NCBI GenBank assembly: GCA_017622845.1
Contig: JAGAQJ010000069.1
Span: 1 to 64,000, forward strand
Length of the DNA stretch: 64,000 bases
Source of the DNA: Lachnospiraceae bacterium
GTDB lineage: Bacteria > Bacillota > Clostridia > Lachnospirales > Lachnospiraceae
Reading direction: 5' to 3'
Shown here: positions 1 to 64,000 of the stretch, piece after piece
How positions within the stretch are numbered: position 1 is the first letter of the stretch
Layout: each line of letters opens with the position of its first letter
The notes under the pieces: model-generated
Seen by the model: only the letters and a program-made list of their open reading frames with translations
Told to the model about the DNA's origin: nothing
Databases searched by the model: none
Translations under genes and position numbers: made by a program

Positions 1-127
1 CTCCGTCCTCATTAGAAAGCCTTGATTCATCGTATTAGGAAATTCCCATTCGGAACCAATGGCAGCCGGAGGGATACTATCTGCCGTTTTCGTCAGGGTG
101 TTAATATATATAAGGCTGAACTGTTAC
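1..127 (-). mobile_element. Long palindromic MITE-like repeat, partial copy cut by window edge
   Basis: The reverse complement of this stretch matches the first ~120 bases of the repeats at 36938 and 39147, including the shared GGCAGATAGTATCC block. It ends at 114-127 with GGCTGAACTGTTAC, the inverted terminus of this family. The other end lies left of the window, so a target duplication cannot be checked. No coding capacity is seen. Confidence 0.8.
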
Positions 128-155
128 GGTTCCTGTGCTGTTATTTCGTTAACTC

Positions 156-183
156 TTGAAAAATCGCTGCTTTTATGTATAAT
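156..183 (+). promoter_or_regulatory. Sigma-A-type promoter of the ABC-F gene
   Basis: TTGAAA at 156-161 and TATAAT at 178-183 are separated by 16 bp. They lie about 50 bp upstream of the ABC-F start, which has an AGAGGA ribosome binding site. Confidence 0.6.
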
Positions 184-230
184 AGAAAGAGTATGACTGA
201 AAAACAATAACAAATTAAGAGGAATTTACA

Positions 231-1877
231 ATGATAAGTGCAAACAATGTAACCTATAGAGTTGGAAAAAAAGCATTATTTGAAGATGTAAATATCAAAT
301 TTACAGAGGGAAACTGCTATGGACTGATTGGAGCAAACGGAGCAGGGAAATCCACCTTTTTAAAGATTTTGTCAGGAAAGCTTGAGACGACAAAAGGCGA
401 TATCGTCATCACGCCGGGACAGAGACTTTCCGTTTTGGAGCAGGATCATTTCAAATATGATGATTATCCTGTAATGGACGTCGTAATTATGGGTAATGCC
501 CGTCTTTATGAGATTATGAAGGAAAAGGATGCGATATATGCAAAGGAGGATTTCACGGACGAGGACGGAATCCGCGCCAGTGAGCTTGAGGGCGAGTTTG
601 CTGAGATGGATGGATGGGAAGCTGAGTCCAATGCAGCCCAGCTGTTAAACGGTCTTGGCGTTGGGACAGAGCTTCACTATTCCCTGATGAAAGATTTAAA
701 CGGCAGTGAGAAGGTGAAGGTGCTTCTTGCAAAGGCGCTTTTTGGCAATCCTGATATTCTTCTGCTTGACGAGCCGACAAACCATTTGGATTTAGATGCG
801 ATTGCATGGCTTGAGGAGTTTTTGATTAATTTTGAAAATACCGTTATCGTAGTGTCACATGACCGTTATTTCCTGAACAAGGTTTGTACACAGATTGCAG
901 ACATTGATTATGGAAAGATTCAGCTCTATGCCGGAAACTATGATTTCTGGTATGAATCAAGCCAGCTTCTTGTAAAACAGATGAAAGAAGCAAACAAGAA
1001 AAAGGAAGAAAAGATTAAGGAGTTACAGGAGTTTATCTCACGATTCTCCGCAAACGCTTCCAAGTCAAAGCAGGCGACCTCAAGAAAGCGCGCGCTGGAG
1101 AAGATTGAGCTTGATGATATCAAGCCTTCCAGCCGCAAATATCCTTATATAGATTTCAGACCGGACCGCGAGATTGGCAATGAGGTGCTGACTGTTGAAA
1201 ACCTTTCAAAGACCATAAACGGTGTGAAGGTGCTTGACAAGATTTCCTTTATTTTAGGGCGTGATGACAAGGTAGCTTTTGTAGGCGGCAACGAGCTTGC
1301 AAAGACGACATTGTTCCAGATTCTTATGGGTGAGCTGGAGCCTGATGAGGGTTCCTATAAATGGGGTGTCACAACCTCGCAGGCATATTTCCCGAAGGAC
1401 CCGACCAATGAGTTTAACAATGATTACACAATCGCTGACTGGCTGATGAGCTATTCTCCGGTAGACGATATCACCTATGTGCGCGGATTCCTCGGACGTA
1501 TGCTTTTTGCCGGAGAAGACGGTGTTAAGAAAGTAAAAGTTCTTTCCGGCGGTGAGAAGGTACGCTGCCTGCTCAGCAAGATGATGATCAGCGGAGCGAA
1601 CTGCTTAATTCTTGACGAGCCGACAAACCATCTTGACATGGAGTCCATCACAGCACTCAATAACGGACTGATTAAATTCTCAGGTGTGGCACTGTTTGCC
1701 TGCCATGACCATCAGTTTGTGGAGACAACAGCGAACCGCATCATGGAAATCCTTCCAAACGGTACGCTGATTGACAAGATTACCACCTATGACGAGTATC
1801 TTGCAAGCGATGAGATGGCAAGAAAGAGAACCTCTGTATATACTGCTGAAGCGGAAGATGAAAGCGGCGAGGAGTAA
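231..1877 (+). CDS. ABC-F family ATP-binding protein (YkpA/YbiT-like)
   Basis: A soluble protein with two ABC ATPase domains and no membrane segments, as in the ABC-F group that acts on ribosomes. Domain 1 has Walker A GANGAGKST (34-42), signature LNGSE (156-160) and Walker B LLLDEP. A charged linker at about 245-295 fits the P-site tRNA-interaction motif. Domain 2 has an unusual Walker A, GGNELAKTT (352-360), a canonical LSGGE (438-442) and ILDEPTNHLD. To my knowledge the variant Walker A recurs in YkpA/YbiT-like members, so it need not mean inactivity. The 548-residue length is normal. The gene is monocistronic between its own promoter and terminator. Whether it is a translation factor or confers antibiotic protection cannot be told from sequence. 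Confidence 0.9.
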   Translation: MISANNVTYRVGKKALFEDVNIKFTEGNCYGLIGANGAGKSTFLKILSGKLETTKGDIVITPGQRLSVLEQDHFKYDDYPVMDVVIMGNARLYEIMKEKDAIYAKEDFTDEDGIRASELEGEFAEMDGWEAESNAAQLLNGLGVGTELHYSLMKDLNGSEKVKVLLAKALFGNPDILLLDEPTNHLDLDAIAWLEEFLINFENTVIVVSHDRYFLNKVCTQIADIDYGKIQLYAGNYDFWYESSQLLVKQMKEANKKKEEKIKELQEFISRFSANASKSKQATSRKRALEKIELDDIKPSSRKYPYIDFRPDREIGNEVLTVENLSKTINGVKVLDKISFILGRDDKVAFVGGNELAKTTLFQILMGELEPDEGSYKWGVTTSQAYFPKDPTNEFNNDYTIADWLMSYSPVDDITYVRGFLGRMLFAGEDGVKKVKVLSGGEKVRCLLSKMMISGANCLILDEPTNHLDMESITALNNGLIKFSGVALFACHDHQFVETTANRIMEILPNGTLIDKITTYDEYLASDEMARKRTSVYTAEAEDESGEE

Positions 1878-1905
1878 GGTAACAGAGTCATTTTATACGA
1901 TTGAT

Positions 1906-1932
1906 ACAGGCAGATTCACTCTGCCTGTTTTT
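1906..1932 (+). terminator. Intrinsic terminator after ABC-F gene
   Basis: Nine-base arms ACAGGCAGA (1906-1914) and TCTGCCTGT (1920-1928) enclose a 5-nt loop and run into a T tract. Confidence 0.85.
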
Positions 1933-1959
1933 GTGCACATGTGCTCCTAAGAAAATGAA

Positions 1960-2146
1960 GTAACAGTTCAGCCATGCAGAAATGATTGGGCAAATTGACT
2001 GTGGGAGCTTGATCACTAAGGGCAGTTTGCCCAATCATTTCTATAGGGCAGACGCCAAACATGAAATAAGTTGTCGGAAATAACAAATATTATTGTTAAT
2101 AATGTGCAATTCGACAACTTATGAATGGGCATGGCTGAACTGTTAC
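1960..2146. mobile_element. 187-bp MITE-like element with perfect 8-bp target duplication
   Basis: TAACAGTTCAGCCATGC (1961-1977) and its exact reverse complement (2129-2145) form 17-bp terminal inverted repeats. Two internal perfect hairpins follow: 17-bp arms at 1978-1994/2026-2042 and 11-bp arms at 2066-2076/2112-2122. The element is flanked by AAAATGAA on both sides (1952-1959 and 2147-2154), an 8-bp direct repeat as left by transposition. As RNA it would fold into a three-way junction. There is no ORF, so movement would require a transposase in trans. It fills most of the gap before the PHP-HAD gene. Confidence 0.8.
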
Positions 2147-2187
2147 AAAATGAAGGGTTGTATTGAACTGAGACAGGAGAACGAAAT

Positions 2188-3870
2188 ATGGGATTTGTGG
2201 ATTTACATGTACATTCGGTGTGCTCTGACGGCACGATGACACCGCCGGAGCTGGTAGATTATGCGGTAGAGAAGGGGCTGTGTGCCATGGCGCTTACGGA
2301 TCATGACACAGTAGACGGGATTGATGAGATGGTAGAGTACGCAAAGGATAAGCCCGTTGAGATTATACCCGGCATTGAATACTCAACGGAATATCAGCGC
2401 CGCGATGTCCACATTGTAGGACTTTTTATAGACTATAAGGCGCCGGTATTTCTTGCGTATCTGGAACGTTTTCAGCAGTCGAGGACAGAAAGAAATTATA
2501 AGCTTTGTGCTAATCTGCAGAAAGCCGGCATAGATATTACCTATGAGGCTCTTTTGGAGGCGTTTCCTAACGCCGTCATCACAAGGGCGCATTATGCCAA
2601 ATTTTTGTTGGACAAGGGCTGTGTGAAAAGCAGAAATGAAGCCTTTGACAGATATCTTGGCGACCACACGCCGTATTTTGTCCACCGCGAGAAAATTACG
2701 CCCGAAGAAGTGATAGAGGTAACGCTCAAGGCAGGAGGAATACCGATTCTGGCGCATCCGACGCTGTATCAATTAGGACGTGAACAGCTCGACATTCTCG
2801 TGCACAGATTAAAGGAAGCAGGACTTATGGGGATGGAGTGCGTATACAGCACTTATACACCGGCTGAGGAAAGGCAGATGAAGGAGCTTGCCCAAAAGTA
2901 CAACCTGCTTCAAAGCGGCGGTTCTGACTTTCACGGCGCCAACAAACCGGGGCTTGACCTTGCGACAGGCTACGGCAGACTGTATGTGCATGAGGATATC
3001 TTAGGAAAAATGAAAAAGGCTCTGCACACAAAGATTCTTTTTACAGACCTTGATGAGACGCTGCTGACTGCAGATAAGAAAATTACGGAAAAGACAAGAG
3101 AACGCATTTTAAAGATGCTGTTGGATGGAAACCACTTTGTACTGGCAAGCGGCAGACCGATTAACAGTATCCTTGATGTGCTCAAAACGCTTGACATACA
3201 GAAGGAGGATATTGAGCAGGAGGGAGCAGGCGGCATCTATGCCACGGCATACAACGGAGCAGTGCTTTATGACTGTGGGAACAACACTGTGATAGAGCAG
3301 TATGATATTCCAATACCGACAGCGCAGACAATTTTTGATATGGCGCTGGAAAGAGGAATCCACATTCAGACTTACACGGATACGCATATTGTGAGCTGTG
3401 CGGATGACAAAGAGATTGCTTTTTACACAAAGTCGGTAAAGATGGCGTACAAAGTTGGTGTGGAATTGGAAAAAGAGCTTGTACATGCGCCGTTTAAGCT
3501 GATTGCCATAGACCTTGAGGACAGAGCGCGCCTGGAAGCGTTTCGGGCTGATGTGGAATCATCTGAAATCGGTCAGGATATTGTCTGTGCTTTTTCCAAT
3601 GCGCAGTATCTCGAGTTCTATAATAAGAAGGCAGGAAAGGGAAATGCACTTGTAAATCTCTGCAGGGCGCTTCATGTCCATGTGAAGAATTCTGTTGCAG
3701 CAGGTGATGAGGAAAATGATATTTCTATGATTGAGGCGGCAGCAGTCGGAGTCTGTATGGCAAATGGAAATCCGGCAGTCAAAAAATGTGCGGATTATAT
3801 CACGAAAAATGACAATAATAATGATGGCATTGCTGAGATTATTGACAGGTTTGTAACAGACAAAATATAG
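2188..3870 (+). CDS. PHP-domain phosphoesterase fused to Cof-type HAD phosphatase
   Basis: The N-terminal half (about 3-275) is a PHP domain resembling the YciV/RNase AM group of metal-dependent phosphoesterases. Its likely metal ligands are H7 and H9 in DLHVHS, D38-H39 in LTDHD, E64, H75 and the GSDFHG motif (D247, H249). The C-terminal half (about 283-557) is a HAD-IIB hydrolase of the Cof/YbjI group: FTDLDETLL carries D287 and D289, LASGRP follows, and GDEENDI is the Mg-binding loop. Each half is close to the length of a stand-alone enzyme, and the reading frame is continuous across a join near residue 280. RBS AGGAGA precedes the ATG. The substrates are unknown; the pairing suggests two linked phosphate-removal steps. 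Confidence 0.85.
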   Translation: MGFVDLHVHSVCSDGTMTPPELVDYAVEKGLCAMALTDHDTVDGIDEMVEYAKDKPVEIIPGIEYSTEYQRRDVHIVGLFIDYKAPVFLAYLERFQQSRTERNYKLCANLQKAGIDITYEALLEAFPNAVITRAHYAKFLLDKGCVKSRNEAFDRYLGDHTPYFVHREKITPEEVIEVTLKAGGIPILAHPTLYQLGREQLDILVHRLKEAGLMGMECVYSTYTPAEERQMKELAQKYNLLQSGGSDFHGANKPGLDLATGYGRLYVHEDILGKMKKALHTKILFTDLDETLLTADKKITEKTRERILKMLLDGNHFVLASGRPINSILDVLKTLDIQKEDIEQEGAGGIYATAYNGAVLYDCGNNTVIEQYDIPIPTAQTIFDMALERGIHIQTYTDTHIVSCADDKEIAFYTKSVKMAYKVGVELEKELVHAPFKLIAIDLEDRARLEAFRADVESSEIGQDIVCAFSNAQYLEFYNKKAGKGNALVNLCRALHVHVKNSVAAGDEENDISMIEAAAVGVCMANGNPAVKKCADYITKNDNNNDGIAEIIDRFVTDKI

Positions 3871-4005
3871 ACAATCATCAAACGAGACGGTATACTATTG
3901 CTATGGCATTTTGAAACTGCAAGGAAGCATTGAATTGTAACGGTTCTTGCTGTGAGCAGCCTGTTAGGAACCAGCGGCTGCATTAAAACTGAAGGGAAAG
4001 GGTTA

Positions 4006-4956
4006 ATGATGAACACAAAGAAAACGGCATTTGCACAAAGATTAGAACAGAACAGAAAAAATTATTCTCCGAAGGATTTATTCCAACTGAATGAGGCAGA
4101 AATAATGCTGGATCAGTTTCATAAAAGTTTCGGACTGGACACACTTATGACAGACAGGCACGGAAGCATCCTTATGACAAAAGGCGATTTTGGTGATTTC
4201 AAACCGGATGTAGTCAATAAGCCCGGAAATAAGATTCGGGTGAAGGGAAGAACGGTATGTCATATTTATGCAAAATATGACAATGTTGCCGGGGAAAAGC
4301 TTGAGTTGGTAAAAACGTTTCTGGAAGCATATATTAAAACATTGGAGGATTACAGCGAAAAATCATATCTTGCAAGCGAACAGGCAGTATACATAGATGA
4401 GCTGGAGCAGCAGGTGGAAAGAGACGCATATCAGGCAAAATATTCCGGACAAAATGATCCGCTGACAGGTGTGCTCAACCGAAACCATTTCATAAGCCGC
4501 ATGAAAGAGCTGGCAGAAAGAGAAGTTGTTCCTACGGCGGCAATCTGTGTGAATATCAATGACTGGAGATTTGTTGACAACAACTTCGGCGAGGAAGAGA
4601 GCGACCGTCTGATTGTGACCGTTGCTGACATTCTGAAGGAAAAGGCAGCAGAGGCAGGTCTTGAAAAGGCTGTAATCGGAAGAATTGAGGGTGACGTGTT
4701 CCATATTCTTCTGCCGCTTGCGGAGGAGGACGAGGCAAGGGATTACTGCGAGAAGATACAGCAGGCATGCAACAGTTTTGAGGATGAGAAGCTGGCTCCA
4801 AGCATTGCGGTAGGCTGCGTGATGCGGACAAATGTGGAGGAAAGCTTTAAGAATGTTCTTTCCGATGCGGAATATGCCATGCTGGAGAATAAATTCGAGA
4901 TAAAAAATGCGCCCGGCTACAAGGAACGGCTTGAAAAAGGGTTAAATCTAAAATAA
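4006..4956 (+). CDS. Degenerate GGDEF-domain signalling protein
   Basis: The start is one of two adjacent ATGs at 4006 and 4009, just after a GAAGGGAAAGG ribosome binding site; a longer reading from GTG at 3952 has no such site. The first ~110 residues form a small sensory-type domain (PocR/GAF-like by appearance). A short helix follows, then a GGDEF domain opening with DPLTGVLNRNHF. The active-site GGDEF signature is replaced by EGDVF and the substrate-binding region is also altered, so cyclase activity is unlikely. It may be a GTP or c-di-GMP sensor or a scaffold. It stands alone between the PHP-HAD gene and groESL. Confidence 0.7.
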   Translation: MMNTKKTAFAQRLEQNRKNYSPKDLFQLNEAEIMLDQFHKSFGLDTLMTDRHGSILMTKGDFGDFKPDVVNKPGNKIRVKGRTVCHIYAKYDNVAGEKLELVKTFLEAYIKTLEDYSEKSYLASEQAVYIDELEQQVERDAYQAKYSGQNDPLTGVLNRNHFISRMKELAEREVVPTAAICVNINDWRFVDNNFGEEESDRLIVTVADILKEKAAEAGLEKAVIGRIEGDVFHILLPLAEEDEARDYCEKIQQACNSFEDEKLAPSIAVGCVMRTNVEESFKNVLSDAEYAMLENKFEIKNAPGYKERLEKGLNLK

Positions 4957-5048
4957 TTATTAAGTGAAACAAACTTTGAAAATAAAAGAAAAATCAAGAT
5001 ATTACGAGTAAATAAAAGAAAACAAGAGAAAATAGAATCTGAATCCGT

Positions 5049-5077
5049 TTGCAGAACGCCTGACAAGAAATTATTAT
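5049..5077 (+). promoter_or_regulatory. groESL promoter
   Basis: TTGCAG at 5049-5054 and TATTAT at 5072-5077 have 17-bp spacing. The CIRCE operator begins 8 bp further on, around the expected transcription start. Confidence 0.6.
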
Positions 5078-5085
5078 ATGTTTTG

Positions 5086-5112
5086 TTAGCACTCAACAGA
5101 TAAGAGTGCTAA
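5086..5112 (+). promoter_or_regulatory. CIRCE operator (HrcA site)
   Basis: TTAGCACTC, nine bases, then GAGTGCTAA match the CIRCE consensus exactly. HrcA binding here would repress groESL outside heat stress. hrcA itself is not in the window. Confidence 0.97.
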
Positions 5113-5161
5113 CTAAAAAAGCGAATTGTATTTTTTCATAAATCATAAGGAGGCATTTAAC

Positions 5162-5446
5162 ATGAAATTAGTACCATTAGGAGACAGAGTCGTATTAAAG
5201 CAGTTAATCGCAGAGGAGACAACAAAGTCAGGTATCGTATTGCCGGGGCAGAATAAGGAAAAGCCGCAGCAGGCTGAGGTCATTGCAGTAGGACCGGGCG
5301 GAGTCGTTGACGGTAAGGAAGTAAAGATGGAAGTTCAGGTCGGAGACAACGTAATCTATTCGAAGTATTCAGGAACAGAAGTAAAGATTGATGACGAGGA
5401 GTACATCATTGTGAAGCAGAATGATATTCTGGCAGTCATTCAGTAA
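5162..5446 (+). CDS. groES: Co-chaperonin GroES (Hsp10)
   Basis: A 94-residue protein starting MKLVPLGDRVVLKQ, with the GroES mobile loop at about residues 16-32 and the terminal strand region NDILAVI. It forms the heptameric lid of the GroEL folding chamber in the cytoplasm. The start at 5162 has the strong AAGGAGG site; an upstream in-frame ATG has none. It is co-transcribed with groEL 115 bp downstream under CIRCE control. Confidence 0.97.
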   Translation: MKLVPLGDRVVLKQLIAEETTKSGIVLPGQNKEKPQQAEVIAVGPGGVVDGKEVKMEVQVGDNVIYSKYSGTEVKIDDEEYIIVKQNDILAVIQ

Positions 5447-5543
5447 GCAAAAGGCGTACAAATCAAAAAGCTGAAAATTGATGATAGGATTTTTAATTAT
5501 CGGAGGCGTATAAAGCAGCGCTCTCTCAACAGAATATTTATAA

Positions 5544-7187
<1,644 letters not shown>

Positions 7188-7232
7188 TCATACCGGTCAT
7201 TGATTCTATAAAGCAAATCATTTATCATAAAA

Positions 7233-7265
7233 AGGTCTGTTGGAGGCTGCTCCGCAGACCTTTTT
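7233..7265 (+). terminator. Intrinsic terminator after groESL
   Basis: AGGTCTG (7233-7239) pairs with CAGACCT (7255-7261), with extra pairing in the loop and a run of T. Confidence 0.85.
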
Positions 7266-7345
7266 ATGCACACGGGTCTATAAGGAAACCGGCAGCAAAG
7301 CAGCCTGGACGAATCTGACACTAATGTGAATGGAGTACAGCATAT

Positions 7346-8038
7346 ATGATTGAAGCAATTAAAAAAAGTATTGGCAATTTGCCGGACATCCATCTGTTTA
7401 AAAATATAAGCGAGGAAGAATTAGAGCGGATGTTCCGGTGTTCCAAGACGGTTGAGCGCGTGTTTGAAAATGAGAGCTATATCTTCCGGCAGGGTGAGAC
7501 TCCCAGACATCTGTTTTTAGTGCTCGAAGGCTCGGTGATGGTATCCAAGGATTTTGCTTCGGGAAAGCGTGATGTACTTTTTATGGTGGAGCAGGGAGAT
7601 GTCTTTGGGGAAATGTTTCTCTTTGCGGAGGCAGGAGAGTACTGGTATGATGCGATAGCGCAGGGGACGGTAAGAGTCCTTGAGATACCATGGAATTTCT
7701 TTTACTGCTTTTGCAGCAACGCTTGTGAACATCACCGCATGATTACCAGAAACATGCTTGAGATTCAATCAGAGAAGAATTTTACCATGACCAGAAAGCT
7801 GCATCTGCTGTCGGGAACAACACTCCGTGAGCGCATTGCTTTGTGGCTTATGGAACAACCTCATGAGAAAGATGTCGTGAAGCTTACGATGAATCGGGAG
7901 GAGCTGGCGGATTATCTGGGAACGACCAGACCGTCGCTTTCCAGAGAGCTTATGAAGATGCAGCAGGAAAAGCTGATAGAGACAGATAAGAACAGAATCA
8001 GAATCATAAACCGTGATGCACTGGAAGCATTGTACTGA
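7346..8038 (+). CDS. Crp/Fnr family transcriptional regulator
   Basis: A 230-residue regulator with an N-terminal cyclic-nucleotide-binding-type beta barrel (about 15-130, containing VLEGSVMVSK and GDVFGEM) and a C-terminal Crp-type helix-turn-helix (about 170-225). The recognition helix lies in LGTTRPSLSRELMKM, which keeps the SR pair that contacts DNA in Fnr. No N-terminal cysteine cluster of the E. coli Fnr type is present, so the signal is unknown. The gene lies 234 bp upstream of a glycyl-radical protein, and a Crp/Fnr-style palindrome sits between them. The simplest reading is redox or anaerobic control of that neighbour. Confidence 0.9.
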   Translation: MIEAIKKSIGNLPDIHLFKNISEEELERMFRCSKTVERVFENESYIFRQGETPRHLFLVLEGSVMVSKDFASGKRDVLFMVEQGDVFGEMFLFAEAGEYWYDAIAQGTVRVLEIPWNFFYCFCSNACEHHRMITRNMLEIQSEKNFTMTRKLHLLSGTTLRERIALWLMEQPHEKDVVKLTMNREELADYLGTTRPSLSRELMKMQQEKLIETDKNRIRIINRDALEALY

Positions 8039-8220
8039 TGAAAAAACATGAAAAAACGAAAAGCGTAACAATTGTTACCGATATTTCTCCCATAACAAAA
8101 TATACTGTAATTACTAAAACACATAAAACAAAAGTAACGATTCAGTACCCTCATAGTTACGAACATCAAGTCATGCGCAGTGCTGTACTGAACAATTACA
8201 AACAAATCATCAATCAATAG
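8038..8220 (+). CDS. Possible 60-residue ORF, doubtful
   Basis: An ORF overlaps the crp/fnr stop as TGATG, which would allow translational coupling. The product is basic and Thr/Lys-rich, resembles nothing I recognise, and has no separate ribosome binding site. A strong regulatory palindrome and a TATACT box lie inside it, so the stretch may be only the promoter region of the next gene. Confidence 0.25.
   Translation: MKKHEKTKSVTIVTDISPITKYTVITKTHKTKVTIQYPHSYEHQVMRSAVLNNYKQIINQ
8065..8106 (+). promoter_or_regulatory. Candidate Crp/Fnr operator and class II promoter of the glycyl-radical gene
   Basis: GTAACAATTGTTAC (8065-8078) is a perfect 14-bp palindrome with 5-4-5 half-site architecture, as in Fnr boxes. 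TATACT follows at 8101-8106 with no good -35 box. The predicted start near 8113 places the palindrome centre at about -41.5, the class II activator position. This is inferred geometry; no start site has been measured. Confidence 0.5.
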
Positions 8221-8272
8221 TACATTTCATATGATGTTAAATTTTAATATGAAATAAAAAGGAGGAATTATT

Positions 8273-8512
8273 ATGGCAGACAATGCACAGGTAAACAATT
8301 TGGTGAATCTTTTGGACGGTTATGCGACAAAGGGCGGTCATCACCTCAATGTCAATGTACTCAACAGAGATACATTGTTAGATGCACAGAAGCATCCTGA
8401 GAATTATCCGCAGCTTACAATCAGAGTTTCCGGCTATGCTGTAAACTTTATCAAGCTGACACCGGAACAGCAGGCAGATGTTATCTCAAGAACCTTCCAT
8501 GAAGCAATTTAA
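8273..8512 (+). CDS. Autonomous glycyl radical cofactor-like protein (GrcA/YfiD type)
   Basis: The 79 residues align with the C-terminal end of pyruvate formate-lyase: [30 protein letters not shown] and the [10 protein letters not shown] helix. The radical-bearing glycine is G54 in RVSGYAV. Such stand-alone domains take up a glycyl radical from PFL-activating enzyme and restore oxygen-cleaved PFL. The protein is shorter than E. coli GrcA (about 127 residues), with little beyond the glycyl loop. A strong AAGGAGG site precedes the ATG. The Crp/Fnr gene just upstream fits oxygen-responsive expression. Confidence 0.85.
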
Positions 8513-8552
8513 GTTTTGCTGATACCAACAGCTTCACAAGTTCCATAATTGG

Positions 8553-8578
8553 ACGCCGCCTGAAAAGGCGGCGTTTTT
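8553..8578 (+). terminator. Intrinsic terminator after grcA-like gene
   Basis: ACGCCGCC (8553-8560) and GGCGGCGT (8567-8574) pair around a TGAAAA loop and are followed by a T tract. Confidence 0.9.
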
Positions 8579-8615
8579 CTGTGTGCAAAAGGAGCGGCAA
8601 AAATAGAAAAATTCC

Positions 8616-8644
8616 TTGCAGACAGCACGATTTGCGATTATACT
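8616..8644 (+). promoter_or_regulatory. Promoter of the YgjP-like gene
   Basis: TTGCAG (8616-8621) and TATACT (8639-8644) are spaced by 17 bp, giving a predicted start near 8651. Confidence 0.65.
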
Positions 8645-8652
8645 ATAGAAGT

Positions 8653-8686
8653 AAAAGGCGTTTCGCATCATTGCGGAACGCTTTTT
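8653..8686 (+). terminator. Terminator-like hairpin at the transcript 5' end
   Basis: AAAAGGCGTTTCGCA (8653-8667) pairs with TGCGGAACGCTTTTT (8672-8686), ending in five T. It begins within a few bases of the predicted start site of the promoter at 8616-8644 and precedes the YgjP-like gene. It could be an attenuator, an mRNA-stabilising 5' hairpin, or a terminator for upstream read-through. Confidence 0.5.
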
Positions 8687-8706
8687 AAGAGAGAGGGTGG
8701 CAGAGC

Positions 8707-9462
8707 ATGGCAGCAAAGGCATACAGCAGTGAAATGCATAGTATCAGGCTTGGCAGCAGCATGATTACATATGAGCTTACGAGAAAAGACGTAAAAAATG
8801 TGAACCTGCGCATTGATGCAAAAGGAATGATAAAAGTATCGGCAAGCCGCCGTGTACCTGTGGATTATATAGAAGACTTTCTGAGGGAAAAGCAGGAAGC
8901 GATTCTGTCGGCTGTGGAACGTGCAAGACAGAGGGAAATGGACAGGGAAAAGGAAATGGACAAAGCGCCGCGTCTGTATGCGGACCATGAGCAGCTAAGA
9001 CTTCTTGGCAGAGTGCTTGAGATTAAAGTGATAAAAAGCAGGACAGAGGATATTTCTGTCGAGGACAACTGCCTTTGCTTTTATGTGAAAAATCCGCAGG
9101 ATGTGCGTCACAAGGAAATTTTATATGAGAAATGGCTGAAGGCATATCAAAGGGAGGTATATGAGAGAATCTGCCATCAGGTTTATGATATTTTTCTACA
9201 GTTTGGCGTGTCATATCCTGAGATAAGGATTCGGCGCATGACTGCAAGATGGGGTTCCTGCCAGCCTTATAAGGGAATCATCACACTGAACAGCCGGCTC
9301 ATCGAGACGCCGCCTGCCTGCATTGAATATGTAGCAGTGCATGAATTTTCACATTTGATATATCCGAACCACTCAAAGGCGTTTCATGCATTGATGACAA
9401 AGCTGATGCCTGACTGGAAACAGAGAAAAAAGCTGCTCAATTCCATAACAGAATGGAATTAG
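8707..9462 (+). CDS. YgjP-like (DUF45) M48-type metal-dependent hydrolase
   Basis: A 251-residue protein whose C-terminal half holds the zinc motif HEFSH in VHEFSHLIYPNHSKAFH; the second histidine set (NHSKAFH) gives a further ligand. The preceding MTARWGSC segment is typical of the YgjP/DUF45 group, described as M48-like metalloproteins with proposed nucleotide-hydrolase or peptidase roles. The N-terminal ~100 residues form a beta-rich then Arg/Glu-rich helical region. No signal peptide or transmembrane segment is visible. The next gene begins 22 bp downstream. Confidence 0.85.
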   Translation: MAAKAYSSEMHSIRLGSSMITYELTRKDVKNVNLRIDAKGMIKVSASRRVPVDYIEDFLREKQEAILSAVERARQREMDREKEMDKAPRLYADHEQLRLLGRVLEIKVIKSRTEDISVEDNCLCFYVKNPQDVRHKEILYEKWLKAYQREVYERICHQVYDIFLQFGVSYPEIRIRRMTARWGSCQPYKGIITLNSRLIETPPACIEYVAVHEFSHLIYPNHSKAFHALMTKLMPDWKQRKKLLNSITEWN

Positions 9463-9483
9463 CTTCAAAGGAGACATTGCAAT

Positions 9484-10014
9484 ATGAAAAAAGAAGAACA
9501 TGTGATACATACCTTTGGACCGGTATATGATGAAAATTCAGAAATATTAATCCTTGGCTCCATGCCGTCAGTGAAATCAAGAGAGCAGCAGTTTTATTAC
9601 GGACACCCGCAAAACCGCTTTTGGAAGGTGCTTGCGGCGGTATTTGAGGATGCGGTGCCAAATACAACGGAAGAAAAAAGAAAGTTTTTGTTAAAGAAAA
9701 AAATAGCATTATGGGATGTGATAGAATCCTGTGATATCACAGGCTCCTCTGACAGCAGTATCAAAAATGTCAAAGAGAATGACATGAGTGTCATATTGGA
9801 CAGGGCAGATATTAAGGCGATATTGGTAAATGGCGGAAAAGCATATGAGCTTTTTGTGAAATACTGCAGACAGTATATCGATGGGGATGGAAAGCCCAAG
9901 CTTATCAGGCTGCCGTCCACAAGCCCTGCCAATGCGGCATGGTCACTGGAGAGACTGACGAATGCATGGAGATATGAAATCGCAAAAGTGATGGATATGG
10001 AACGCCTTATGTGA
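9484..10014 (+). CDS. Hypoxanthine-DNA (deoxyinosine) glycosylase, UDG family 6
   Basis: A 176-residue member of the uracil-DNA glycosylase superfamily. GSMPSVKSREQQFYYGHPQN followed by RFW is characteristic of the family 6 hypoxanthine-DNA glycosylases, and LPSTSPANA is the C-terminal minor-groove loop. It removes hypoxanthine formed by adenine deamination, starting base excision repair. The length is normal. The 22-bp gap from the YgjP-like gene and the lack of a separate promoter suggest co-transcription. Confidence 0.88.
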   Translation: MKKEEHVIHTFGPVYDENSEILILGSMPSVKSREQQFYYGHPQNRFWKVLAAVFEDAVPNTTEEKRKFLLKKKIALWDVIESCDITGSSDSSIKNVKENDMSVILDRADIKAILVNGGKAYELFVKYCRQYIDGDGKPKLIRLPSTSPANAAWSLERLTNAWRYEIAKVMDMERLM

Positions 10015-10108
10015 TATAGTTGATATATCCTGGATGCTCAGCCATCACAGCTACAGAGCTTTCAGGAAGCACAGCCTGGCGCATTCTTATTATTCTGGGA
10101 GAAATACA

Positions 10109-10546
10109 ATGATGCAGAACAATCAGCAGCAGAAAAAATACCGCACAAAAAGCAGAGATGCGATTATGTCGTACTTAGAGATGCATAGAGAACACAGCTT
10201 CAGCGTATATGACGTGCACGAATATATGCAGGCAAAAGGGATTTCAGTTAATCTGACAACGATTTACAGGAACCTTGACAAGCTCACTGAGGACGGAGAG
10301 ATTATGAAATACAAGACAGCAGAGGACGAATGCTGCCGATATCAGTGCGCCAAACCGCACGCCCGCTGCCATGAGCATATTCATATGCAGTGCAGGGAAT
10401 GCGGTAAAATTCTGCATATGGAATGTCATTTTATGGAGGAGCTTGTGAACCACCTTTATGAGCATCACGGGTTTACGCTGGAATGCTCGGGGTCCGTTCT
10501 TATGGGGCTGTGTGAGGAATGCAGATTAAAAGTAAAACAAGTGTAA
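10109..10546 (+). CDS. Fur family transcriptional regulator
   Basis: A 145-residue protein with the Fur winged helix (helix VNLTTIYRNLDKL) and a C-terminal metal-binding dimerisation domain rich in His and Cys. CRECG and CEEC give the two CXXC pairs of the structural zinc site. The start MMQNN follows a GGGAGA site; earlier in-frame starts would add about 25 residues without one. It could be a Fur, Zur or PerR equivalent. The sensory residues cannot be assigned with confidence, and no Fur-type palindrome is evident in its own upstream region. Confidence 0.88.
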   Translation: MMQNNQQQKKYRTKSRDAIMSYLEMHREHSFSVYDVHEYMQAKGISVNLTTIYRNLDKLTEDGEIMKYKTAEDECCRYQCAKPHARCHEHIHMQCRECGKILHMECHFMEELVNHLYEHHGFTLECSGSVLMGLCEECRLKVKQV

Positions 10547-10583
10547 AAAATATAAGAAGAAACATCAATGGAGGATTATTATT

Positions 10584-11087
10584 ATGGAACTATGGGATAT
10601 CTATGATTCAGAGAAAAAGCGTACGGGACGCACGATGAAGAAAAATGACTGGTGTCTGAAAGATGGAGAATACCATTTGACAGTGCTTGGTGTAGTCGCA
10701 CGGCCGGATGGCAGGTTTTTGATTACCAGGAGAGTCATGACAAAGGCATGGGCGCCCGGATGGTGGGAAGTATCAGGCGGTGCAGCGCAGGCAGGAGAGG
10801 ATTCAAAGGAAGCAGTGCTCAGAGAGATTCAAGAAGAAACAGGACTTGATGTATCAGGCTGGGATGGAGGCTATCTGTTCAGCTATCAGAGGGAAAATCC
10901 CGGTGAAGGAGATAATTATTTTGTGGATATTTACCGCTTTGTGTCCGATTTTGATGAGAAGGAGATTCACTTGCAGGAGGAAGAAACAGACGGGTATATG
11001 CTTGCTACGCTTGATGAGATTCAGGCATTTGCTGCACAGGGAGTGTTTCTGCATTATGACAGCATAAAAAAAGCATTTGAAATGTAA
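10584..11087 (+). CDS. NUDIX hydrolase
   Basis: A 167-residue protein with a complete NUDIX box: G at GAAQAGE, seven residues, then REIQEETGL, matching GX5EX7REUXEEXGU. The N-terminal MELWDIYDSEKKRTGRTM resembles the IDI-like/YfcD branch of the family. It hydrolyses nucleoside-diphosphate-linked compounds; the substrate is undetermined. RBS TGGAGG. It converges on the acyltransferase gene with only 6 bp between the stops. Confidence 0.9.
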   Translation: MELWDIYDSEKKRTGRTMKKNDWCLKDGEYHLTVLGVVARPDGRFLITRRVMTKAWAPGWWEVSGGAAQAGEDSKEAVLREIQEETGLDVSGWDGGYLFSYQRENPGEGDNYFVDIYRFVSDFDEKEIHLQEEETDGYMLATLDEIQAFAAQGVFLHYDSIKKAFEM

Positions 11088-11093
11088 ATGAAG

Positions 11094-11834
11094 TCACTCC
11101 CCGATTGTATCAGGAGCAGCGCCTGCAATATATTGATTTAGTACTTCCTGTATGCGCAGCTGTACTGTCTGTGCGATTTCTACAGTAGTCATATCCTTAT
11201 AGTCCGCATAGTAAAGAGGCTTTAGATAATATACAAAGGTCTTGATAGGTTTGAGCGTGTGTTCTTCAAAGACACGGTATGAGTCAATCAGCACAACAGG
11301 CACGATAGGAACCTTTGACCAGACAGCGCTCTTAAAGGCGCCCGGTTTGAATTCTGTTGTGGAATTGCCGTTATGACAGTAGCCGCCTTCCGGAAAGATG
11401 ATGAATTTGCGTCCTTTTTTGGTTTCCTCAGCCATCTCACGTATAATTTTTATGGATTGTCTGGCATCATTTCTGTCCATACGCTTGCCGCGTACCAGAT
11501 TGATAAACTGTTTTACCAGCGGAGCATTGGATTTGTCAATATCGATCACAACAGAGCATGGTTTCTCATGTGTAAGCATGATGCCGAGTGCGTCATATTT
11601 TCCCTGATGATTAGGACACATGATATAGCCTCCCTCATCAGGAAGATTATGCATGCCGTAGCCTTTTGTCGTGATATGACCCGGTTTGTTCATGCGCTTA
11701 ATGCACAAAAGATTCAATGCGTACATTTGCTCCTCCGAATACTTTTCGGGATGGCGTGAGACGTATTCCATCTGAGGAATCATGTAAATATGATGTAAAT
11801 TTCTGAAAATAACATGAAAAAATCTTGAAAACAT
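11094..11834 (-). CDS. 1-acyl-glycerol-3-phosphate acyltransferase family protein (PlsC-like)
   Basis: A lysophospholipid acyltransferase with the NHQGKYD (HX4D) catalytic motif and the FPEGG glycerol-phosphate-binding motif, as used to make phosphatidic acid at the membrane. The start MFSRFFHVIF at 11834 has GGGGT upstream. An in-frame GTG at 11903 would begin inside a perfect hairpin without a ribosome binding site, so it is less likely. The product is about 246 residues. Confidence 0.85.
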   Translation of the reverse strand: MFSRFFHVIFRNLHHIYMIPQMEYVSRHPEKYSEEQMYALNLLCIKRMNKPGHITTKGYGMHNLPDEGGYIMCPNHQGKYDALGIMLTHEKPCSVVIDIDKSNAPLVKQFINLVRGKRMDRNDARQSIKIIREMAEETKKGRKFIIFPEGGYCHNGNSTTEFKPGAFKSAVWSKVPIVPVVLIDSYRVFEEHTLKPIKTFVYYLKPLYYADYKDMTTVEIAQTVQLRIQEVLNQYIAGAAPDTIGE

Positions 11835-11892
11835 ATGATAACCCCAATTTCTACAAAATATTATAAAGGATATCAATAAATTAGTCAATAAA

Positions 11893-11917
11893 GGACTTTG
11901 CACTTACTGCAAAGTCC
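11893..11917. repeat. Perfect 10-bp inverted repeat in acyltransferase leader
   Basis: GGACTTTGCA and TGCAAAGTCC enclose CTTAC. On the minus strand it lies about 60 bp before the acyltransferase start and is followed by TTTATT. It could be a 5' mRNA hairpin or a weak terminator. Confidence 0.5.
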
Positions 11918-11981
11918 GGCAGCAGAAGACCGTAAGGCTGAACAGCAGCGCCTTTACGAAACAGAAGCATATATAATCCTC

Positions 11982-12011
11982 TTGCCTTTGTGTCAAATAT
12001 CAGGTTATAAT
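11982..12011 (+). promoter_or_regulatory. Promoter of the secreted SH3/amidase-like gene
   Basis: TTGCCT (11982-11987) and TATAAT (12006-12011) are spaced by 18 bp, about 50 bp before the ATG. Confidence 0.5.
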
Positions 12012-12061
12012 GATAGAAGCCGAAGGCATATTAAACAAGTTCTGAAAAAGGAGAGAAAGCG

Positions 12062-12736
12062 ATGAAGAAAATTACAAGTATGATTGCCGGTTTGATGCTT
12101 GGTTTGACCATATTTCTGAGTGCGCCGCCGATAGATGCGGCAGCGGCAGAGTACACGGTCACAGAGACGCAGGCAGTTCTGTACACAAACGAGTATACAG
12201 TGATATTGGCAGATGCAGATGAGAACACAGTGGTAATTCCTGCTGTGGATGCAGATTTGCCCATACAGGTTACAGGCGTTACAAGCAATGGATATTTTCG
12301 GATTGACCTTGGAGGACAGACATTTTATGTTAATGGAGCCGGACTTAGCGCACCTGTGTCAGATAGCAGCATATATGACAGCATCATGGCGCAGAAGGCA
12401 GTTTTTCCGGAAGGAATGCGCTGGACCAATGAAGATTTCCGTGAGTGGAAGGGAGGAGTCTTTATAGGAGGCTATGGATGTGCAGGATTTGCATTTGCAG
12501 TCAGCGATGCGGCATTCGGAGATGCACCGGCATATGTGCACAGAGATTATGACAACATAAAAGTAGGCGATATCTTGAGAATAAATAATGATACCCACTC
12601 AGTCATCGTGCTTGAGGTGAGAGAAAACTCAGTGATTGTGGCGGAGGGAAACTATAATTCCTCAATTCATTGGGGAAGAGAGATACCAAAGTCAAATCTG
12701 GAAGACCCGTACAGTTATATTCTGACAAGGTATTAA
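12062..12736 (+). CDS. Secreted protein with SH3-like and putative cysteine-amidase (NlpC/P60- or CHAP-like) domains
   Basis: The 224 residues begin with a clear signal peptide (MKKITSMIAGLMLGLTIFLS, cleavage near AAAAE, about residue 30). Residues ~32-100 are beta-rich and SH3-like. The C-terminal part has a papain-like arrangement: Cys in GGYGCAGFAFA, His in NDTHSVIVLEV, and a downstream EGNYNSSIHWG. A cell-wall peptidase or amidase is plausible, but no named family is certain. RBS AAAGGAGAG. It has its own promoter and converges on the next gene across a bidirectional terminator. Confidence 0.7.
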   Translation: MKKITSMIAGLMLGLTIFLSAPPIDAAAAEYTVTETQAVLYTNEYTVILADADENTVVIPAVDADLPIQVTGVTSNGYFRIDLGGQTFYVNGAGLSAPVSDSSIYDSIMAQKAVFPEGMRWTNEDFREWKGGVFIGGYGCAGFAFAVSDAAFGDAPAYVHRDYDNIKVGDILRINNDTHSVIVLEVRENSVIVAEGNYNSSIHWGREIPKSNLEDPYSYILTRY

Positions 12737-12747
12737 CGGATGTCCAG

Positions 12748-12777
12748 AACCGGAATATGCAGAAGCATATTCCGGTT
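12748..12777. terminator. Bidirectional terminator between convergent genes
   Basis: AACCGGAATATGC (12748-12760) and GCATATTCCGGTT (12765-12777) form a perfect 13-bp stem with loop AGAA, midway between two converging genes. Confidence 0.75.
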
Positions 12778-12783
12778 TGTGCT

Positions 12784-13668
12784 TTACTGCTTAACTTGGA
12801 GCAGTTCCTTTGCACTGTAATAATCCTTTTCCTCAATGCCGAGAATTGTACAGGCTTCTTTTAGAGATACATGCAGGTTATGGATAACATTATCAATACT
12901 TTTTATGGTATTTTCAGCATTTACCTGCTGCGTATTTTCGGCTACAGCTTTGCTTAAAGCAGCATCAAATTCCGGTTTCATTAATTCCATCAGGGCCTCA
13001 CACATATCTGAATCCTCCTTTACGATATAAAAACTTGCAGGATTGGCTTTCAGCGCAACCTGAAAAAGTGAATCAGCCAAATCCTTGTCATACTTAGTCG
13101 ACAGACTGTGAATGTCAGTAATCAGTTCTGAAGCAGAGACAGGACTAAGGCGGTTGGTAAGCTTAGACAGCCATTTATGATTAGCAGGATTAAGCTCACA
13201 TGTAACAATGATCTGTGTTTGAAAGAAATTGTCTTTTTGAATATAGTATATGCCGGAATATTGCTGTGTAATGGTATATCCGTTTTCTTGAAACCACCTC
13301 ATAAGCCTGGCAGGGGAGATATCCCGCACAAAAGAGATTGTTATGTCATCAGGACGAATACTGCCAATGCTTCTTTCATATGATTTGTAGAGGCATGCAT
13401 AGCCGAGAACCTTGAAATATGTGTCGATATCCAGACTGTCAGAAGGACTTTTGTATTCCATGATATTGTGTCCGCGAAAAATTCTGCCAATATCATTTTT
13501 TATGACAGCATGTTTTTCCATTTTGATAATCAGCAAATCAACTTGAAGTGGTTTTTGATTCAGGTTGTATTCCTGTTCAAAAGTTAAAATATCACAATGA
13601 TCTTTTAGCTCTAATCTGACAGCGGAGCAAAAAGCCGGATGCCATTGAATTATGTCTTTTTCGCTCAT
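12784..13668 (-). CDS. PD-(D/E)XK nuclease-like protein of unknown function
   Basis: A 294-residue soluble protein. The N-terminal ~110 residues look like a PD-(D/E)XK/Rpn-type fold: LNQKPLQVDLLIIK supplies the acidic residue and NIMEYKSPSD supplies an E-X-K triad. The middle is mixed alpha/beta; the C-terminal ~80 residues are helical. Similar proteins occur in Lachnospiraceae, and I know of no assigned function. The ATG at 13668 has a GAGG site on the minus strand. No neighbour indicates a role. Confidence 0.6.
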   Translation of the reverse strand: MSEKDIIQWHPAFCSAVRLELKDHCDILTFEQEYNLNQKPLQVDLLIIKMEKHAVIKNDIGRIFRGHNIMEYKSPSDSLDIDTYFKVLGYACLYKSYERSIGSIRPDDITISFVRDISPARLMRWFQENGYTITQQYSGIYYIQKDNFFQTQIIVTCELNPANHKWLSKLTNRLSPVSASELITDIHSLSTKYDKDLADSLFQVALKANPASFYIVKEDSDMCEALMELMKPEFDAALSKAVAENTQQVNAENTIKSIDNVIHNLHVSLKEACTILGIEEKDYYSAKELLQVKQ

Positions 13669-14018
13669 GTAAGAACCTCGTGAATGTTATATTTGAACAG
13701 TTATTTACATTTATAATATAGCATAAAAAAATGTAACCCGCAATATAACAGAATGTAAACACATGTTCTAATACCAGAATAACAAACATAAGTTCATATG
13801 TCAAGAGAAAAAAGTGACAGCAGTAAAATAAATGAATCCGGGCTGCTGTTCAGAAAGTACTTATATATTATTTGAGTATTCTTACATGTTGCTGTGACGG
13901 AATAAGCCGGGAGGAACTGTTTCAAATCAGGCGATAAAATGTAAAATTCGACAAAATCTACCATATTTGAACAGAATAACGTAAGGTATGACATAAAATA
14001 AGCTCTTGCTGTTTTAAA
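13669..14018. other. AT-rich intergenic region between divergent genes
   Basis: About 350 bp with no convincing ORF. It holds several TTACAT/ATGTAA words near 13704-13760, which may serve the minus-strand promoter. The 12-mer ATATTTGAACAG occurs twice, near 13689 and 13963. No RNA gene is seen. Confidence 0.5.
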
Positions 14019-14070
14019 TGGTATACTTTTATAGATAGGAACTATTTGTCATATCTAAAGTACCGGTACT
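14019..14070 (+). promoter_or_regulatory. Extended -10 promoter and palindromic operator of the first XRE gene
   Basis: TGGTATACT (14019-14027) fits an extended -10 element. AGTACCGGTACT (14059-14070), a perfect 12-bp palindrome, lies between it and the start codon and could be an autoregulatory operator for the XRE protein. Confidence 0.45.
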
Positions 14071-14091
14071 AACAAAACAGGAGGGATTTCA

Positions 14092-14466
14092 GTGGTGGAT
14101 ACTCAAAAAACAAAACAAAAGTCAGGAAATAAAGGAAAAGAGGAAATAAGTAAGATATATGTGGAATCAGGGGTCCGCATATTAAACTGCAGGCACAAGA
14201 AAAAGATGACAAGAGATACACTGGCAAGTGCAGCAGGAATCTCAAGCAAATTTCTGTATGAGATAGAGACAGGACATACAGGGTACTCTGTGGCAGTGCT
14301 GGAGAAAATTGCAGAGGCATTAGGCGTTGAATGTGATTATATTTTATTTGGACAGGTTAACAGACCTCATTATGATCAGGACCTGGTTTCGGCGCTGGCA
14401 GCATTTGACGAAGAAGGCCTGCAGAAGGTAGCGCGCGTATTGAACATTATAGCGGAATTTCATTAG
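14092..14466 (+). CDS. XRE-family transcriptional regulator (agr-flanking copy 1)
   Basis: A 124-residue protein with a lambda-repressor-type helix-turn-helix (about 28-85): TRDTLASAAGISSKFLYEIE carries the two DNA-contact helices. The GTG start (14092, or 14095) follows GGAGGG. It closely resembles the XRE protein at 19804 (both have GISSKFLYEIE-like or LSDKFLYEIE-like helices and CDYIL after the domain). The pair brackets the MCP and agr genes and probably arose by duplication. The short C-terminal tail (about 85-124) may be a dimerisation element. Confidence 0.85.
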   Translation: MVDTQKTKQKSGNKGKEEISKIYVESGVRILNCRHKKKMTRDTLASAAGISSKFLYEIETGHTGYSVAVLEKIAEALGVECDYILFGQVNRPHYDQDLVSALAAFDEEGLQKVARVLNIIAEFH

Positions 14467-14474
14467 CGGACGAA

Positions 14475-14504
14475 CAGAACCGTTCACCGGAGTGGGCGGT
14501 TCTG
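14475..14504 (+). terminator. Terminator-like hairpin after XRE gene 1
   Basis: CAGAACCG (14475-14482) pairs with CGGTTCTG (14497-14504). The T tract is poor, so termination may be weak. Confidence 0.45.
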
Positions 14505-14639
14505 TCTGCCGACAAGGAGCATGCACGAATACAATATAGAAAAATATGTCATAAAAAATAGAAAAGAGTATATACTTTATTGTCAGTTTATTATATAATT
14601 GGTCTGAATAAACTAACGATGATACAGGAGGTTACTTTT

Positions 14640-16181
14640 ATGGAAAAAAAGCAATTAACTGCATTGGAGGAGTATATAAATAAAGTATTTTTAATGGTGC
14701 TGTTGATTGTTCCGGGAGCTTGTCTTTGCGCAGGCATAACGTTTACTCTGGAGAGAGCGTTAAAGTGGTATCCTGATGTAAGCTGGCCGGGACTGATTAT
14801 TTTTGACGTGACATGTGTATTGTACCTCCTGATTGCAATTTATCAGATAAAAACCGGATTTGCAGAAGACGGTACAGTACTGCCGCAGCGGCTGAAATAC
14901 GGTAAAATCTATATTGTTGCTGTAATGCTTGTCCAGTTCAACTTTATTGTATACTTAATTCCTTATGAAGAATTTTGGGCGTTTGCTTTTTTCTTTGTGA
15001 TACTTGCAATGTTCTTTCTTGATGTAAAGATGGTTAGTATTACAATTGTTGAGATCGGTCTGTCTATTGTAATTTCATTTTTCCTGAACGGAACAGTAAT
15101 GCTTCCGGATAAAGATGAATTTTTTATGCCGAATATCGTCAATCGAATGATATGTCTGGTTTTGTCGTTCGCCGGTGTCTGGCTTATTACATTTTTTGTC
15201 GGTAAATTCCTGGTGGATGCCAAGAAAGATGAGATGGAGAGAAATAACAGCAAGGTGAACGAAGTGCTCTCGACGGCAAAGCTGCTGGCTGACAATTTAA
15301 TGAAGTCAGGAAACATTCTGTCAGAAATTTCATCGAATCAAAGTGCATCGGCAGAGGAGCTTGCGGCGACAAGCGAAACGCTCCTGGCTAAGAGCAATCT
15401 GCTGAGTGAGAAGTCAGACGAAAGTATTGCGAACCTGAATGAACTGAAGCAGTGGGGTGACATCCTGAACCAAAATGTTGCAAAAGTAGACAGTTCATCG
15501 AAGAATCTTTTGGAAAAGTCACAGGACAACAAAAAAATGCTCGATTCCCTGAGCGGTGTCAATGACGAAGTGATGGAGTCCATGCATGAAACCAATCAGG
15601 TTGCCCGGAGACTGTCCGAAGCAGTGTCCGAAATTGATGTCACTTTGAATCTAATCAGCGAGATTTCCGAATCTACCAATCTGCTGGCGCTCAATGCTTC
15701 TATAGAAGCGGCGAGGGCGGGAGAAGCAGGAAAAGGCTTTGCCGTTGTAGCGTCCGAAGTAGGAAAGCTTGCAGGCAGTACACAGGAAAGCCTTCAGGAG
15801 GTAAAGAAGGTCATTGAGAAGATACAGAATAATGTGTCGGATATTACTTCTTATATTGCAGATAATTCTGATAAGCTGTCAAGACAGAATGAATACTTCA
15901 GAAATGTATTTGCAGGGATTCAGGAAATGATTGATCTGCTGTATCAGTCAATAGAGGATATTAACACTATGAATGATGCGCATGGCAAGCAGGTTCAGGT
16001 GATTGAACATACCGTCGGCATCAGTGGGGATATAGCAGGCAGTATCAAGCTTGAAAATCAGGAATTTGCATCTATATCCGGTATGGTTGAAGGGAATGTG
16101 AAGGATATCAGCATTATGACAGAACAGATTGAGGAAATAAACCGCATGACGAAGGAAATTGACGAATTGCTAAAAAAATAG
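14640..16181 (+). CDS. Methyl-accepting chemotaxis-type protein without a periplasmic sensor
   Basis: A 513-residue protein with about six hydrophobic segments in the first ~190 residues and only short loops between them. A long coiled signalling domain follows, with the conserved hairpin tip around [20 protein letters not shown] and [15 protein letters not shown]. There is no extracellular ligand domain and no obvious HAMP domain, so it would sense through its membrane segments. The ATG at 14640 follows CAGGAGG; an upstream in-frame ATG lacks a site. No chemotaxis or flagellar genes are nearby, so a non-motility role is possible. Confidence 0.85.
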
Positions 16182-16299
16182 CGGTGTTGTAATTCCTGAA
16201 ATGAGTGGTTATATTTTTGATTATAGATTTGATTCTATTCAAGTGCGCCTAAAATGGTTATAGTTAAGGTATAGCTGATTTATAGGAGGTGCACGAAAG

Positions 16300-16485
16300 A
16301 TGTTTCGGATAGAAAAGAATCTGTCAAGACCTAATGTACCAAAGACAATACGGTTTACGGAAGAACTTGATGAAAAATTAACAATTGTAGCTAATGGTGA
16401 ACAGATTTCGTTCAATGAGCTGGTGCTTAGATGCTGCCAGTATGCATTGAATGATTATGAAGGAAAAGCAGATATCAAAAAATAA
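16300..16485 (+). CDS. Small ribbon-helix-helix-like protein
   Basis: A 61-residue protein with an excellent AGGAGG site. KTIRFTEELDEKLTIVANGE then ISFNELVLRCCQYAL fits the beta-strand plus two-helix plan of CopG/Arc-type DNA-binding proteins. It ends 6 bp before the LytTR response regulator gene, so the two are very likely co-transcribed and co-translated. It could be an accessory repressor for the agr locus; no direct evidence. Confidence 0.7.
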   Translation: MFRIEKNLSRPNVPKTIRFTEELDEKLTIVANGEQISFNELVLRCCQYALNDYEGKADIKK

Positions 16486-16491
16486 GGACTT

Positions 16492-17214
16492 ATGAGAAAG
16501 AATATTTTAATTATTGAAGATGAAGAGCATTCAAGAAATGCTCTGGTCAAGGTTGCATTAACATGTGCAGAGGACTGCAATGTGCTTGATACGGACAATG
16601 TCGCTGAGGCGTATCAGTATGCTTTGGAACAGGATATCGACCTGTTCTTAATCGATATTATTTTGGATAAAAATAAAGTACATGATGTATCGGGGATGAT
16701 TTTTGCGGAGAGAATCCGTCAGGTTGACCGATATAAGTATACGCCGATTATTTTCATAACAAGCCTCGTTGATCAGGGACTGAATGCATTGCATAATATT
16801 CATTGCTATAACTATATTGAGAAGCCCTTTGACATAAAAAAGGTCAAAGAGAATATTATTGATGCACTGGGAGCGCCGAACGGAGCAGACAGAGAGATTG
16901 CATTCTTTACATTTCACAAGGATGGCATCTTATTTCACATCCCCATTGAGAAGATTATGTATTATGAAACGCATGGCAGAAAATCATATGTCCACTTGGA
17001 GGAAGAAATCATTGAGATACCATACAAATCATGCAAAGCAATCCAATGTGAGCTGCCAAGGAAGTATTTTCTCAAATGCAACGGGTATACGATTGTCAAC
17101 AAGAATTATCTGAATATGTCGGATAAAGCCAACAGATATATCACGCTTGTGAATGGTGAAGTGCTGGAAGTAAGCAGAGTGATGAAGAAAAGCTTCTTTG
17201 AGGACTTGCAGTAG
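16492..17214 (+). CDS. LytTR-type response regulator (AgrA-like)
   Basis: A 240-residue protein: receiver domain at about 1-125 with acidic pocket E9-D10, phosphoacceptor D55 in FLIDII and the IEKPF lysine; LytTR DNA-binding domain at about 140-238 (IEKIMYYETHGRKSYVHL; FLKCNGYTIVNKNYL). This is the AgrA/VirR architecture, which binds direct repeats upstream of target promoters. It runs towards agrDB on the opposite strand and shares a terminator with it. The cognate kinase is presumably the AgrC-like protein at 18305, a split layout for an agr locus. Confidence 0.9.
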   Translation: MRKNILIIEDEEHSRNALVKVALTCAEDCNVLDTDNVAEAYQYALEQDIDLFLIDIILDKNKVHDVSGMIFAERIRQVDRYKYTPIIFITSLVDQGLNALHNIHCYNYIEKPFDIKKVKENIIDALGAPNGADREIAFFTFHKDGILFHIPIEKIMYYETHGRKSYVHLEEEIIEIPYKSCKAIQCELPRKYFLKCNGYTIVNKNYLNMSDKANRYITLVNGEVLEVSRVMKKSFFEDLQ

Positions 17215-17217
17215 TGC

Positions 17218-17302
17218 GGCTCAGCCTTTTATGCATTTATATTGCCATTTTCCGCCGGACAGTCAGAGGGAAGAGTTCTTCTGCGTTCTGTTCATTGCAA
17301 GC
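17218..17302 (+). repeat. Decayed remnant of the long palindromic repeat
   Basis: CTCAGCCTTTTATGCATT near the start and GTTCTGTTCATTG near the end match the two ends of the repeat at 39147; the middle is mostly lost. Confidence 0.4.
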
Positions 17303-17320
17303 AGGATTAAATTTTTAGAC

Positions 17321-17354
17321 AATAAAAAATGGTGTTGAAACACCATTTTTTATT
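17321..17354. terminator. Bidirectional terminator between response regulator and agrD
   Basis: AATAAAAAATGGTGTT (17321-17336) and its exact complement (17339-17354) form a 16-bp stem with A and T flanks, so it works in both directions. It lies 2 bp from the agrD stop codon. Confidence 0.9.
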
Positions 17355-17355
17355 G

Positions 17356-17502
17356 CTAATCTTCTGAAGGATATTCTGGTTCGCCGAAAAAGAAGAGACA
17401 ATTTACATCAGGCATTGGCTTGACTGCTAATACAACGATTGAAAGTGTAATTCCTGCAAGTGTGCCAATTACTTTTTGGAGTATGTTAGTGCCGTTTTTC
17501 AC
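17356..17502 (-). CDS. agrD: AgrD-type cyclic lactone autoinducer prepeptide
   Basis: A 48-residue ORF beginning with GTG after a GGAGGTGAGA site and overlapping the agrB end by 17 bp, the usual agrBD coupling. The N-terminal MKNGTNILQKVIGTLAGITL is an amphipathic, membrane-associating leader. VNCLFFF holds the cysteine (C35), and an acidic, proline-bearing tail GEPEYPSED follows, as in AgrD proteins cleaved by AgrB. By analogy the mature signal would be a thiolactone closed between C35 and the carboxyl of F39, with a short N-terminal tail of unknown length. It is identified from order and motif; the ring is inferred. Confidence 0.88.
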   Translation of the reverse strand: MKNGTNILQKVIGTLAGITLSIVVLAVKPMPDVNCLFFFGEPEYPSED

Positions 17503-18058
17503 ATCTCTCACCTCCTTTTTTGAGAATATATGCTATTAATAACTGCAAAGAATGCAGAATAATAGTCCAGTATCCCACTGATGCAAAAGATGTTTGATAA
17601 AAAATTAGTATGACAACTGCACAATATATTGTAATTATATAAGACTTTTTTTTGATTGCTTGTCTTTTTACATCAGACAAGAGTGGTCTTGTCGCTGATT
17701 GAATTGGACTGAGACAAAAATTAATTATAGAGCAAAATAGCATGAGCAATAAGAACAAGGAACATGGTAAGAGTATTTTGCCCAAAACACAGATTATAAT
17801 TGTAAAATATCCGAAAGAAAAAAGGAAGCAAGACCAATAGTGTTTAAAATGCAATCCGCCCGATTGAGTTCTCAGTGGAATGGAAACCAATACAGCAAAT
17901 AAATATTGAGTCAAATGTCCAATATAGTAAAAAAACAAGGACATGACTATAAATTTGCTTAAATCATACATAATACATTTGAGCTTAAAAATAATAAATT
18001 TTTGCTCTCTTGGACTTAATTTAATTTCATTTGCCATATATTCAGTCAGTATATTCAT
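17486..18058 (-). CDS. agrB: AgrB-type membrane endopeptidase
   Basis: A 190-residue multipass membrane protein of the accessory gene regulator B family. The catalytic pair is visible in RTQSGGLHFKHYWSC: His70 and Cys77, seven apart as in S. aureus AgrB (H77/C84). It cleaves AgrD C-terminally and forms the cyclic peptide. The ATG at 18058 has a GAGGA site; a longer in-frame reading upstream has none. The gene is AT-rich relative to the window. It is divergent from agrC and overlaps agrD. Confidence 0.92.
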   Translation of the reverse strand: MNILTEYMANEIKLSPREQKFIIFKLKCIMYDLSKFIVMSLFFYYIGHLTQYLFAVLVSIPLRTQSGGLHFKHYWSCFLFSFGYFTIIICVLGKILLPCSLFLLLMLFCSIINFCLSPIQSATRPLLSDVKRQAIKKKSYIITIYCAVVILIFYQTSFASVGYWTIILHSLQLLIAYILKKGGERCEKRH

Positions 18059-18304
18059 GAAAAATTCCTCATTATGTGATATTAGATGGAACCAAAGCGT
18101 AAAGGTATTGAAAATATCTAATATTGATATTGCTTTGCACAAGACTTATTATATTATAAAAAATATGGATTTGCGCATTAAGCAGATAATTGGTGCCATA
18201 TATAGAAAAAATATTTACATAATGGTAACATGGCATTTTAAACATAACCAATTGCACCTTTTGATTAAAAAAACGAGAATAATAATTCTTAAATTGGAGG
18301 ATTT
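18059..18304. promoter_or_regulatory. Divergent agrB-agrC control region
   Basis: A 246-bp, very AT-rich spacer between two outward-facing agr genes. It carries AATTGGTGCCAT near 18188 with a partner ATGGCA and AACCAATT near 18230-18254, an imperfect inverted arrangement that could be a regulator site. No promoter could be assigned with confidence. LytTR binding here is expected by analogy only. Confidence 0.45.
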
Positions 18305-19573
18305 ATGGAAGTTAATATTTTGGAAGTATTTACAGAATATATTGCAATGATGATTATACTATATAAGTTATCCAAACACGCATTTGTTTTTAGCCTTTAT
18401 AATATTGTGGGATTGATAATTAACTTTATTTTTGTTTTAGTTTGCCTAAGTTGTCCTGATTATGATATAAGGATAAGAATATTTTTGTACATGTGCATAT
18501 TAATGTTTATTAAATTCCTTTTAAAATTTACTTGGAAGCAAGCTATTAAATATTTTGGCTTGACTATGATAGTAATATCAGGATTACAATTATTGCTTTA
18601 CATATTAGTGGGAAATAGAATATTAGGAATTGTTGAAATTAATATAGTAGGAATTATAGAAAATTGTCTTATTATTGTACTTGCTTTATTGTGGAAAACA
18701 AAATATGTTGAAAGCGCTTTTAAGAAAATAGTGTGGTTTAAAGAAAGTATTTTCATTATTGTATTTTTTCTCTTTTTCTTCTATCTATTTTACATTCGCA
18801 ATGAAACAAGTCAGCTTGATTCACAGGCTTTAATACAAGCATCATTAGGTCTGATAGGAATTGCGCTTGTCGCAATTCTGTGGGTAAATACAGAGAAAGA
18901 GAAACGGCGTAAAGCAGAAGAACTGAGAGCGTACGAGATGTATACAAAATCATTCGAGGACACGATTGCGGCTATCCGAATGAAACAACATGAATTTAAG
19001 AATCATATCAATGCCATTTTGTGTATGCAGTATACAATACAAGATGAAGAAGAACTGAAAAATGCACAGATGAATTATTGTCAGGAGATATTAAGGGACA
19101 ATTCACTCAATGACCTGCTTAAAGTCAAAATGTCGCCTGTCATCATCGGTTACTTGTACTCAAAATTTACGTTTGCCATTGATAAGCATATTTTTGTCAA
19201 ATACGATATTCAGGATATCTCCCTGAGTGAAAAAGCTGCAGTACATAATCTGGTGGAGATTATCGGTATTCTGTTTGATAATGCAGTGGAGGCGTTGACA
19301 TCAAGTGAGGAAGCGGATAAGCAAATTTATGTTAGAATTGGAATGAATGAGGAAGAAAAATATTTTATTGAAATAGCAAATTCCAGCCCCAAATATAGTA
19401 TCAATGAGATGGAAGCCTTCTTTCAATACGGAAACAGCACCAAAGGAAAAGATAGAGGGATTGGCTTGTACCAAGCGAAAAAACTGGCGGAGAAATGCAA
19501 TGGAATTATCACAGTTGAAAATATTATTTATGAGGAAAGAAATTATATCAGTTTTAAGGTGATTTTCCGTTGA
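18305..19573 (+). CDS. agrC: AgrC-like GHKL sensor histidine kinase
   Basis: A 422-residue protein: six or so transmembrane helices (1-195), a coiled linker, then a kinase core of the HPK10/GHKL type. The phosphoacceptor is in MKQHEFKNHINA (H229). The ATPase N-box is FDNAVEA and the G-box is DRGIGLYQ. This is the architecture of peptide-sensing AgrC and fits reception of the AgrD-derived signal. RBS GGAGG is 4 nt from the ATG. Low GC and rare-codon-rich N-terminal half. Its response regulator is most likely the LytTR protein at 16492, on the far side of agrDB. Confidence 0.88.
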   Translation: MEVNILEVFTEYIAMMIILYKLSKHAFVFSLYNIVGLIINFIFVLVCLSCPDYDIRIRIFLYMCILMFIKFLLKFTWKQAIKYFGLTMIVISGLQLLLYILVGNRILGIVEINIVGIIENCLIIVLALLWKTKYVESAFKKIVWFKESIFIIVFFLFFFYLFYIRNETSQLDSQALIQASLGLIGIALVAILWVNTEKEKRRKAEELRAYEMYTKSFEDTIAAIRMKQHEFKNHINAILCMQYTIQDEEELKNAQMNYCQEILRDNSLNDLLKVKMSPVIIGYLYSKFTFAIDKHIFVKYDIQDISLSEKAAVHNLVEIIGILFDNAVEALTSSEEADKQIYVRIGMNEEEKYFIEIANSSPKYSINEMEAFFQYGNSTKGKDRGIGLYQAKKLAEKCNGIITVENIIYEERNYISFKVIFR

Positions 19574-19663
19574 GCAAAGAAGCGAATCAAATCGATACAA
19601 AGTTGTCGTTGAATGGCAATCAGTGCATTTTATTCCAATAATTACACATGTTGTGTGCTCAAA

Positions 19664-19693
19664 TGGTCATATGAAAAAGGTTTATCGTATAAT
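19664..19693 (+). promoter_or_regulatory. Promoter of the second XRE gene
   Basis: TGGTCA (19664-19669) and a perfect TATAAT (19688-19693) have 18-bp spacing. Confidence 0.5.
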
Positions 19694-19803
19694 AAACACA
19701 ACGAGTTATAAATATGCAGAAAGCGCTGTATGGCATTTATAAACCTGCGCTTTCCAAATCATTACAATTTATCAATAAAATAAGAAGGGTATGGGCACGT
19801 AAG

Positions 19804-20130
19804 ATGAGCAAAACAAATGTTGAACCGGTTTATGTAGAAGCAGGAAAAAGAATTAAGGAGCTGCGTTTGAGAAAAGGGATGTCGCGTCAAGAGCTTGCAG
19901 CAAGTGCAATGCTATCTGACAAATTCCTATATGAGATTGAAAGCGGCAGGAAAGGCTTTTCTTCAGCGAAACTGCTGAGAATTGCAAATGCATTGGACGT
20001 TACCTGCGACTATATCTTAAATGGCGAGAATGAATTGGAAATTGAGATGTCGGAGATGTTAATGCTGTTTAAAAATAAGGATATACCAAAGGTAAGAGAG
20101 CTGCTGTATGCAGTTTCCGAGATGATATAG
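19804..20130 (+). CDS. XRE-family transcriptional regulator (agr-flanking copy 2)
   Basis: A 108-residue protein from MSKTNVEPVYVEAGKRIKEL, with a helix-turn-helix at SRQELAASAMLSDKFLYEIE and the CDYIL strand. It is a paralogue of the protein at 14092 and forms the other flank of the agr block. An in-frame ATG at 19714 would add 30 residues that have no counterpart in the paralogue, so 19804 is preferred, although its ribosome binding site is weak. A strong terminator follows. Confidence 0.83.
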   Translation: MSKTNVEPVYVEAGKRIKELRLRKGMSRQELAASAMLSDKFLYEIESGRKGFSSAKLLRIANALDVTCDYILNGENELEIEMSEMLMLFKNKDIPKVRELLYAVSEMI

Positions 20131-20166
20131 GAAACGATTCGTTCAAGAATAAGTGCTTTGGTTAAG

Positions 20167-20201
20167 AAAAGGTCTTTCGCCATAAGGCGAAGGACCTTTT
20201 T
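20167..20201 (+). terminator. Intrinsic terminator after XRE gene 2
   Basis: AAAAGGTCTTTCGCC (20167-20181) pairs with GGCGAAGGACCTTTT (20186-20200) around ATAA, with a T run. Confidence 0.92.
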
Positions 20202-20206
20202 CAGTA

Positions 20207-20289
20207 GGACGAAGGTCGGCAGTCCTATGTGTACTGACAACTGTCCGGCTTTACGGTTTCAATGAACAGAAAACTGCAGATAGTATCCC
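20207..20289 (-). repeat. Partial copy of the long palindromic repeat
   Basis: Near-identical, in reverse orientation, to the right-hand part of the repeat at 39147: TGTGTACTGACAACTGTCC, then TTTCAATGAACAGAAAAC and GCAGATAGTATCC. The terminal inverted repeats are absent. Confidence 0.7.
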
Positions 20290-20318
20290 GTGGAATGCCT
20301 CAGTGAAAAATGGTGATA

Positions 20319-20378
20319 TTGACAAATATATCATTTAACGATATATTATAAATGTGATATATCAAGAGCCGATATATT
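20319..20378 (+). promoter_or_regulatory. padR promoter with iterated GATATAT operators
   Basis: TTGACA (20319-20324) and TATATT (20342-20347) are spaced by 17 bp. AATATATC (20325-20332) and GATATATT (20340-20347) form an inverted repeat across the spacer and -10. Further boxes are TGATATATCA (20355-20364) and GATATATT (20371-20378), giving a 15-16 bp period from 20340. This looks like an autoregulatory PadR operator. Confidence 0.65.
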
Positions 20379-20398
20379 AAGAAAATAAGGAGGAGAAT

Positions 20399-20722
20399 AT
20401 GACGGAAAAAGATAATCCATTAACAGAGGCGGTTTATTATATCTTATTAGCAGTCAGAAAACCTAATCATGGGTATGGAATTATTCAGGAGGTAGAGCGG
20501 TTGACAAAGGGGCGTGTCGTGCTGGGCGCCGGAACCCTGTATGGTGCGATACAGACACTTGAAAAAAGGAAGTGGATTGCGATTTACAGCGTTGACACAC
20601 AATCCCGGAAAAAGAAAGAATATATCATTACGGATTTAGGAAGAGAAGTCTTTGAAGCGGAACGGGTGCGCTTGGAAGAATTATTGAGCAATGCAGAACT
20701 GATGGAGGAGATAAAGAAATGA
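20399..20722 (+). CDS. PadR-family transcriptional regulator
   Basis: A 107-residue winged-helix protein of the short PadR class: AVRKPNHGYGIIQEVERLTKG and LGAGTLYGAIQTLEKRKWI hold the recognition helix and wing. RBS AGGAGG. Its stop overlaps the start of the DUF2812 gene (ATGA), a common pairing in which the membrane protein is thought to be the regulated partner. Iterated GATATAT boxes upstream suggest autorepression. Confidence 0.92.
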   Translation: MTEKDNPLTEAVYYILLAVRKPNHGYGIIQEVERLTKGRVVLGAGTLYGAIQTLEKRKWIAIYSVDTQSRKKKEYIITDLGREVFEAERVRLEELLSNAELMEEIKK

Positions 20723-21420
20723 TTCAATTTCGCTTATATTTTGATAAGGATGCAGAGACACAGTGGCTAAATCATATGTCAGCGCAAGGCTGGGCGATGA
20801 AACGGTTTTTTGCAGGATTTTACAGCTTTGAAAAAAGCGGGAAGGGTGAGTACACATATCAGGTTGATTTTGGCGACAGAATGTTTAAAGTCAGTGATGC
20901 ATACAGAGAGTTTATGCAGGATACCGGAATAGAAATTGTTCAGACTTGGGGATACTGGGTGATTCTTCGCAGAAAAGCTTCGGATGGAAAATTTGAATTA
21001 TACACAGATGTGGATTCCAGTATCCGCCATTACACAAAAATCCGCAGAATGTTTGAGGCGGTGACAATCATAGAGTTGATATGCATGCTTGTGGAGCTTT
21101 ATATCGGACTTGTGACAGGAGTTGAAGCAGGTCTTGCCTGCGCGCTGATTTTAGCCGCAATATTGATTACTTGTGTAAATCAAGTGAGAAAACTCAACAA
21201 TACAATTGAACAACTGCAGGCAAGAATGGAGGGAACTGAAGATATGGGAACAAAAAAGAGATGCCGGAATATTTCAGGATTCATGGCGGCCGGATTATTA
21301 ATAAATAGCTGTGTCCTGATGCTCAGTGAATCCATTTCAAGAAATATTAAAATATCTGTCCAGCTGGCAGCCATTATATTGATGCTTGTAGGACTGGTTC
21401 AGACATGCAGGAGGAAATAA
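20719..21420 (+). CDS. DUF2812 domain-containing membrane protein
   Basis: A 233-residue protein. The first ~95 residues (FRLYFDKDAETQWLNHMSAQ, GWAMKRFFAGFYSFEK) match the DUF2812 domain. Four hydrophobic segments follow (about 113-130, 133-153, 186-205, 209-226). DUF2812 proteins are usually encoded with PadR regulators, as here, with an ATGA overlap. The function is unknown. Confidence 0.82.
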   Translation: MIQFRLYFDKDAETQWLNHMSAQGWAMKRFFAGFYSFEKSGKGEYTYQVDFGDRMFKVSDAYREFMQDTGIEIVQTWGYWVILRRKASDGKFELYTDVDSSIRHYTKIRRMFEAVTIIELICMLVELYIGLVTGVEAGLACALILAAILITCVNQVRKLNNTIEQLQARMEGTEDMGTKKRCRNISGFMAAGLLINSCVLMLSESISRNIKISVQLAAIILMLVGLVQTCRRK

Positions 21421-21532
21421 GCAGATAGGGAAAAGAGTATTGACATCTGATTGCAAACACTGCCGGAAAATGGTAAGCTATTGAAATAGCATTGGAAGAA
21501 TATCAGGGCATGTCTGAGGCATGGAGGACGTT

Positions 21533-23227
21533 ATGGCAAAGAATGTTGCAATCGGTTTACAGAATTTTGCAGATTTCATTGAAAAGAATTATTTCTATGT
21601 GGATAAAACGGCATTTATCAGAGAATGGTGGGAGGCTGGAGACAGTGTAACATTGATTACACGTCCCAGACGCTTTGGAAAGACGCTGAATATGAGTATG
21701 GTAGAACATTTTTTTTCGACAGATTATGCGCACAGAGGTGATTTGTTTGAAAATTTAGCCATATGGAAGCATGATGCATACCGTATGCTACAAGGAACAT
21801 ATCCGGTAATCAGCCTTTCCTTTGCCAATGTTAAGGAGAGAACTTATGAGATGGCAAGGCGTAAAATCTGCCAGCTTTTGGTAAACCTGTATGCAGAGCA
21901 TCAATATCTTCGTGACAGTGATTCGCTTGGAACTCGTGAAAAGGAATATTTTGACAGGGTGTCTGTTTCAATGGATGATGCAGATGCGACGCTGGCGTTA
22001 TATCAGTTGTCCAATTTTATGTATCGATATTATGGGGAAAAGGTGATTATTCTTTTGGATGAGTATGACACGCCGATGCAGGAAGCCTATATGAATGGCT
22101 ATTGGGATGAGATGGTGTCCTTTACAAGAAGCATGTTCAATGCAGGCTTTAAGACAAATCCATGGCTTGAACGGGCAATTATGACTGGAATTACCAGAGT
22201 AAGCAAAGAGTCGGTCTTTTCGGATTTAAATAATCTAAAAGTTGTAACAACAACTTCTAGTGAGTATGCAACCTCATTTGGCTTTACGCAGGAGGAAGTG
22301 TTTCGGTCATTGGATGAGCAGGAAATGGGGCAGGAAAAAGAAATGGTAAAGCTCTGGTATGATGGCTTTGTCTTTGGCACTTGTAAGGACATTTATAATC
22401 CGTGGTCGATTTTAAACTTTTTAGATACAGGAAAATATATGCCTTATTGGGCAAATACCAGTTCGAACAGTCTTGTCGGAAAGCTCGTTCGGGAAGGCGG
22501 CCGCGGCATCAAAGAAAAGTTCGAAGCGCTTTTAAGCGGAAAAACGATAACGTCTGAAATTGATGAACAGATTGTGTACAGTCAGCTTGACGGAAATGAA
22601 AGGGCTGTATGGAGTTTGCTCTTGACAAGCGGTTATCTCAAAGTGCTTTCCGTTGAGGATTACAGGGAAATACAGGAAGGAGAAGCGCCGGAATATGAGT
22701 TGGCATTAACCAACCTTGAGGTTAAGCTCATGTTCAAAAATATGATTCGTGACTGGTTTTCTAAGGCGGATTCCGATTATAATGACTTTGTTAAGGCACT
22801 TCTGGCAGGAGATAAAAAAGCAATGAATGTCTATATGAACAGAGTTGCCGTAAGCGTATTCAGCTATTTTGATACAGGAAAAAGCCCATCCGGACAGGAG
22901 CCGGAACGTTTTTATCATGGTTTTGTACTTGGGCTTATCGTAGAGCTTCAGGGAAGATATGTGATTACTTCCAATCGTGAAAGCGGATTCGGAAGATATG
23001 ATGTACTGCTGGAGCCAAAGAATCCTGCTGAGGATGATGCGATAATATTGGAATTTAAGGTTCATGACCCTGAGGATGAACAGACACTAAGGGATACGGT
23101 GCAGGAGGCATTAAACCAGATAGAACGTAGGAGGTATGATACTGTATTTTTGGAAAAAGGGATTAGTCAGGAACGAATCCGAAGATATGGCTTTGCATTT
23201 GAAGGCAAAAAAGTATTGATAGGATAA
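21533..23227 (+). CDS. AAA-ATPase-like / PD-(D/E)XK nuclease superfamily protein
   Basis: A 564-residue protein. The N-terminal domain has the AAA_ATPase_like signature: YFVDKTAFI-type opening (YFYVDKTAFIREWW), RPRRFGKTLNMSM as modified P-loop, and IILLDEYDTPM as Walker B. The C-terminal domain has a PD-(D/E)XK core, YDVLLEP then AIILEFKV. Proteins of this layout are very common, often in many copies, in gut Bacteroidota and Clostridia and have no settled function. The ATG at 21533 follows GGAGG. It stands alone. Confidence 0.85.
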   Translation: MAKNVAIGLQNFADFIEKNYFYVDKTAFIREWWEAGDSVTLITRPRRFGKTLNMSMVEHFFSTDYAHRGDLFENLAIWKHDAYRMLQGTYPVISLSFANVKERTYEMARRKICQLLVNLYAEHQYLRDSDSLGTREKEYFDRVSVSMDDADATLALYQLSNFMYRYYGEKVIILLDEYDTPMQEAYMNGYWDEMVSFTRSMFNAGFKTNPWLERAIMTGITRVSKESVFSDLNNLKVVTTTSSEYATSFGFTQEEVFRSLDEQEMGQEKEMVKLWYDGFVFGTCKDIYNPWSILNFLDTGKYMPYWANTSSNSLVGKLVREGGRGIKEKFEALLSGKTITSEIDEQIVYSQLDGNERAVWSLLLTSGYLKVLSVEDYREIQEGEAPEYELALTNLEVKLMFKNMIRDWFSKADSDYNDFVKALLAGDKKAMNVYMNRVAVSVFSYFDTGKSPSGQEPERFYHGFVLGLIVELQGRYVITSNRESGFGRYDVLLEPKNPAEDDAIILEFKVHDPEDEQTLRDTVQEALNQIERRRYDTVFLEKGISQERIRRYGFAFEGKKVLIG

Positions 23228-23268
23228 AAGACAAATTTTCAATGCATTGAAATGAGGAGAAAAAACGT

Positions 23269-24036
23269 ATGACGAACGAGGATATTTGGCAGATTGCCCT
23301 GCAGCAGTCGGCATATGACTGCAATTGCAGACCGGAAGATTTTTTACGGGAGAGAAATGTTGTGACACGTTCAAGGGCAAATGAGAAAGCAAGGTGCTAT
23401 CTTAAGCTTCCGCTTGCCTGCGACTTAGTGTCTTATGGGGAGAATATCGTGGCGCAGGTCAGTGCGGAAACGGAAGAAATCGTAAAGGCTTATATCAACA
23501 AATATCCGGTCGAGCATTGCTTTGAGACACCGCATATGCAGGTTTTAAATGATGAACTGAAAAAGCTTGGATTAAAAATCTGCTTTATGGCGGAATACTT
23601 TTTGCCGGACCTCACAAAGCTGGAAGCATTGCCGTGTGCATATGACTGGAAGATGCTGCATCAGGAGGATTTTCAGGATTTATACTTGGATGAGTGGAGC
23701 AACGCGTTATGCAAGGAACGGAAGGAAAAGGATGTACTTGGTATCGGGGCATATGACCATGGGAAACTGATAGCGCTTGCCGGTGCGTCGGCTGACTGCG
23801 AAACCATGTATCAGATTGGAATCGACGTGCTTCCTGAGTACCGAAGAAGGGGAATTGCATCAGCGCTCACAAGCCGTCTGGCATTGGAAACCATGAAGCT
23901 TGGGAAGGTTCCGTTTTACTGTGCCGCATGGTCCAATATCAAATCTGTGCGCAATGCAGTAAAATGCGGTTTTCGCCCTGCATGGGTAGAGCTGACGGCA
24001 AAGGACAGCGCATTTGTGGACAAGTTGAACCGATAA
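23269..24036 (+). CDS. GNAT family acetyltransferase
   Basis: A 255-residue protein with a C-terminal GNAT domain: the acetyl-CoA loop is DVLPEYRRRGIASALTSRLA (about 190-210), followed by CAAWSNIKSVRNAVKCGFRP. The N-terminal ~140 residues are a second, degenerate GNAT-like region. Substrate unknown. RBS GAGGAG. Confidence 0.8.
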   Translation: MTNEDIWQIALQQSAYDCNCRPEDFLRERNVVTRSRANEKARCYLKLPLACDLVSYGENIVAQVSAETEEIVKAYINKYPVEHCFETPHMQVLNDELKKLGLKICFMAEYFLPDLTKLEALPCAYDWKMLHQEDFQDLYLDEWSNALCKERKEKDVLGIGAYDHGKLIALAGASADCETMYQIGIDVLPEYRRRGIASALTSRLALETMKLGKVPFYCAAWSNIKSVRNAVKCGFRPAWVELTAKDSAFVDKLNR

Positions 24037-24040
24037 TGTC

Positions 24041-24085
24041 GTAGTGTTCCGCCTCCCTCTGCCCGGATGGAGAGTGAACAGCAAC
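24041..24085. repeat. Imperfect palindrome, possible short member of the GTTAC/GTAAC repeat family
   Basis: GTAGTGTTCCGCCTCC (24041-24056) partly complements GGAGAGTGAACAGCAAC (24069-24085). The right end resembles ends near 50802 and 58417. No target duplication is evident. Confidence 0.35.
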
Positions 24086-24159
24086 GAATACTCATCTATG
24101 GTTACAGCATGGGGAGATAGCAGAAACATTGAATACGGGAACAGATGGAGTGATGGAAC

Positions 24160-25023
24160 ATGATATATTTATCTCATTTTGAGTTTCCTGACAGAGAACA
24201 GGAATATACTTTTACAATGGGACAGAAGCGCACTTGCTATGATACCTGTTATCCTTTTCTGGTATTGTCGCAGCACAGCCTGAGAATGCTTGATTTTGAG
24301 CCGGTGACCATCTTGTATGGAGGAAATGGTTCGGGGAAAACAACTGCGTTAAACGTGATTGCAGAGAAGCTGGGACTTGAGCGCGATACTTTGTATAATC
24401 GTTCCAATTTTTTTGAGGATTATACCCGTATGTGCTCATTTGAGACAGTTGGTACGATACCCAAAGGCAGCAGGATTATTACGAGTGATGACGTGTTTGA
24501 TTTTATGCTGGATTTAAGAAGCATCAACGAAGGCATTGACAGGAGACGGGAGGAGCTGTTTGAGGAATATCAGGAGGCAAAATATTCCCGTTTTCAGATG
24601 CACTCACTGGCAGATTATGAACAGCTCAAAAAGGTAAATGCCGCACGCCGCAATACACAATCAAAATTTGTCCGCAATAGCCTGCAGGATAATGTCAGAG
24701 AACATTCTAACGGTGAGAGCGCATTCCTGTATTTTTCAGACAAGATAACGGAGAATGGCTTGTATCTGCTGGACGAGCCGGAGAACAGCCTGTCGCCGGA
24801 GAAGCAGCAGGAGCTTCTGCGTTTTTTGGAGGATTCTGTGCGTTTCTTCGGCTGTCAGTTTGTCATTGCGACACACTCACCGTTTTTGCTTTCCATGAAG
24901 GGAGCAAAGATTTATGATTTAGACGAAGAAGTGGCGGATGTTAAGCACTGGACAGAGCTTGGAAATGTAAGAGCATACTATGAATTTTTTAAGAGGTATG
25001 AGAACGAATTTTTTAAGGAATGA
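24160..25023 (+). CDS. AAA family ATPase (SMC/ABC-like)
   Basis: A 287-residue cytosolic ATPase. Walker A is YGGNGSGKTTALN (about 54-66), an ABC-like signature NGESAFLYFS follows a helical middle segment, Walker B is LYLLDEPENSLS and the switch histidine is in ATHSPF. This is the compact RecF/SMC-like AAA_21 type seen in defence and stand-alone contexts. No nuclease or toxin partner is adjacent; neighbours are GNATs. Role unknown. Confidence 0.82.
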   Translation: MIYLSHFEFPDREQEYTFTMGQKRTCYDTCYPFLVLSQHSLRMLDFEPVTILYGGNGSGKTTALNVIAEKLGLERDTLYNRSNFFEDYTRMCSFETVGTIPKGSRIITSDDVFDFMLDLRSINEGIDRRREELFEEYQEAKYSRFQMHSLADYEQLKKVNAARRNTQSKFVRNSLQDNVREHSNGESAFLYFSDKITENGLYLLDEPENSLSPEKQQELLRFLEDSVRFFGCQFVIATHSPFLLSMKGAKIYDLDEEVADVKHWTELGNVRAYYEFFKRYENEFFKE

Positions 25024-25075
25024 ATTGCCTGTGAAAGAGACAAGCTGTACACAATTAGTATAGAATACGGGAGGA

Positions 25076-25534
25076 ATGAGCGTGGTTTATTATTCTGACG
25101 AAAATGTCTGTATTCGCAATATGGAACGTGCAGATGCACAGATTATTACAGATGAAGAAATACAACAGGGCTGGTCGGCTGTGATAGATAAATATGAAAA
25201 TCGACTAAAAGACCAGCAGGATGGAAAAGTGATTGCACTTGTCGCTGAATACAAAGGAAATGTTGCAGGGTATATCAATGTATATCCCAATTCGTGCTGG
25301 GGTGCATTTGCTAATCAGCAATTACCTGAAATCGTAGATTTTGGAGTGTTAGAAAAATACCGTCGGCATGGGATAGGAACGAAATTGATGGATATAGCAG
25401 AGAAGGTTGCTTCAGAATATGCAGATACCGTTTATCTTGGCGTCGGACTGCACAGCGGCTATGGCAGTGCACAGAGAATGTATGTGCCATCTACTTCTGA
25501 TAGTTATAGATTCGCTGTTCTCCTTAATAAGTGA
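25076..25534 (+). CDS. GNAT acetyltransferase with shortened C-terminus
   Basis: A 152-residue protein. The GNAT acetyl-CoA motif EKYRRHGIGTKLMDIAE is intact, and HSGYGSAQRMYV follows. In related proteins this segment continues into a KRGY/PDG strand and a final ~35 residues. Here it passes into an unrelated 15-residue tail (PSTSDSYRF to the stop), so the last strands of the fold appear to be missing. It may be a degraded gene or an assembly of old fragments. Confidence 0.6.
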   Translation: MSVVYYSDENVCIRNMERADAQIITDEEIQQGWSAVIDKYENRLKDQQDGKVIALVAEYKGNVAGYINVYPNSCWGAFANQQLPEIVDFGVLEKYRRHGIGTKLMDIAEKVASEYADTVYLGVGLHSGYGSAQRMYVPSTSDSYRFAVLLNK

Positions 25535-25561
25535 AAACTATATAATTGCAAGATTGAAAAG

Positions 25562-25589
25562 GTAACAGTTCAGGCATTTGAGCTGTTGC
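25562..25589. repeat. Short hairpin resembling the MITE terminus
   Basis: GTAACAGTTCAGGC faces GAGCTGTTGC across a short loop. It looks like a collapsed copy of the GTAACAGTTCAGCC family; no flanking duplication is seen. Confidence 0.35.
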
Positions 25590-25603
25590 AGGTGAGGTTG
25601 TTT

Positions 25604-26098
25604 ATGATCAGGAATGCAGAATTGAAAGATGTTTCGCGGATAGCAGAAATTTTAGTATTTGGAAAAAGAGTTGCATATCGGGACATTTTTCAGGATGATT
25701 TCGGTTCTTTTCATGAGCTTCAGGTTTATGATATTATAAAAGAGTATTTGGATAAACCGAGTCTTATGAAAAACATATTGGTTTATGATGATGGTATTAT
25801 TAAAGGAATTGTCAATAGGAAATTCAATGTGATGACCGAAAGTGCAGATGAAATTGAATTATGCGAGTTTTATGTGGAACCATTTTTCAAAGGACAGGGA
25901 ATAGGCCAGGCATTAATACAATATCTGATACAGGAAGCCCGGGAAGCGCAAAAGACCAAAATTTTCTTGTGGGTGATCAAGGACAATCTTTCTGCAAGAA
26001 GATTTTATGAGCGCAATGGTTTTGCAGCCGATGGACAAGAACGCATCATTGAAGGAACCTCTGTTATGGATATCCGCTATGTGAGGGAATTATTATGA
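25604..26098 (+). CDS. GNAT family acetyltransferase
   Basis: A 164-residue single-domain acetyltransferase. Acetyl-CoA motif EPFFKGQGIGQALIQYLIQE, followed by VIKDNLSARRFYERNGF. The ATG at 25604 has GGTGAGG upstream; a TTG 18 bases earlier is in frame but poorer. The stop overlaps the start of the DUF1848 gene (ATGA), indicating one operon. Confidence 0.85.
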   Translation: MIRNAELKDVSRIAEILVFGKRVAYRDIFQDDFGSFHELQVYDIIKEYLDKPSLMKNILVYDDGIIKGIVNRKFNVMTESADEIELCEFYVEPFFKGQGIGQALIQYLIQEAREAQKTKIFLWVIKDNLSARRFYERNGFAADGQERIIEGTSVMDIRYVRELL

Positions 26099-27036
26099 TT
26101 TTAAGCGTCAGCAGAAGAACTGATATTCCCTGCTTTTATTCAGAATGGTTTTTCAATCGGTTAAAGGAAGGCTTTTTGTATGTGCGCAACCCGATGAACC
26201 CACATCAGATTAGCAGAATTGAGCTTTCGCCCAAGCTGATAGACTGCATTGTATTCTGGACAAAAAATCCGGAACCGATGATAGAGCGCATTGATGAATT
26301 AAAGGAGTATCCGTTTTATTTTCAGTTTACGCTAACCGGATATGGCAGGGATATCGAACCATGTGTTCCGCACAAAAAGGAAAAAATGCTGCCGGTATTT
26401 CAGCGGCTTTCTCAAAAAATCGGTGCAGAATGGATAATATGGCGTTACGACCCGATTTTATTTACGCCGAAATACACGCCGGAATATCATGTCAAAGCCT
26501 TTCAGCAGATTGCCGGAGGCTTGAACGGTTATACAAAGCGCTGTGTCGTCAGCTTCGTGGATACCTACGCCAAAATACAGAAAAATCTGAATGCAGTACA
26601 GCTGCAGACTCCCACGGAAGAAGAACAAAAGCATTTTGCAGGAGTATTGAGCAAAATCGCACAGGAAAATAACATAACGGTTACCGCCTGTGCCGAGGCT
26701 TTGGACTTGAAAGCATGCGGCATATTGCCAAGCTGCTGTATTGACAAACAGTTGATAGAACAGCTTATCGGATGCAAAATGAACGTGGGAAAAGACAAAA
26801 ACCAGCGCAAGGAATGTGGTTGTATTGAGAGTATTGACATTGGCACCTATAATACCTGCAAAAACGGCTGTTTGTATTGCTATGCCAATTACAGTACAGA
26901 AAGTGTCATCAGAAATTGCCAAAGCTATGATGCAAATTCACCATTATTATGCGGAAGTGTTCAGGTAAATGATAAGATTACACATCGCAAATTAGAATCA
27001 CTAAGAAACGGGCAATTGAGCCTGTTAGACAATTGA
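26095..27036 (+). CDS. DUF1848 family protein with C-terminal cysteine cluster
   Basis: A 313-residue protein beginning [18 protein letters not shown], the DUF1848 hallmark. It keeps FWTKNP and the WRYDPI motif. The C-terminal part has a cysteine cluster, ECGCIESIDIGTYNTC then NGCLYCYANYS, which suggests an iron-sulfur or metal site reminiscent of radical-SAM or photoproduct-lyase-type proteins. The function is unknown. It is translationally coupled to the upstream GNAT. Confidence 0.82.
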   Translation: MILSVSRRTDIPCFYSEWFFNRLKEGFLYVRNPMNPHQISRIELSPKLIDCIVFWTKNPEPMIERIDELKEYPFYFQFTLTGYGRDIEPCVPHKKEKMLPVFQRLSQKIGAEWIIWRYDPILFTPKYTPEYHVKAFQQIAGGLNGYTKRCVVSFVDTYAKIQKNLNAVQLQTPTEEEQKHFAGVLSKIAQENNITVTACAEALDLKACGILPSCCIDKQLIEQLIGCKMNVGKDKNQRKECGCIESIDIGTYNTCKNGCLYCYANYSTESVIRNCQSYDANSPLLCGSVQVNDKITHRKLESLRNGQLSLLDN

Positions 27037-27137
27037 TTGTCCTGTGAAATTTCAGCAAGCGTGAAGGGCGCAAAACGATAAACGATGAAATTGATAAAAA
27101 ATTAACAATTCAAATTTCTTGGAAAGGATTGAAAGCT

Positions 27138-27515
27138 ATGGAGTTATCACAATTTTTTAAAAGCATTATCGATCAGGACAGATGTGCAGTTGTAATCTGT
27201 AATCTGCAGCACGAAATTATCTACATGAATCCGACGGCAGTACAGCGGTATGCCAAAAGAGGCGGCGCAGCGCTAATCGGCAAAAGTCTTTTGGACTGCC
27301 ACAATGCACAATCTGTTGAAATGATAAAGAAAGTGCTTGCATGGTTTGCAGAAAGCAGAGAGCACAACCGTATCTATACGTTTCACAATGAGAAAGAGAA
27401 TAAAGACGTATATATGGTTGCACTTCGTGACGAGGACGGAACGCTGATTGGATATTATGAAAAGCATGAGTATCGAAATGCAGAAACAGCAAAGCAGTAT
27501 GATTTTACTGTTTAG
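27138..27515 (+). CDS. Stand-alone PAS domain protein
   Basis: A 125-residue protein: CAVVICNLQHEIIYMNPTAVQRY and GKSLLDCHNAQS are typical PAS-fold segments. It has no output domain and no transmembrane segment, so it would act by binding a partner. RBS GGAAAGGA precedes the ATG at 27138. Similar small PAS proteins with the LLDCHN motif are known from Clostridia, with unknown ligand. Confidence 0.78.
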   Translation: MELSQFFKSIIDQDRCAVVICNLQHEIIYMNPTAVQRYAKRGGAALIGKSLLDCHNAQSVEMIKKVLAWFAESREHNRIYTFHNEKENKDVYMVALRDEDGTLIGYYEKHEYRNAETAKQYDFTV

Positions 27516-27601
27516 GGAAGATAAATGTAATTGTAAAGGGCTGAACCATTACAAGCAGACATAGGATAGGGAACAGAATATAAGAAGCACAGGGGAGCCG
27601 T

Positions 27602-28765
27602 ATGATGAACATGATTACTACTTTTACAGGGAAGCATTTGAATCCGATGGAGCCGGATAAGGAAGCGATTGATATTCTTGATATTGCACATGCACTGTCT
27701 TTAATATGCCGCGGAAACGGGCAGGTAAAGACATTCTTTTCGGTGGGACAGCATTGCATTCACTGCGCGCTGGAAGCGCAGGCGCGCGGCTATTCCGACC
27801 GCGTGATTTTAGCCTGTCTGCTGCATGATGCCAGTGAGTGCTATATGTCAGATGTGCCAAGCCCGTTTAAAATGTTTTTGAAGGACTATCAGGAGACAGA
27901 AGAAAAACTGCTGAACATCATTTATGAGAAATTTTTGGGAGAAACATTGTCCGGGGAAGAAGCGGCACATGTCAATGAAGTGGATAAAGATATGCTGTAT
28001 TATGATTTGAAGGAATTACTTGGGGAAGTACTTGACAGAGACGAGCCGCAGATGAAGACAGATTTTTCCTATCAGGTGCTTCCTTTTGAAGCGGTAGAGC
28101 AAAGATATCTGGAATTGTTTTATCAGTATTCGCAAAGAAAAAATAATCCATGGGAGGAGATTGATTTAAACGATTATGAGAACCATATGCGTTTAGACAG
28201 TGTAGCACAGCTTCAGGCACTTGATAAAATGATGAAGTCGCAGTTTGATACCTATTCTGCGAAAACCGTTATGGTGCTTGGAGTAGCAGGAGGCAATGGT
28301 CTGCGTCATATCGACAAGAACACTTTTCAAAAGGTGTATGGTGTGGATATCAATCAGAATTATTTAAGCGAATGTGAAAAACGTTATCCTAAGCTGAAGG
28401 AAGTGCTAAGAATCGTTTGTGTGGATTTGACAAAAGATGTGACCAAACTGCCTGGTGCAGAATTACTGATAGCGGATTTGCTGATAGAGTACATCGGCTA
28501 TTCCTGTTTTCAAGAGGTTGTCAGACAGGTAAAGCCCCGGATTGTTTCCTGTATTATTCAGATAAACACGGATATGTCCTTTGTGTCTGATTCGCCATAC
28601 ATTCACGTCTTTGACCGATTGGAGGAGGTGCACTGTCAGATAGAAGAAAAAACGCTTCAAACGACAATGCGTGAGATTGGATATCAGATGGAACAATCGG
28701 AGGAATATATGCTGCCGAACGGAAAGAAGCTTGTGCGGCTGGATTTTAGCTGCTCAAACCAGTAA
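27602..28765 (+). CDS. HD-domain phosphohydrolase fused to SAM-dependent methyltransferase
   Basis: A 387-residue two-domain protein. Residues ~1-180 are an HD domain of the YfbR/5'-nucleotidase type: H51 in VGQHCIHCA, H75-D76 in LLHDASECYMSD, D129 downstream. Residues ~185-387 are a class I methyltransferase, with motif I VMVLGVAGGNGL (223-234) and acidic D249 in VYGVDINQ. The second half resembles a stand-alone family starting with WEEIDLNDYENHM. The frame is continuous at the join near residue 183. Substrates are unknown. RBS GGGGAG. Confidence 0.8.
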   Translation: MMNMITTFTGKHLNPMEPDKEAIDILDIAHALSLICRGNGQVKTFFSVGQHCIHCALEAQARGYSDRVILACLLHDASECYMSDVPSPFKMFLKDYQETEEKLLNIIYEKFLGETLSGEEAAHVNEVDKDMLYYDLKELLGEVLDRDEPQMKTDFSYQVLPFEAVEQRYLELFYQYSQRKNNPWEEIDLNDYENHMRLDSVAQLQALDKMMKSQFDTYSAKTVMVLGVAGGNGLRHIDKNTFQKVYGVDINQNYLSECEKRYPKLKEVLRIVCVDLTKDVTKLPGAELLIADLLIEYIGYSCFQEVVRQVKPRIVSCIIQINTDMSFVSDSPYIHVFDRLEEVHCQIEEKTLQTTMREIGYQMEQSEEYMLPNGKKLVRLDFSCSNQ

Positions 28766-28861
28766 AAAGGATTAGTTGTTGTAAAAGAAATATATAGTGA
28801 AAGAAGTATATTATAAAAGAAGTATATTGTGAAGGAAGTGCAGCAGAAGGGTTACAGTGAT

Positions 28862-30523
28862 ATGAAAAATATATGGAAACGATTTCGAACAAAAAAAGAA
28901 ATCGCACAGCAAATGCCGCCCCAGGAGAGTCAAAAAGACCTGAATATCCAAAGCAAAGTGGCAAATCTGAACGAACGGATGGCAAAACTTCCTGACGAAG
29001 ACGATACTATACGGCGTCTGAAGGAATACGCACAGGAGCTATGGGCAGGAAAGCAGAATTATCTTGCAGCTGTTTATCAGATGCTGGCTGTTGCGGATAA
29101 GGAATGCGTGCGGCTTGCAGCTTTCGAAATTGCCCGGTATATGAAAGGGCTAAACAGCAGACGCCTGATGATTCTTGACGAGCAATTCCGCGAGTCCACT
29201 TCGATGGAATGGTTTATTGACTGGGATAAAATCTTGTTATCGGATATAAAGGATAAAATTCAAGAGAAAGAAAATTATTTATGGGTTTTGAGATTAGGAA
29301 CCTTTCATCCAAACGGATACTTTCGTGAAAGATGTATGAAGGAATTGGCAGGAGAATGTAACTCCTTACCATATTTACTGCTAAGGCTCAATGACTGGGC
29401 GAAGCCTGTTCGGGAAACCGCGCTAAGAATTGTTGTACAGGAGAACGAACGAAAAACAACAGAAGAATTTATCGAGGCGCTTCCGTATTTGGAGAAAGTA
29501 AGGCGCGGAAGCAGGAGAACACCTGAAGCAATCGACTTTTTGGAACAGCTTTTTTCGGAAAGAATTGCAGGCGGGCTGTGTCAGATTGACCTTATGAAAT
29601 GCAATCGTTATGAGCTGGCGACCAGAAAGTACTTATATCGGCTGCTGCTGGAACAGAATATGCTGTCAAAGGAAGAGGCAGATATTCTGTTAAACAGAGA
29701 AAAAGACGGGCAGTGTAAATATCAGCTTCTTGTACAAATACTAAATCATTATCCGTGCACCGTAGCGGATTTAGAACACTATCTGTCAAGCAAAAGCAGT
29801 ATAGTCCGTCAGAAGGCGTTAGAGCAAAAGTACAGCATGACAGGCGGTTACTGGGAGGGAGCAGAAAAGCTGCTGCTGGACAAATCAAAACGCGTAAGGG
29901 CGCTTGCAGCTTATATTTTGCGCAAGCATACCAATATGGACATCGTGGCATATTATGAGGCGCGTCTGGAGACACAGGATAAACCGGTGTGCATCTTGGG
30001 AATAGGGGAAAACGGCACGAAGGAGGACGCTTCCAGGATACAGAAGTACTTAACGGATACCGATGCGCGTGTGGTAAAGAGGACGCTTCTGGCAATCAAT
30101 ATGCTGTTGGGAGAAAAGGCATCGGATATCTACTGGAACTATTTATTTTGTGAACAGGAAATAATCTCAAAAGCTGCTTACAGAGCGATCGCATCAAATG
30201 ATATCTGCTATGGCGCAGGACGGATTTATGAGGCGCTCTTACAATGCAGTGCGGAGACTGCAAAGCAGTATCTTGTCCGGATGCTGATACAGGAACCTTC
30301 CTGGGAAAGCCTTCCTTATGTATTGAGGCTATATCAGTATGAAGACCCAAAGCTGAGAGAGGAAATCAGAGAATGTGCATTAGGGCGAAGAAGCCTGTAT
30401 GCAAAAATTACAAAGGCAGAGGCGGAGGAAATCAGAGGTTTGTTATATGAGCCAAAGTATAAGATACCTACCAATCTGCAAAAAGTAATTGAGTTTGATT
30501 TAAAGTATGTTACAATGGGATAG
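28862..30523 (+). CDS. HEAT-repeat-like alpha-helical protein
   Basis: A 553-residue soluble protein that is almost wholly alpha-helical. Helix pairs recur with HEAT/PBS-lyase-like pattern, e.g. DKECVRLAAFEIARYMKG, KPVRETALRIVVQE, SKRVRALAAYILRKH and DARVVKRTLLAINML. No catalytic motif is visible. A role as a protein-protein scaffold is likely. The ATG at 28862 follows AGAAGGG; a GTG 33 bases upstream is possible. The stop lies 82 bp before the membrane-protein start. Confidence 0.65.
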   Translation: MKNIWKRFRTKKEIAQQMPPQESQKDLNIQSKVANLNERMAKLPDEDDTIRRLKEYAQELWAGKQNYLAAVYQMLAVADKECVRLAAFEIARYMKGLNSRRLMILDEQFRESTSMEWFIDWDKILLSDIKDKIQEKENYLWVLRLGTFHPNGYFRERCMKELAGECNSLPYLLLRLNDWAKPVRETALRIVVQENERKTTEEFIEALPYLEKVRRGSRRTPEAIDFLEQLFSERIAGGLCQIDLMKCNRYELATRKYLYRLLLEQNMLSKEEADILLNREKDGQCKYQLLVQILNHYPCTVADLEHYLSSKSSIVRQKALEQKYSMTGGYWEGAEKLLLDKSKRVRALAAYILRKHTNMDIVAYYEARLETQDKPVCILGIGENGTKEDASRIQKYLTDTDARVVKRTLLAINMLLGEKASDIYWNYLFCEQEIISKAAYRAIASNDICYGAGRIYEALLQCSAETAKQYLVRMLIQEPSWESLPYVLRLYQYEDPKLREEIRECALGRRSLYAKITKAEAEEIRGLLYEPKYKIPTNLQKVIEFDLKYVTMG

Positions 30524-30605
30524 TATTATCCGTCGGATTTGCCTTTACAGGGATGAGAGGCGGAAAAGCAGGATTAAAAAGAGTAAAAGCATGATGGGGG
30601 AAGCT

Positions 30606-31262
30606 ATGAAGGAAAAGAAAATCACAGGAGCAGATTATTTGTATCTGGCATTATATGCATTTGCAGGCGTGGGAATGGAGCTTGTGCTGCTTAACATGAT
30701 TGAGCCGTTCTTTGGAATGAAGACAGGAGCATACACGACGCCGCAGCATATTATCCACTGGGTAATTACCTGCATTGTCTGGCTTGGAGCAGGCTTGTTC
30801 CTGATTCAACTGGCAAAGAAAAAATATGCTTTTGACTTGTTGAAGTGCAAAAGCAGCTTACGGCTCTGGCAGTGGGTTGGAATTATTTTGTGTATGGTGA
30901 TATCGGCTGCAGCGCATTATGTTCAGTGGGAAGGCTTTAAGCCGCTGCTGGAATACCAAAGCAACGGAGCTGTAAAATTTGTATTTCAGTACATATATTA
31001 TGTGTTTGAGTCATTTTTACTTTCACTGATTGTCATATTTGGACAGAAGGCATTTGAGATGTGGTTTCATAATGACAAGATACCATATGGCGGAATTGTT
31101 CTTGCCTTGACATGGGGACTGATGCATATTGTTACGAAAAGCAGCGTCGAAGTTGGACTGCTTACCGCTTTATCAGGCTTTTTATATGGTTCCGCATATC
31201 TTGTGGCAGGTAAGGATTACAGGAAGACACTGCCGCTTATGTGCTTTATGTTTATGGTGTAG
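30606..31262 (+). CDS. Six-helix membrane protein, CPBP-protease-like
   Basis: A 218-residue hydrophobic protein with about six transmembrane segments. WGLMHIVTK followed by SGFLYGSAYL resembles the histidine-bearing third motif of CPBP-family intramembrane proteases, but the EEXXXR motif is missing, so activity is doubtful. The ATG at 30606 follows GGGGGAAG. It precedes a small remnant ORF and the DUF4153 gene. Confidence 0.6.
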   Translation: MKEKKITGADYLYLALYAFAGVGMELVLLNMIEPFFGMKTGAYTTPQHIIHWVITCIVWLGAGLFLIQLAKKKYAFDLLKCKSSLRLWQWVGIILCMVISAAAHYVQWEGFKPLLEYQSNGAVKFVFQYIYYVFESFLLSLIVIFGQKAFEMWFHNDKIPYGGIVLALTWGLMHIVTKSSVEVGLLTALSGFLYGSAYLVAGKDYRKTLPLMCFMFMV

Positions 31263-31270
31263 CACGAACG

Positions 31271-31369
31271 ATGGGGGTAAACAGTGCCTTTAGAAATATT
31301 GAGAGCGATCATCATGAGCAGATTTTGTTTATTGGAGAAGGGGTTTATTTGGAGAAGTTGGAGCAGTAG
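31271..31369 (+). pseudogene. 32-residue ORF, likely gene remnant or tiny coupled gene
   Basis: The frame reads MGVNSAFRNIESDHHEQ then ILFIGEGVYLEKLEQ, stopping 2 bp before the DUF4153 start. It has the character of a real protein C-terminus rather than chance sequence. No upstream part survives in the same frame beyond the preceding gene. Unknown family. Confidence 0.35.
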
Positions 31370-31371
31370 AT

Positions 31372-33036
31372 ATGATTATAAATAAGAAGAATTTAGTTAA
31401 TCATTTCCCTGTTACGATAGCTGCGATTTGGCTGTTTACGTTGCTTACTATTGTAGGGATTAGCGACATGTGGGAATGGGTAGAGGACAGCACGATTCTT
31501 TTGTTTTATTTTGGATTCGGGAGCTTTTTGACAGAAGCATTTTATTTGCAGAAAAAGAAAACAATCGGCTTCTTTGCAGGATTAGCCGGCGCAGCCGTAT
31601 TTGCGCTGTTCTTCACCGTATGGCGTCATTTTCGATGGGAGGAAGGCACCATATGGGGGGATTGGAACTTTTTCTTTGAGCGGTATGCAGTAGGATATGT
31701 TCTGTTTGCTTTGTCGCTTGGCATATTTCTGTGCTATTGGTTTGGGAGTAAGAATGGGATTTTCAATTTCGCAGATTATCTTGTGAGGGTATTTGCAGGC
31801 TTTGTTCGTGCCAGTCTGATTTATACGGTTCTTATGATTGGCAGCCTGATGATTGTTGGTATCATCATGGAACTGTTTGACATTGAATTTGAACTGCTGC
31901 TTCGTGTGGAGATATTGATACTTGGCGGATATTATGTTCCGGCGCTGCTCGTCTGTGTTTTCCCGGAAAAAGAGGAAAAAAGCCGCTTGACTGGTTTTTT
32001 AATCAAATATGTGCTGACAGGAATGGTGATGTGTGCAGTTGCAGTTATTTACATCTACATGCTGAAAATACTGATAACCTTTGACATGCCTTCCAATGCA
32101 GTCTTTCGTATTGTTGCATGGTTGTTTGTGCTTGGTGTGCCCGTCTGCACTATGAATGGACATTATCAGGAGGGAAATCCATTAAAAAAGGTGTCGACAG
32201 TTTTGGTTTATATGATGCTGCCGCTTGTTTTAATGCAGAGTTTTTCTATTATTGTGCGAATCAGAGAGCATGGATTGACCCCAATGCGTTATCTGTGTAT
32301 AGCACTATTACTCTTTGAAGTGATGGTACTGATATTGTATTATGTGAAACGAAACAGGCTTGGTATAATGATGGGCGTGATTCCTATAGCCATCATAGTG
32401 AGCTGCTTTTTACCGTTTATAAATATGGATTATGTGTCATATCTGAATCAAAAGACCGCCTTGGAGAAAGTTTTATCGCTTTCAGCAGGAAAACAGGAAG
32501 CCCTTTCCGAAGAAACGTATGAGCACCTGCTAAAGCGGGCAAAGGGCGCATATGAATATTTGGAAGATAACGAATATGCAAAGGACTATATAGCAAGGTC
32601 AAAGGATCAGGTAAAGGAAGTTCTTTCCAAGGTTATGGAAGAAGAAAAGGAGCCGGCAACAATCTATTATATGGAACATGTCTCACCGAATGAATTCAGC
32701 GTATCAGGCTATGACAAGTTTTATCCGGTGCGTCACACGGTTAACAGGGATACTGAGGATATTGGTTCGGGCTATGTGATTCTCTTGGGTGAAGAGACTT
32801 ATGGTAAAGAAGTACGGCTTGAACTGAAGGATTTTTTGGAGCCATATAAAAAGTATGCTGATGAAGACGGCGATTTTTCCACTTATTTCAGGACTCATTC
32901 GACTTATCAAATGAATGAGCAGTATCAATTGCTGCTGGATGACCTGTCATTTGCATGGGATGTGGAAGAGGAGAAACTGACACGTCTTTATATTAACGGA
33001 TACTTATTGGAAAAAACAGCAAACACTGAGAAATAG
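31372..33036 (+). CDS. DUF4153 domain-containing membrane protein
   Basis: A 554-residue protein with about ten hydrophobic segments in the first ~350 residues (loops such as MWEWVEDST and WEEGTIWGDWN between them). A soluble C-terminal domain of ~200 residues follows, rich in Lys, Glu and Tyr. The layout fits the DUF4153 (often two-component-associated) family. Function unknown. The next gene, bcp, starts 11 bp downstream, suggesting read-through. Confidence 0.72.
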   Translation: MIINKKNLVNHFPVTIAAIWLFTLLTIVGISDMWEWVEDSTILLFYFGFGSFLTEAFYLQKKKTIGFFAGLAGAAVFALFFTVWRHFRWEEGTIWGDWNFFFERYAVGYVLFALSLGIFLCYWFGSKNGIFNFADYLVRVFAGFVRASLIYTVLMIGSLMIVGIIMELFDIEFELLLRVEILILGGYYVPALLVCVFPEKEEKSRLTGFLIKYVLTGMVMCAVAVIYIYMLKILITFDMPSNAVFRIVAWLFVLGVPVCTMNGHYQEGNPLKKVSTVLVYMMLPLVLMQSFSIIVRIREHGLTPMRYLCIALLLFEVMVLILYYVKRNRLGIMMGVIPIAIIVSCFLPFINMDYVSYLNQKTALEKVLSLSAGKQEALSEETYEHLLKRAKGAYEYLEDNEYAKDYIARSKDQVKEVLSKVMEEEKEPATIYYMEHVSPNEFSVSGYDKFYPVRHTVNRDTEDIGSGYVILLGEETYGKEVRLELKDFLEPYKKYADEDGDFSTYFRTHSTYQMNEQYQLLLDDLSFAWDVEEEKLTRLYINGYLLEKTANTEK

Positions 33037-33047
33037 AAGGAGCAAAT

Positions 33048-33500
33048 ATGTTAGAGATAGGAACAAAGGCGCCAAATTTTGAATTGCCTGATCAGAATGG
33101 AACAATGCACACACTTGAGGAGTATAGGGGGAAAAGGGTAGTGTTGTATTTTTACCCGAAGGATAACACTGCAGGCTGTACTAAGCAGGCATGCGGTTTC
33201 AGTGAGTTATACCCGCAGTTTATTGAGAAAGGCGCTGTCGTAATCGGTGTGAGCAAGGATAGTGTATCATCGCATAAGAAATTCGAGGAAAAATACAATC
33301 TGTCATTCACCCTCTTGTCAGATACAGAACTTTCCTGCATACAGGCATATGATGTGTGGCAGGAGAAAAATATGTATGGAAAGAAGACAATGGGTGTTGT
33401 CAGGACTACGTATCTGATTGACGAGGAAGGTGTAATCGTCAAAGCCTTCGCAAAAGTCAAAGCAGTTGACAACCCGGATCAGATGCTTGCGGAGCTATAG
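33048..33500 (+). CDS. bcp: Thioredoxin-dependent peroxiredoxin Bcp
   Basis: A 150-residue AhpC/TSA-fold peroxidase of the Bcp (PrxQ) class. YPKDNTAGCTKQACGF gives the peroxidatic Cys44 and the resolving Cys49 five residues later, the classic atypical 2-Cys Bcp spacing. It reduces hydroperoxides with thioredoxin. The start overlaps nothing; RBS AGAAGGAG. The methyltransferase gene follows after 10 bp. Confidence 0.95.
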   Translation: MLEIGTKAPNFELPDQNGTMHTLEEYRGKRVVLYFYPKDNTAGCTKQACGFSELYPQFIEKGAVVIGVSKDSVSSHKKFEEKYNLSFTLLSDTELSCIQAYDVWQEKNMYGKKTMGVVRTTYLIDEEGVIVKAFAKVKAVDNPDQMLAEL

Positions 33501-33510
33501 GAGAACAAAG

Positions 33511-34323
33511 ATGCCAGACATTATAGAAATAACGGATTTTGCGGCACCACAGCTTGATATATATGCAAGACTCAATGAGGTACAGCTTCTAAACCGTCAT
33601 GAACCGGAAAAGGGCATGTTTATCGCAGAGAGTCCCAAAGTTATTGAGCGGGCGCTTGACGCCGGATGTGTACCTGTTTCTGCTCTGATGGAGAAAAAGC
33701 ATGTGGAAGGACAGGGAAAAGAGATCATCAAGCGATGTGGGGAGATTCCGGTCTATACGGCAGAATTTGACGTGCTGACACAACTGACAGGCTTTCAGCT
33801 TACCCGTGGTATGCTGTGTGCCATGTATCGCCCTAAGCTTCCTGCTGTAGAGGAGATATGTGCGGGAGCACACAGGATTGCAGTGCTCGAAAATATTATG
33901 AATCCTACTAATATCGGTGCTATTTTTCGTTCGGCAGCAGCGCTGAATATGGATGGCGTACTGTTGACGCCTGCCTGCAGCAATCCGTTGTACCGCCGTG
34001 CGATACGAGTCAGTATGGGAACTGTTTTTCAGATACCGTGGACGTATGTGTCGGATTTATCGTGGACAAGCGCACTGCATGATTTGGGCTTTAAGACAGT
34101 AGCTATGGCACTTCGTGAGGATTCGATACCTATTGATGCTCCGCAGCTTATGTGTGAAGATAAGCTTGCGATTGTTCTTGGCTCGGAGGGGGACGGTCTT
34201 GCCGCAGATACCATTGCGGAGTGTGATTATACGGTGCGGATTCCCATGGCTCACGGAGTGGATTCTCTTAATGTTGCCGCAGCGGGCGCAGTTGCCTTCT
34301 GGCAGCTTGGAAACAGGCAGTAG
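33511..34323 (+). CDS. SpoU/TrmH-family RNA 2'-O-ribose methyltransferase
   Basis: A 270-residue SPOUT methyltransferase. The three family motifs are NIMNPTNIGAIFRSAAAL (motif 1), VLGSEGDGLA (motif 2) and IPMAHGVDSLNVAAAGAVAF (motif 3). An N-terminal substrate-binding domain (about 1-110) precedes them, as in TsnR/RlmB-type enzymes. The RNA target is not assignable. The ATG at 33511 has AGGAGA upstream; a longer reading would overlap bcp. Confidence 0.92.
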   Translation: MPDIIEITDFAAPQLDIYARLNEVQLLNRHEPEKGMFIAESPKVIERALDAGCVPVSALMEKKHVEGQGKEIIKRCGEIPVYTAEFDVLTQLTGFQLTRGMLCAMYRPKLPAVEEICAGAHRIAVLENIMNPTNIGAIFRSAAALNMDGVLLTPACSNPLYRRAIRVSMGTVFQIPWTYVSDLSWTSALHDLGFKTVAMALREDSIPIDAPQLMCEDKLAIVLGSEGDGLAADTIAECDYTVRIPMAHGVDSLNVAAAGAVAFWQLGNRQ

Positions 34324-34371
34324 ATTCAGTGCAGGAAATAAGAAGTACAAAATCCGGTTTTTGGAAAGGAC

Positions 34372-34653
34372 ATGAATAGACATATGATAATCAGAAAACA
34401 TTTTCGTTTTACCGGCAGAGTGCAGGGAGTAGGCTTCCGTTATCGGGCAAAATATGCAGCAAACGGAATGGGAATCACCGGATGGGCAAAAAATGAGTAT
34501 GACGGCTCGGTGGAGATGGAAGCCCAGGGCACAGAGGAAGCAATCAATATGATGCTGGTGATGATTAACAAAAGCGATTATATCGTGATTGATTCCATTG
34601 AATCCAGGCAGATACCGCTTGAGGAACACGAGAGCGCGTTCTATGTGCGATAA
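34372..34653 (+). CDS. acyP: Acylphosphatase
   Basis: A 93-residue acylphosphatase: FRFTGRVQGVGFRYRAKYAA carries the phosphate-binding loop and catalytic Arg, and GWAKNEYDGSVEMEAQG carries the catalytic Asn. It hydrolyses acyl phosphates. A start at 34384 (MIIRKHF) is also possible. GGAAAGG lies very close to the first ATG. Confidence 0.92.
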   Translation: MNRHMIIRKHFRFTGRVQGVGFRYRAKYAANGMGITGWAKNEYDGSVEMEAQGTEEAINMMLVMINKSDYIVIDSIESRQIPLEEHESAFYVR

Positions 34654-34687
34654 TAGGACGGCAAAATACCACCAGTCTTTGTCCGGC

Positions 34688-34744
34688 AGCCTGCAGGATA
34701 TTATCTGCTGTTTTCTGTTTTTTGAAGCTGTAAAACGGAACAGC
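34688..34744 (+). repeat. Remnant of the long palindromic repeat
   Basis: GGCAGCCTGCAGGATATTAT followed by CTGCTGTTTTCTG matches the right-hand half of the repeat at 39147 (GGCAGCCTGCAGGATACTAT), with decay afterwards. Confidence 0.6.
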
Positions 34745-34860
34745 GCCAATTCTTTTTAAATTTATGGAAAAACAGTTGTAGACAGCAGGAATTTAGGTAT
34801 ATAATGATTGGCATAGGTAAATACGATAAGAGGAATTGCGTTCTCAGAAAGGGGATATCT

Positions 34861-36615
34861 GTGTTGACACATGTAGAGAAAGCAAAAGAGCTTCTGAAGC
34901 AGGAATATCATTGCTCTCAGGCGCTTACAGGAGCATTTGCGGAGGATTTTGGCTTTAATGCCAGAAATGCTATGAAAATCAGCACGTGCTTTGGCAGCGG
35001 CATGCACCGGGGCGGTCTGTGCGGATGCATCACAGCAGCTATGCTGGTATTTGGCATGGCTTTCGGATTATATGATCCGCAGGACAAAGAACTGGAGGTG
35101 TACGGCTACAAAAAGGCGGAAGAATTTTATGAGCGTTTTTTTGAGAAAATGAACGGGAAGGTGCTGTGCAGGGAAATTCTGGGAGCTGATTTCTCAAAGC
35201 CTGAAGAACTTGTAAGGATACGGCAGGAAGGGCTTGTACAGAAGATATGCCCTCACGTTCTGGAAATGAGCATTGACATTATCGAGGACATTTTGAAAGA
35301 ACAGGAAGAAGATGAAGCATACATTCGTCTGAATCTGGCGGATTCTGAGAGCACAGCCGAGATGCAGACAGTCTTAAAGCGTGTGGATAAGCTTCAGAAA
35401 TTCCGAAAAAATGTACATGATATGCTGCTGACATCAGACAAAAAAATAGGCTTTATCCAGTTTGACATCAAGCGTTTTAAGATTATCAACGACCTCTATG
35501 GTGAAAAATTCGGCGATGAGGTTCTGTTTTTTATCAACGATAATCTGAAAAAGCTGTGCGGCGACAGGCAGTTTTTTATGAATCTCAGAAGTGATGTTTT
35601 TATCGTCGTCACGGAATACGAGACTGAGGAATCCCTTCTGGATTTTATCAATGAGATTGAAGGCATGCTTGTTTCCTTTAAGGATGTGAAAATCCAGCTT
35701 ACGTTCGGCGTATATTCCGTTGAGGATAAGAGCATGGAGATACGTCAGATGGAAGACCGGGCGGCTATGGCAAGGAAATCGGCTAAGACGAATGTCCTTA
35801 CCAATGTTCTGTTTTATAAGGAACAGTTTAAGGAGCTGCTTTACACACGCAAGTTTATAGAGGAAAACATGAATATCGCTGTGGAGGAAAAGCAATTTAA
35901 AATGTATCTGCAGCCTAAATACAGCATTTCCCAAAATAAGATTGTCGGCGCTGAGGCGCTTGTGCGCTGGATACATCCGGAAAGAGGAATGGTATATCCC
36001 AATGAATTTATACCTGTTTTGGAGGAAAACGGCTTTATCAAGCTGGTGGACTATTACATATGGGAGGAAGCAAGCCGGTTTATTAAAAAATGTGCGGATA
36101 TCGGCATTGAGGACTGCCCGATATCGGTGAATGTGTCAAGACACCATCTGAAAGACATAGAGTTCATGCATGTTCTGGTGGAGGACATTAAGAGCAACCG
36201 CATCGAAAAATCCCTTCTGGAGCTTGAGATTACAGAGACGGTCAACGACCAGCAGATTAGCCAGATGGCGATGCAGCTCAAGGCAGACGGATTCACCCTT
36301 TTAATGGACGATTTCGGAAGCGGATACTCATCGCTGAGTATGCTGCTGGAAACGCCGTTTGACGTGATTAAGCTTGACAAGAAGTTTATGGATAATATGA
36401 TGGCATCTGAGAAGGGCAAGCTAATCCTTGAGTATGTGGTTGCCATGGCAGAGAAGCTGGGACTGGGGCTTCTTGCAGAAGGCGTTGAGACAAGGGAGCA
36501 GGTGGAGCTTCTGCAGAAAATCGGGTGCGATAAGGTGCAGGGTTATTATTTTGCGAAGCCGATGCCGCAGGAGGAATTTTTCGAACTGCTGAAAAAAGAG
36601 AGACTCGCAGGTTAA
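34861..36615 (+). CDS. C_GCAxxG_C_C domain fused to degenerate GGDEF and intact EAL domains
   Basis: A 584-residue protein starting with GTG after GAAAGGGG; an ATG at 34804 is in frame but without a site. Residues ~1-140 form a C_GCAxxG_C_C domain with Cys18, Cys43, Cys54 and Cys56 (TCFGSGMHRGGLCGC), a redox- or metal-associated module. A GGDEF domain (about 175-335) has RSDVF in place of GGDEF and is probably inactive. The EAL domain (about 345-580) keeps AEALVRW, NVSRHHL, LEITET, DDFGSGYSSL and AEGVET, so c-di-GMP phosphodiesterase activity is likely. The arrangement suggests a redox- or metal-gated c-di-GMP hydrolase. Confidence 0.85.
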   Translation: MLTHVEKAKELLKQEYHCSQALTGAFAEDFGFNARNAMKISTCFGSGMHRGGLCGCITAAMLVFGMAFGLYDPQDKELEVYGYKKAEEFYERFFEKMNGKVLCREILGADFSKPEELVRIRQEGLVQKICPHVLEMSIDIIEDILKEQEEDEAYIRLNLADSESTAEMQTVLKRVDKLQKFRKNVHDMLLTSDKKIGFIQFDIKRFKIINDLYGEKFGDEVLFFINDNLKKLCGDRQFFMNLRSDVFIVVTEYETEESLLDFINEIEGMLVSFKDVKIQLTFGVYSVEDKSMEIRQMEDRAAMARKSAKTNVLTNVLFYKEQFKELLYTRKFIEENMNIAVEEKQFKMYLQPKYSISQNKIVGAEALVRWIHPERGMVYPNEFIPVLEENGFIKLVDYYIWEEASRFIKKCADIGIEDCPISVNVSRHHLKDIEFMHVLVEDIKSNRIEKSLLELEITETVNDQQISQMAMQLKADGFTLLMDDFGSGYSSLSMLLETPFDVIKLDKKFMDNMMASEKGKLILEYVVAMAEKLGLGLLAEGVETREQVELLQKIGCDKVQGYYFAKPMPQEEFFELLKKERLAG

Positions 36616-36629
36616 AAGGAGAAAAAGAT

Positions 36630-36932
36630 ATGGTAAAGCATGTAATATTGTGGCAGCTTAAAGATGAGCTGTCAGACAGTGAGAAGGTACAGGTAAAGGC
36701 AGGCATCAAGGAAGGGCTTGAAGCGCTTAAGGGCAGGATTGACGGACTGATTGACATAAAAGTAGAGATTAATCCGCTTGCTTCCTCGAATGCAGAGGTA
36801 ATGCTTGATTCAAGCTTTGAGAATGAGGAGGCATTGAAAGGTTATGCAGTGCATCCGGAGCATGTGGCAGTTGCAGACAGCCGTGTGCGCCCTTATACGA
36901 AGAGCAGAGTATGCATGGACTACCAGCTTTAA
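36630..36932 (+). CDS. Dabb (stress-responsive A/B barrel) family protein
   Basis: A 100-residue ferredoxin-like barrel protein: MVKHVILWQLKDEL at the start and YAVHPEHVAVADSRV in the conserved HP-H region are typical of Dabb proteins. Function is generally unknown; members are dimeric. It lies 14 bp after the EAL gene and has an AAGGAG site, so co-expression is likely. Confidence 0.88.
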   Translation: MVKHVILWQLKDELSDSEKVQVKAGIKEGLEALKGRIDGLIDIKVEINPLASSNAEVMLDSSFENEEALKGYAVHPEHVAVADSRVRPYTKSRVCMDYQL

Positions 36933-36937
36933 AAACT

Positions 36938-37329
36938 GTAACTGTTCAGCCCTTTATGCATTAACACCCGGACGAAAACGGCAGATAGTATCCCTCTGGC
37001 TGCCATTGGTTTCGAATGGGAATTTCCTAATACGATGAATCAAGGCTCTCGAATGAGGACGGAGCCGGCTCGAGTCGGCGTCCATGCCTCCGTCTCGCCT
37101 AAATTTGCCTCCGTGCAAATTTACTCCTGGGTATCAAGCATCGTATAAGGAAATATCACCATTCTCCACCGGGCAGCCTACAGGATACTATCTGCCGTTT
37201 TCTGTTCATTGAAACCATAAAGCTGGACAGTTATCAGTACACAGAAGGTCGGCAGTTCTCCGCCAGCCTGTTCCGGCATAGAACTGCCGAACTTCGTCCT
37301 GTCTGAAATAATCCATACGGCTGAACTTA
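36938..37329 (+). mobile_element. Long palindromic MITE-like repeat, copy A (about 390 bp)
   Basis: Starts GTAACTGTTCAGCC and ends GGCTGAACT, giving inverted termini. Internally it is a long imperfect palindrome: GGCAGATAGTATCC near 36980 faces GGATACTATCTGCC near 37184, around a core with GGAGCCGGCTCGAGTCGGC. It is ~90% like copy B at 39147 but has ~40 extra bases near 37258-37305. TAAAAACT on the left resembles AAAAAACT on the right (7 of 8), a possible target duplication. No ORF. It ends ~30 bp before the tRNA-Glu promoter. Confidence 0.8.
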
Positions 37330-37359
37330 AAAAAACTTGATGAAATTTCAAAAAAGTAC

Positions 37360-37388
37360 TTGCTTTTTTGAAAAAACTGTTGTATGAT
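37360..37388 (+). promoter_or_regulatory. tRNA-Glu promoter
   Basis: TTGCTT (37360-37365) and TATGAT (37383-37388), 17-bp spacing, with an A-rich upstream tract ATTTCAAAAAAG. Confidence 0.6.
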
Positions 37389-37438
37389 TTAATGGCTGTC
37401 AGTGATACAGAGAATATGGCAGCAAATATAACAGGTAT

Positions 37439-37510
37439 GGCTCGTTGGTCAAGCGGTTAAGACGTCGCCCTCTCACGGCGAAAACAGGGGTTCGATTCCC
37501 CTACGAGCTG
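37439..37510 (+). tRNA. tRNA-Glu (CTC anticodon)
   Basis: A 72-nt cloverleaf: acceptor GGCTCGT/ACGAGCT (G-U at the end), D-arm with GGTCAAGCGGTTAAG, anticodon stem TCGCC/GGCGA with loop CTCTCAC (anticodon CTC, codon GAG), and T-arm AGGGG-TTCGATT-CCCCT. CCA is not encoded. It is a single-gene transcript followed by a terminator. Confidence 0.93.
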
Positions 37511-37538
37511 TTGACTGTTTTATACAGCCCAACCCGAT

Positions 37539-37576
37539 AAAATCTTAAATTTCAGAAATGGAGTTTAAGATTTTTT
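37539..37576 (+). terminator. Terminator after tRNA-Glu
   Basis: AAAATCTTAAA (37539-37549) and TTTAAGATTTT (37564-37574) form an 11-bp stem followed by T. Confidence 0.8.
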
Positions 37577-37586
37577 AATTTTTATG

Positions 37587-37618
37587 CACTTGTTAAGTGA
37601 TTCATTTTACAGTATAAT
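37587..37618 (+). promoter_or_regulatory. Citrate synthase promoter with palindrome over -35
   Basis: TTGTTA (37590-37595) and TATAAT (37613-37618), 17-bp spacing. CACTTGTTAAGTG (37587-37599) is a palindrome across the -35 box and could be an operator. Confidence 0.65.
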
Positions 37619-37670
37619 ATTAAATGAGGTATATTAACAGATTAGATAAAATAAAGAAAGGGTGTTGTGA

Positions 37671-39089
37671 ATGGGAATAAAGAGTGAGGAAAGTATTAGA
37701 AAGTTTACGCATAAATATGCAAAAGTGTGCGTGGACAACAACGCCATTGATTCGGGGCTTTTTGATGAATACGGTGTGAAAAGAGGATTGCGTGATAAGA
37801 ACGGTAAGGGAGTGCTTTCCGGATTGACGAATATTTCGCTGATAAAGTCTTCGGAGGAGATTGACGGCAAGAGCGTGCCCTGTGACGGAGAGCTTTACTA
37901 CAGAGGCTACAATATCTTCGATCTGGTCAGGGGATTTCAGAGTGATGACCGTTTCGGCTTTGACGAATGTGCGTATCTGCTGTTGTTCGGAAATCTGCCG
38001 GATGCAGAGCAGCTTATGGAGTTTAAGAAAACGCTGGGCTACAGCATGACGCTTCCGACAAATTTTGTCAGAGATGTTATCATGAAGGCGCCAAGCCATG
38101 ATATTATGAACTCGCTGACAAAGAGCGTGCTGACACTGGCATCGTATGATGACAGCGTGATGGATATGTCGCTTGACAATGTGCTCAGGCAGAGCCTTAT
38201 GCTGATCAGCGTCTTCCCGATGTTATCTGTATATGGATATCATGCATACAATCATTATGAGTGTGATGACAGCTTATATATACACAGACCGGATCCGAGA
38301 CTTTCCACAGCGGAGAATCTGCTTAGAATGCTGAGACCGGATATGTCCTATACTCCGATTGAGGCAAAGGTTCTTGATGCGGCTCTGGTGCTTCATATGG
38401 AGCACGGCGGCGGAAATAATTCGACATTTACGACCAGAGTCGTAACAAGCGCAGGTTCCGATACGTATTCTGTTATCGCTGCGGCGCTTTCATCGCTTAA
38501 GGGACCGAAACACGGCGGCGCCAATATAAAGGTCGTGCAGATGATGGAGGACTTAAGAAGAAATGTAGATGACATTACAGATGAAGATCAGGTACGTGCA
38601 TATCTGTATAAGCTCCTGAACAAAGAGGCGTTTGACCGAAGCGGACTGATTTATGGCATGGGACACGCAGTTTATTCCATATCGGACCCAAGGGCAAAGG
38701 TATTCAAGGCTTTCGTAGAGAAGCTTGCAAATGAAAAGAACCGCCATAAGGATTTCGAGCTTTACTCCATGATTGAAAGGCTTGCGCCGGAAGTAATTGC
38801 CGAAAAGTGCAGGATATACAAGGGCGTCAGTGCCAATGTGGACTTCTACAGCGGATTTGTGTACAGCATGCTTGATATTCCTTTGGAGCTGTATACGCCG
38901 ATATTTGCGATTGCGCGTATTGTCGGCTGGAGCGCACACCGCATGGAGGAACTGATTAATGTTGACAAGATTATCAGACCGGCATATAAGAGCATTGTGA
39001 CTTTGAAGCCGTATCAGTCGCTTAAAGACCGTTCCACGCCGAAACTTGACGGCCATGATGATAAGGTCTATCAGCTTCCGATGAATTAG
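37671..39089 (+). CDS. gltA: Citrate/2-methylcitrate synthase family protein
   Basis: A 472-residue citrate synthase: catalytic region LHMEHGGGNNSTFTTRVVTS, GPKHGGAN, GMGHAVYSISDPRAK and VDFYSGFVYSMLDIP with the catalytic His and Asp residues. It condenses acetyl-CoA with oxaloacetate, in such anaerobes mainly for glutamate synthesis. It is longer than the ~370-430 of typical enzymes because of an extended N-terminus (about 1-60), usual in the clostridial group. No other TCA gene is nearby. It has its own promoter. Confidence 0.93.
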   Translation: MGIKSEESIRKFTHKYAKVCVDNNAIDSGLFDEYGVKRGLRDKNGKGVLSGLTNISLIKSSEEIDGKSVPCDGELYYRGYNIFDLVRGFQSDDRFGFDECAYLLLFGNLPDAEQLMEFKKTLGYSMTLPTNFVRDVIMKAPSHDIMNSLTKSVLTLASYDDSVMDMSLDNVLRQSLMLISVFPMLSVYGYHAYNHYECDDSLYIHRPDPRLSTAENLLRMLRPDMSYTPIEAKVLDAALVLHMEHGGGNNSTFTTRVVTSAGSDTYSVIAAALSSLKGPKHGGANIKVVQMMEDLRRNVDDITDEDQVRAYLYKLLNKEAFDRSGLIYGMGHAVYSISDPRAKVFKAFVEKLANEKNRHKDFELYSMIERLAPEVIAEKCRIYKGVSANVDFYSGFVYSMLDIPLELYTPIFAIARIVGWSAHRMEELINVDKIIRPAYKSIVTLKPYQSLKDRSTPKLDGHDDKVYQLPMN

Positions 39090-39146
39090 TATAACCCGCT
39101 TTAAGGAACCTTACGTTTGATAAGGCTGGATTGTTGCTTTGGGAAA

Positions 39147-39500
39147 GTAACAGTTCAGCCTTTTATGCATTCGTATCCGGACGAAAGCGGCAGATAGTAT
39201 CCCTCCGGCTGCCATTGGTTCCGAATGGGAATTTCCTAACACGATGAATCAAGGCTTTCTAATGAGGACGGAGCCGGCTCGAGTCGGCATCCATGCCTCC
39301 GTCTCGCCTAAATTTGCTTCCGTGCAAATTTACTCCTGGGTATTTACCATCGTATAAGGAAATATCACCATTCTCCACCGGGCAGCCTGCAGGATACTAT
39401 CTGCCGTTTTCTGTTCATTGAAACCATAAAGCTGGACAGTTGTCAGTACACAGAAGGTCGGCAGTCTTGATTAAAATAATCCATAAGGCTGAACTGCTGC
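39147..39500 (+). mobile_element. Long palindromic MITE-like repeat, copy B (354 bp)
   Basis: Begins GTAACAGTTCAGCC (39147-39160) and ends GGCTGAACTGCTGC (39487-39500), 12 of 14 matching as inverted repeats. The interior is a long imperfect palindrome around the same core as copy A. TTTGGGAAA on the left and CTTGAGAAA on the right (7 of 9) are a probable worn target duplication. No ORF. It ends 30 bp before the rimP-operon promoter. Confidence 0.82.
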
Positions 39501-39530
39501 CTTGAGAAAGAAGAAATTTCAAAAAATATA

Positions 39531-39559
39531 TTGCATTTTGTAAATGATGGTGGTAAACT
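39531..39559 (+). promoter_or_regulatory. Promoter of the rimP-nusA-infB operon
   Basis: TTGCAT (39531-39536) and TAAACT (39554-39559), 17-bp spacing, with an ATTTCAAAAAATA tract upstream like that at the tRNA promoter. Confidence 0.6.
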
Positions 39560-39589
39560 AAATACAGTTAAATGAATGCTAGATGATAA

Positions 39590-39616
39590 AGAGTGGACTT
39601 GCGAGTCCACTCTTTT
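39590..39616 (+). terminator. Leader terminator/attenuator before rimP
   Basis: AGAGTGGACT (39590-39599) and AGTCCACTCT (39604-39613) form a perfect 10-bp stem with loop TGCG, followed by a short T run. It lies between the operon promoter and rimP, so read-through or antitermination is implied; the nusA-operon context makes NusA autoregulation a natural hypothesis. Confidence 0.7.
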
Positions 39617-39687
39617 GTTCATGACAACAGAAAGTCCGCGATGCGTGCTTTTATGTGTATGGAAAGCGTATGATATGAGGTGAATGA

Positions 39688-40164
39688 ATGGCAAAAAAAG
39701 ATTCATATGAAGAACGTGCAGAAGCGCTGCTGGAGCCTGTTGCGGCGGCAAACGGCTGCGAAATTTACGATGTGGAGTATGTGAAAGAAGGGGGTGACTG
39801 GTATCTGAGAGCTTATATTGATAAGCCTGACGGTGTCAATATTGTTGACTGCGAGAATGTCAGCCGTGCTTTTTCCGATAAGCTGGATGAGGAGGATTTT
39901 ATCCCTGATGCCTATATTCTTGAGGTATCAAGTCCAGGGCTTGGCAGGGCGCTCAAAAAGGACAGACACCTTGAAAAGAGCCTTGGCGATGAAGTTGAGG
40001 TAAAAACCTATAAGCCGATTGAGCGGCAGAAAGAATTTATCGGTATCCTGAAAGCATATGATAAGGATACTGTCACCATAGAAATAGAAAACGGTTCAGA
40101 GACAAAGGATATGGTCTTTGCCAAATCTGATATAGCCATTATCAGGTTAACACTGGATTTTTAA
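39688..40164 (+). CDS. rimP: Ribosome maturation factor RimP
   Basis: A 158-residue protein needed for 30S assembly. YIDKPDGVNIVDCENVSR and LEVSSPGLGRALKKDRH are the conserved RimP blocks (N-terminal KH-like and C-terminal SH3-like domains). RBS GAGGTG. First gene of the operon; nusA starts 21 bp on. Confidence 0.96.
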   Translation: MAKKDSYEERAEALLEPVAAANGCEIYDVEYVKEGGDWYLRAYIDKPDGVNIVDCENVSRAFSDKLDEEDFIPDAYILEVSSPGLGRALKKDRHLEKSLGDEVEVKTYKPIERQKEFIGILKAYDKDTVTIEIENGSETKDMVFAKSDIAIIRLTLDF

Positions 40165-40185
40165 CTTTAGGAGGGTAAAGGAAAA

Positions 40186-41424
40186 ATGAATAAGGAATTA
40201 ATGGAAGCGCTTAATATTCTTGAGAAGGAGAAGGAAATCAGCAAGGAGACTCTCTTTGAGGCGATTGAAAATTCCCTTCTGACCGCCTGCAGGAATCACT
40301 TTGGAAAGGCTGATAACATCACGGTGCAGATTGACAGAGATACTTGTGATTTCCTTGTATACGCCACAAAGGATATCGTTGCAACGCCGGAGGAGGTTGA
40401 GGATGAGGTTACCCAGATTTGCATTGATGATGCTGTTCAAATCTCAAAAAGTTCAGTGATTGGCGGTACGGTTAATGTAGAGATTAAGTCAAAAGAATTT
40501 GGGCGTATCGCCACGCAGAATGCTAAAAACGTGATTCTGCAGAAAATCCGCGAAGAGGAGCGTAGTGTCGTTTATAATCAGTTCTATGAGAAAGAGAAAG
40601 ACGTTGTTACCGGCATTGTGCAGCGTTATATGGGAAGAAATATCAGTATTAACCTTGGCAAGGCGGATGCCGTGTTAAATGAGGCGGAGCAGGTAAAGGG
40701 CGAGGAGTTCAAACCGACAGAGCGCATCAAGGTATATATTCTGGAAGTAAAAAATACGCCCAAGGGGCCAAGAATCCTTGTCAGCAGAACGCATCCGGAA
40801 CTGGTAAAGAGGCTTTTTGAGGCTGAGGTGACAGAGATTAAGGACGGAACGGTAGAGATTATGAGCATTGCCCGTGAAGCGGGAAGCCGTACAAAGCTTG
40901 CAGTGAGAACGAATAATCCAAACGTTGATGCAGTCGGCGCATGTGTCGGCATGAACGGAGCCAGGGTCAATGCGATTGTTGAGGAGCTGCGCGGTGAGAA
41001 GATAGACATTGTGAACTGGGATGAGAATCCGGGCAACTTTATCCAGAATGCGTTGTCTCCTGCCAAGATTGTAGCGGTGTTTGCCGATCCGGATGAAAAG
41101 ACTGCCAAGGTTGTTGTTCCGGATTATCAGCTTTCTCTTGCTATTGGTAAGGAAGGACAGAATGCAAGACTTGCAGCCAGACTGACCGGCTACAAGATTG
41201 ATATTAAGTCCGAGACGCAGGCAAAGGACGCTGAAGGCTTCCGTTATGAGGACTATCTGTATGATGAGGACGGAGATGTCTACTACGAGGAGGAATACGA
41301 GGAAGGCGAGTATGACGAGTCTGAGGAGGCAGCAGAGGAAGACTCCGTGGAGATTTCAGAGGAGGCAGCAGAGGAAGGCTCCGTGGAGATTTCAGAGGAA
41401 GCAGCAGAGGAGACTGAGGAGTAA
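40186..41424 (+). CDS. nusA: Transcription termination/antitermination factor NusA
   Basis: A 412-residue NusA: N-terminal RNAP-binding domain, S1 domain (about 130-200, FGRIATQNAKN preceding), and KH1-KH2 (about 210-345; GACVGMNGARVNAIVEELRG and SLAIGKEGQNARLAARLTG). There is no C-terminal acidic-repeat domain of the E. coli kind. The tail is instead a highly acidic stretch made of a 12-residue repeat (36-nt unit at 41323-41412, core EEAAEEDSVEIS). It controls pausing and termination. Confidence 0.95.
   Translation: MNKELMEALNILEKEKEISKETLFEAIENSLLTACRNHFGKADNITVQIDRDTCDFLVYATKDIVATPEEVEDEVTQICIDDAVQISKSSVIGGTVNVEIKSKEFGRIATQNAKNVILQKIREEERSVVYNQFYEKEKDVVTGIVQRYMGRNISINLGKADAVLNEAEQVKGEEFKPTERIKVYILEVKNTPKGPRILVSRTHPELVKRLFEAEVTEIKDGTVEIMSIAREAGSRTKLAVRTNNPNVDAVGACVGMNGARVNAIVEELRGEKIDIVNWDENPGNFIQNALSPAKIVAVFADPDEKTAKVVVPDYQLSLAIGKEGQNARLAARLTGYKIDIKSETQAKDAEGFRYEDYLYDEDGDVYYEEEYEEGEYDESEEAAEEDSVEISEEAAEEGSVEISEEAAEETEE
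41323..41412 (+). repeat. 36-nt tandem repeat in the nusA 3' end
   Basis: Two full units (41323-41358, 41359-41394) and a half unit encode EEAAEEDSVEIS and EEAAEEGSVEIS then EEAAEE. Length variation between strains is likely. Confidence 0.8.
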
Positions 41425-41691
41425 ATGGCAAAAAAGGTTCCGTTAAGACAATGTATCGGCTGCGGTGAGATGAAAGGCAAAAAGGAAATGCTGAGAATCC
41501 TCCGCACAGAGGAGGAAGGCATTATACTGGATGCTACCGGCAGGAAAAACGGCAGAGGAGCATACATATGCCCAAATCTTGAATGCATGAAAAAGGCAAG
41601 AAAGTCAAAAGGACTGGAGAGGGCATTTAAGATGAGTGTGCCGGAGGAAGTTTACGACAGTCTGACAAAGGAGATAGAGTTATTTGAATAA
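41425..41691 (+). CDS. rnpM: RNase P modulator RnpM (YlxR, DUF448)
   Basis: An 88-residue YlxR-fold RNA-binding protein: LRQCIGCGEMKGKKEMLRI and NGRGAYICPNLECMKKA are the conserved parts. YlxR of Bacillus binds RNase P RNA and modulates processing. It starts immediately after the nusA stop. Confidence 0.93.
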   Translation: MAKKVPLRQCIGCGEMKGKKEMLRILRTEEEGIILDATGRKNGRGAYICPNLECMKKARKSKGLERAFKMSVPEEVYDSLTKEIELFE

Positions 41692-42010
41692 AATATATTC
41701 CATGTTAGGGCTTGCAACGAAGGCAGGCAAGGTAGCAAGTGGAGAATTTGCAACTGACAAAAGCGTGAAATGCGGCAAAGCATGGCTTGTTATTGTGTCA
41801 GAGGATGCATCAGATAATACGAAGAAGATGTTTTCCAATATGTGTGAGTTTTACGGGGTTCCGAGATATTTTTACGGGACGAAGGAAGAGCTTGGACATG
41901 CGATTGGAAAGGCTATGCGTTCATCTCTTGCAATTACAGATGAAAACTTCGCAAAATCATTAATAAAGCATCTGGAACAATCTGTTAAGCGTGAGGGTGA
42001 GGAGGAGTAA
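41684..42010 (+). CDS. L7Ae-family ribosomal protein YlxQ
   Basis: A 108-residue L7Ae/L30e-type protein: [16 protein letters not shown] and [16 protein letters not shown] match the YlxQ family, which binds kink-turn RNA. Translation probably starts at TTG 41684, after AAAGGAG, overlapping rnpM by 8 bp; an ATG at 41702 (MLGLATKAG) is the alternative. Its place between rnpM and infB is fixed in Firmicutes. Confidence 0.9.
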
Positions 42011-42011
42011 T

Positions 42012-44954
42012 ATGGCGAAAATAAAAGTGTATGAGCTTGCACAGGAGATTGGCGTTAAAAGCGCAGATATCCTTGCATTATTAAAAAATAAAGGTATAGA
42101 GGTAAAAAGCCACATGAGTGTATTAGAAGACGGACAGGTAGAAGATGTAAAAAAAGCCTATCAGGCGCCTGCCAAGTCAGAAGAGGCACCTAAGACAACA
42201 GAGAAAACCGAGGCATCAAAGGAAACAAAGGCGCCTGCCAAGACTGGCGAGGGAACAGTTAAGAAAAAGAAGAGTATCATATTTGTGAGCAATCCTCACA
42301 ATTCCAAGATGCCCGGAGGAGCGCAGATACCAAGAAAGCCTGCACACACAGAGAAAAAGGCTTCAGCGCCGGCTAAAGCAGCAGTAGAGAAGGCAGTGGA
42401 ACCGGTAAAGGCAGAACCGGAAGTAAAGAAGCCGGCAGCTGCGGAGGAAACAAAGCCTGTACAGACAGTTGAGCGCGTTGAAGAAGCGGTACAGAAAACA
42501 GCAGAAAAGCCTGTACAGAAAACAGAGGCAAGGGCAGCGGCTCCGACCAAGGCAGAGGAACCTGCAAAAGCAGAGAAAACGGTAAAAACAGAGGCATTGA
42601 AGGCGGAGAGCGCTGTGAAGACAGAAACACAGAGACCAGTGCAGAGAAGCTATGACGGTCAGCGCCGGGACAACCGGAATGATAACCGCAGCGACAATCA
42701 GCGCCGGGACAGCCGCAACGATAACCGCAGCGACAACCAGCGCCGGGACAGCCGCAACGATAACCGCAGCGACAATCAGCGCCGGGACAGCCGGAATGAT
42801 AACCGCAGCGACAACCAGCGCCGCAATAATCATGAGAATCGAAATGACGGCCAGCGTCGGGACGGACAAAGAAGCTTTGAACGCCGCGACGGACAGGGAG
42901 CAAGACCGGGACAGGGATTTAACGGAGGTCGCGACAACGACAGGGGCCGCGACGGAAGAGGCGGCTTTGGCGGCAAGAATAACAATAAGAATGGCGGCTT
43001 CGTGCCGGAAAGCCCGATTAAGGATGCCGAGAAGCACAGAGACGAGGAGAAGCGCCGTATCAGTCAGGAGAAGGATAAGAAAAACCGTAAGGACCTCATG
43101 TATGAAGAGGATGAGGACGGCATGAAGAACATCAAGGGAAAAAATAAGCCCGGTAAGTTCATCAAGCCAGAGAAGAAGCCTGTTGAAGCTGTTGAGGAAC
43201 AGATTAAGGTCATCACGCTTCCTGAGACGCTCACGATTAAGGAGCTTGCAGAGAAGATGAAGATACAGCCGTCTGTAATCGTGAAAAAGCTGTTCTTACA
43301 GGGACAGATTGTGACAGTAAATCAGGAAATTACCTATGAGACTGCAGAGAATATTGCGATTGAATATGATATTATCTGTGAGCAGGAGGTCAAGGTTGAT
43401 GTAATTGAGGAGCTTCTCAAGGAGGAGGAAGAAAATCCTGAGGATATGGTTCCCAGATCGCCTGTTATCTGCGTAATGGGTCATGTAGACCATGGTAAGA
43501 CATCACTTCTTGATGCGATCAGAAAGACAAATGTAACAGATAAAGAGGCCGGCGGCATCACGCAGCACATCGGTGCATATACGGTAAATATTAACGAACA
43601 GAAAATTACCTTCCTTGACACGCCGGGGCATGAGGCATTTACGGCAATGCGTATGCGCGGTGCAAATTCTACGGATATCGCAATTCTTGTTGTTGCGGCG
43701 GATGATGGTGTAATGCCCCAGACCGTGGAGGCAATCAACCATGCAAAAGCGGCAGGCATTGAAATTATTGTTGCAGTCAATAAGATTGATAAGCCGGGAG
43801 CAAATATTGAGCGCGTAAAGCAGGAGCTTACCGAGTATGGTCTTATCGCAGAGGATTGGGGCGGAAGCACTGTATTCGTTCCTGTATCAGCTAAGAGCGG
43901 CGAGGGCATTGAGCAGCTTCTTGAAATGATTCTGCTGACAGCCGAGGTGCTAGAGCTGAAAGCGAATCCGAACAGACGTGCGAGAGGACTCGTGATTGAG
44001 GCAGAGCTTGATAAAGGTCGCGGACCTGTTGCAACCATTCTTGTACAGAAGGGTACCTTAAAGGTTGGAGATTTTGTATCAGCAGGTGCGGCAAGCGGTA
44101 AGGTGCGTGCAATGGTAGACGACAAGGGCAGACGCGTGAAGGAGGCTGGACCTTCTACTCCGGTAGAGATTCTTGGCCTTGGCGATGTGCCGAATGCCGG
44201 AGAAATCTTTATTGCACATGAAAATGATAAAGAGGCAAAATATTATGCGGAAACCTTTGTAGCCCAGAATAAAGAGAAGCTTCTTGAAGATACTAAGGCT
44301 AAGATGTCTCTTGACGACTTGTTCTCACAGATTCAGGCAGGCAGCCTCAAAGAGCTGAATCTTATCATCAAAGCTGACGTACAAGGCAGCGTAGAGGCTG
44401 TAAAGCAGAGTCTTATGAAGCTTTCTAACGAGGAAGTCGTTGTGAAGTGCATTCACGGCGGTGTCGGCGCTATCAATGAATCTGACGTGATTCTTGCCTC
44501 CGCTTCAAAGGCTATCATTATCGGCTTTAATGTACGTCCTGATGCGCAGGCTAAGGCTACGGCAGAGCGCGAGGGCGTGGATGTAAGATTATACAAGGTT
44601 ATCTATCAGGCAATTGAAGATATTGAGGCAGCAATGAAGGGTATGCTTGATCCGGTATTTGAGGAGAAGGTTATCGGTCATGCTGAGGTCCGTCAGATAT
44701 TCAAGGCGTCTGCCGTAGGAAATATTGCAGGCTCCTATGTTCTTGACGGTGTGTTCCAGAGAGGCTGTAAGGTGCGCATTACGCGTGAGGGCGAGCAGAT
44801 TTATGAAGGAGAGCTGGCGTCCCTTAAGCGATTTAAAGACGATGTCAAGGAGGTCAAGGCAGGATTTGAGTGCGGACTTGTATTTGAAGGCTTTGACAGC
44901 ATGCAGGAGCTTGACATTGTAGAGGCATATATCATGGTGGAGGTACCGAGATAA
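42012..44954 (+). CDS. infB: Translation initiation factor IF-2
   Basis: A 980-residue IF-2. It has an N-terminal IF2_N helix ([20 protein letters not shown]), a long low-complexity linker rich in Ala/Lys/Glu then Arg/Asp/Asn (about 50-370), a second IF2_N ([20 protein letters not shown]), then the GTPase: G1 GHVDHGKT, G3 DTPGH, G4 NKID, followed by domains II to IV. It brings fMet-tRNA to the 30S subunit. The start at 42012 has GGAGGAG. The linker contains a 13-residue tandem repeat. Confidence 0.97.
42660..42826 (+). repeat. 39-nt tandem repeat in infB linker
   Basis: Four complete units start at 42660, 42699, 42738 and 42777, with a partial unit from 42816. Each encodes [13 protein letters not shown] with small changes. 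The highly charged, disordered linker may bind RNA. The unit also creates an antisense open frame that is not a gene. Confidence 0.9.
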
Positions 44955-45359
44955 ATGAGAAAGAACAGCGTTAAAAATACCCGTGTGAACGGGGAAGTTC
45001 ATCGTGTTCTTGCAGAGATTATCAGAAGTGAGATTAAGGACCCGAGGATTAATCCGATGACCTCGGTGGTTGCTGTAGAGGTGGCGCCTGATCTGAAAAC
45101 CTGTAAAGCGTGGATTAGCGTCCTTGGCAATGAGGACTCGCAGCAGGATACACTGGCAGGTCTGAAAAGCGCCGAGGGTTATATCAGAAGTCTTCTGGCG
45201 AAAAAGATTAATCTGAGAAATACGCCGGAGCTTCGGTTTATCCTTGATCAGTCCATTGCTTATGGCGTGTCGATGTCCAAAAAGATTGATGACATCAATC
45301 GTGCAGACGATGAAAGACACGTGGACGGCATTGGAAGCGGCGAGAACTTAGACGAATGA
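44955..45359 (+). CDS. rbfA: Ribosome-binding factor A
   Basis: A 134-residue RbfA with the KH-like fold: RVNGEVHRVLAEIIRSEIKD, PRINPMTSVVAVEV and LRNTPELRFILDQSIAYG. It acts in late 16S rRNA maturation. It begins directly after infB. A MITE insertion follows its stop codon within 4 bp. Confidence 0.96.
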   Translation: MRKNSVKNTRVNGEVHRVLAEIIRSEIKDPRINPMTSVVAVEVAPDLKTCKAWISVLGNEDSQQDTLAGLKSAEGYIRSLLAKKINLRNTPELRFILDQSIAYGVSMSKKIDDINRADDERHVDGIGSGENLDE

Positions 45360-45362
45360 AAA

Positions 45363-45414
45363 GCAACAGTTCAGCCTGAGTCCTGCAACAGGAAGCCGGA
45401 GGCTGAACTGTTAC
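45363..45414. mobile_element. 52-bp minimal MITE-like element with perfect 8-bp target duplication
   Basis: GCAACAGTTCAGCCT and AGGCTGAACTGTTAC are the ends (13 bp perfect: AACAGTTCAGCCT/AGGCTGAACTGTT) around a 22-nt loop. AATGAAAA flanks it on both sides (45355-45362 and 45415-45422). The left duplication includes the rbfA stop codon. It is the shortest member of the family whose 187-bp and 354-bp members lie at 1960 and 39147. Confidence 0.8.
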
Positions 45415-45435
45415 AATGAAAAAGATAAAAAAGAT

Positions 45436-45474
45436 AAGTATCTGGGAAAGATTTGACTTCCCAGATACTTTTGT
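45436..45474 (+). terminator. Intrinsic terminator after rbfA
   Basis: AAGTATCTGGGAA (45436-45448) pairs with TTCCCAGATACTT (45458-45470), followed by T. Confidence 0.9.
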
Positions 45475-45484
45475 GTATGATGTA

Positions 45485-45550
45485 CACAGATATAGTATAG
45501 GAAGAAGCAAAGGGAACTTCTGATAAGTATGGTATTATACTATATCTGTG
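45485..45550. repeat. 15-bp perfect inverted repeat upstream of nrnA
   Basis: CACAGATATAGTATA (45485-45499) and TATACTATATCTGTG (45536-45550) enclose 36 nt. No T tract and no flanking duplication. Possibly a cis-regulatory hairpin or two operator half-sites. Confidence 0.6.
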
Positions 45551-45644
45551 GAAATGGGCAGATGAAACTGCAGGAGTTTGAAATAAAATTGGCAGGGATT
45601 CCTTAGGGGCTGCTGCCGGGAGTTTTTATAAGGGTAGTGATAAA

Positions 45645-46619
45645 ATGGAAAAGATTCAGTTATTAGAAGAATGTAAGGAAGCAGAAAATATTGTGATTTC
45701 AGGTCATATCAGACCGGATGGAGACTGTATCGGCTCATGTATGGCGATGTATCTGTATCTGCAGAAGGCTTTGCCGCAGGCAAAGATTAAAGTATGTCTG
45801 GAACAGCCTGCTGATATTTTCGGATGTATCAAAGACATTGACAAAATTGACAGCACTTTCACCGTAGAGGGGGAGATTGACGTATTTATCGCACTGGACT
45901 GTGAGAAGTCAAGGCTTGGCAGTGCAGAGGAATTGTTTGCAAGCGCCGGGAAGCGTATCAATATTGACCACCATGTCAGCAACGAAAGAGGCTGTGGTGA
46001 TGTGAATTATGTGATACCGGGCATCAGTTCAACATCAGAGCTTGTGTATGATTTGATTGAGAAGAGATATATGGATGAGGAGATTGCCAAGGCAATTTAC
46101 ATAGGAATCGTGCACGATACAGGAATATTCAAATATTCCAATACCTCTCCGAAAACTTTGCGGATTGCGGCAGAGCTGATTGAATACGGCTTTGATTTTC
46201 CGACAATTATTGATGAGACTTTTTATGAAAAGACATATACCCAGAATCAGCTTTTGGGAAGGGCGCTTCTTGAGAGTATCATGTTTATGAACGGGAAATG
46301 TATTGTCAGCGTCATCAATAAAAAGACGCTTGATTTTTATAATGCCAAAACAGAGGATTTAGAGGGGATTGTCAACCAGCTCCGTATCATCAAAGGCGTG
46401 GAGTGTGCAATTTTCATGTATGAGACAGGGAATCTTGAGTACAAGGTAAGCCTTCGTTCCTGCAAGTATGTCGATGTGAGCAAGGTCGCGGCTTATTTTG
46501 GCGGCGGCGGTCATGTGAGAGCCGCAGGCTGCAGCATGAACGGAACCTTTTATGATGTAATCAACAACATCTCAGGGCAGATAGAGCTGCAGATGAAGGA
46601 ATATAAGGAAAAAGACTAA
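45645..46619 (+). CDS. nrnA: DHH/DHHA1 phosphoesterase NrnA (nanoRNase/pAp phosphatase)
   Basis: A 324-residue bifunctional oligoribonuclease and 3'-phosphoadenosine 5'-phosphatase. Metal motifs: SGHIRPDGDCIGS, ALDCEKSRLG, IDHHVSN (DHH) and HDTGIF. The C-terminal DHHA1 domain ends in GGGGHVRAAGCSM. It removes short RNAs and pAp. Its place between rbfA and truB is the conserved Firmicutes order. Confidence 0.94.
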   Translation: MEKIQLLEECKEAENIVISGHIRPDGDCIGSCMAMYLYLQKALPQAKIKVCLEQPADIFGCIKDIDKIDSTFTVEGEIDVFIALDCEKSRLGSAEELFASAGKRINIDHHVSNERGCGDVNYVIPGISSTSELVYDLIEKRYMDEEIAKAIYIGIVHDTGIFKYSNTSPKTLRIAAELIEYGFDFPTIIDETFYEKTYTQNQLLGRALLESIMFMNGKCIVSVINKKTLDFYNAKTEDLEGIVNQLRIIKGVECAIFMYETGNLEYKVSLRSCKYVDVSKVAAYFGGGGHVRAAGCSMNGTFYDVINNISGQIELQMKEYKEKD

Positions 46620-46633
46620 ATGGCGGTGGAACG

Positions 46634-47539
46634 TTGATTAATGGTATCATGAACATTTATAAGGAGGCTGGCTTTACGTCGCATGATGTAGTGGCGAAGC
46701 TCCGCGGAATTGTAAAACAGAAGAAAATCGGACATACCGGAACACTGGACCCTGACGCTGTCGGGGTTCTTCCCGTGTGCTTTGGCAATGCGACGAAGCT
46801 GTGTGATCTGATGACTGACAAGACAAAAGAATACGAAGCGCTGATGCGTCTTGGCGTGACAACAGACACACAGGATATGAGCGGCAGAATCCTTACACAG
46901 CATGAGGTTCATGCAGGCGAGGCAGAAGCTGAGGCCGCAATAATGCATTTTGTGGGCGGATATGAGCAGATTCCGCCCATGTACTCGGCACTCAAGGTAA
47001 ACGGGAAAAAGCTCTATGAACTTGCAAGGGAAGGCAGGGAGGTAGAGCGGCAGCCGAGGCATGTAGATATTTCGTTTATAAGGATTGTTGATATAGCGCT
47101 GCCGGAGGTAAGGTTTGTCGTGGGCTGCTCTAAGGGAACCTACATCAGAACCTTATGTGCAGATATCGGTGAGCGGCTTGGATGCGGCGCAGCTATGGCT
47201 GCTTTGAAACGCACAAGAGTGGGCGGCTTTCGGATTGAGGATGCGATTCCCCTCTCAAAAGTGGAGGAGCTGGCTGCCGCAGGCGAATTGGAACATTATC
47301 TGACTGCACCTGACAGTATTTTTATGGAGTATGAGGGAGCATCTGTGAAGCCGGAAGCTGAGAGCGCGCTTTTGAATGGAAATAAGCTGTATATCAGACA
47401 GCTTGACTTTGACAATAACACATTTTTTAAGGATGGGGAAATGCTTCGCGTGTACAACGGCAAAGGGGAGTTTCAGGCAGTTTATGCCTTTGTCAAAAAC
47501 GAGGGCGTCTTCAAGCCTTATAAAATGTTTTTGGGATAG
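46634..47539 (+). CDS. truB: tRNA pseudouridine(55) synthase TruB
   Basis: A 301-residue TruB: the catalytic Asp is in GHTGTLDPDAVGVLP, with YSALKVNGKKLYELAREG and GTYIRTLCADIG downstream, and a C-terminal PUA-like region. It makes pseudouridine 55 in tRNAs. TTG at 46634 gives MINGIMNIYKEAGFTS, which matches the usual family start, and has a GGTGGA site; ATG 46649 is the alternative. Confidence 0.95.
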   Translation: MINGIMNIYKEAGFTSHDVVAKLRGIVKQKKIGHTGTLDPDAVGVLPVCFGNATKLCDLMTDKTKEYEALMRLGVTTDTQDMSGRILTQHEVHAGEAEAEAAIMHFVGGYEQIPPMYSALKVNGKKLYELAREGREVERQPRHVDISFIRIVDIALPEVRFVVGCSKGTYIRTLCADIGERLGCGAAMAALKRTRVGGFRIEDAIPLSKVEELAAAGELEHYLTAPDSIFMEYEGASVKPEAESALLNGNKLYIRQLDFDNNTFFKDGEMLRVYNGKGEFQAVYAFVKNEGVFKPYKMFLG

Positions 47540-47546
47540 GTAGAAA

Positions 47547-48494
47547 ATGAAAATAATAGAAAATACGACAGAATTTTATATTGAGGAAGAAACTGCTGTG
47601 GCAATCGGGAAATTTGACGGCTTTCACAGAGGTCACCAGAAGCTTTTGGCGTATTTGAAAAAGCAGCAGGAACAGGGATTGAAATCCGTAGTATTCACCT
47701 TTGTGCCGTCTCCGGCTGCATTTTTCTGCAAAGAAGCTGTCAGAGAGCTTTCGACAACAGCGGAAAAACGCAGAATTTTTGAAAATGCAGGGATTGACTA
47801 CCTGATTGAATATCCGTTTTATCAGGAAATTGCGGATATGGAGCCGGAAACCTTTATCAAAGAGGTACTGGTGGAACGAATCAATGCAAGGTGCGTTGTT
47901 GCGGGTGATGATGTGTCCTACGGAAAGAGAGGCGCAGGAGACTGTAAGCTGCTTTTGGAGAAAGCAGGCGAGCACGGATATCAGGTTATTATTATTGATA
48001 AGGTGCTGTGCGAAGGGAGAGAAGTAAGCTCTACCTATGTCCGTGAGGAGGTACGGAAGGGAAATATGGAGCTGGCGGCACGCCTGTTAGGAACACCTTA
48101 CCATGTGGGAGGAGAAATCATACATGGCAGAAGGCTCGGACGGACAATCGGCATGCCTACTGTCAATCTGCTTCCGCCTGCGGAGAAGCTGCTTCCGCCC
48201 AAGGGCGTGTATTATTCGTATGCATATCTGCACAGCAGGAACGGAGACAAGCCGTATGACGGCTTGCGGCTTGCTGCCATTACCAATATCGGGACGAAGC
48301 CTACAGTGGACAGCCGCTTGGTGATGGGAGTGGAAACCTATCTCTATGATTTTGACAGCGACGTGTACGGCGATGAGATGGAGGTGTACCTGCTGAAATA
48401 TAAAAGACCGGAGATGCGGTTTGACGGAGTGGAGTCATTAAAGGCGCAGATGGCGGCTGACATTGCAGCAGGAAGGGTGTATCACGGTCTGTAA
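47547..48494 (+). CDS. ribF: Bifunctional riboflavin kinase/FAD synthetase
   Basis: A 315-residue RibF. The N-terminal adenylyltransferase has GKFDGFHRGHQKLL (nucleotide-binding HGH-type) and SSTYVREEV; the C-terminal flavokinase has GRTIGMPTVNL and ITNIGTKPTV. It makes FMN then FAD. It starts 7 bp after truB, so the three genes nrnA-truB-ribF form one unit. Confidence 0.95.
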   Translation: MKIIENTTEFYIEEETAVAIGKFDGFHRGHQKLLAYLKKQQEQGLKSVVFTFVPSPAAFFCKEAVRELSTTAEKRRIFENAGIDYLIEYPFYQEIADMEPETFIKEVLVERINARCVVAGDDVSYGKRGAGDCKLLLEKAGEHGYQVIIIDKVLCEGREVSSTYVREEVRKGNMELAARLLGTPYHVGGEIIHGRRLGRTIGMPTVNLLPPAEKLLPPKGVYYSYAYLHSRNGDKPYDGLRLAAITNIGTKPTVDSRLVMGVETYLYDFDSDVYGDEMEVYLLKYKRPEMRFDGVESLKAQMAADIAAGRVYHGL

Positions 48495-48718
48495 GCCTGC
48501 AGTATTCTGCATGCCAAACTGCTGCCGGAAATATTTGGAAAATGGGGAAGAAGGTTGACATATCGAGGTTCCGATGTTATATTAATTCTGTAATTTATAT
48601 GTAACAAAGTTGTAATAATATATGCCTGCAGTATGCGGTATATACAGCAGTGATTGTAACCATTCGGAGAGCAGCAGGGTGCAGGAGGGTTACTGAAAGT
48701 AGGAATTGGATTAGTGTT

Positions 48719-49954
48719 ATGAAAAGGATAAACAGATTAAAATACACGGGAGGAATTGCAGGGATAGGGCTTGCCGTAGTACTGCTTGGAAGCGGTGCTT
48801 ATGCCAATACGCGCCAAAATGAAGCGCAGGATGAGCTTGAGGTTGTCACGCTTGATTTATCGGAAAGCTCCGGTCAGGAAGAAGGAATGACTTCCGGGGC
48901 GGATTTGGAGCTGTCAGCAGGGGCAGGACTGGTGCTGGAGGAAATCGACGATGAGGTTGAAAGGAGCATCAGCAGCAGGGAGCTGTCAGCAGGGGCAGGA
49001 CTGGTATTAGAGGAGATTGGCGAGGAGATTCAAAGCGATATTGACAGCAATGCGCCGGCGGCAGAGAATATAGAAGCAGGCGGGCCTGAGGAAGCGGCTG
49101 CAGAGCCGCAGACGTATTGGGGATACACTAATCTCGGTATCGCTCATGTGGACAACCATCTGAATATCAGGCAAGAACCGAATGAGAACGGCAAATTGAT
49201 TGGTAAGCTTCCAAAGGATGCTGCCTGCGAGATTCTTTCCATTGATGACAAAGGATGGGCGCATATTAAATCAGGAAAAGTAGACGGCTATTGCAGCACG
49301 GAATTTCTGTATATGGGTGAGGAAGCCGTTGCAAGAGGGAAAGAAGCCGCTTCTATGATTGCGGTGGTGAATACACAGACGCTTAAGGTCAGAGAGGAGC
49401 CGAATACGGATTCTGTTGTAATCACTTTGATACCGCAGGAGGAGGAGCTTGAGGTTGTCGAAATCATGGATAACGGATGGGTGAAGTTCCTGCTTGATGA
49501 TGAGGAAGCTTATGTCTCGGGAGAATTCGTGGATGTGGAGGAACGGCTTGAGAAGGCTGTGACGCTTACAGAGCTATTATACGGTCAGGGTGTTTCTGAC
49601 GTGCGTGTCGACCTTGTACAGTATGCGAAGCAGTTTGTCGGCAATCCGTACGTTTGGGGCGGAACAAGCCTTACAAACGGTGCAGACTGTTCGGGCTTTA
49701 CGCTTAGTATCTACAAAAAGTATGGAGTAAGCCTTCCGCATCATGCTGCTTCACAGGCACAGCTTGGCACAAAGGTCGACTATTCCCAGGTACAGCCGGG
49801 TGATTTGATATTTTACGCGAAAAACGGCAGCATCAACCATGTGGCAATCTATATAGGCGGCGGTCAGGTAATCCATGCATCAAGCCCTAAGACGGGTATC
49901 AAGATTTCCAGCATGAATTATCGTACGCCTGCATGCGCAAGGCGCTATCTGTAG
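48719..49954 (+). CDS. Secreted SH3-domain NlpC/P60 cell-wall hydrolase
   Basis: A 411-residue exported protein. Signal peptide ~1-29 (KYTGGIAGIGLAVVLLGSG, AYA cleavage). Then an acidic region containing a duplicated 24-residue unit (ELSAGAGLVLEEI twice; 72-nt repeat at 48908 and 48980). Two SH3 domains follow (about 130-200 and 215-285), and a C-terminal NlpC/P60 peptidase: Cys in GADCSGFTLSIYKKYG and His in SINHVAIYIGGGQVIHAS. It should cleave peptidoglycan stem peptides. Start MKRINR chosen as the signal peptide start. Confidence 0.92.
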   Translation: MKRINRLKYTGGIAGIGLAVVLLGSGAYANTRQNEAQDELEVVTLDLSESSGQEEGMTSGADLELSAGAGLVLEEIDDEVERSISSRELSAGAGLVLEEIGEEIQSDIDSNAPAAENIEAGGPEEAAAEPQTYWGYTNLGIAHVDNHLNIRQEPNENGKLIGKLPKDAACEILSIDDKGWAHIKSGKVDGYCSTEFLYMGEEAVARGKEAASMIAVVNTQTLKVREEPNTDSVVITLIPQEEELEVVEIMDNGWVKFLLDDEEAYVSGEFVDVEERLEKAVTLTELLYGQGVSDVRVDLVQYAKQFVGNPYVWGGTSLTNGADCSGFTLSIYKKYGVSLPHHAASQAQLGTKVDYSQVQPGDLIFYAKNGSINHVAIYIGGGQVIHASSPKTGIKISSMNYRTPACARRYL

Positions 49955-49987
49955 TGAATGCCCGGAGCGCGAAAAGCAAAAATGTAG

Positions 49988-50016
49988 TTGCATAATTTAA
50001 TTTGGTGTGCTATACT
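49988..50016 (+). promoter_or_regulatory. rpsO promoter
   Basis: TTGCAT (49988-49993) and TATACT (50011-50016), 17-bp spacing. Confidence 0.75.
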
Positions 50017-50040
50017 GTCTAAGTGTGCTGTGATTATCAC

Positions 50041-50118
50041 AGAGCACGTCAGGAATAGCCGGTGCCCAGTGTCGGGACGCTCCGACCCAGACTTGGCATG
50101 CGGCGGTTAAGTTTATAA
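50041..50118 (+). ncRNA. Structured rpsO leader, probable S15 autoregulatory element
   Basis: GTCGGG (50071-50076) pairs with TCCGAC (50081-50086) around a tetraloop. TGCC (50063-50066) pairs with GGCA (50095-50098), and CCG (50059-50061) with CGG (50101-50103), giving a nested helix just before the rpsO ribosome binding site. S15 mRNA leaders that mimic the 16S site are known in Firmicutes; assignment rests on position and structure only. Confidence 0.55.
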
Positions 50119-50134
50119 AATGGAGGATTTTACA

Positions 50135-50401
50135 ATGATTTCTAAGGAAAAGAAACAGGCAATTATCAAAGAGTATGGCAGAAAAGAAGGCGATACAGGT
50201 TCGCCGGAGGTACAGATTGCTATTTTAACAGCGAGAATTCAGGAGTTGACTGAGCATTTAAAGAATAATCAGAAGGATCATCATTCAAGACGCGGTCTTT
50301 TAAAGATGGTTGGTCAGAGACGTGGTCTGCTTGACTACTTAAAGAAGACGGACATTGACGGATATCGTGCTCTGATTGAGAAGCTTGGTATCAGAAAGTA
50401 A
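50135..50401 (+). CDS. rpsO: 30S ribosomal protein S15
   Basis: The 88-residue S15: [37 protein letters not shown] and a C-terminal [12 protein letters not shown]. It binds 16S rRNA early in 30S assembly. The ATG at 50135 gives MISKEKKQ; the upstream in-frame ATG lies inside the TGGAGG ribosome binding site. Confidence 0.97.
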
Positions 50402-50425
50402 TTTTTGAATACTTATGCAGTGGAA

Positions 50426-50451
50426 GGGGCGGAAACTTATCCGCTCCTTTT
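50426..50451 (+). terminator. Intrinsic terminator after rpsO
   Basis: GGGGCGGA (50426-50433) pairs with TCCGCTCC (50440-50447), followed by TTTT. Confidence 0.85.
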
Positions 50452-50859
50452 GTGCACATGAGCCTGAAAGAAAAAGCGAGGGACAAGCTGCAGCAGCTTG
50501 GCACAGCGGCAGGATAAGCCCGTTTGACTACAGGAACGGTATTGAGCACTGCATCTTAGATGATTGGATAGAAGTTTGGCTCGAGACCGCTGAAAAGTTT
50601 ATGAAAGCATCAGCATGATTTCTGGTGATGAGATTTTATGACAATATTTCATAATTTTTTCAGTAGTTTCGGCGCTTCTTATCTGACAGTGCTCATCCAT
50701 GATATTCCGGTATGGTACTGGCGCTGCGCATGCTCTTAAAGCAGAAAAATGCAGTAACGGAAATCAAAGCACTCCTGTTACCGGAACGGAGTGAACAGTA
50801 ACATCAAAGCAGCATGATTAACAAGAAGGGTCTATAAGACCAAAGAAAAGGAGATTTGT
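50452..50859 (+). other. rpsO-pnp intergenic region with small direct-repeat-flanked element
   Basis: About 400 bp without a convincing gene. ATCAAAGC occurs at 50763-50770 and again at 50803-50810, flanking 32 bp that end in GGAGTGAACAGTAAC and contain GTTAC facing GTAAC. It looks like a short member or footprint of a second MITE subfamily. The AAGGAG site of pnp is at the right end. No promoter is assigned. Confidence 0.45.
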
Positions 50860-52986
50860 ATGGATTACATGACATTCAGTGAAAAGAAGGATAAGTCCTA
50901 TAAGGCATACAGTATGGAGCTTGCAGGACGGACATTGACAATTGATATCGGAAGAGTAGCAGCACAGGCAAACGGTGCGGCGCTGATGCATTACGGCGAT
51001 ACGACTGTGCTTTGTACGGCAACAGCATCAGACAAGCCGAGAGACGGCATTGATTTCTTCCCTTTGTCTGTTGAATATGAGGAGAAGCTTTATGCCGTAG
51101 GTAAGATTCCGGGAGGATTTAACAAGAGAGAGGGTAAGGCAAGTGAGAATGCCATACTTACAAGCCGTGTTATCGACAGACCTATGCGTCCGTTATTTCC
51201 GAAGGATTACAGAAATGATGTTACCTTGAACAATATGGTAATGAGTGTTGATCCGGAATGCCGTCCTGAGCTGGTGGCAATGATTGGTTCCGCAGTTGTT
51301 ACTTCCATTTCTGATATTCCATTTGATGGTCCGTGTGCAACCACACAGATGGGACTTGTTGATGGCGAGTTTGTGGTAAACCCGAACCAGGAGCAGTGGA
51401 AGAACGGTGATTTACAGCTTACGGTTGCTTCTACAAGCCAGAAGGTTATCATGATTGAAGCAGGCGCAAATGAGGTGCCTGAGGATAAGATGATTGAGGC
51501 GATTTATAAGTGCCATGAGATTAACCAGACAATTATTGCATTTATTAATCAGATAGTGGCAGAGGCGGGCAAGCCGAAGCATGCATATACAAGCTGTGCG
51601 ATTCCTGAGGAAATGTTTGCAAAGATAAAGGAAATCGTTCCTCCCGAGGAGATGGAGGTCGCTGTATTTACTGATGAGAAGCAGGTAAGAGAGGAAAACA
51701 TCAGAAAGATTACCGAGAAGCTGGAGGAGGCATTTGCAGACAATGAAGAATGGCTTGCAATCCTTGGCGAGGCAATCTATCAGTATCAGAAGAAGACTGT
51801 GCGCAAGATGATTTTGAAAGACCACAAGCGTCCTGACGGTCGTGCCATCACACAGATTCGTCCTCTTGCAGCAGAGGTTGATATTATTCCGAGAGTGCAT
51901 GGCTCTGCAATGTTTACACGCGGACAGACTCAGATTTGCACGGTTACGACGCTTGCACCGTTGTCGGAGGTTCAGAAGATTGACGGACTTGACGAGAACG
52001 AGACGGCCAAGAGATATATGCATCATTACAATTTCCCTTCCTATTCTGTTGGAGAGACAAAGCCTTCAAGAGGACCGGGACGTCGTGAGATAGGACATGG
52101 TGCATTAGCTGAGAAGGCACTCGTACCTGTGATTCCTTCTGAGGAAGAATTTCCATATGCAATCCGTACGGTATCAGAGACCTTTGAGTCAAACGGTTCA
52201 ACATCACAGGGTTCCATCTGTGCTTCTACCATGTCGCTGATGGCAGCAGGCGTACCGATTAAGAAGCCGGTAGCAGGTATTTCCTGCGGTCTTGTAACAG
52301 GTGAGACGGATGACGATTATATCGTATTGACAGATATTCAGGGTCTTGAGGACTTCTTTGGCGATATGGATTTCAAGGTTGCAGGTACAAGAGACGGTAT
52401 CACAGCCATTCAGATGGATATCAAGATTCATGGTCTGACAAGACCGATTGTTGAGGAGGCGATTGCAAAGACAAGAGATGCCAGAATGTATATCCTGAAT
52501 GAGATTATGATTCCCTGCATCGCTCAGCCAAGACCAACGGTTGGCGAGTATGCTCCTAAGATTATCCAGCTTCAGATTAATCCTGAGAAGATTGGCGATG
52601 TGGTAGGTCAGAGAGGCAAGACCATTAACGCAATCATTGACCAGACCGGTGTAAAGATAGATATCACGGATGACGGCTTTGTAAGCATCTGCGGAACCGA
52701 TAAAGCGATGATGGACAAGGCTTGTGAGATGATTAAGATTATCACAACTGATTTTGAGGAAGGTCAGATATTCAAGGGGAAGGTAGTGAGCATCAAAGAA
52801 TTTGGTGCATTTCTCGAGTTTGCTCCCGGAAAAGAGGGAATGGTTCATATTTCTAAGATTTCCAAGGAGAGAATCAACCGTGTGGAGGACGTACTTACAC
52901 TTGGTGATGTTGTTACTGTCGTATGCCTTGGAAGGGACAAGATGGGACGCATCAGTTTCTCTATGAAAGATGTGGCACAAAAGTAA
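50860..52986 (+). CDS. pnp: Polyribonucleotide nucleotidyltransferase (PNPase)
   Basis: A 708-residue PNPase: two RNase PH domains (GRVAAQANGAALMHYGDTTV; second with VHGSAMFTRGQTQ and FPSYSVGETKPSRGPGRREIGHG), KH (KIGDVVGQRGKTINAIIDQT) and S1 (FKGKVVSIKEFGAFLEFAPG). It degrades RNA 3' to 5' phosphorolytically as part of mRNA turnover. Follows rpsO as in most bacteria. RBS AAGGAG. Confidence 0.98.
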   Translation: MDYMTFSEKKDKSYKAYSMELAGRTLTIDIGRVAAQANGAALMHYGDTTVLCTATASDKPRDGIDFFPLSVEYEEKLYAVGKIPGGFNKREGKASENAILTSRVIDRPMRPLFPKDYRNDVTLNNMVMSVDPECRPELVAMIGSAVVTSISDIPFDGPCATTQMGLVDGEFVVNPNQEQWKNGDLQLTVASTSQKVIMIEAGANEVPEDKMIEAIYKCHEINQTIIAFINQIVAEAGKPKHAYTSCAIPEEMFAKIKEIVPPEEMEVAVFTDEKQVREENIRKITEKLEEAFADNEEWLAILGEAIYQYQKKTVRKMILKDHKRPDGRAITQIRPLAAEVDIIPRVHGSAMFTRGQTQICTVTTLAPLSEVQKIDGLDENETAKRYMHHYNFPSYSVGETKPSRGPGRREIGHGALAEKALVPVIPSEEEFPYAIRTVSETFESNGSTSQGSICASTMSLMAAGVPIKKPVAGISCGLVTGETDDDYIVLTDIQGLEDFFGDMDFKVAGTRDGITAIQMDIKIHGLTRPIVEEAIAKTRDARMYILNEIMIPCIAQPRPTVGEYAPKIIQLQINPEKIGDVVGQRGKTINAIIDQTGVKIDITDDGFVSICGTDKAMMDKACEMIKIITTDFEEGQIFKGKVVSIKEFGAFLEFAPGKEGMVHISKISKERINRVEDVLTLGDVVTVVCLGRDKMGRISFSMKDVAQK

Positions 52987-53091
52987 TGTGCTGTCGGATA
53001 AACAAAAAGTATTTTACAATGGCAGCGTCAGTGCGCAAGGGACATAAGAACACTGCGAAATTATGACTTGCGCTGTATTAGTGAAAATCAG

Positions 53092-53134
53092 AAAATGCTA
53101 TACAATAGTTCATCAATTGTATAGCATTTTTTTT
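53092..53134 (+). terminator. Intrinsic terminator after pnp
   Basis: AAAATGCTATACAAT (53092-53106) and its exact complement (53116-53130) form a 15-bp stem followed by eight or more T. Confidence 0.95.
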
Positions 53135-53163
53135 ATTCTTTCTGAGTTTTTATTGTTATCTAT

Positions 53164-53191
53164 TCATAATTTTGCTTTCAGCACATATATT
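53164..53191 (+). promoter_or_regulatory. Candidate sigma-E promoter of spoIIIA
   Basis: TCATAAT (53164-53170), 13 bp, then CATATATT (53184-53191) resemble the SigE -35 and CATACAAT-type -10. spoIIIA operons are SigE-dependent in Bacillus and Clostridium; the match is imperfect. Confidence 0.4.
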
Positions 53192-53219
53192 GAGATATGG
53201 ACAAAGGGAGGAGGAAGGT

Positions 53220-54161
53220 ATGATGTCAGAGTGCGGCAGAATCCTGCAGTTTTTTCCGCAGCAATTAAGAGAGAGCTGGGAGAAATGCAGACTGGATTTT
53301 GAAAGGATACAGGAAATCAGGCTGCGCGTCAACCAACCGGTGAGAGTGCTGTCTGCAAAGGAACATATACTTCCTATGATTTATGATGAGAGAGATATGG
53401 AGGAAATATTCCGATACCTGTGCCATGACTCCGTGTATGCATATGAGGAGGAGCGAAAGCAGGGATACATCATGATGGATGGGGGGCACAGGATTGGAAT
53501 TACCGGCGAATTGACAGCGGCGGAGAATGGACGCTTTATTGCAAAATACATACGCTATATGAATATCCGGATTGCGCATGAGCATAAAAACATAGCCAAA
53601 GGTCTGATGCGTTATCTGTACCGCGCAGAAGAAAAAACGCCGCTTAGCGTGCTGATTATCTCGCCGCCGGGGATTGGCAAGACAACCCTGCTTCGGGATA
53701 TGATACGTCTGCTGTCTGACGGCATGGAGGGCTATGAGGGGTGCAATGTGGGCGTTGTTGATGAGCGGGGAGAGATTGCAGGCGCATACAGGGGGAGCGC
53801 CACGCTTGACTGTGGGGAGAGAACAGATATTATCACAGGAGGAGATAAGCGGCAGGGAATTTCGATATTGGTCCGAACATTTTCGCCCAGGGTAGTAGCG
53901 ATTGATGAGATCGGCAGACAGGAAGATGCGGAGGCAATCTTTCATGCAGGAGTGAGCGGATGCAGCATATTGGCAACAGCGCATGGAAACTCGTTGGAGG
54001 ATATCCGCTCTAAGGGTGAGATGGAAAGAATACTCCGCTTAAAGCTGATTGAACGGTTTATTGTATTGTCTATGGACGAAAAAATGGACAGGTATTTTGA
54101 AATTTATGACAGAGAGGGGAATAAATTATGTGGCAGAAGCTTATTGCAGGTGCCTGCGTGA
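53220..54161 (+). CDS. spoIIIAA: Stage III sporulation protein AA (AAA ATPase)
   Basis: A 313-residue ATPase related to secretion ATPases. Walker A ISPPGIGKTTLLRD, Walker B region VVAIDEIG and DERGEIAGAYRG between. It would power the SpoIIIA-SpoIIQ channel between mother cell and forespore. The ATG at 53220 follows GGAGGAGG. Confidence 0.94.
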   Translation: MMSECGRILQFFPQQLRESWEKCRLDFERIQEIRLRVNQPVRVLSAKEHILPMIYDERDMEEIFRYLCHDSVYAYEEERKQGYIMMDGGHRIGITGELTAAENGRFIAKYIRYMNIRIAHEHKNIAKGLMRYLYRAEEKTPLSVLIISPPGIGKTTLLRDMIRLLSDGMEGYEGCNVGVVDERGEIAGAYRGSATLDCGERTDIITGGDKRQGISILVRTFSPRVVAIDEIGRQEDAEAIFHAGVSGCSILATAHGNSLEDIRSKGEMERILRLKLIERFIVLSMDEKMDRYFEIYDREGNKLCGRSLLQVPA

Positions 54162-54649
54162 TGACAGGAGCGCTTGGTTTTGGCTGGTCGCTCTGCAGGG
54201 AGATGAGCTGTGAGATACAGCATTTAAAGCAGCAGAAGCAGATGCTCTTATATATGATAGGAGAGATTACATATCTTCACCGGCCTATGGAGGAAATCTT
54301 TGATATCATTTCAGAAAAAATCACTGCGCCTTATGACAGCTTTTTAAAGGAATTGTCACGAAAACTGAAAGAGCGCGATGGAAGGTCGCTGATTCATCTG
54401 TGGCAGGAGACGCTGAACCGGATAAGGCTTGAGACGGATATTTCAGAGAAGGGCCTATGCTATCTTGAAAAAATGGGAAACTGCTTTGCGTGCGAGGGCG
54501 ATCAATTGCAGATAGGCACGCTTGAACTTTTTGAGCTGGAGCTTGACAGCGAGATAGACAGGCTTACGGCAAAAAAGGAAGAGAACAGCAGGCTGATTCA
54601 GGCGCTCAGCACACTCACGGGAATTTTATGCATTGTGTTATTTTTATAA
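54128..54649 (+). CDS. spoIIIAB: Stage III sporulation protein AB
   Basis: A 173-residue protein with an N-terminal hydrophobic segment (LIAGACVMTGALGFGWSL) and a C-terminal one (LSTLTGILCIVLFL), resembling type II secretion platform proteins (GspF-like). It overlaps spoIIIAA by 34 bp. RBS GAGGGG. Confidence 0.92.
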   Translation: MWQKLIAGACVMTGALGFGWSLCREMSCEIQHLKQQKQMLLYMIGEITYLHRPMEEIFDIISEKITAPYDSFLKELSRKLKERDGRSLIHLWQETLNRIRLETDISEKGLCYLEKMGNCFACEGDQLQIGTLELFELELDSEIDRLTAKKEENSRLIQALSTLTGILCIVLFL

Positions 54650-54679
54650 CGACAAAAAGATAGAGAAATGGGGATGAAG

Positions 54680-54874
54680 ATGGAAGTCAGTCTGATATTT
54701 AAGATAGCAGCAGTTGGCATATTGATAACGATATTGGGACAGGTACTAAAGCATAGCGGAAGGGAAGAACATGCGTTTCTTATCAGTCTTGCCGGACTGG
54801 TGCTGGTACTTTCATGGATTGTCCCTTATATCTATCAGCTCTTTGAGATGATACAGGATTTATTTGCACTGTGA
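54680..54874 (+). CDS. spoIIIAC: Stage III sporulation protein AC
   Basis: A 64-residue, two-helix membrane protein: VSLIFKIAAVGILITILGQV and a second segment ending YIYQLFEMI, the normal AC size. Three in-frame ATGs lie close together (54668, 54674, 54680). The last is chosen because GGGG at 54670-54673 is well placed and the length fits. Confidence 0.88.
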   Translation: MEVSLIFKIAAVGILITILGQVLKHSGREEHAFLISLAGLVLVLSWIVPYIYQLFEMIQDLFAL

Positions 54875-54887
54875 GAGGAGGGGAAGC

Positions 54888-55268
54888 ATGCTTCAGGTTT
54901 GCGTGCTTGCAGCAGCAGGGGTATTTGCAGCGCTGATTATAAAAAAAGACAAGCCGGAATTTGCAGCGTTAATCATTCTGCTGGTAAGCTTTCTGATTGC
55001 CATAAGAGTGCTTGCCATACTTGAGAATGCATTGCTTGAGATAGAGAGCTGGCAGGAGCTGATTGGAGAAAATATGAACTATATGACGCTTCTGTTTAAG
55101 CTGATCGGTATTACTTATATTTGTGATTTTGCAGCAAATCTGTGCAAGGATTCCGGTTATTCGTCACTGAGTAACCATATAGAGATTTTTGGAAAGGTTG
55201 CAATCATGGCAGCAGGCTTTCCGGTAATAAGAATGATGATAGATATGCTTGAGGGAATGATGCGATGA
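54888..55268 (+). CDS. spoIIIAD: Stage III sporulation protein AD
   Basis: A 126-residue membrane protein with four hydrophobic stretches: LQVCVLAAAGVFAALI, AALIILLVSFLIAIRVLAI, TLLFKLIGITYICDFAANL and VAIMAAGFPVIRMMIDML. AC and AD are thought to form membrane parts of the spore channel. The ATG at 54888 has GAGGAGGGG. Confidence 0.92.
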   Translation: MLQVCVLAAAGVFAALIIKKDKPEFAALIILLVSFLIAIRVLAILENALLEIESWQELIGENMNYMTLLFKLIGITYICDFAANLCKDSGYSSLSNHIEIFGKVAIMAAGFPVIRMMIDMLEGMMR

Positions 55269-56338
55269 GTCAGGAAATAAGCCTTTGGCAGGAGTTGGAT
55301 ATCCTTCCGGATTTGGACGTTTTGGACAGATTGTTAAGGGACCTTCTGCCCGGAAAGAATACAAGCTCAATGGATTTTATTGAGGACGTATTAAAGGGAA
55401 ACTGGGTACTGGAGCCGGATTTGTTTTGGAGGTATCTTGTCAGTACCGTGTCAGGTGTGCTGGAGGGCTGGAAGCAGCTTTTCATATCGATTCTGGTGCT
55501 GTTTATACTGGCAGCCCTTGTCAGCAATCTGATGTCGGCTTTTAAAAATGAAGGGGCCGCAAAGGCAGCAAGAACCTTTTTCATTATCTGCCAGCTTGTT
55601 GTGCTGATCAATGCATTTGGAGAGGTTCTCGAAATCGTTGACAGTACCATGGCTCAAATGATTGAGTTTTTAAAACTGATGATTCCGGCATATATGATTT
55701 GTATTGCAGCGGCAGGGTCAGGACTTTCGGCACTGATTTTTTATAAGCTCCTCTTGGGATTTTTGTGTTTAATAGAAGGGATTGTGGCAGCATCACTCAC
55801 TCCTGTTGTGGAAGGATATGTACTGCTCGGCGTGGTGGAGAGCATATGGGGCGAGGAGCGTTTTAAGGGAATTATGGAACTGATTAAAAAAGCGATACAG
55901 TGGTTTTTGAAAACAATCATCGTGGTGATGTCAGGAAGCAGCATCCTGCAGGTAATCATAACGCCGGTTGTCGATAAGGCAAACAATGCCGTACTGCAGA
56001 AGACAGCCGGAGCGATTCCAGGGATAGGCGATATTGTTGAGTCGGTATCGAGCGTGACGCTTGCGTCCGCGATTGCAGTAAAGAACAGTCTCGGCGTATT
56101 GATATTAGTGGTGCTTGTACTGCTGATAGCGGCGCCTGTTATTAAGTCCTTTATGATTCTGTTTGTTATTAAGGTAAGCGGCGCGCTCGGCGGATTATGC
56201 GGCGAGAAACAGATGACAAAATGTGTGGAATATATATCTGATGCAGGATTTATGCTGCTCAAGATTCTGATTACAGTGACTACACTATTTTTTGTGACAA
56301 TTGCGGCAGTCACAAATGCAACAAGCAGCGGACTGTAA
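55265..56338 (+). CDS. spoIIIAE: Stage III sporulation protein AE
   Basis: A 357-residue polytopic protein with an N-terminal soluble segment (about 1-60) and about seven transmembrane helices. GEVLEIVDSTMAQMIEF and PVVEGYVLLGVVESIWGEER are typical AE loops. It overlaps spoIIIAD by ATGA and is the main membrane component of the feeding-tube complex. Confidence 0.93.
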   Translation: MSQEISLWQELDILPDLDVLDRLLRDLLPGKNTSSMDFIEDVLKGNWVLEPDLFWRYLVSTVSGVLEGWKQLFISILVLFILAALVSNLMSAFKNEGAAKAARTFFIICQLVVLINAFGEVLEIVDSTMAQMIEFLKLMIPAYMICIAAAGSGLSALIFYKLLLGFLCLIEGIVAASLTPVVEGYVLLGVVESIWGEERFKGIMELIKKAIQWFLKTIIVVMSGSSILQVIITPVVDKANNAVLQKTAGAIPGIGDIVESVSSVTLASAIAVKNSLGVLILVVLVLLIAAPVIKSFMILFVIKVSGALGGLCGEKQMTKCVEYISDAGFMLLKILITVTTLFFVTIAAVTNATSSGL

Positions 56339-56388
56339 AGGATATTAAATAAATAACATACAATATTTAATCGGCAAGGGGTGAAACG

Positions 56389-56778
56389 ATGGAGGCTTTA
56401 GCTGTTGAAGTCAGGAGGCTGGTATATACTGTCATATGCTTTCAATGTCTGCTGCAGCTTACGGAGGGCAGTGCGTATCAGAAATATTTGAAGCTTTTTT
56501 CTTATCTGCTCACAATGTACATCTGCTGTAATGTGATATTTTCCTTTGCAGGGCAGGTTGAGAGCAGCTTTAGCGAAGCTGACAAGCTGTATGCGGGATG
56601 GGAGAAAGAGTGGAGGGCGATGACAGAGACAGAGCGTATTTACGAAGGCGGTGTTTCCTATGAAGAAAAGCTGTGGGACGATAAAATCATGAACGAAGCA
56701 TATAGTGAATATAACAGCAGGAAGGAGAGTGCAGAAGATGCAGGAAAAGATTATGGGCATACTGAGGAAGATGATTAA
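56389..56778 (+). CDS. spoIIIAF: Stage III sporulation protein AF
   Basis: A 129-residue protein with two N-terminal hydrophobic segments (about 9-25 and 33-57) and a charged C-terminus, matching the AF family but short in its soluble part. RBS AAGGGG. Its end overlaps spoIIIAG. Confidence 0.85.
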   Translation: MEALAVEVRRLVYTVICFQCLLQLTEGSAYQKYLKLFSYLLTMYICCNVIFSFAGQVESSFSEADKLYAGWEKEWRAMTETERIYEGGVSYEEKLWDDKIMNEAYSEYNSRKESAEDAGKDYGHTEEDD

Positions 56779-57349
56779 CGGCGGCAGACCGCCCAAGGAA
56801 ACGATGCTCATCATTTTTCTGAGCGGAATTTTGATTTTTGTCATCCTGCTGCCGACAGGAAAAGAAAACAGCAGCTATCAAAACAGGAAGAATCAGGACA
56901 GTAAAACATCAGCAGCTTCCGGCAGCGCGTCTGATACGGAGTACGCAACGGCTGTGGGCGCGGAGGAGGCAGGTATTGATGAATACCGCAAGGGACTTGA
57001 GCGTGAGCTTGAGGATTTCCTGTCCAGCGTGGCAGGCGTGGGAGAGGTCAAGGTACTTATCTATATGAAGAATTCACAGGAGTATATTGTGGAAAAGAAT
57101 ACGCCTACGACAAGCAGCGTGAACGGAGACAGCAGTGATTTGACAAGAGATGAGACTACGGTGTATACGGTAAACGGAAACGGTGACGAGGTGCCGTTTG
57201 TCTCGCAGACAAAAAGTCCTGAAATTGACGGGGTGGTTGTGGCTGCCAAGGGAGCCTCCAATGAGACAGTTCGTGTGCAGATTGTCAGACTGGTGATGGC
57301 GCTTTATGGTGTAGAGGCAAATAAAGTAGAGGTTTTTGCAATGGGATAA
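56738..57349 (+). CDS. spoIIIAG: Stage III sporulation protein AG
   Basis: A 203-residue protein: N-terminal membrane anchor (ETMLIIFLSGILIFVILLPT), disordered Ser-rich spacer, and a C-terminal ring-building motif domain (LSSVAGVGEVKVLIYMKNSQ; GASNETVRVQIVRLVMALYG) as in the EscJ/YscJ-like AG ring. The ATG at 56738 follows GGAGAG and lies within spoIIIAF, a 41-bp overlap. Confidence 0.93.
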   Translation: MQEKIMGILRKMINGGRPPKETMLIIFLSGILIFVILLPTGKENSSYQNRKNQDSKTSAASGSASDTEYATAVGAEEAGIDEYRKGLERELEDFLSSVAGVGEVKVLIYMKNSQEYIVEKNTPTTSSVNGDSSDLTRDETTVYTVNGNGDEVPFVSQTKSPEIDGVVVAAKGASNETVRVQIVRLVMALYGVEANKVEVFAMG

Positions 57350-57434
57350 AAAATTGTAAGTCGTGAGTCTATTCGCAGGGTGTGCTGAATATGATAGAAG
57401 TAGCAAAGAGAAGCAATAGGAAGGATATGGTTTG

Positions 57435-58274
57435 GTGAAAAAAATATTAAGAAAGAACCAGATTATGATTACGGCACTGGCAGTCATGATTGCAGTAGCA
57501 GGGTATCTGAACTTTGCCGGTACCAAGATTGGAGAGGAAGATTTTATATCTGTCGATGGAAGCAGCAGCGAGCTTACATATGAGATATCTGATGAGGATA
57601 TGTATGCCATATCGCTCAGAGAAGATACTGAAGGAACCATTACGGATTACTCGGAGTATGCGGCTGCAGCAGGAACGGATGGAGACATCATGAGTCTTGA
57701 CACAGATGATGCGGCGATTACGGAAAATTATCTGAACAGCGACATGGATACCGGTTTAGATAGCCCGGCTGTCACATCAGACACTTCGGCAGGCATGTCG
57801 TCGGCATTACAGGCAGCAGAGGATACGGACGGAGCGCTTGCCTCCAACACAGATGAGACAGGAGCTAATGTCATCGAACAGGAAATTCCGGGAGAGGCTG
57901 TGTTTACAAGCGCATCAGGCGTTTCAACGCTTGCAGGAGCAAAGCTTTTAAAGGAACAGACCAGAGCGCAGAATAAGCAATCTCTCATGGAAATCATCAA
58001 CAGCGAGGATTTGACAGAGGAGGCAAAAAAGGAAGCTGTCAACAGTATGATTTCGCTTACGGAAACTGCCCAGAAGGAGTCGGATGCGCAGATGCTTCTT
58101 GAGGCAAAGGGCTTTACACAGGCTGTGGTAAGCATCAGCGGCGATTCGGCAGATGTTATGGTGGAGGCAGCAAGCCTTACCGAGGCACAAACTGCTCAGA
58201 TTATAGACATTGTACAGAGAAAAACGGAGATTGCGGCGGAAAATATCATCATAACGGTATCCGGCGCAGAATAA
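57435..58274 (+). CDS. spoIIIAH: Stage III sporulation protein AH
   Basis: A 279-residue protein: one N-terminal membrane helix (MITALAVMIAVAGYLNFAGT), a long acidic Asp/Ser/Thr-rich spacer (about 35-155), and the C-terminal AH domain (KEQTRAQNKQSLMEIINSED; AKGFTQAVVSISGDSADVMV). AH pairs with forespore SpoIIQ (or its clostridial equivalent) across the septum. GTG at 57435 is preferred; TTG at 57432 is adjacent. The spacer is longer than usual. Confidence 0.92.
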   Translation: MKKILRKNQIMITALAVMIAVAGYLNFAGTKIGEEDFISVDGSSSELTYEISDEDMYAISLREDTEGTITDYSEYAAAAGTDGDIMSLDTDDAAITENYLNSDMDTGLDSPAVTSDTSAGMSSALQAAEDTDGALASNTDETGANVIEQEIPGEAVFTSASGVSTLAGAKLLKEQTRAQNKQSLMEIINSEDLTEEAKKEAVNSMISLTETAQKESDAQMLLEAKGFTQAVVSISGDSADVMVEAASLTEAQTAQIIDIVQRKTEIAAENIIITVSGAE

Positions 58275-58354
58275 GGATTAGTGTTCACTCCCGGTCAGAG
58301 TAGAGGGAATTGTGCGCCAAAATGCTTGCCCTTTTGCATTTTGTGTGCATAAAG

Positions 58355-58417
58355 GTTGCTGTCCGCACCAAAAATATGTAACAAACTTCAAAATGTAATC
58401 GGGGTGTGGACAGTAAC
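58355..58417. mobile_element. 63-bp MITE-like element, second subfamily
   Basis: GTTGCTGTCCGCACC (58355-58369) and GGTGTGGACAGTAAC (58403-58417) are inverted repeats matching at 13 of 15. GCATAAAG on the left (58347-58354) and GAATAAAG on the right (58418-58425) match at 7 of 8, a probable target duplication of the same length as for the GTAACAGTTCAGCC elements. Confidence 0.6.
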
Positions 58418-58470
58418 GAATAAAGATGTGGAATTAACGGAATAAATGTGATATAATGTGCACGAAAGCA

Positions 58471-58600
58471 ATGAGCAGTGCCGTTTGTTGTCTGTCAAAA
58501 TGGGTGCTTGCAGACGTTTTTGACAGACAACAAACGGATAGGGCGAAGCCCGTGAACGAGGAAATGCGAAGCATTTTCGAGTGTCACTGCGAAGTTCATG
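58471..58600 (+). repeat. Highly structured 130-bp multi-hairpin element
   Basis: GCAGTG (58475-58480) and CACTGC (58585-58590) close a multibranch structure. Inside are a perfect 20-bp hairpin (arms 58481-58500 and 58518-58537, both 20 nt), GGGC-GAA-GCCC at about 58541-58551, and a longer stem with GAAATGC-GAA-GCATTTTC at about 58561-58578. ATATAATG occurs just outside on both sides (58451 and 58601). It could be a structured RNA, a MITE or a protein-binding array. Any reading frame across it is doubtful. Confidence 0.6.
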
Positions 58601-58705
58601 ATATAATGAGCCTTGCGGACACCGACATAAGGCGAAAAAAACATGGAGACGTCAGTCGACATGATATAATAATTGGAAATACGAATTTTACAGAAAGGGT
58701 CACTT

Positions 58706-59890
58706 ATGAAGAGAGTATTTTTGATTGTCTTAGACAGTTTTGGAATCGGTGAGATGGAGGACGCGGAAGCCTATGGAGATAAGGGAACCAATACCATAGG
58801 CTCCGTTTCAACGAGCGATTATTTTTACGTACCGAACCTCAAAAAGCTGGGACTTTTTAATATTGAAGGCGTTCATTGTAAAAACCAGGAGAAGACAGAG
58901 GCTCCGCTTGCGGCAATTGCAAGAATGAAGGAGGCTTCGAGAGGAAAAGACACAACCATAGGACATTGGGAAATCGCAGGCATAATATCGGAAAATCCCC
59001 TGCCGACCTATCCAAACGGATTCCCGAAGGCGGTACTTGATGAGTTTACAAGGCTGACCGGAAGGGGGGTACTCTGCAACAAGCCTTACTCAGGAACAGA
59101 GGTCATCCGAGATTACGGCGATGAGCATGTAAAGACCGGAGATTTGATAGTATACACATCAGCGGACAGCGTATTTCAGATTGCTGCCCATGAGGAGGTT
59201 GTACCATTAGAGACATTGTATGACTACTGCAGAAAAGCAAGAGCCATGCTGCAGGGAGAACACGGCGTAGGGCGCGTGATAGCACGGCCGTTTACAGGTG
59301 GGTCCGGAAATTATACCAGAACTGCGCATCGCCATGATTACTCGCTGCTGCCGCCGCGTACAACCATGCTTGACCAGCTCAAGGAAGCAGGGAAAGATGT
59401 GATTGCAGTCGGCAAAATTTATGATATTTTTGCAGGCAAGGGTATCACGGAGTTTGTGTATACCAGTGGAAATGCAGAGGGAATCGAGCGTACCATCGAA
59501 TATCTGGATAAAGATTTTGAAGGTCTTTGCTTTATCAATCTTGTTGACTATGATATGCTGTATGGACACCGCAGAGATATCGACGGTTATGCCAAGGCGA
59601 TGACTTATTTTGATGAAAAGCTTCCTGAAATCATAGGAAAGCTTCGGGAAGACGATGTGCTGATGATTACGGCTGACCATGGCTGTGATCCGGCATATAC
59701 GGCGACAACAGACCATACAAGAGAGTATACGCCGTTTCTGATGTATGGTAAAAAGATAGAACCGGTAAATTACGGTACCAGAGAGACTTTTTCCGATATT
59801 GCGGCTACGGTGCTTGATTATTTCGGCGTGGACAAGCAGGTGTCCGGCACTAGTGTGCTGCCATCTGGTAATTATGGTAAAGAGTGCTGA
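58706..59890 (+). CDS. deoB: Phosphopentomutase
   Basis: A 394-residue alkaline-phosphatase-superfamily mutase. Metal and catalytic motifs: VLDSFGIGEMEDA (Asp ligand), GKDTTIGHWEIAG (Thr nucleophile), and MITADHGCDPAYTATTDHTRE near the C-terminus. It interconverts ribose/deoxyribose 1- and 5-phosphates in nucleoside salvage. The ATG at 58706 follows AAAGGG. No deoA/punA is adjacent. Confidence 0.96.
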   Translation: MKRVFLIVLDSFGIGEMEDAEAYGDKGTNTIGSVSTSDYFYVPNLKKLGLFNIEGVHCKNQEKTEAPLAAIARMKEASRGKDTTIGHWEIAGIISENPLPTYPNGFPKAVLDEFTRLTGRGVLCNKPYSGTEVIRDYGDEHVKTGDLIVYTSADSVFQIAAHEEVVPLETLYDYCRKARAMLQGEHGVGRVIARPFTGGSGNYTRTAHRHDYSLLPPRTTMLDQLKEAGKDVIAVGKIYDIFAGKGITEFVYTSGNAEGIERTIEYLDKDFEGLCFINLVDYDMLYGHRRDIDGYAKAMTYFDEKLPEIIGKLREDDVLMITADHGCDPAYTATTDHTREYTPFLMYGKKIEPVNYGTRETFSDIAATVLDYFGVDKQVSGTSVLPSGNYGKEC

Positions 59891-59968
59891 TTACCATAAA
59901 TTACAAGTGGTCAGTACACTGGCATGTATAATACAGGTGTTAATAATGAATGGACGGAGGATACACAA

Positions 59969-61564
59969 GTGAGTAATATTGCAGAGGAAATTAATAAGAG
60001 GAGAACTTTTGCCATTATATCGCATCCCGATGCTGGTAAGACGACCCTGACTGAGAAATTTTTGCTATATGGAGGAGCCATCAATCTTGCCGGAAGCGTA
60101 AAGGGCAAGGCAACTGCAAGGCATGCGGTTTCTGACTGGATGGAGATAGAAAAGGAGAGAGGTATCTCTGTTACGTCCTCCGTTCTGCAGTTCAACTATG
60201 ACGGTTACTGTATCAATATCCTTGATACGCCGGGACATCAGGATTTCTCGGAGGATACTTATCGAACATTGATGGCGGCGGATTCGGCAGTTATGGTAAT
60301 AGATGCGTCAAAGGGTGTTGAGGCACAGACAAGAAAGCTTTTCAAGGTCTGCGGCATGAGAGGAATCCCCATTTTTACCTTTATCAACAAGATGGACAGA
60401 GATGCCAATGATACCTTTGAGCTCCTTGATGAGATTGAGAAAGAGCTTGGAATTGCCACTTGTCCGGTCAACTGGCCGATTGGTTCAGGAAAGCGTTTTA
60501 AGGGAGTATATGACAGACATGATAACCATGTGCTGACTTTTTCCGATACGCAGAAGGGCACCAGAGAAGGAGAGACAACAGTAATACCAATGGACGACGA
60601 GGCGCAATTGCTTTCCAATATCGGTGAGGAAGCGCTTTCTGTTCTTCGCGATGAGATTGAGCTTCTTGACGGTGCGAGTGCAGAGTTTGACATTGAGGAG
60701 GTAAGAAAAGGAAAGCTTACTCCTGTATTTTTTGGCTCGGCGCTTACGAATTTCGGTGTGGAGGTATTTTTGCAGAACTTCCTGAAAATGGCGACAACGC
60801 CGCTTCCGAGAATCTCCCAGGGCGAAAGCATCGACCCTGTAAATAATGGTTTTTCAGCTTTTGTGTTTAAAATACAGGCGAATATGAACAAGGCACACCG
60901 CGACCGGGTAGCCTTTATGCGAATCTGCTCAGGCAAATTCGATGCAAGCCAGGAGGTGAAGCATGTTCAGGGCGGCAAGGTGATGAGGCTTTCACAGCCG
61001 CAGCAGATTATGGCGGATGAGAGAAAAATTTTAAGCGAGGCATATGCAGGTGACATTATCGGCGTATTTGATCCAGGCATTTTCTCCATCGGCGACACGG
61101 TATGTGCACCTAAGGACAATATCTGCTATGAAGGCATACCCACCTTTGCACCGGAGCATTTTGCAAGAGTACGTCAGATTGACACGATGAAACGAAAGCA
61201 GTTTATCAAGGGCGTCAATCAGATTGCACAGGAGGGTGCGATTCAGATTTTTCAGGAATTTAATACCGGTATGGAGGAAATCATTGTAGGCGTTGTCGGC
61301 GTGCTGCAGTTTGATGTCTTAAAATACCGTCTGGAAAATGAGTATAATGTTGAAATTAAGCTTGAGCCGCTTCCGTATGAGTATATCCGATGGATAGAGA
61401 ACAAGGACGAGATTGATTTGAACAAGCTTTCAGGAACCTCCGATATGAAGAAAATACAAGACCTCAAGGGAAATCCGCTGCTTCTGTTTATCAATCAGTG
61501 GAGCATTGGCATGACAATCGACAGAAACAAAGGTCTTGTGCTTTCGGAGTTCGGCAGGAATTAG
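59969..61564 (+). CDS. prfC: Peptide chain release factor 3
   Basis: A 531-residue translational GTPase. G1 ISHPDAGKTTLTE, G2 ERGISVTSS, G3 DTPGHQDFSEDTYRT and G4 INKMDRDA identify RF3 rather than EF-G. It recycles RF1/RF2 after peptide release. The start is GTG at 59969 after a CGGAGG site; an ATG at 59924 is in frame but has no site. Confidence 0.96.
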   Translation: MSNIAEEINKRRTFAIISHPDAGKTTLTEKFLLYGGAINLAGSVKGKATARHAVSDWMEIEKERGISVTSSVLQFNYDGYCINILDTPGHQDFSEDTYRTLMAADSAVMVIDASKGVEAQTRKLFKVCGMRGIPIFTFINKMDRDANDTFELLDEIEKELGIATCPVNWPIGSGKRFKGVYDRHDNHVLTFSDTQKGTREGETTVIPMDDEAQLLSNIGEEALSVLRDEIELLDGASAEFDIEEVRKGKLTPVFFGSALTNFGVEVFLQNFLKMATTPLPRISQGESIDPVNNGFSAFVFKIQANMNKAHRDRVAFMRICSGKFDASQEVKHVQGGKVMRLSQPQQIMADERKILSEAYAGDIIGVFDPGIFSIGDTVCAPKDNICYEGIPTFAPEHFARVRQIDTMKRKQFIKGVNQIAQEGAIQIFQEFNTGMEEIIVGVVGVLQFDVLKYRLENEYNVEIKLEPLPYEYIRWIENKDEIDLNKLSGTSDMKKIQDLKGNPLLLFINQWSIGMTIDRNKGLVLSEFGRN

Positions 61565-61576
61565 TATGAAATAAAT

Positions 61577-62818
61577 ATGGAGTATAAATGGCAGTTGATG
61601 AGAAAAAAAGCAGCATTAGGGATAATTCTGCTGTGCGGCGCGGCAATGCTGGCACAGGGCTGCTCCGATATGGAGGAGTTCCGGAATTATATACAGGAGG
61701 AAACGCACACATATGAGCCGGAGATGCCAAAGCTTGAGGAGACAAGTACGGAGCCTCTGACGCAGGGACAGCAGGAGGAAGAGGAGGGACAGCACAGTGG
61801 GGAGGTATCTGCGCTTTATTATGCATATCATTGCCTTGATGAAGAAAAGCAGAAGCTTTACCTTGAAATGCTTGATGCAATGACCGGCATGGAGAGCGAT
61901 GTGCGCCTTTCAACTGTGGACAAGTCGGTTCTGGAGCAGGTATTTTCCTGTGTGATGAATGATCATCCGGAGCTGTTTTACGTGGAAGGATATCAATATA
62001 CGGAGTATACCTTTGGCAGTACAACAACAAGTATTACTTTTAGCGGGACTTACTCTATGACAAAGGAACAAGTGCAGCAGACAGGCGCATTGATTGATCA
62101 GAAAATCGAGGAATGCTTTCGCCAGATGCCGGAGGAAGAGGATGAGTACGGCACAGTGAAGTATTTATACGAGTGGCTGATCAACCAAACGGAGTATGAC
62201 AAGAATGTGGAGAATAATCAAAATATCTGCTCTGTATTTCTGCAGGGAAGGAGTGTGTGTCAGGGCTATGCCAAGGCAATGCAGTATATGCTTCAAAGGG
62301 CGCAGATACAATGCCTGGTTGTCACAGGCTTTACAAACGGCGAGCGGCATGGCTGGAATCTGGTACGTGTAAATGGGGCGTATTACTATCTTGATCCGAC
62401 ATGGGGAGATGCTTCTTATGCCTCCGGTACGGCAGACGGAGCGGCAGAAGGCTTTTTCCCGTCAATTAATTATGATTATTTTCTGGTGACGACAGACGAG
62501 CTGACAAGGACACATTCCTTTGAGATGGTCGTAGAGCTTCCGCAGTGTACTGAAATCAAAGATAATTATTTCGTGCGCGAGGGCTTGTATTTTGAAAGCT
62601 ATGATGAAGACCGTCTTGCGCTTATTTTTGGCAGTGAGGCAGCGCATGCGGCAGGGTACGTGACATTAAAGTGCAGCAGCAGCGAGTGTTATGCCCGGAT
62701 GGTGCAAAATCTGATAGAAGAACAGAAGATATTTCAGTACATAACCAGGCAAGGCTCCAGTATCGCGTACACTTCCAATGAAAAGCAGCGCACAATCAGC
62801 TTTTGGAATATATATTAG
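61577..62818 (+). CDS. Transglutaminase-like lipoprotein
   Basis: A protein of about 413 residues. A lipoprotein signal (LCGAAMLAQGCSD, lipidated Cys) precedes an acidic, Glu-rich linker and a transglutaminase-like protease domain: Cys in GRSVCQGYAKAMQYM, His in ERHGWNLVRVNG and Asp in YYYLDPTWGD. It is expected on the outer face of the membrane. An ATG at 61598 (MRKKAALGI) is an equally plausible start. It follows prfC by 12 bp. Substrate unknown. Confidence 0.85.
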   Translation: MEYKWQLMRKKAALGIILLCGAAMLAQGCSDMEEFRNYIQEETHTYEPEMPKLEETSTEPLTQGQQEEEEGQHSGEVSALYYAYHCLDEEKQKLYLEMLDAMTGMESDVRLSTVDKSVLEQVFSCVMNDHPELFYVEGYQYTEYTFGSTTTSITFSGTYSMTKEQVQQTGALIDQKIEECFRQMPEEEDEYGTVKYLYEWLINQTEYDKNVENNQNICSVFLQGRSVCQGYAKAMQYMLQRAQIQCLVVTGFTNGERHGWNLVRVNGAYYYLDPTWGDASYASGTADGAAEGFFPSINYDYFLVTTDELTRTHSFEMVVELPQCTEIKDNYFVREGLYFESYDEDRLALIFGSEAAHAAGYVTLKCSSSECYARMVQNLIEEQKIFQYITRQGSSIAYTSNEKQRTISFWNIY

Positions 62819-62868
62819 TTTCTTTGGAAAAATATAAATGGAAACAGCAATACGCCAAACTTTATGCT

Positions 62869-62896
62869 TTGCAAAGCTTAAGTGTTTTGATATAAT
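62869..62896 (+). promoter_or_regulatory. Promoter of the asp23-nusB-xseA operon
   Basis: TTGCAA (62869-62874) and a perfect TATAAT (62891-62896), 16-bp spacing. Confidence 0.6.
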
Positions 62897-62966
62897 GGAA
62901 AAAAGTGCAACTATGAAGGAACTCAGTAGTTGCGAAGATTATCAGGAACATACAGGAGGTTAAGCC

Positions 62967-63350
62967 ATGGAAAAGGAAATGGAAAAAGGCAGCTACATGA
63001 TTGATAACGAAGAATTTGGTACAGTAAAGATTGCAAATGATGTTGTAGCCATGATTGCGGGACTTGCAGCAACCGAGGTAGAGGGCGTAAGCGCTATGGT
63101 CGGAAATATTCCCAATGAGCTGATGGGCAAGGTTGGCATGAAGAAGCAGACAAAGGGCGTTAAGATTGACATTCTTGACGGCAATGTATCCGTAGAGCTT
63201 GCAGTTACGTTAGAATACGGCTTCAACATTCCGACCACCTGCAATAAGGTACAGGAGAAGGTAAAGAACGCGATTGAGACAATGACAGGCTTTACGGTTT
63301 CTGATGTCAATATCAGAATTGTAGGCATTCAAATGGCAGAAAGCAAATAA
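62967..63350 (+). CDS. Asp23/Gls24 family envelope stress protein
   Basis: A 127-residue Asp23 protein: GTVKIANDVVAMIAGLAATE, VEGVSAMVGN and the C-terminal VSDVNIRIVGIQM. Its place before nusB is the YqhY position of Firmicutes, where a link to acetyl-CoA carboxylase control has been proposed for the Bacillus protein. RBS AGGAGG. Confidence 0.92.
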   Translation: MEKEMEKGSYMIDNEEFGTVKIANDVVAMIAGLAATEVEGVSAMVGNIPNELMGKVGMKKQTKGVKIDILDGNVSVELAVTLEYGFNIPTTCNKVQEKVKNAIETMTGFTVSDVNIRIVGIQMAESK

Positions 63351-63370
63351 ACAAATTAAGGAAAAGACAA

Positions 63371-63778
63371 ATGAGCAGACGAGAGCTTAGAGAACAGATA
63401 TTCAAATTCATATTCAGGATTGAATTTAATGAGAAGGAAGAAATGCCGGAACAGGAGCAGCTTTTCTTTGAAAGCTTCGAGATGGAAGAGCAGCAGATTA
63501 AGGACGAGGACGCAGAATATATTTCAGCCAAAAGCAATAAGATTATAGAAAAAATCGATGAGATTGACGAGATGATTAACAAGCAGGCAAAGGGCTGGAC
63601 TACGCAGAGAATGGGAAAAGTAGACCTTACGATTCTCAGGCTTGCAGTGTATGAAATCGTCTTTGATGAGGATGTGCCTACAGGCGTTGCAATCAATGAG
63701 GCAGTCGAGCTTGCCAAGAGATTCGGTCAGGAGGAGTCTTCAGGCTTTGTCAATGGAGTGCTTGCAAAGTTTGCATAG
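63371..63778 (+). CDS. nusB: Transcription antitermination factor NusB
   Basis: A 135-residue all-helical NusB: SRRELREQIFKFIFRIEFNE at the N-terminus, LTILRLAVYEIVFDEDVPTG, VAINEAVELAKRFGQEESSG and FVNGVLAKFA. It acts with NusE on boxA of rRNA operons. It is 20 bp downstream of the asp23 gene. Confidence 0.96.
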   Translation: MSRRELREQIFKFIFRIEFNEKEEMPEQEQLFFESFEMEEQQIKDEDAEYISAKSNKIIEKIDEIDEMINKQAKGWTTQRMGKVDLTILRLAVYEIVFDEDVPTGVAINEAVELAKRFGQEESSGFVNGVLAKFA

Positions 63779-63815
63779 AAGCCCTCCCCATAGATAAAGA
63801 TATGGAGGCATCGTT

Positions 63816-64000
63816 GTGAAGCAGAACGTGTATACAGTTGCTCAGGTTAACTCTTATATTAAGAACATGTTTACGCAGGATTATATGCTGCGCTCGATTT
63901 TTGTGAAAGGAGAGATAAGCAACTGCAAATATCATTCATCTGGTCATATTTATTTTACATTAAAGGACGAAAAAGGAATCATAGCCTGCGTAATGTTTGC
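63816..64000 (+). CDS. xseA: Exodeoxyribonuclease VII large subunit (5' part, cut by window end)
   Basis: GTG start after GGAGG; the first 61 residues read [20 protein letters not shown] then [10 protein letters not shown]-type sequence ([20 protein letters not shown]), the N-terminal OB-fold of XseA. The gene continues past the right edge. Confidence 0.93.

Follow-up and report, generated by a model that had tools for sequence, protein, structure and literature searches.

The stretch of Lachnospiraceae DNA considered here (64,000 nucleotides, referred to as the window) contains all four parts of an agr system, namely a LytTR response regulator (RR), the signal precursor AgrD, the membrane peptidase AgrB, and an AgrC-like GHKL kinase (Table 1). 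The agrDB pair sits between the RR gene and agrC (RR> <agrDB agrC>), convergent with the former and divergent from the latter. These genes are likely to constitute a functional peptide quorum-sensing circuit of the agr type, in which the gene order is derived. A sequence-only reading had placed a complete agr set at these positions, with agrDB in this orientation, and the set, the positions, and the orientation are all borne out: RR, AgrB, and the kinase are recognized by Pfam, and their key residues, described below, are intact.

Table 1. Features of the agr locus and its surroundings, in coordinates of the window
Feature	Position	Strand	Evidence or remark
Ribbon-helix-helix (RHH)-like gene, 61 aa	16300..16485	+	Pfam HicB 18.9 bits, below 21-bit cut-off; ends 6 nt before RR
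LytTR response regulator, AgrA-like	16492..17214	+	Pfam Response_reg 49 bits, LytTR 43.5 bits; acceptor D55 at 16654-16656
Inverted repeat between convergent RR and agrD	17320..17355	.	Perfect 17-nt arms; possible two-way terminator
agrD, signal precursor, 48 aa	17356..17502	-	Stop included; place behind agrB, RBS, alignment with 51 other AgrDs
Predicted ring residues Cys35-Leu-Phe-Phe-Phe39, then GEPEYP	17386..17400	-	Branch AgrD pattern; ring closure predicted
agrB, 190 aa	17486..18058	-	Pfam AgrB 104 bits, cut-off 23; overlaps agrD
Putative catalytic His70 of agrB	17849-17851	-	Alignment numbering
Putative catalytic Cys77 of agrB	17828-17830	-	Alignment numbering; seven from His70
Divergent agrB/agrC intergenic stretch, 246 bp	18059..18304	.	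Coordinates
agrC-like kinase, 422 aa	18305..19573	+	GHKL domain (Pfam), six hydrophobic segments; phospho-acceptor His229 at 18989-18991
XRE-type HTH gene, follows agrC	19714..20130	+	Pfam; true start may lie further in

All four agr genes are intact open frames with ribosome-binding sites, and their products retain every key residue despite being only 39-49% identical to their relatives; the catalytic or acceptor residues of AgrB, AgrC, and RR are kept in 52/52 aligned sequences for each. The regulator has the receiver and LytTR domains of an AgrA, with E9, D10, D55, and K111 conserved in all 52 aligned RRs and T90 in 51 of them. Its score against the AgrA model (E 1.8e-5, 24.4 bits) is far under the cut-off of 400, and it is therefore described as AgrA-like rather than as a curated AgrA. 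The kinase, a polytopic membrane sensor with a GHKL kinase as in AgrC, matches just two PDB sequences at E 0.001, both of them AgrC kinase chains (best 5e-10), and gives E 1e-11 with the AgrC-Staph model (44.7 bits, far under its cut-off of 500). Its acceptor histidine is present in all 52 sequences by alignment, a first pattern having missed 14 of them. AgrB, which is single-copy in the assembly (95.3% complete), has the conserved His and Cys of the membrane peptidase in a GGxH-6-C motif kept in 52/52 sequences; we take His70 and Cys77 to be catalytic by analogy with the AgrB of Staphylococcus aureus.

AgrD of the window is missed by every AgrD model in Pfam and NCBIfam, including TIGR04223 at E 0.1, and its identification therefore relies on its place behind agrB, its ribosome-binding site (AGGAGG, with the GTG start 8 nt after it), and its alignment with other AgrDs. 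Beside agrB, it combines a predicted Cys ring residue with an acidic, Pro-containing tail. The search originally proposed as a check, for agrD next to agrB homologues in related Lachnospiraceae, succeeded: each of the 54 AgrB-containing loci has an agrD following agrB. In these AgrDs, the residue five positions ahead of a Gly-Glu/Asp pair is Ser in 45 cases and Cys in 9, the window among the latter; in a single one of the 54 (L178), Glu replaces the Gly, giving Glu-Glu. The NCBI AgrD model recovers 4/52 of them, as against 10/10 conventional AgrDs of the genus, the latter being a hand-picked set. Some ring cores are shared by loci from separate parts of the RR tree (SAILF by five loci, SLLLF by four, SFLFF by three).

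The loci carrying relatives of the window RR make up one agr branch, for the most part from Lachnospiraceae. Its agrDB pair runs antiparallel to RR and the kinase in 54/54 loci, and in 5/5 of a second sample. The order is RR>agrC> <agrDB in 49 of the 54, agrC> <agrDB RR> in four, and RR> <agrDB agrC> in the window; agrC is not directly behind RR in L129, L130, L136, and L137. The second sample has the common order in all five cases, so that the window order recurs in 0/53 and 0/5 other loci, with no second genome found to carry it. In 41/47 loci with the common order, the agrC frame overlaps that of RR. The earlier emphasis on a layout unlike agrBDCA was thus right as to the difference, but the inversion of agrDB is not what sets the window apart; the distinctive step is that agrDB separates agrC from RR. 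Having the antiparallel agrDB and the AgrD Ser/Cys pattern, but not agrC directly behind RR, the window belongs to the branch by its sequence and not by its order.

In both trees, the window RR and AgrC adjoin the same three loci (L118, L121, and L122), at forks of 93/86 for RR and a weak 84/74 for AgrC, within enclosing clades of 15 rows (100/99) and 14 rows (100/100), respectively. AgrB falls in a 14-row clade (100/97) in which its position is unresolved, as is the XRE tree. Distances correlate between the parts at 0.86-0.91 over 52 loci. That RR, AgrC, and AgrB share one clade supports a single circuit, as the sequence-only reading had inferred, and probably correctly. One branch locus (L117) is identical over 14,227 bases to a stretch of a genome of the window's genus (G002); Lachnospiraceae bacterium COE1 belongs to that genus, which is presumably COE1 of GTDB.

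The way in which the peptide would be processed, the partners paired, and the locus expressed and autoinduced is, we infer, as follows. AgrB would cut AgrD after Phe39, closing a five-residue Cys-Leu-Phe-Phe-Phe thiolactone, and the peptide would be exported, trimmed, and then bound by the membrane half of AgrC. The kinase would phosphorylate the regulator at D55, which would in turn activate the agrB promoter and other genes. Since agrC in the window is flanked by agrB and the XRE gene, 5' of agrDB, the RR/agrC overlap is lost and agrC would be expressed separately from RR, perhaps by a promoter adjoining that of agrB, with transcription running on into the XRE gene. The order may have arisen by a move of agrC or by unequal loss from tandem copies; a search of five intergenic stretches in the window gave no relics of RR, agrC, agrB, or XRE (best E 0.088).

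The inverted repeat between RR and agrD folds as a hairpin and is absent from the output of a terminator scan. Promoter-like matches over the whole region are near chance (29 versus 20.6, sd 4.3). Upstream of agrB, 13 clade sequences have no common motif and no 9-mer above shuffles, and no direct repeat in the window passed the cut, so that a shared LytTR-type site there was rejected; alignments of this region show a conserved block confined to one five-member subclade. An invertible cassette was also rejected: among the 25 longest of 40 inverted repeats at 13500-21000, none brackets agrDB like switch arms, and all but the hairpin are imperfect. The AT-rich agrB/agrC sensor segment was dropped as a mark of recent acquisition, low GC being a family trait: the first 600 bases of agrC are low in all 14 clade loci examined (GC 0.245-0.308, GC3 0.205-0.32).

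The most serious alternative to the single circuit, although an unlikely one, is that AgrC mainly or additionally drives a second LytTR regulator from this subfamily, which stands as an orphan elsewhere in the genome (G000:C75:16423-17145). The orphan is 46% identical to the window RR, groups with L118/L121/L122, is intact at its acceptor residues, and occupies the site of the relatives' locus but lacks an accompanying AgrC or AgrB; the MATE-type gene and the downstream genes of those loci surround it. Its distance row over 52 loci fits that of window AgrC as well as the row of the window RR does (0.77 and 0.76, respectively), and fits better with the AgrC sensor half (0.77 versus 0.69) and AgrB (0.70 versus 0.63); for the kinase half, the values are 0.73 for the orphan and 0.76 for the window RR. 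As a test of which regulator pairs with AgrC, these rows do not decide the matter and lean slightly away from the window RR. Set against this, it is the window RR that adjoins agrDB and agrC and shares their clade, and over 18 kb the orphan is accompanied by no agr gene. Somewhat less probable again is a decaying or silent locus, with parts left over from the move between which signaling has ceased. The long end branches of the window RR (0.81) and AgrC (0.85), the lost RR-agrC overlap, the lack of a promoter signal clearly above chance, and the loss at the C75 site, evidence that decay of the system is possible in this genome, would all fit such a state, but the open frames with their ribosome-binding sites and the key residues kept at such low identity argue against it. 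Misassembly of a true RR>agrC> <agrDB order is very improbable: the genome is a draft of 76 contigs and the order is seen nowhere else, but several false joins would be required, all falling cleanly at gene ends, RR has its own inverted repeat behind it and agrC its own leader and ribosome-binding site, the listed repeats other than the hairpin are imperfect, and the stretch read contains no N. The single circuit remains our preferred reading.

The neighboring genes differ in how far they belong to the locus. One recurrent partner is an HTH gene that runs up to the start of RR (44/52 loci); in the window its slot is occupied by the RHH-like gene. The sequence-only reading had coupled an RHH gene to the regulator; a small gene does immediately precede RR, but with its sole Pfam match under cut-off the RHH label is weakly supported, and it is not a conserved partner, its relatives in three other genomes of the genus never lying beside RR. 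Its membership of the circuit is doubtful. The MCP gene noted upstream is real by Pfam but likewise no conserved partner, and was rejected as part of the locus: 17 stretches, 16 from relatives and one from the C75 site, have no MCP match. An XRE gene, on the other hand, lies at the 5' side of agrB in 30/52 loci and is a recurrent partner. On the right flank, a PadR gene and its neighbor at 20719-21420, presumably of DUF2812 type, occur together in all seven stretches fetched for them, six with an MCP-domain match and none with an agr match; an eighth stretch, fetched for the RHH-like gene (L212), has no match. Carriage by a phage was discarded, a viral collection having given one distant match.

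The branch is spread through gut Lachnospiraceae, and most of its AgrDs escape the standard AgrD model. With its predictable peptide core, it provides a small set of lactone and thiolactone signals that could be tested. The agr literature, in the portions available, is mostly concerned with pathogens and Clostridium, and the accessible part of one report describes protection of mice by a strain that GTDB places in COE1. We tentatively suggest that the branch is an under-described gut Lachnospiraceae agr lineage, with antiparallel signal and receiver genes, signals that are mostly serine lactones with hydrophobic rings, and recurring cores, and that in the window receptor and signal would be co-induced from one divergent region. 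If so, recurring ring cores would allow cross-species listening, and agrC beside the signal-enzyme promoter would amount to a rewired feedback that none of the other 53 loci shows. The window order is in effect a natural experiment on the consequences of separating an agr receptor from its regulator.

Comparison with known systems places these features in context. With the RR>agrC> <agrDB loci of its branch (L112-L124, L133, and further loci), the window shares the clade or pattern of RR, AgrC, AgrB, and AgrD, the antiparallel agrDB, and the XRE companion; there, however, agrC follows RR and an HTH gene precedes it, whereas the window has agrC next to agrB and divergent from it, and the RHH-like gene in front of RR. 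The agr systems of S. aureus and Listeria monocytogenes and fsr of Enterococcus faecalis have the same four parts, a five-residue Cys ring, and an acidic, Pro-containing tail. S. aureus agr and its kin are described in the available part of PMC12312760 as one operon in the order B-D-C-A. The window is not such an operon: it has three units (RR, agrDB, and agrC), agrDB is inverted, an XRE gene is added, and no RNAIII-type family was found, Rfam giving none at the gathering threshold over 13500-21000. Clostridial orders vary, with agrBD plus agrCA in Clostridium acetobutylicum, agr2 in Clostridium difficile, for which a Ser-closed ring is listed, and agrD-C-B in Clostridium autoethanogenum (PMC12312760; PMC8748961, as far as their available text goes). 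An antiparallel agrDB between regulator and kinase, and HTH/XRE companions, are undescribed in those portions of the two sources, but in having varied orders, and agrBD and agrCA as separate units, the clostridial systems resemble the window.

The window locus is a real, complete agr-type locus. All four parts claimed in the sequence-only reading, a LytTR response regulator (RR), agrD, agrB and a GHKL kinase (agrC), were found where it had placed them.

The agr genes of the window
Gene	Position	Strand	Evidence
RR	16492-17214	+	receiver and LytTR domains (Pfam)
agrD	17356-17502	-	no match to any AgrD model of Pfam or NCBIfam
agrB	17486-18058	-	Pfam AgrB, 104 bits
agrC (GHKL kinase)	18305-19573	+	GHKL domain (Pfam)

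The kinase has six hydrophobic segments in a simple hydropathy scan and a histidine, H229, that is conserved in the alignment, and its two PDB sequence matches are both AgrC kinase chains. With the NCBIfam models, it scores higher for DcuS/MalK kinases than for AgrC, all scores being below the cut-off. The assembly encodes one AgrB and has 12 matches to the GHKL model PF14501 (11 above the cut-off), so that gene counts cannot tell which kinase and regulator are paired.

Within the genus, AgrB was found in 23 of 38 genomes (own genome included) and RR matches of at least 41% identity in 13 of 38. All 11 complete loci from other genomes with such a match (L092-L102) are ordered RR>agrC> <agrB. 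The more distant L107 shares this order, while contig ends interrupt L103-L105. A wider sample came from a pattern scan with a 14-RR alignment of a one-genome-per-species collection (84,980 species), which returned 82 relatives, 80 of which were kept. The 52 stretches with AgrB, the window and L107 make up a set of 54 loci; the other 28, with no AgrB in the stretch (some end early), were excluded from the counts. Because this set includes near-duplicates (e.g. L163, L165, L166 and L168), figures count loci and not independent events.

The departure from agrBDCA that had been ascribed to an inverted agrDB stands insofar as agrDB is inverted, but agrB runs opposite to RR and agrC in all 54 loci of the branch. 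The order RR>agrC> <agrB is found in 49, comprising 47 counted loci plus L152 and L186, which have split frames and were skipped in the count, their order being visible all the same. Four loci (L129, L130, L136 and L137) have agrC> <agrB RR>; an HTH gene, not RR, precedes agrC in the last three, and the same HTH gene is seen close to the contig end in L129. Within the set, RR> <agrB agrC> is confined to the window. In a second sample, of 392 genomes of the order, 11 had an RR match at E 1e-45; nine further genomes supplied 11 stretches, with no exact match to the named loci in the test segments compared; the five stretches with AgrB all have RR>agrC> <agrB. The window gene order is a single case, from one draft genome; of wider reach is the finding of the branch that holds the locus.

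A frame resembling one of ten proteins, all of which scanned as HTH, ends at the RR start in 44 of 52 loci; those without it are the window, L129, L130, L136, L137, L132, L158 and L189. The frame of agrC overlaps that of RR in 41 of the 47 common-order loci, and an XRE gene lies 5' of agrB in 30 of 52. The window block has an XRE gene on each side (14092-14466 and 19714-20130); both belong to one family, and in a tree of poor resolution they pair with weak support (82/87). As to what the REARRANGEMENT did, RR and agrC lie 1.09 kb apart in the window, with a hairpin and agrDB in between, and agrC occupies the place of the agrB-XRE intergenic stretch of relatives with an XRE gene. It might be driven from a promoter near that of agrB, or its transcription might continue into the XRE gene; promoter and motif scans gave no support above chance for either. 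Tandem copies of agr-system parts do occur: in L159 (4130-10685), AgrC and RR genes are repeated ahead of a single AgrB.

Whether the parts form one circuit, as had been proposed, was approached through trees of 53 RRs and 52 AgrCs. The window RR adjoins L118/L121/L122 (fork 93/86, which also takes in the orphan RR described below) inside a 15-row clade (100/99), and its AgrC adjoins the same loci (84/74) inside a 14-row clade (100/100). AgrB falls in a 14-row clade (100/97; 23 chosen rows), with its position inside unresolved, as is the XRE tree (21 chosen rows). Between-gene correlations of distances for the agr parts are 0.86-0.91. Trees and correlations support common inheritance of the window parts, not contact between them.

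The RR tree also includes an orphan RR, a second LytTR regulator of the same subfamily in the same genome (L091:8406-9149; G000:C75:16423-17145), which groups with L118/L121/L122. It sits with the MATE-type gene and the downstream genes found beside the loci of relatives, and its surroundings (18 kb) have no AgrC, AgrB or XRE match. An RR within relatives' flanks and no agr match suggests that the usual site was stripped of signal and receptor genes; the window copy seems to sit elsewhere. In three of the four comparisons, the distance rows agree with the orphan RR at least as well as with that of the window, a weak test whose result speaks against simple one-to-one pairing. The one-circuit claim is favored by the common clades of RR, AgrC and AgrB, but not by the distance rows.

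Split agrC genes, each in two frames, occur in L152 (7707-9002) and L166 (7723-8984), through either real decay or sequencing errors. Third-position GC of the sensor half (first 600 bases, 14 clade loci) is very low (0.205-0.32), even in loci at 0.44-0.46 GC. The window MCP may belong to a PadR-pair neighborhood rather than to agr: of 7 stretches from relatives, 6 (L205-L210) have an MCP-domain match, 26-34% identical to the window MCP, no more than a few kb from the PadR pair. The agr block is bounded by genes at 12784-13668 and 21521-23227 that look like nuclease-type mobile or selfish genes.

The expectation of an agrD next to agrB in relatives was borne out in 52 of 54 loci by a script accepting short frames behind agrB with a G[E/D/Q]...[P/Y] tail, Ser or Cys not being required, and by eye in L170 and L178. 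Five residues ahead of the Gly, 43 of these 52 peptides carry Ser and 9 carry Cys; elsewhere in the pre-Gly part, Ser and Cys together account for 177 of 1517 residues (spurious frames included). From three-frame prints, L170 reads S-FMLF-GEYPYP, its tail exceeding the filter, and L178 reads S-FWFF-EEPDF, with Glu replacing Gly, bringing the totals to 45 Ser and 9 Cys. Of the 208 residues at ring positions 2-5 in the 52 peptides, 201 are hydrophobic, and the rings contain no charged, amide or His residue. Candidate frames with Glu and Lys at the ring-residue site (a second in L148, one in L178) were rejected as spurious, as was one in L245. The five new loci of the second sample gave six AgrDs, all of the Ser type. 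L246 (G730:C8:5000-24900) has two Ser-type frames behind a single AgrB, in a stretch with three regulators of the RR family.

With the NCBI AgrD model, 4 of the 52 score at E 0.1 or better (best 0.00028), and all ten conventional AgrDs, chosen by eye among the genus's other AgrB loci, exceed its cut-off. In the portions of the agr literature consulted, mainly open-access and thus weak evidence of absence, no description of the branch was found, nor any of the predominance of Ser-closed rings in it. Clostridial agr orders vary, according to excerpts of published work (PMC12312760, PMC3673130, PMC3901668, PMC11352710, PMC8748961). Excerpts also describe Ser-closed rings in S. pseudintermedius, E. 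faecalis and C. difficile agr2 (PMC12312760; PMC3673130), so that the ring chemistry of the branch is one already known.
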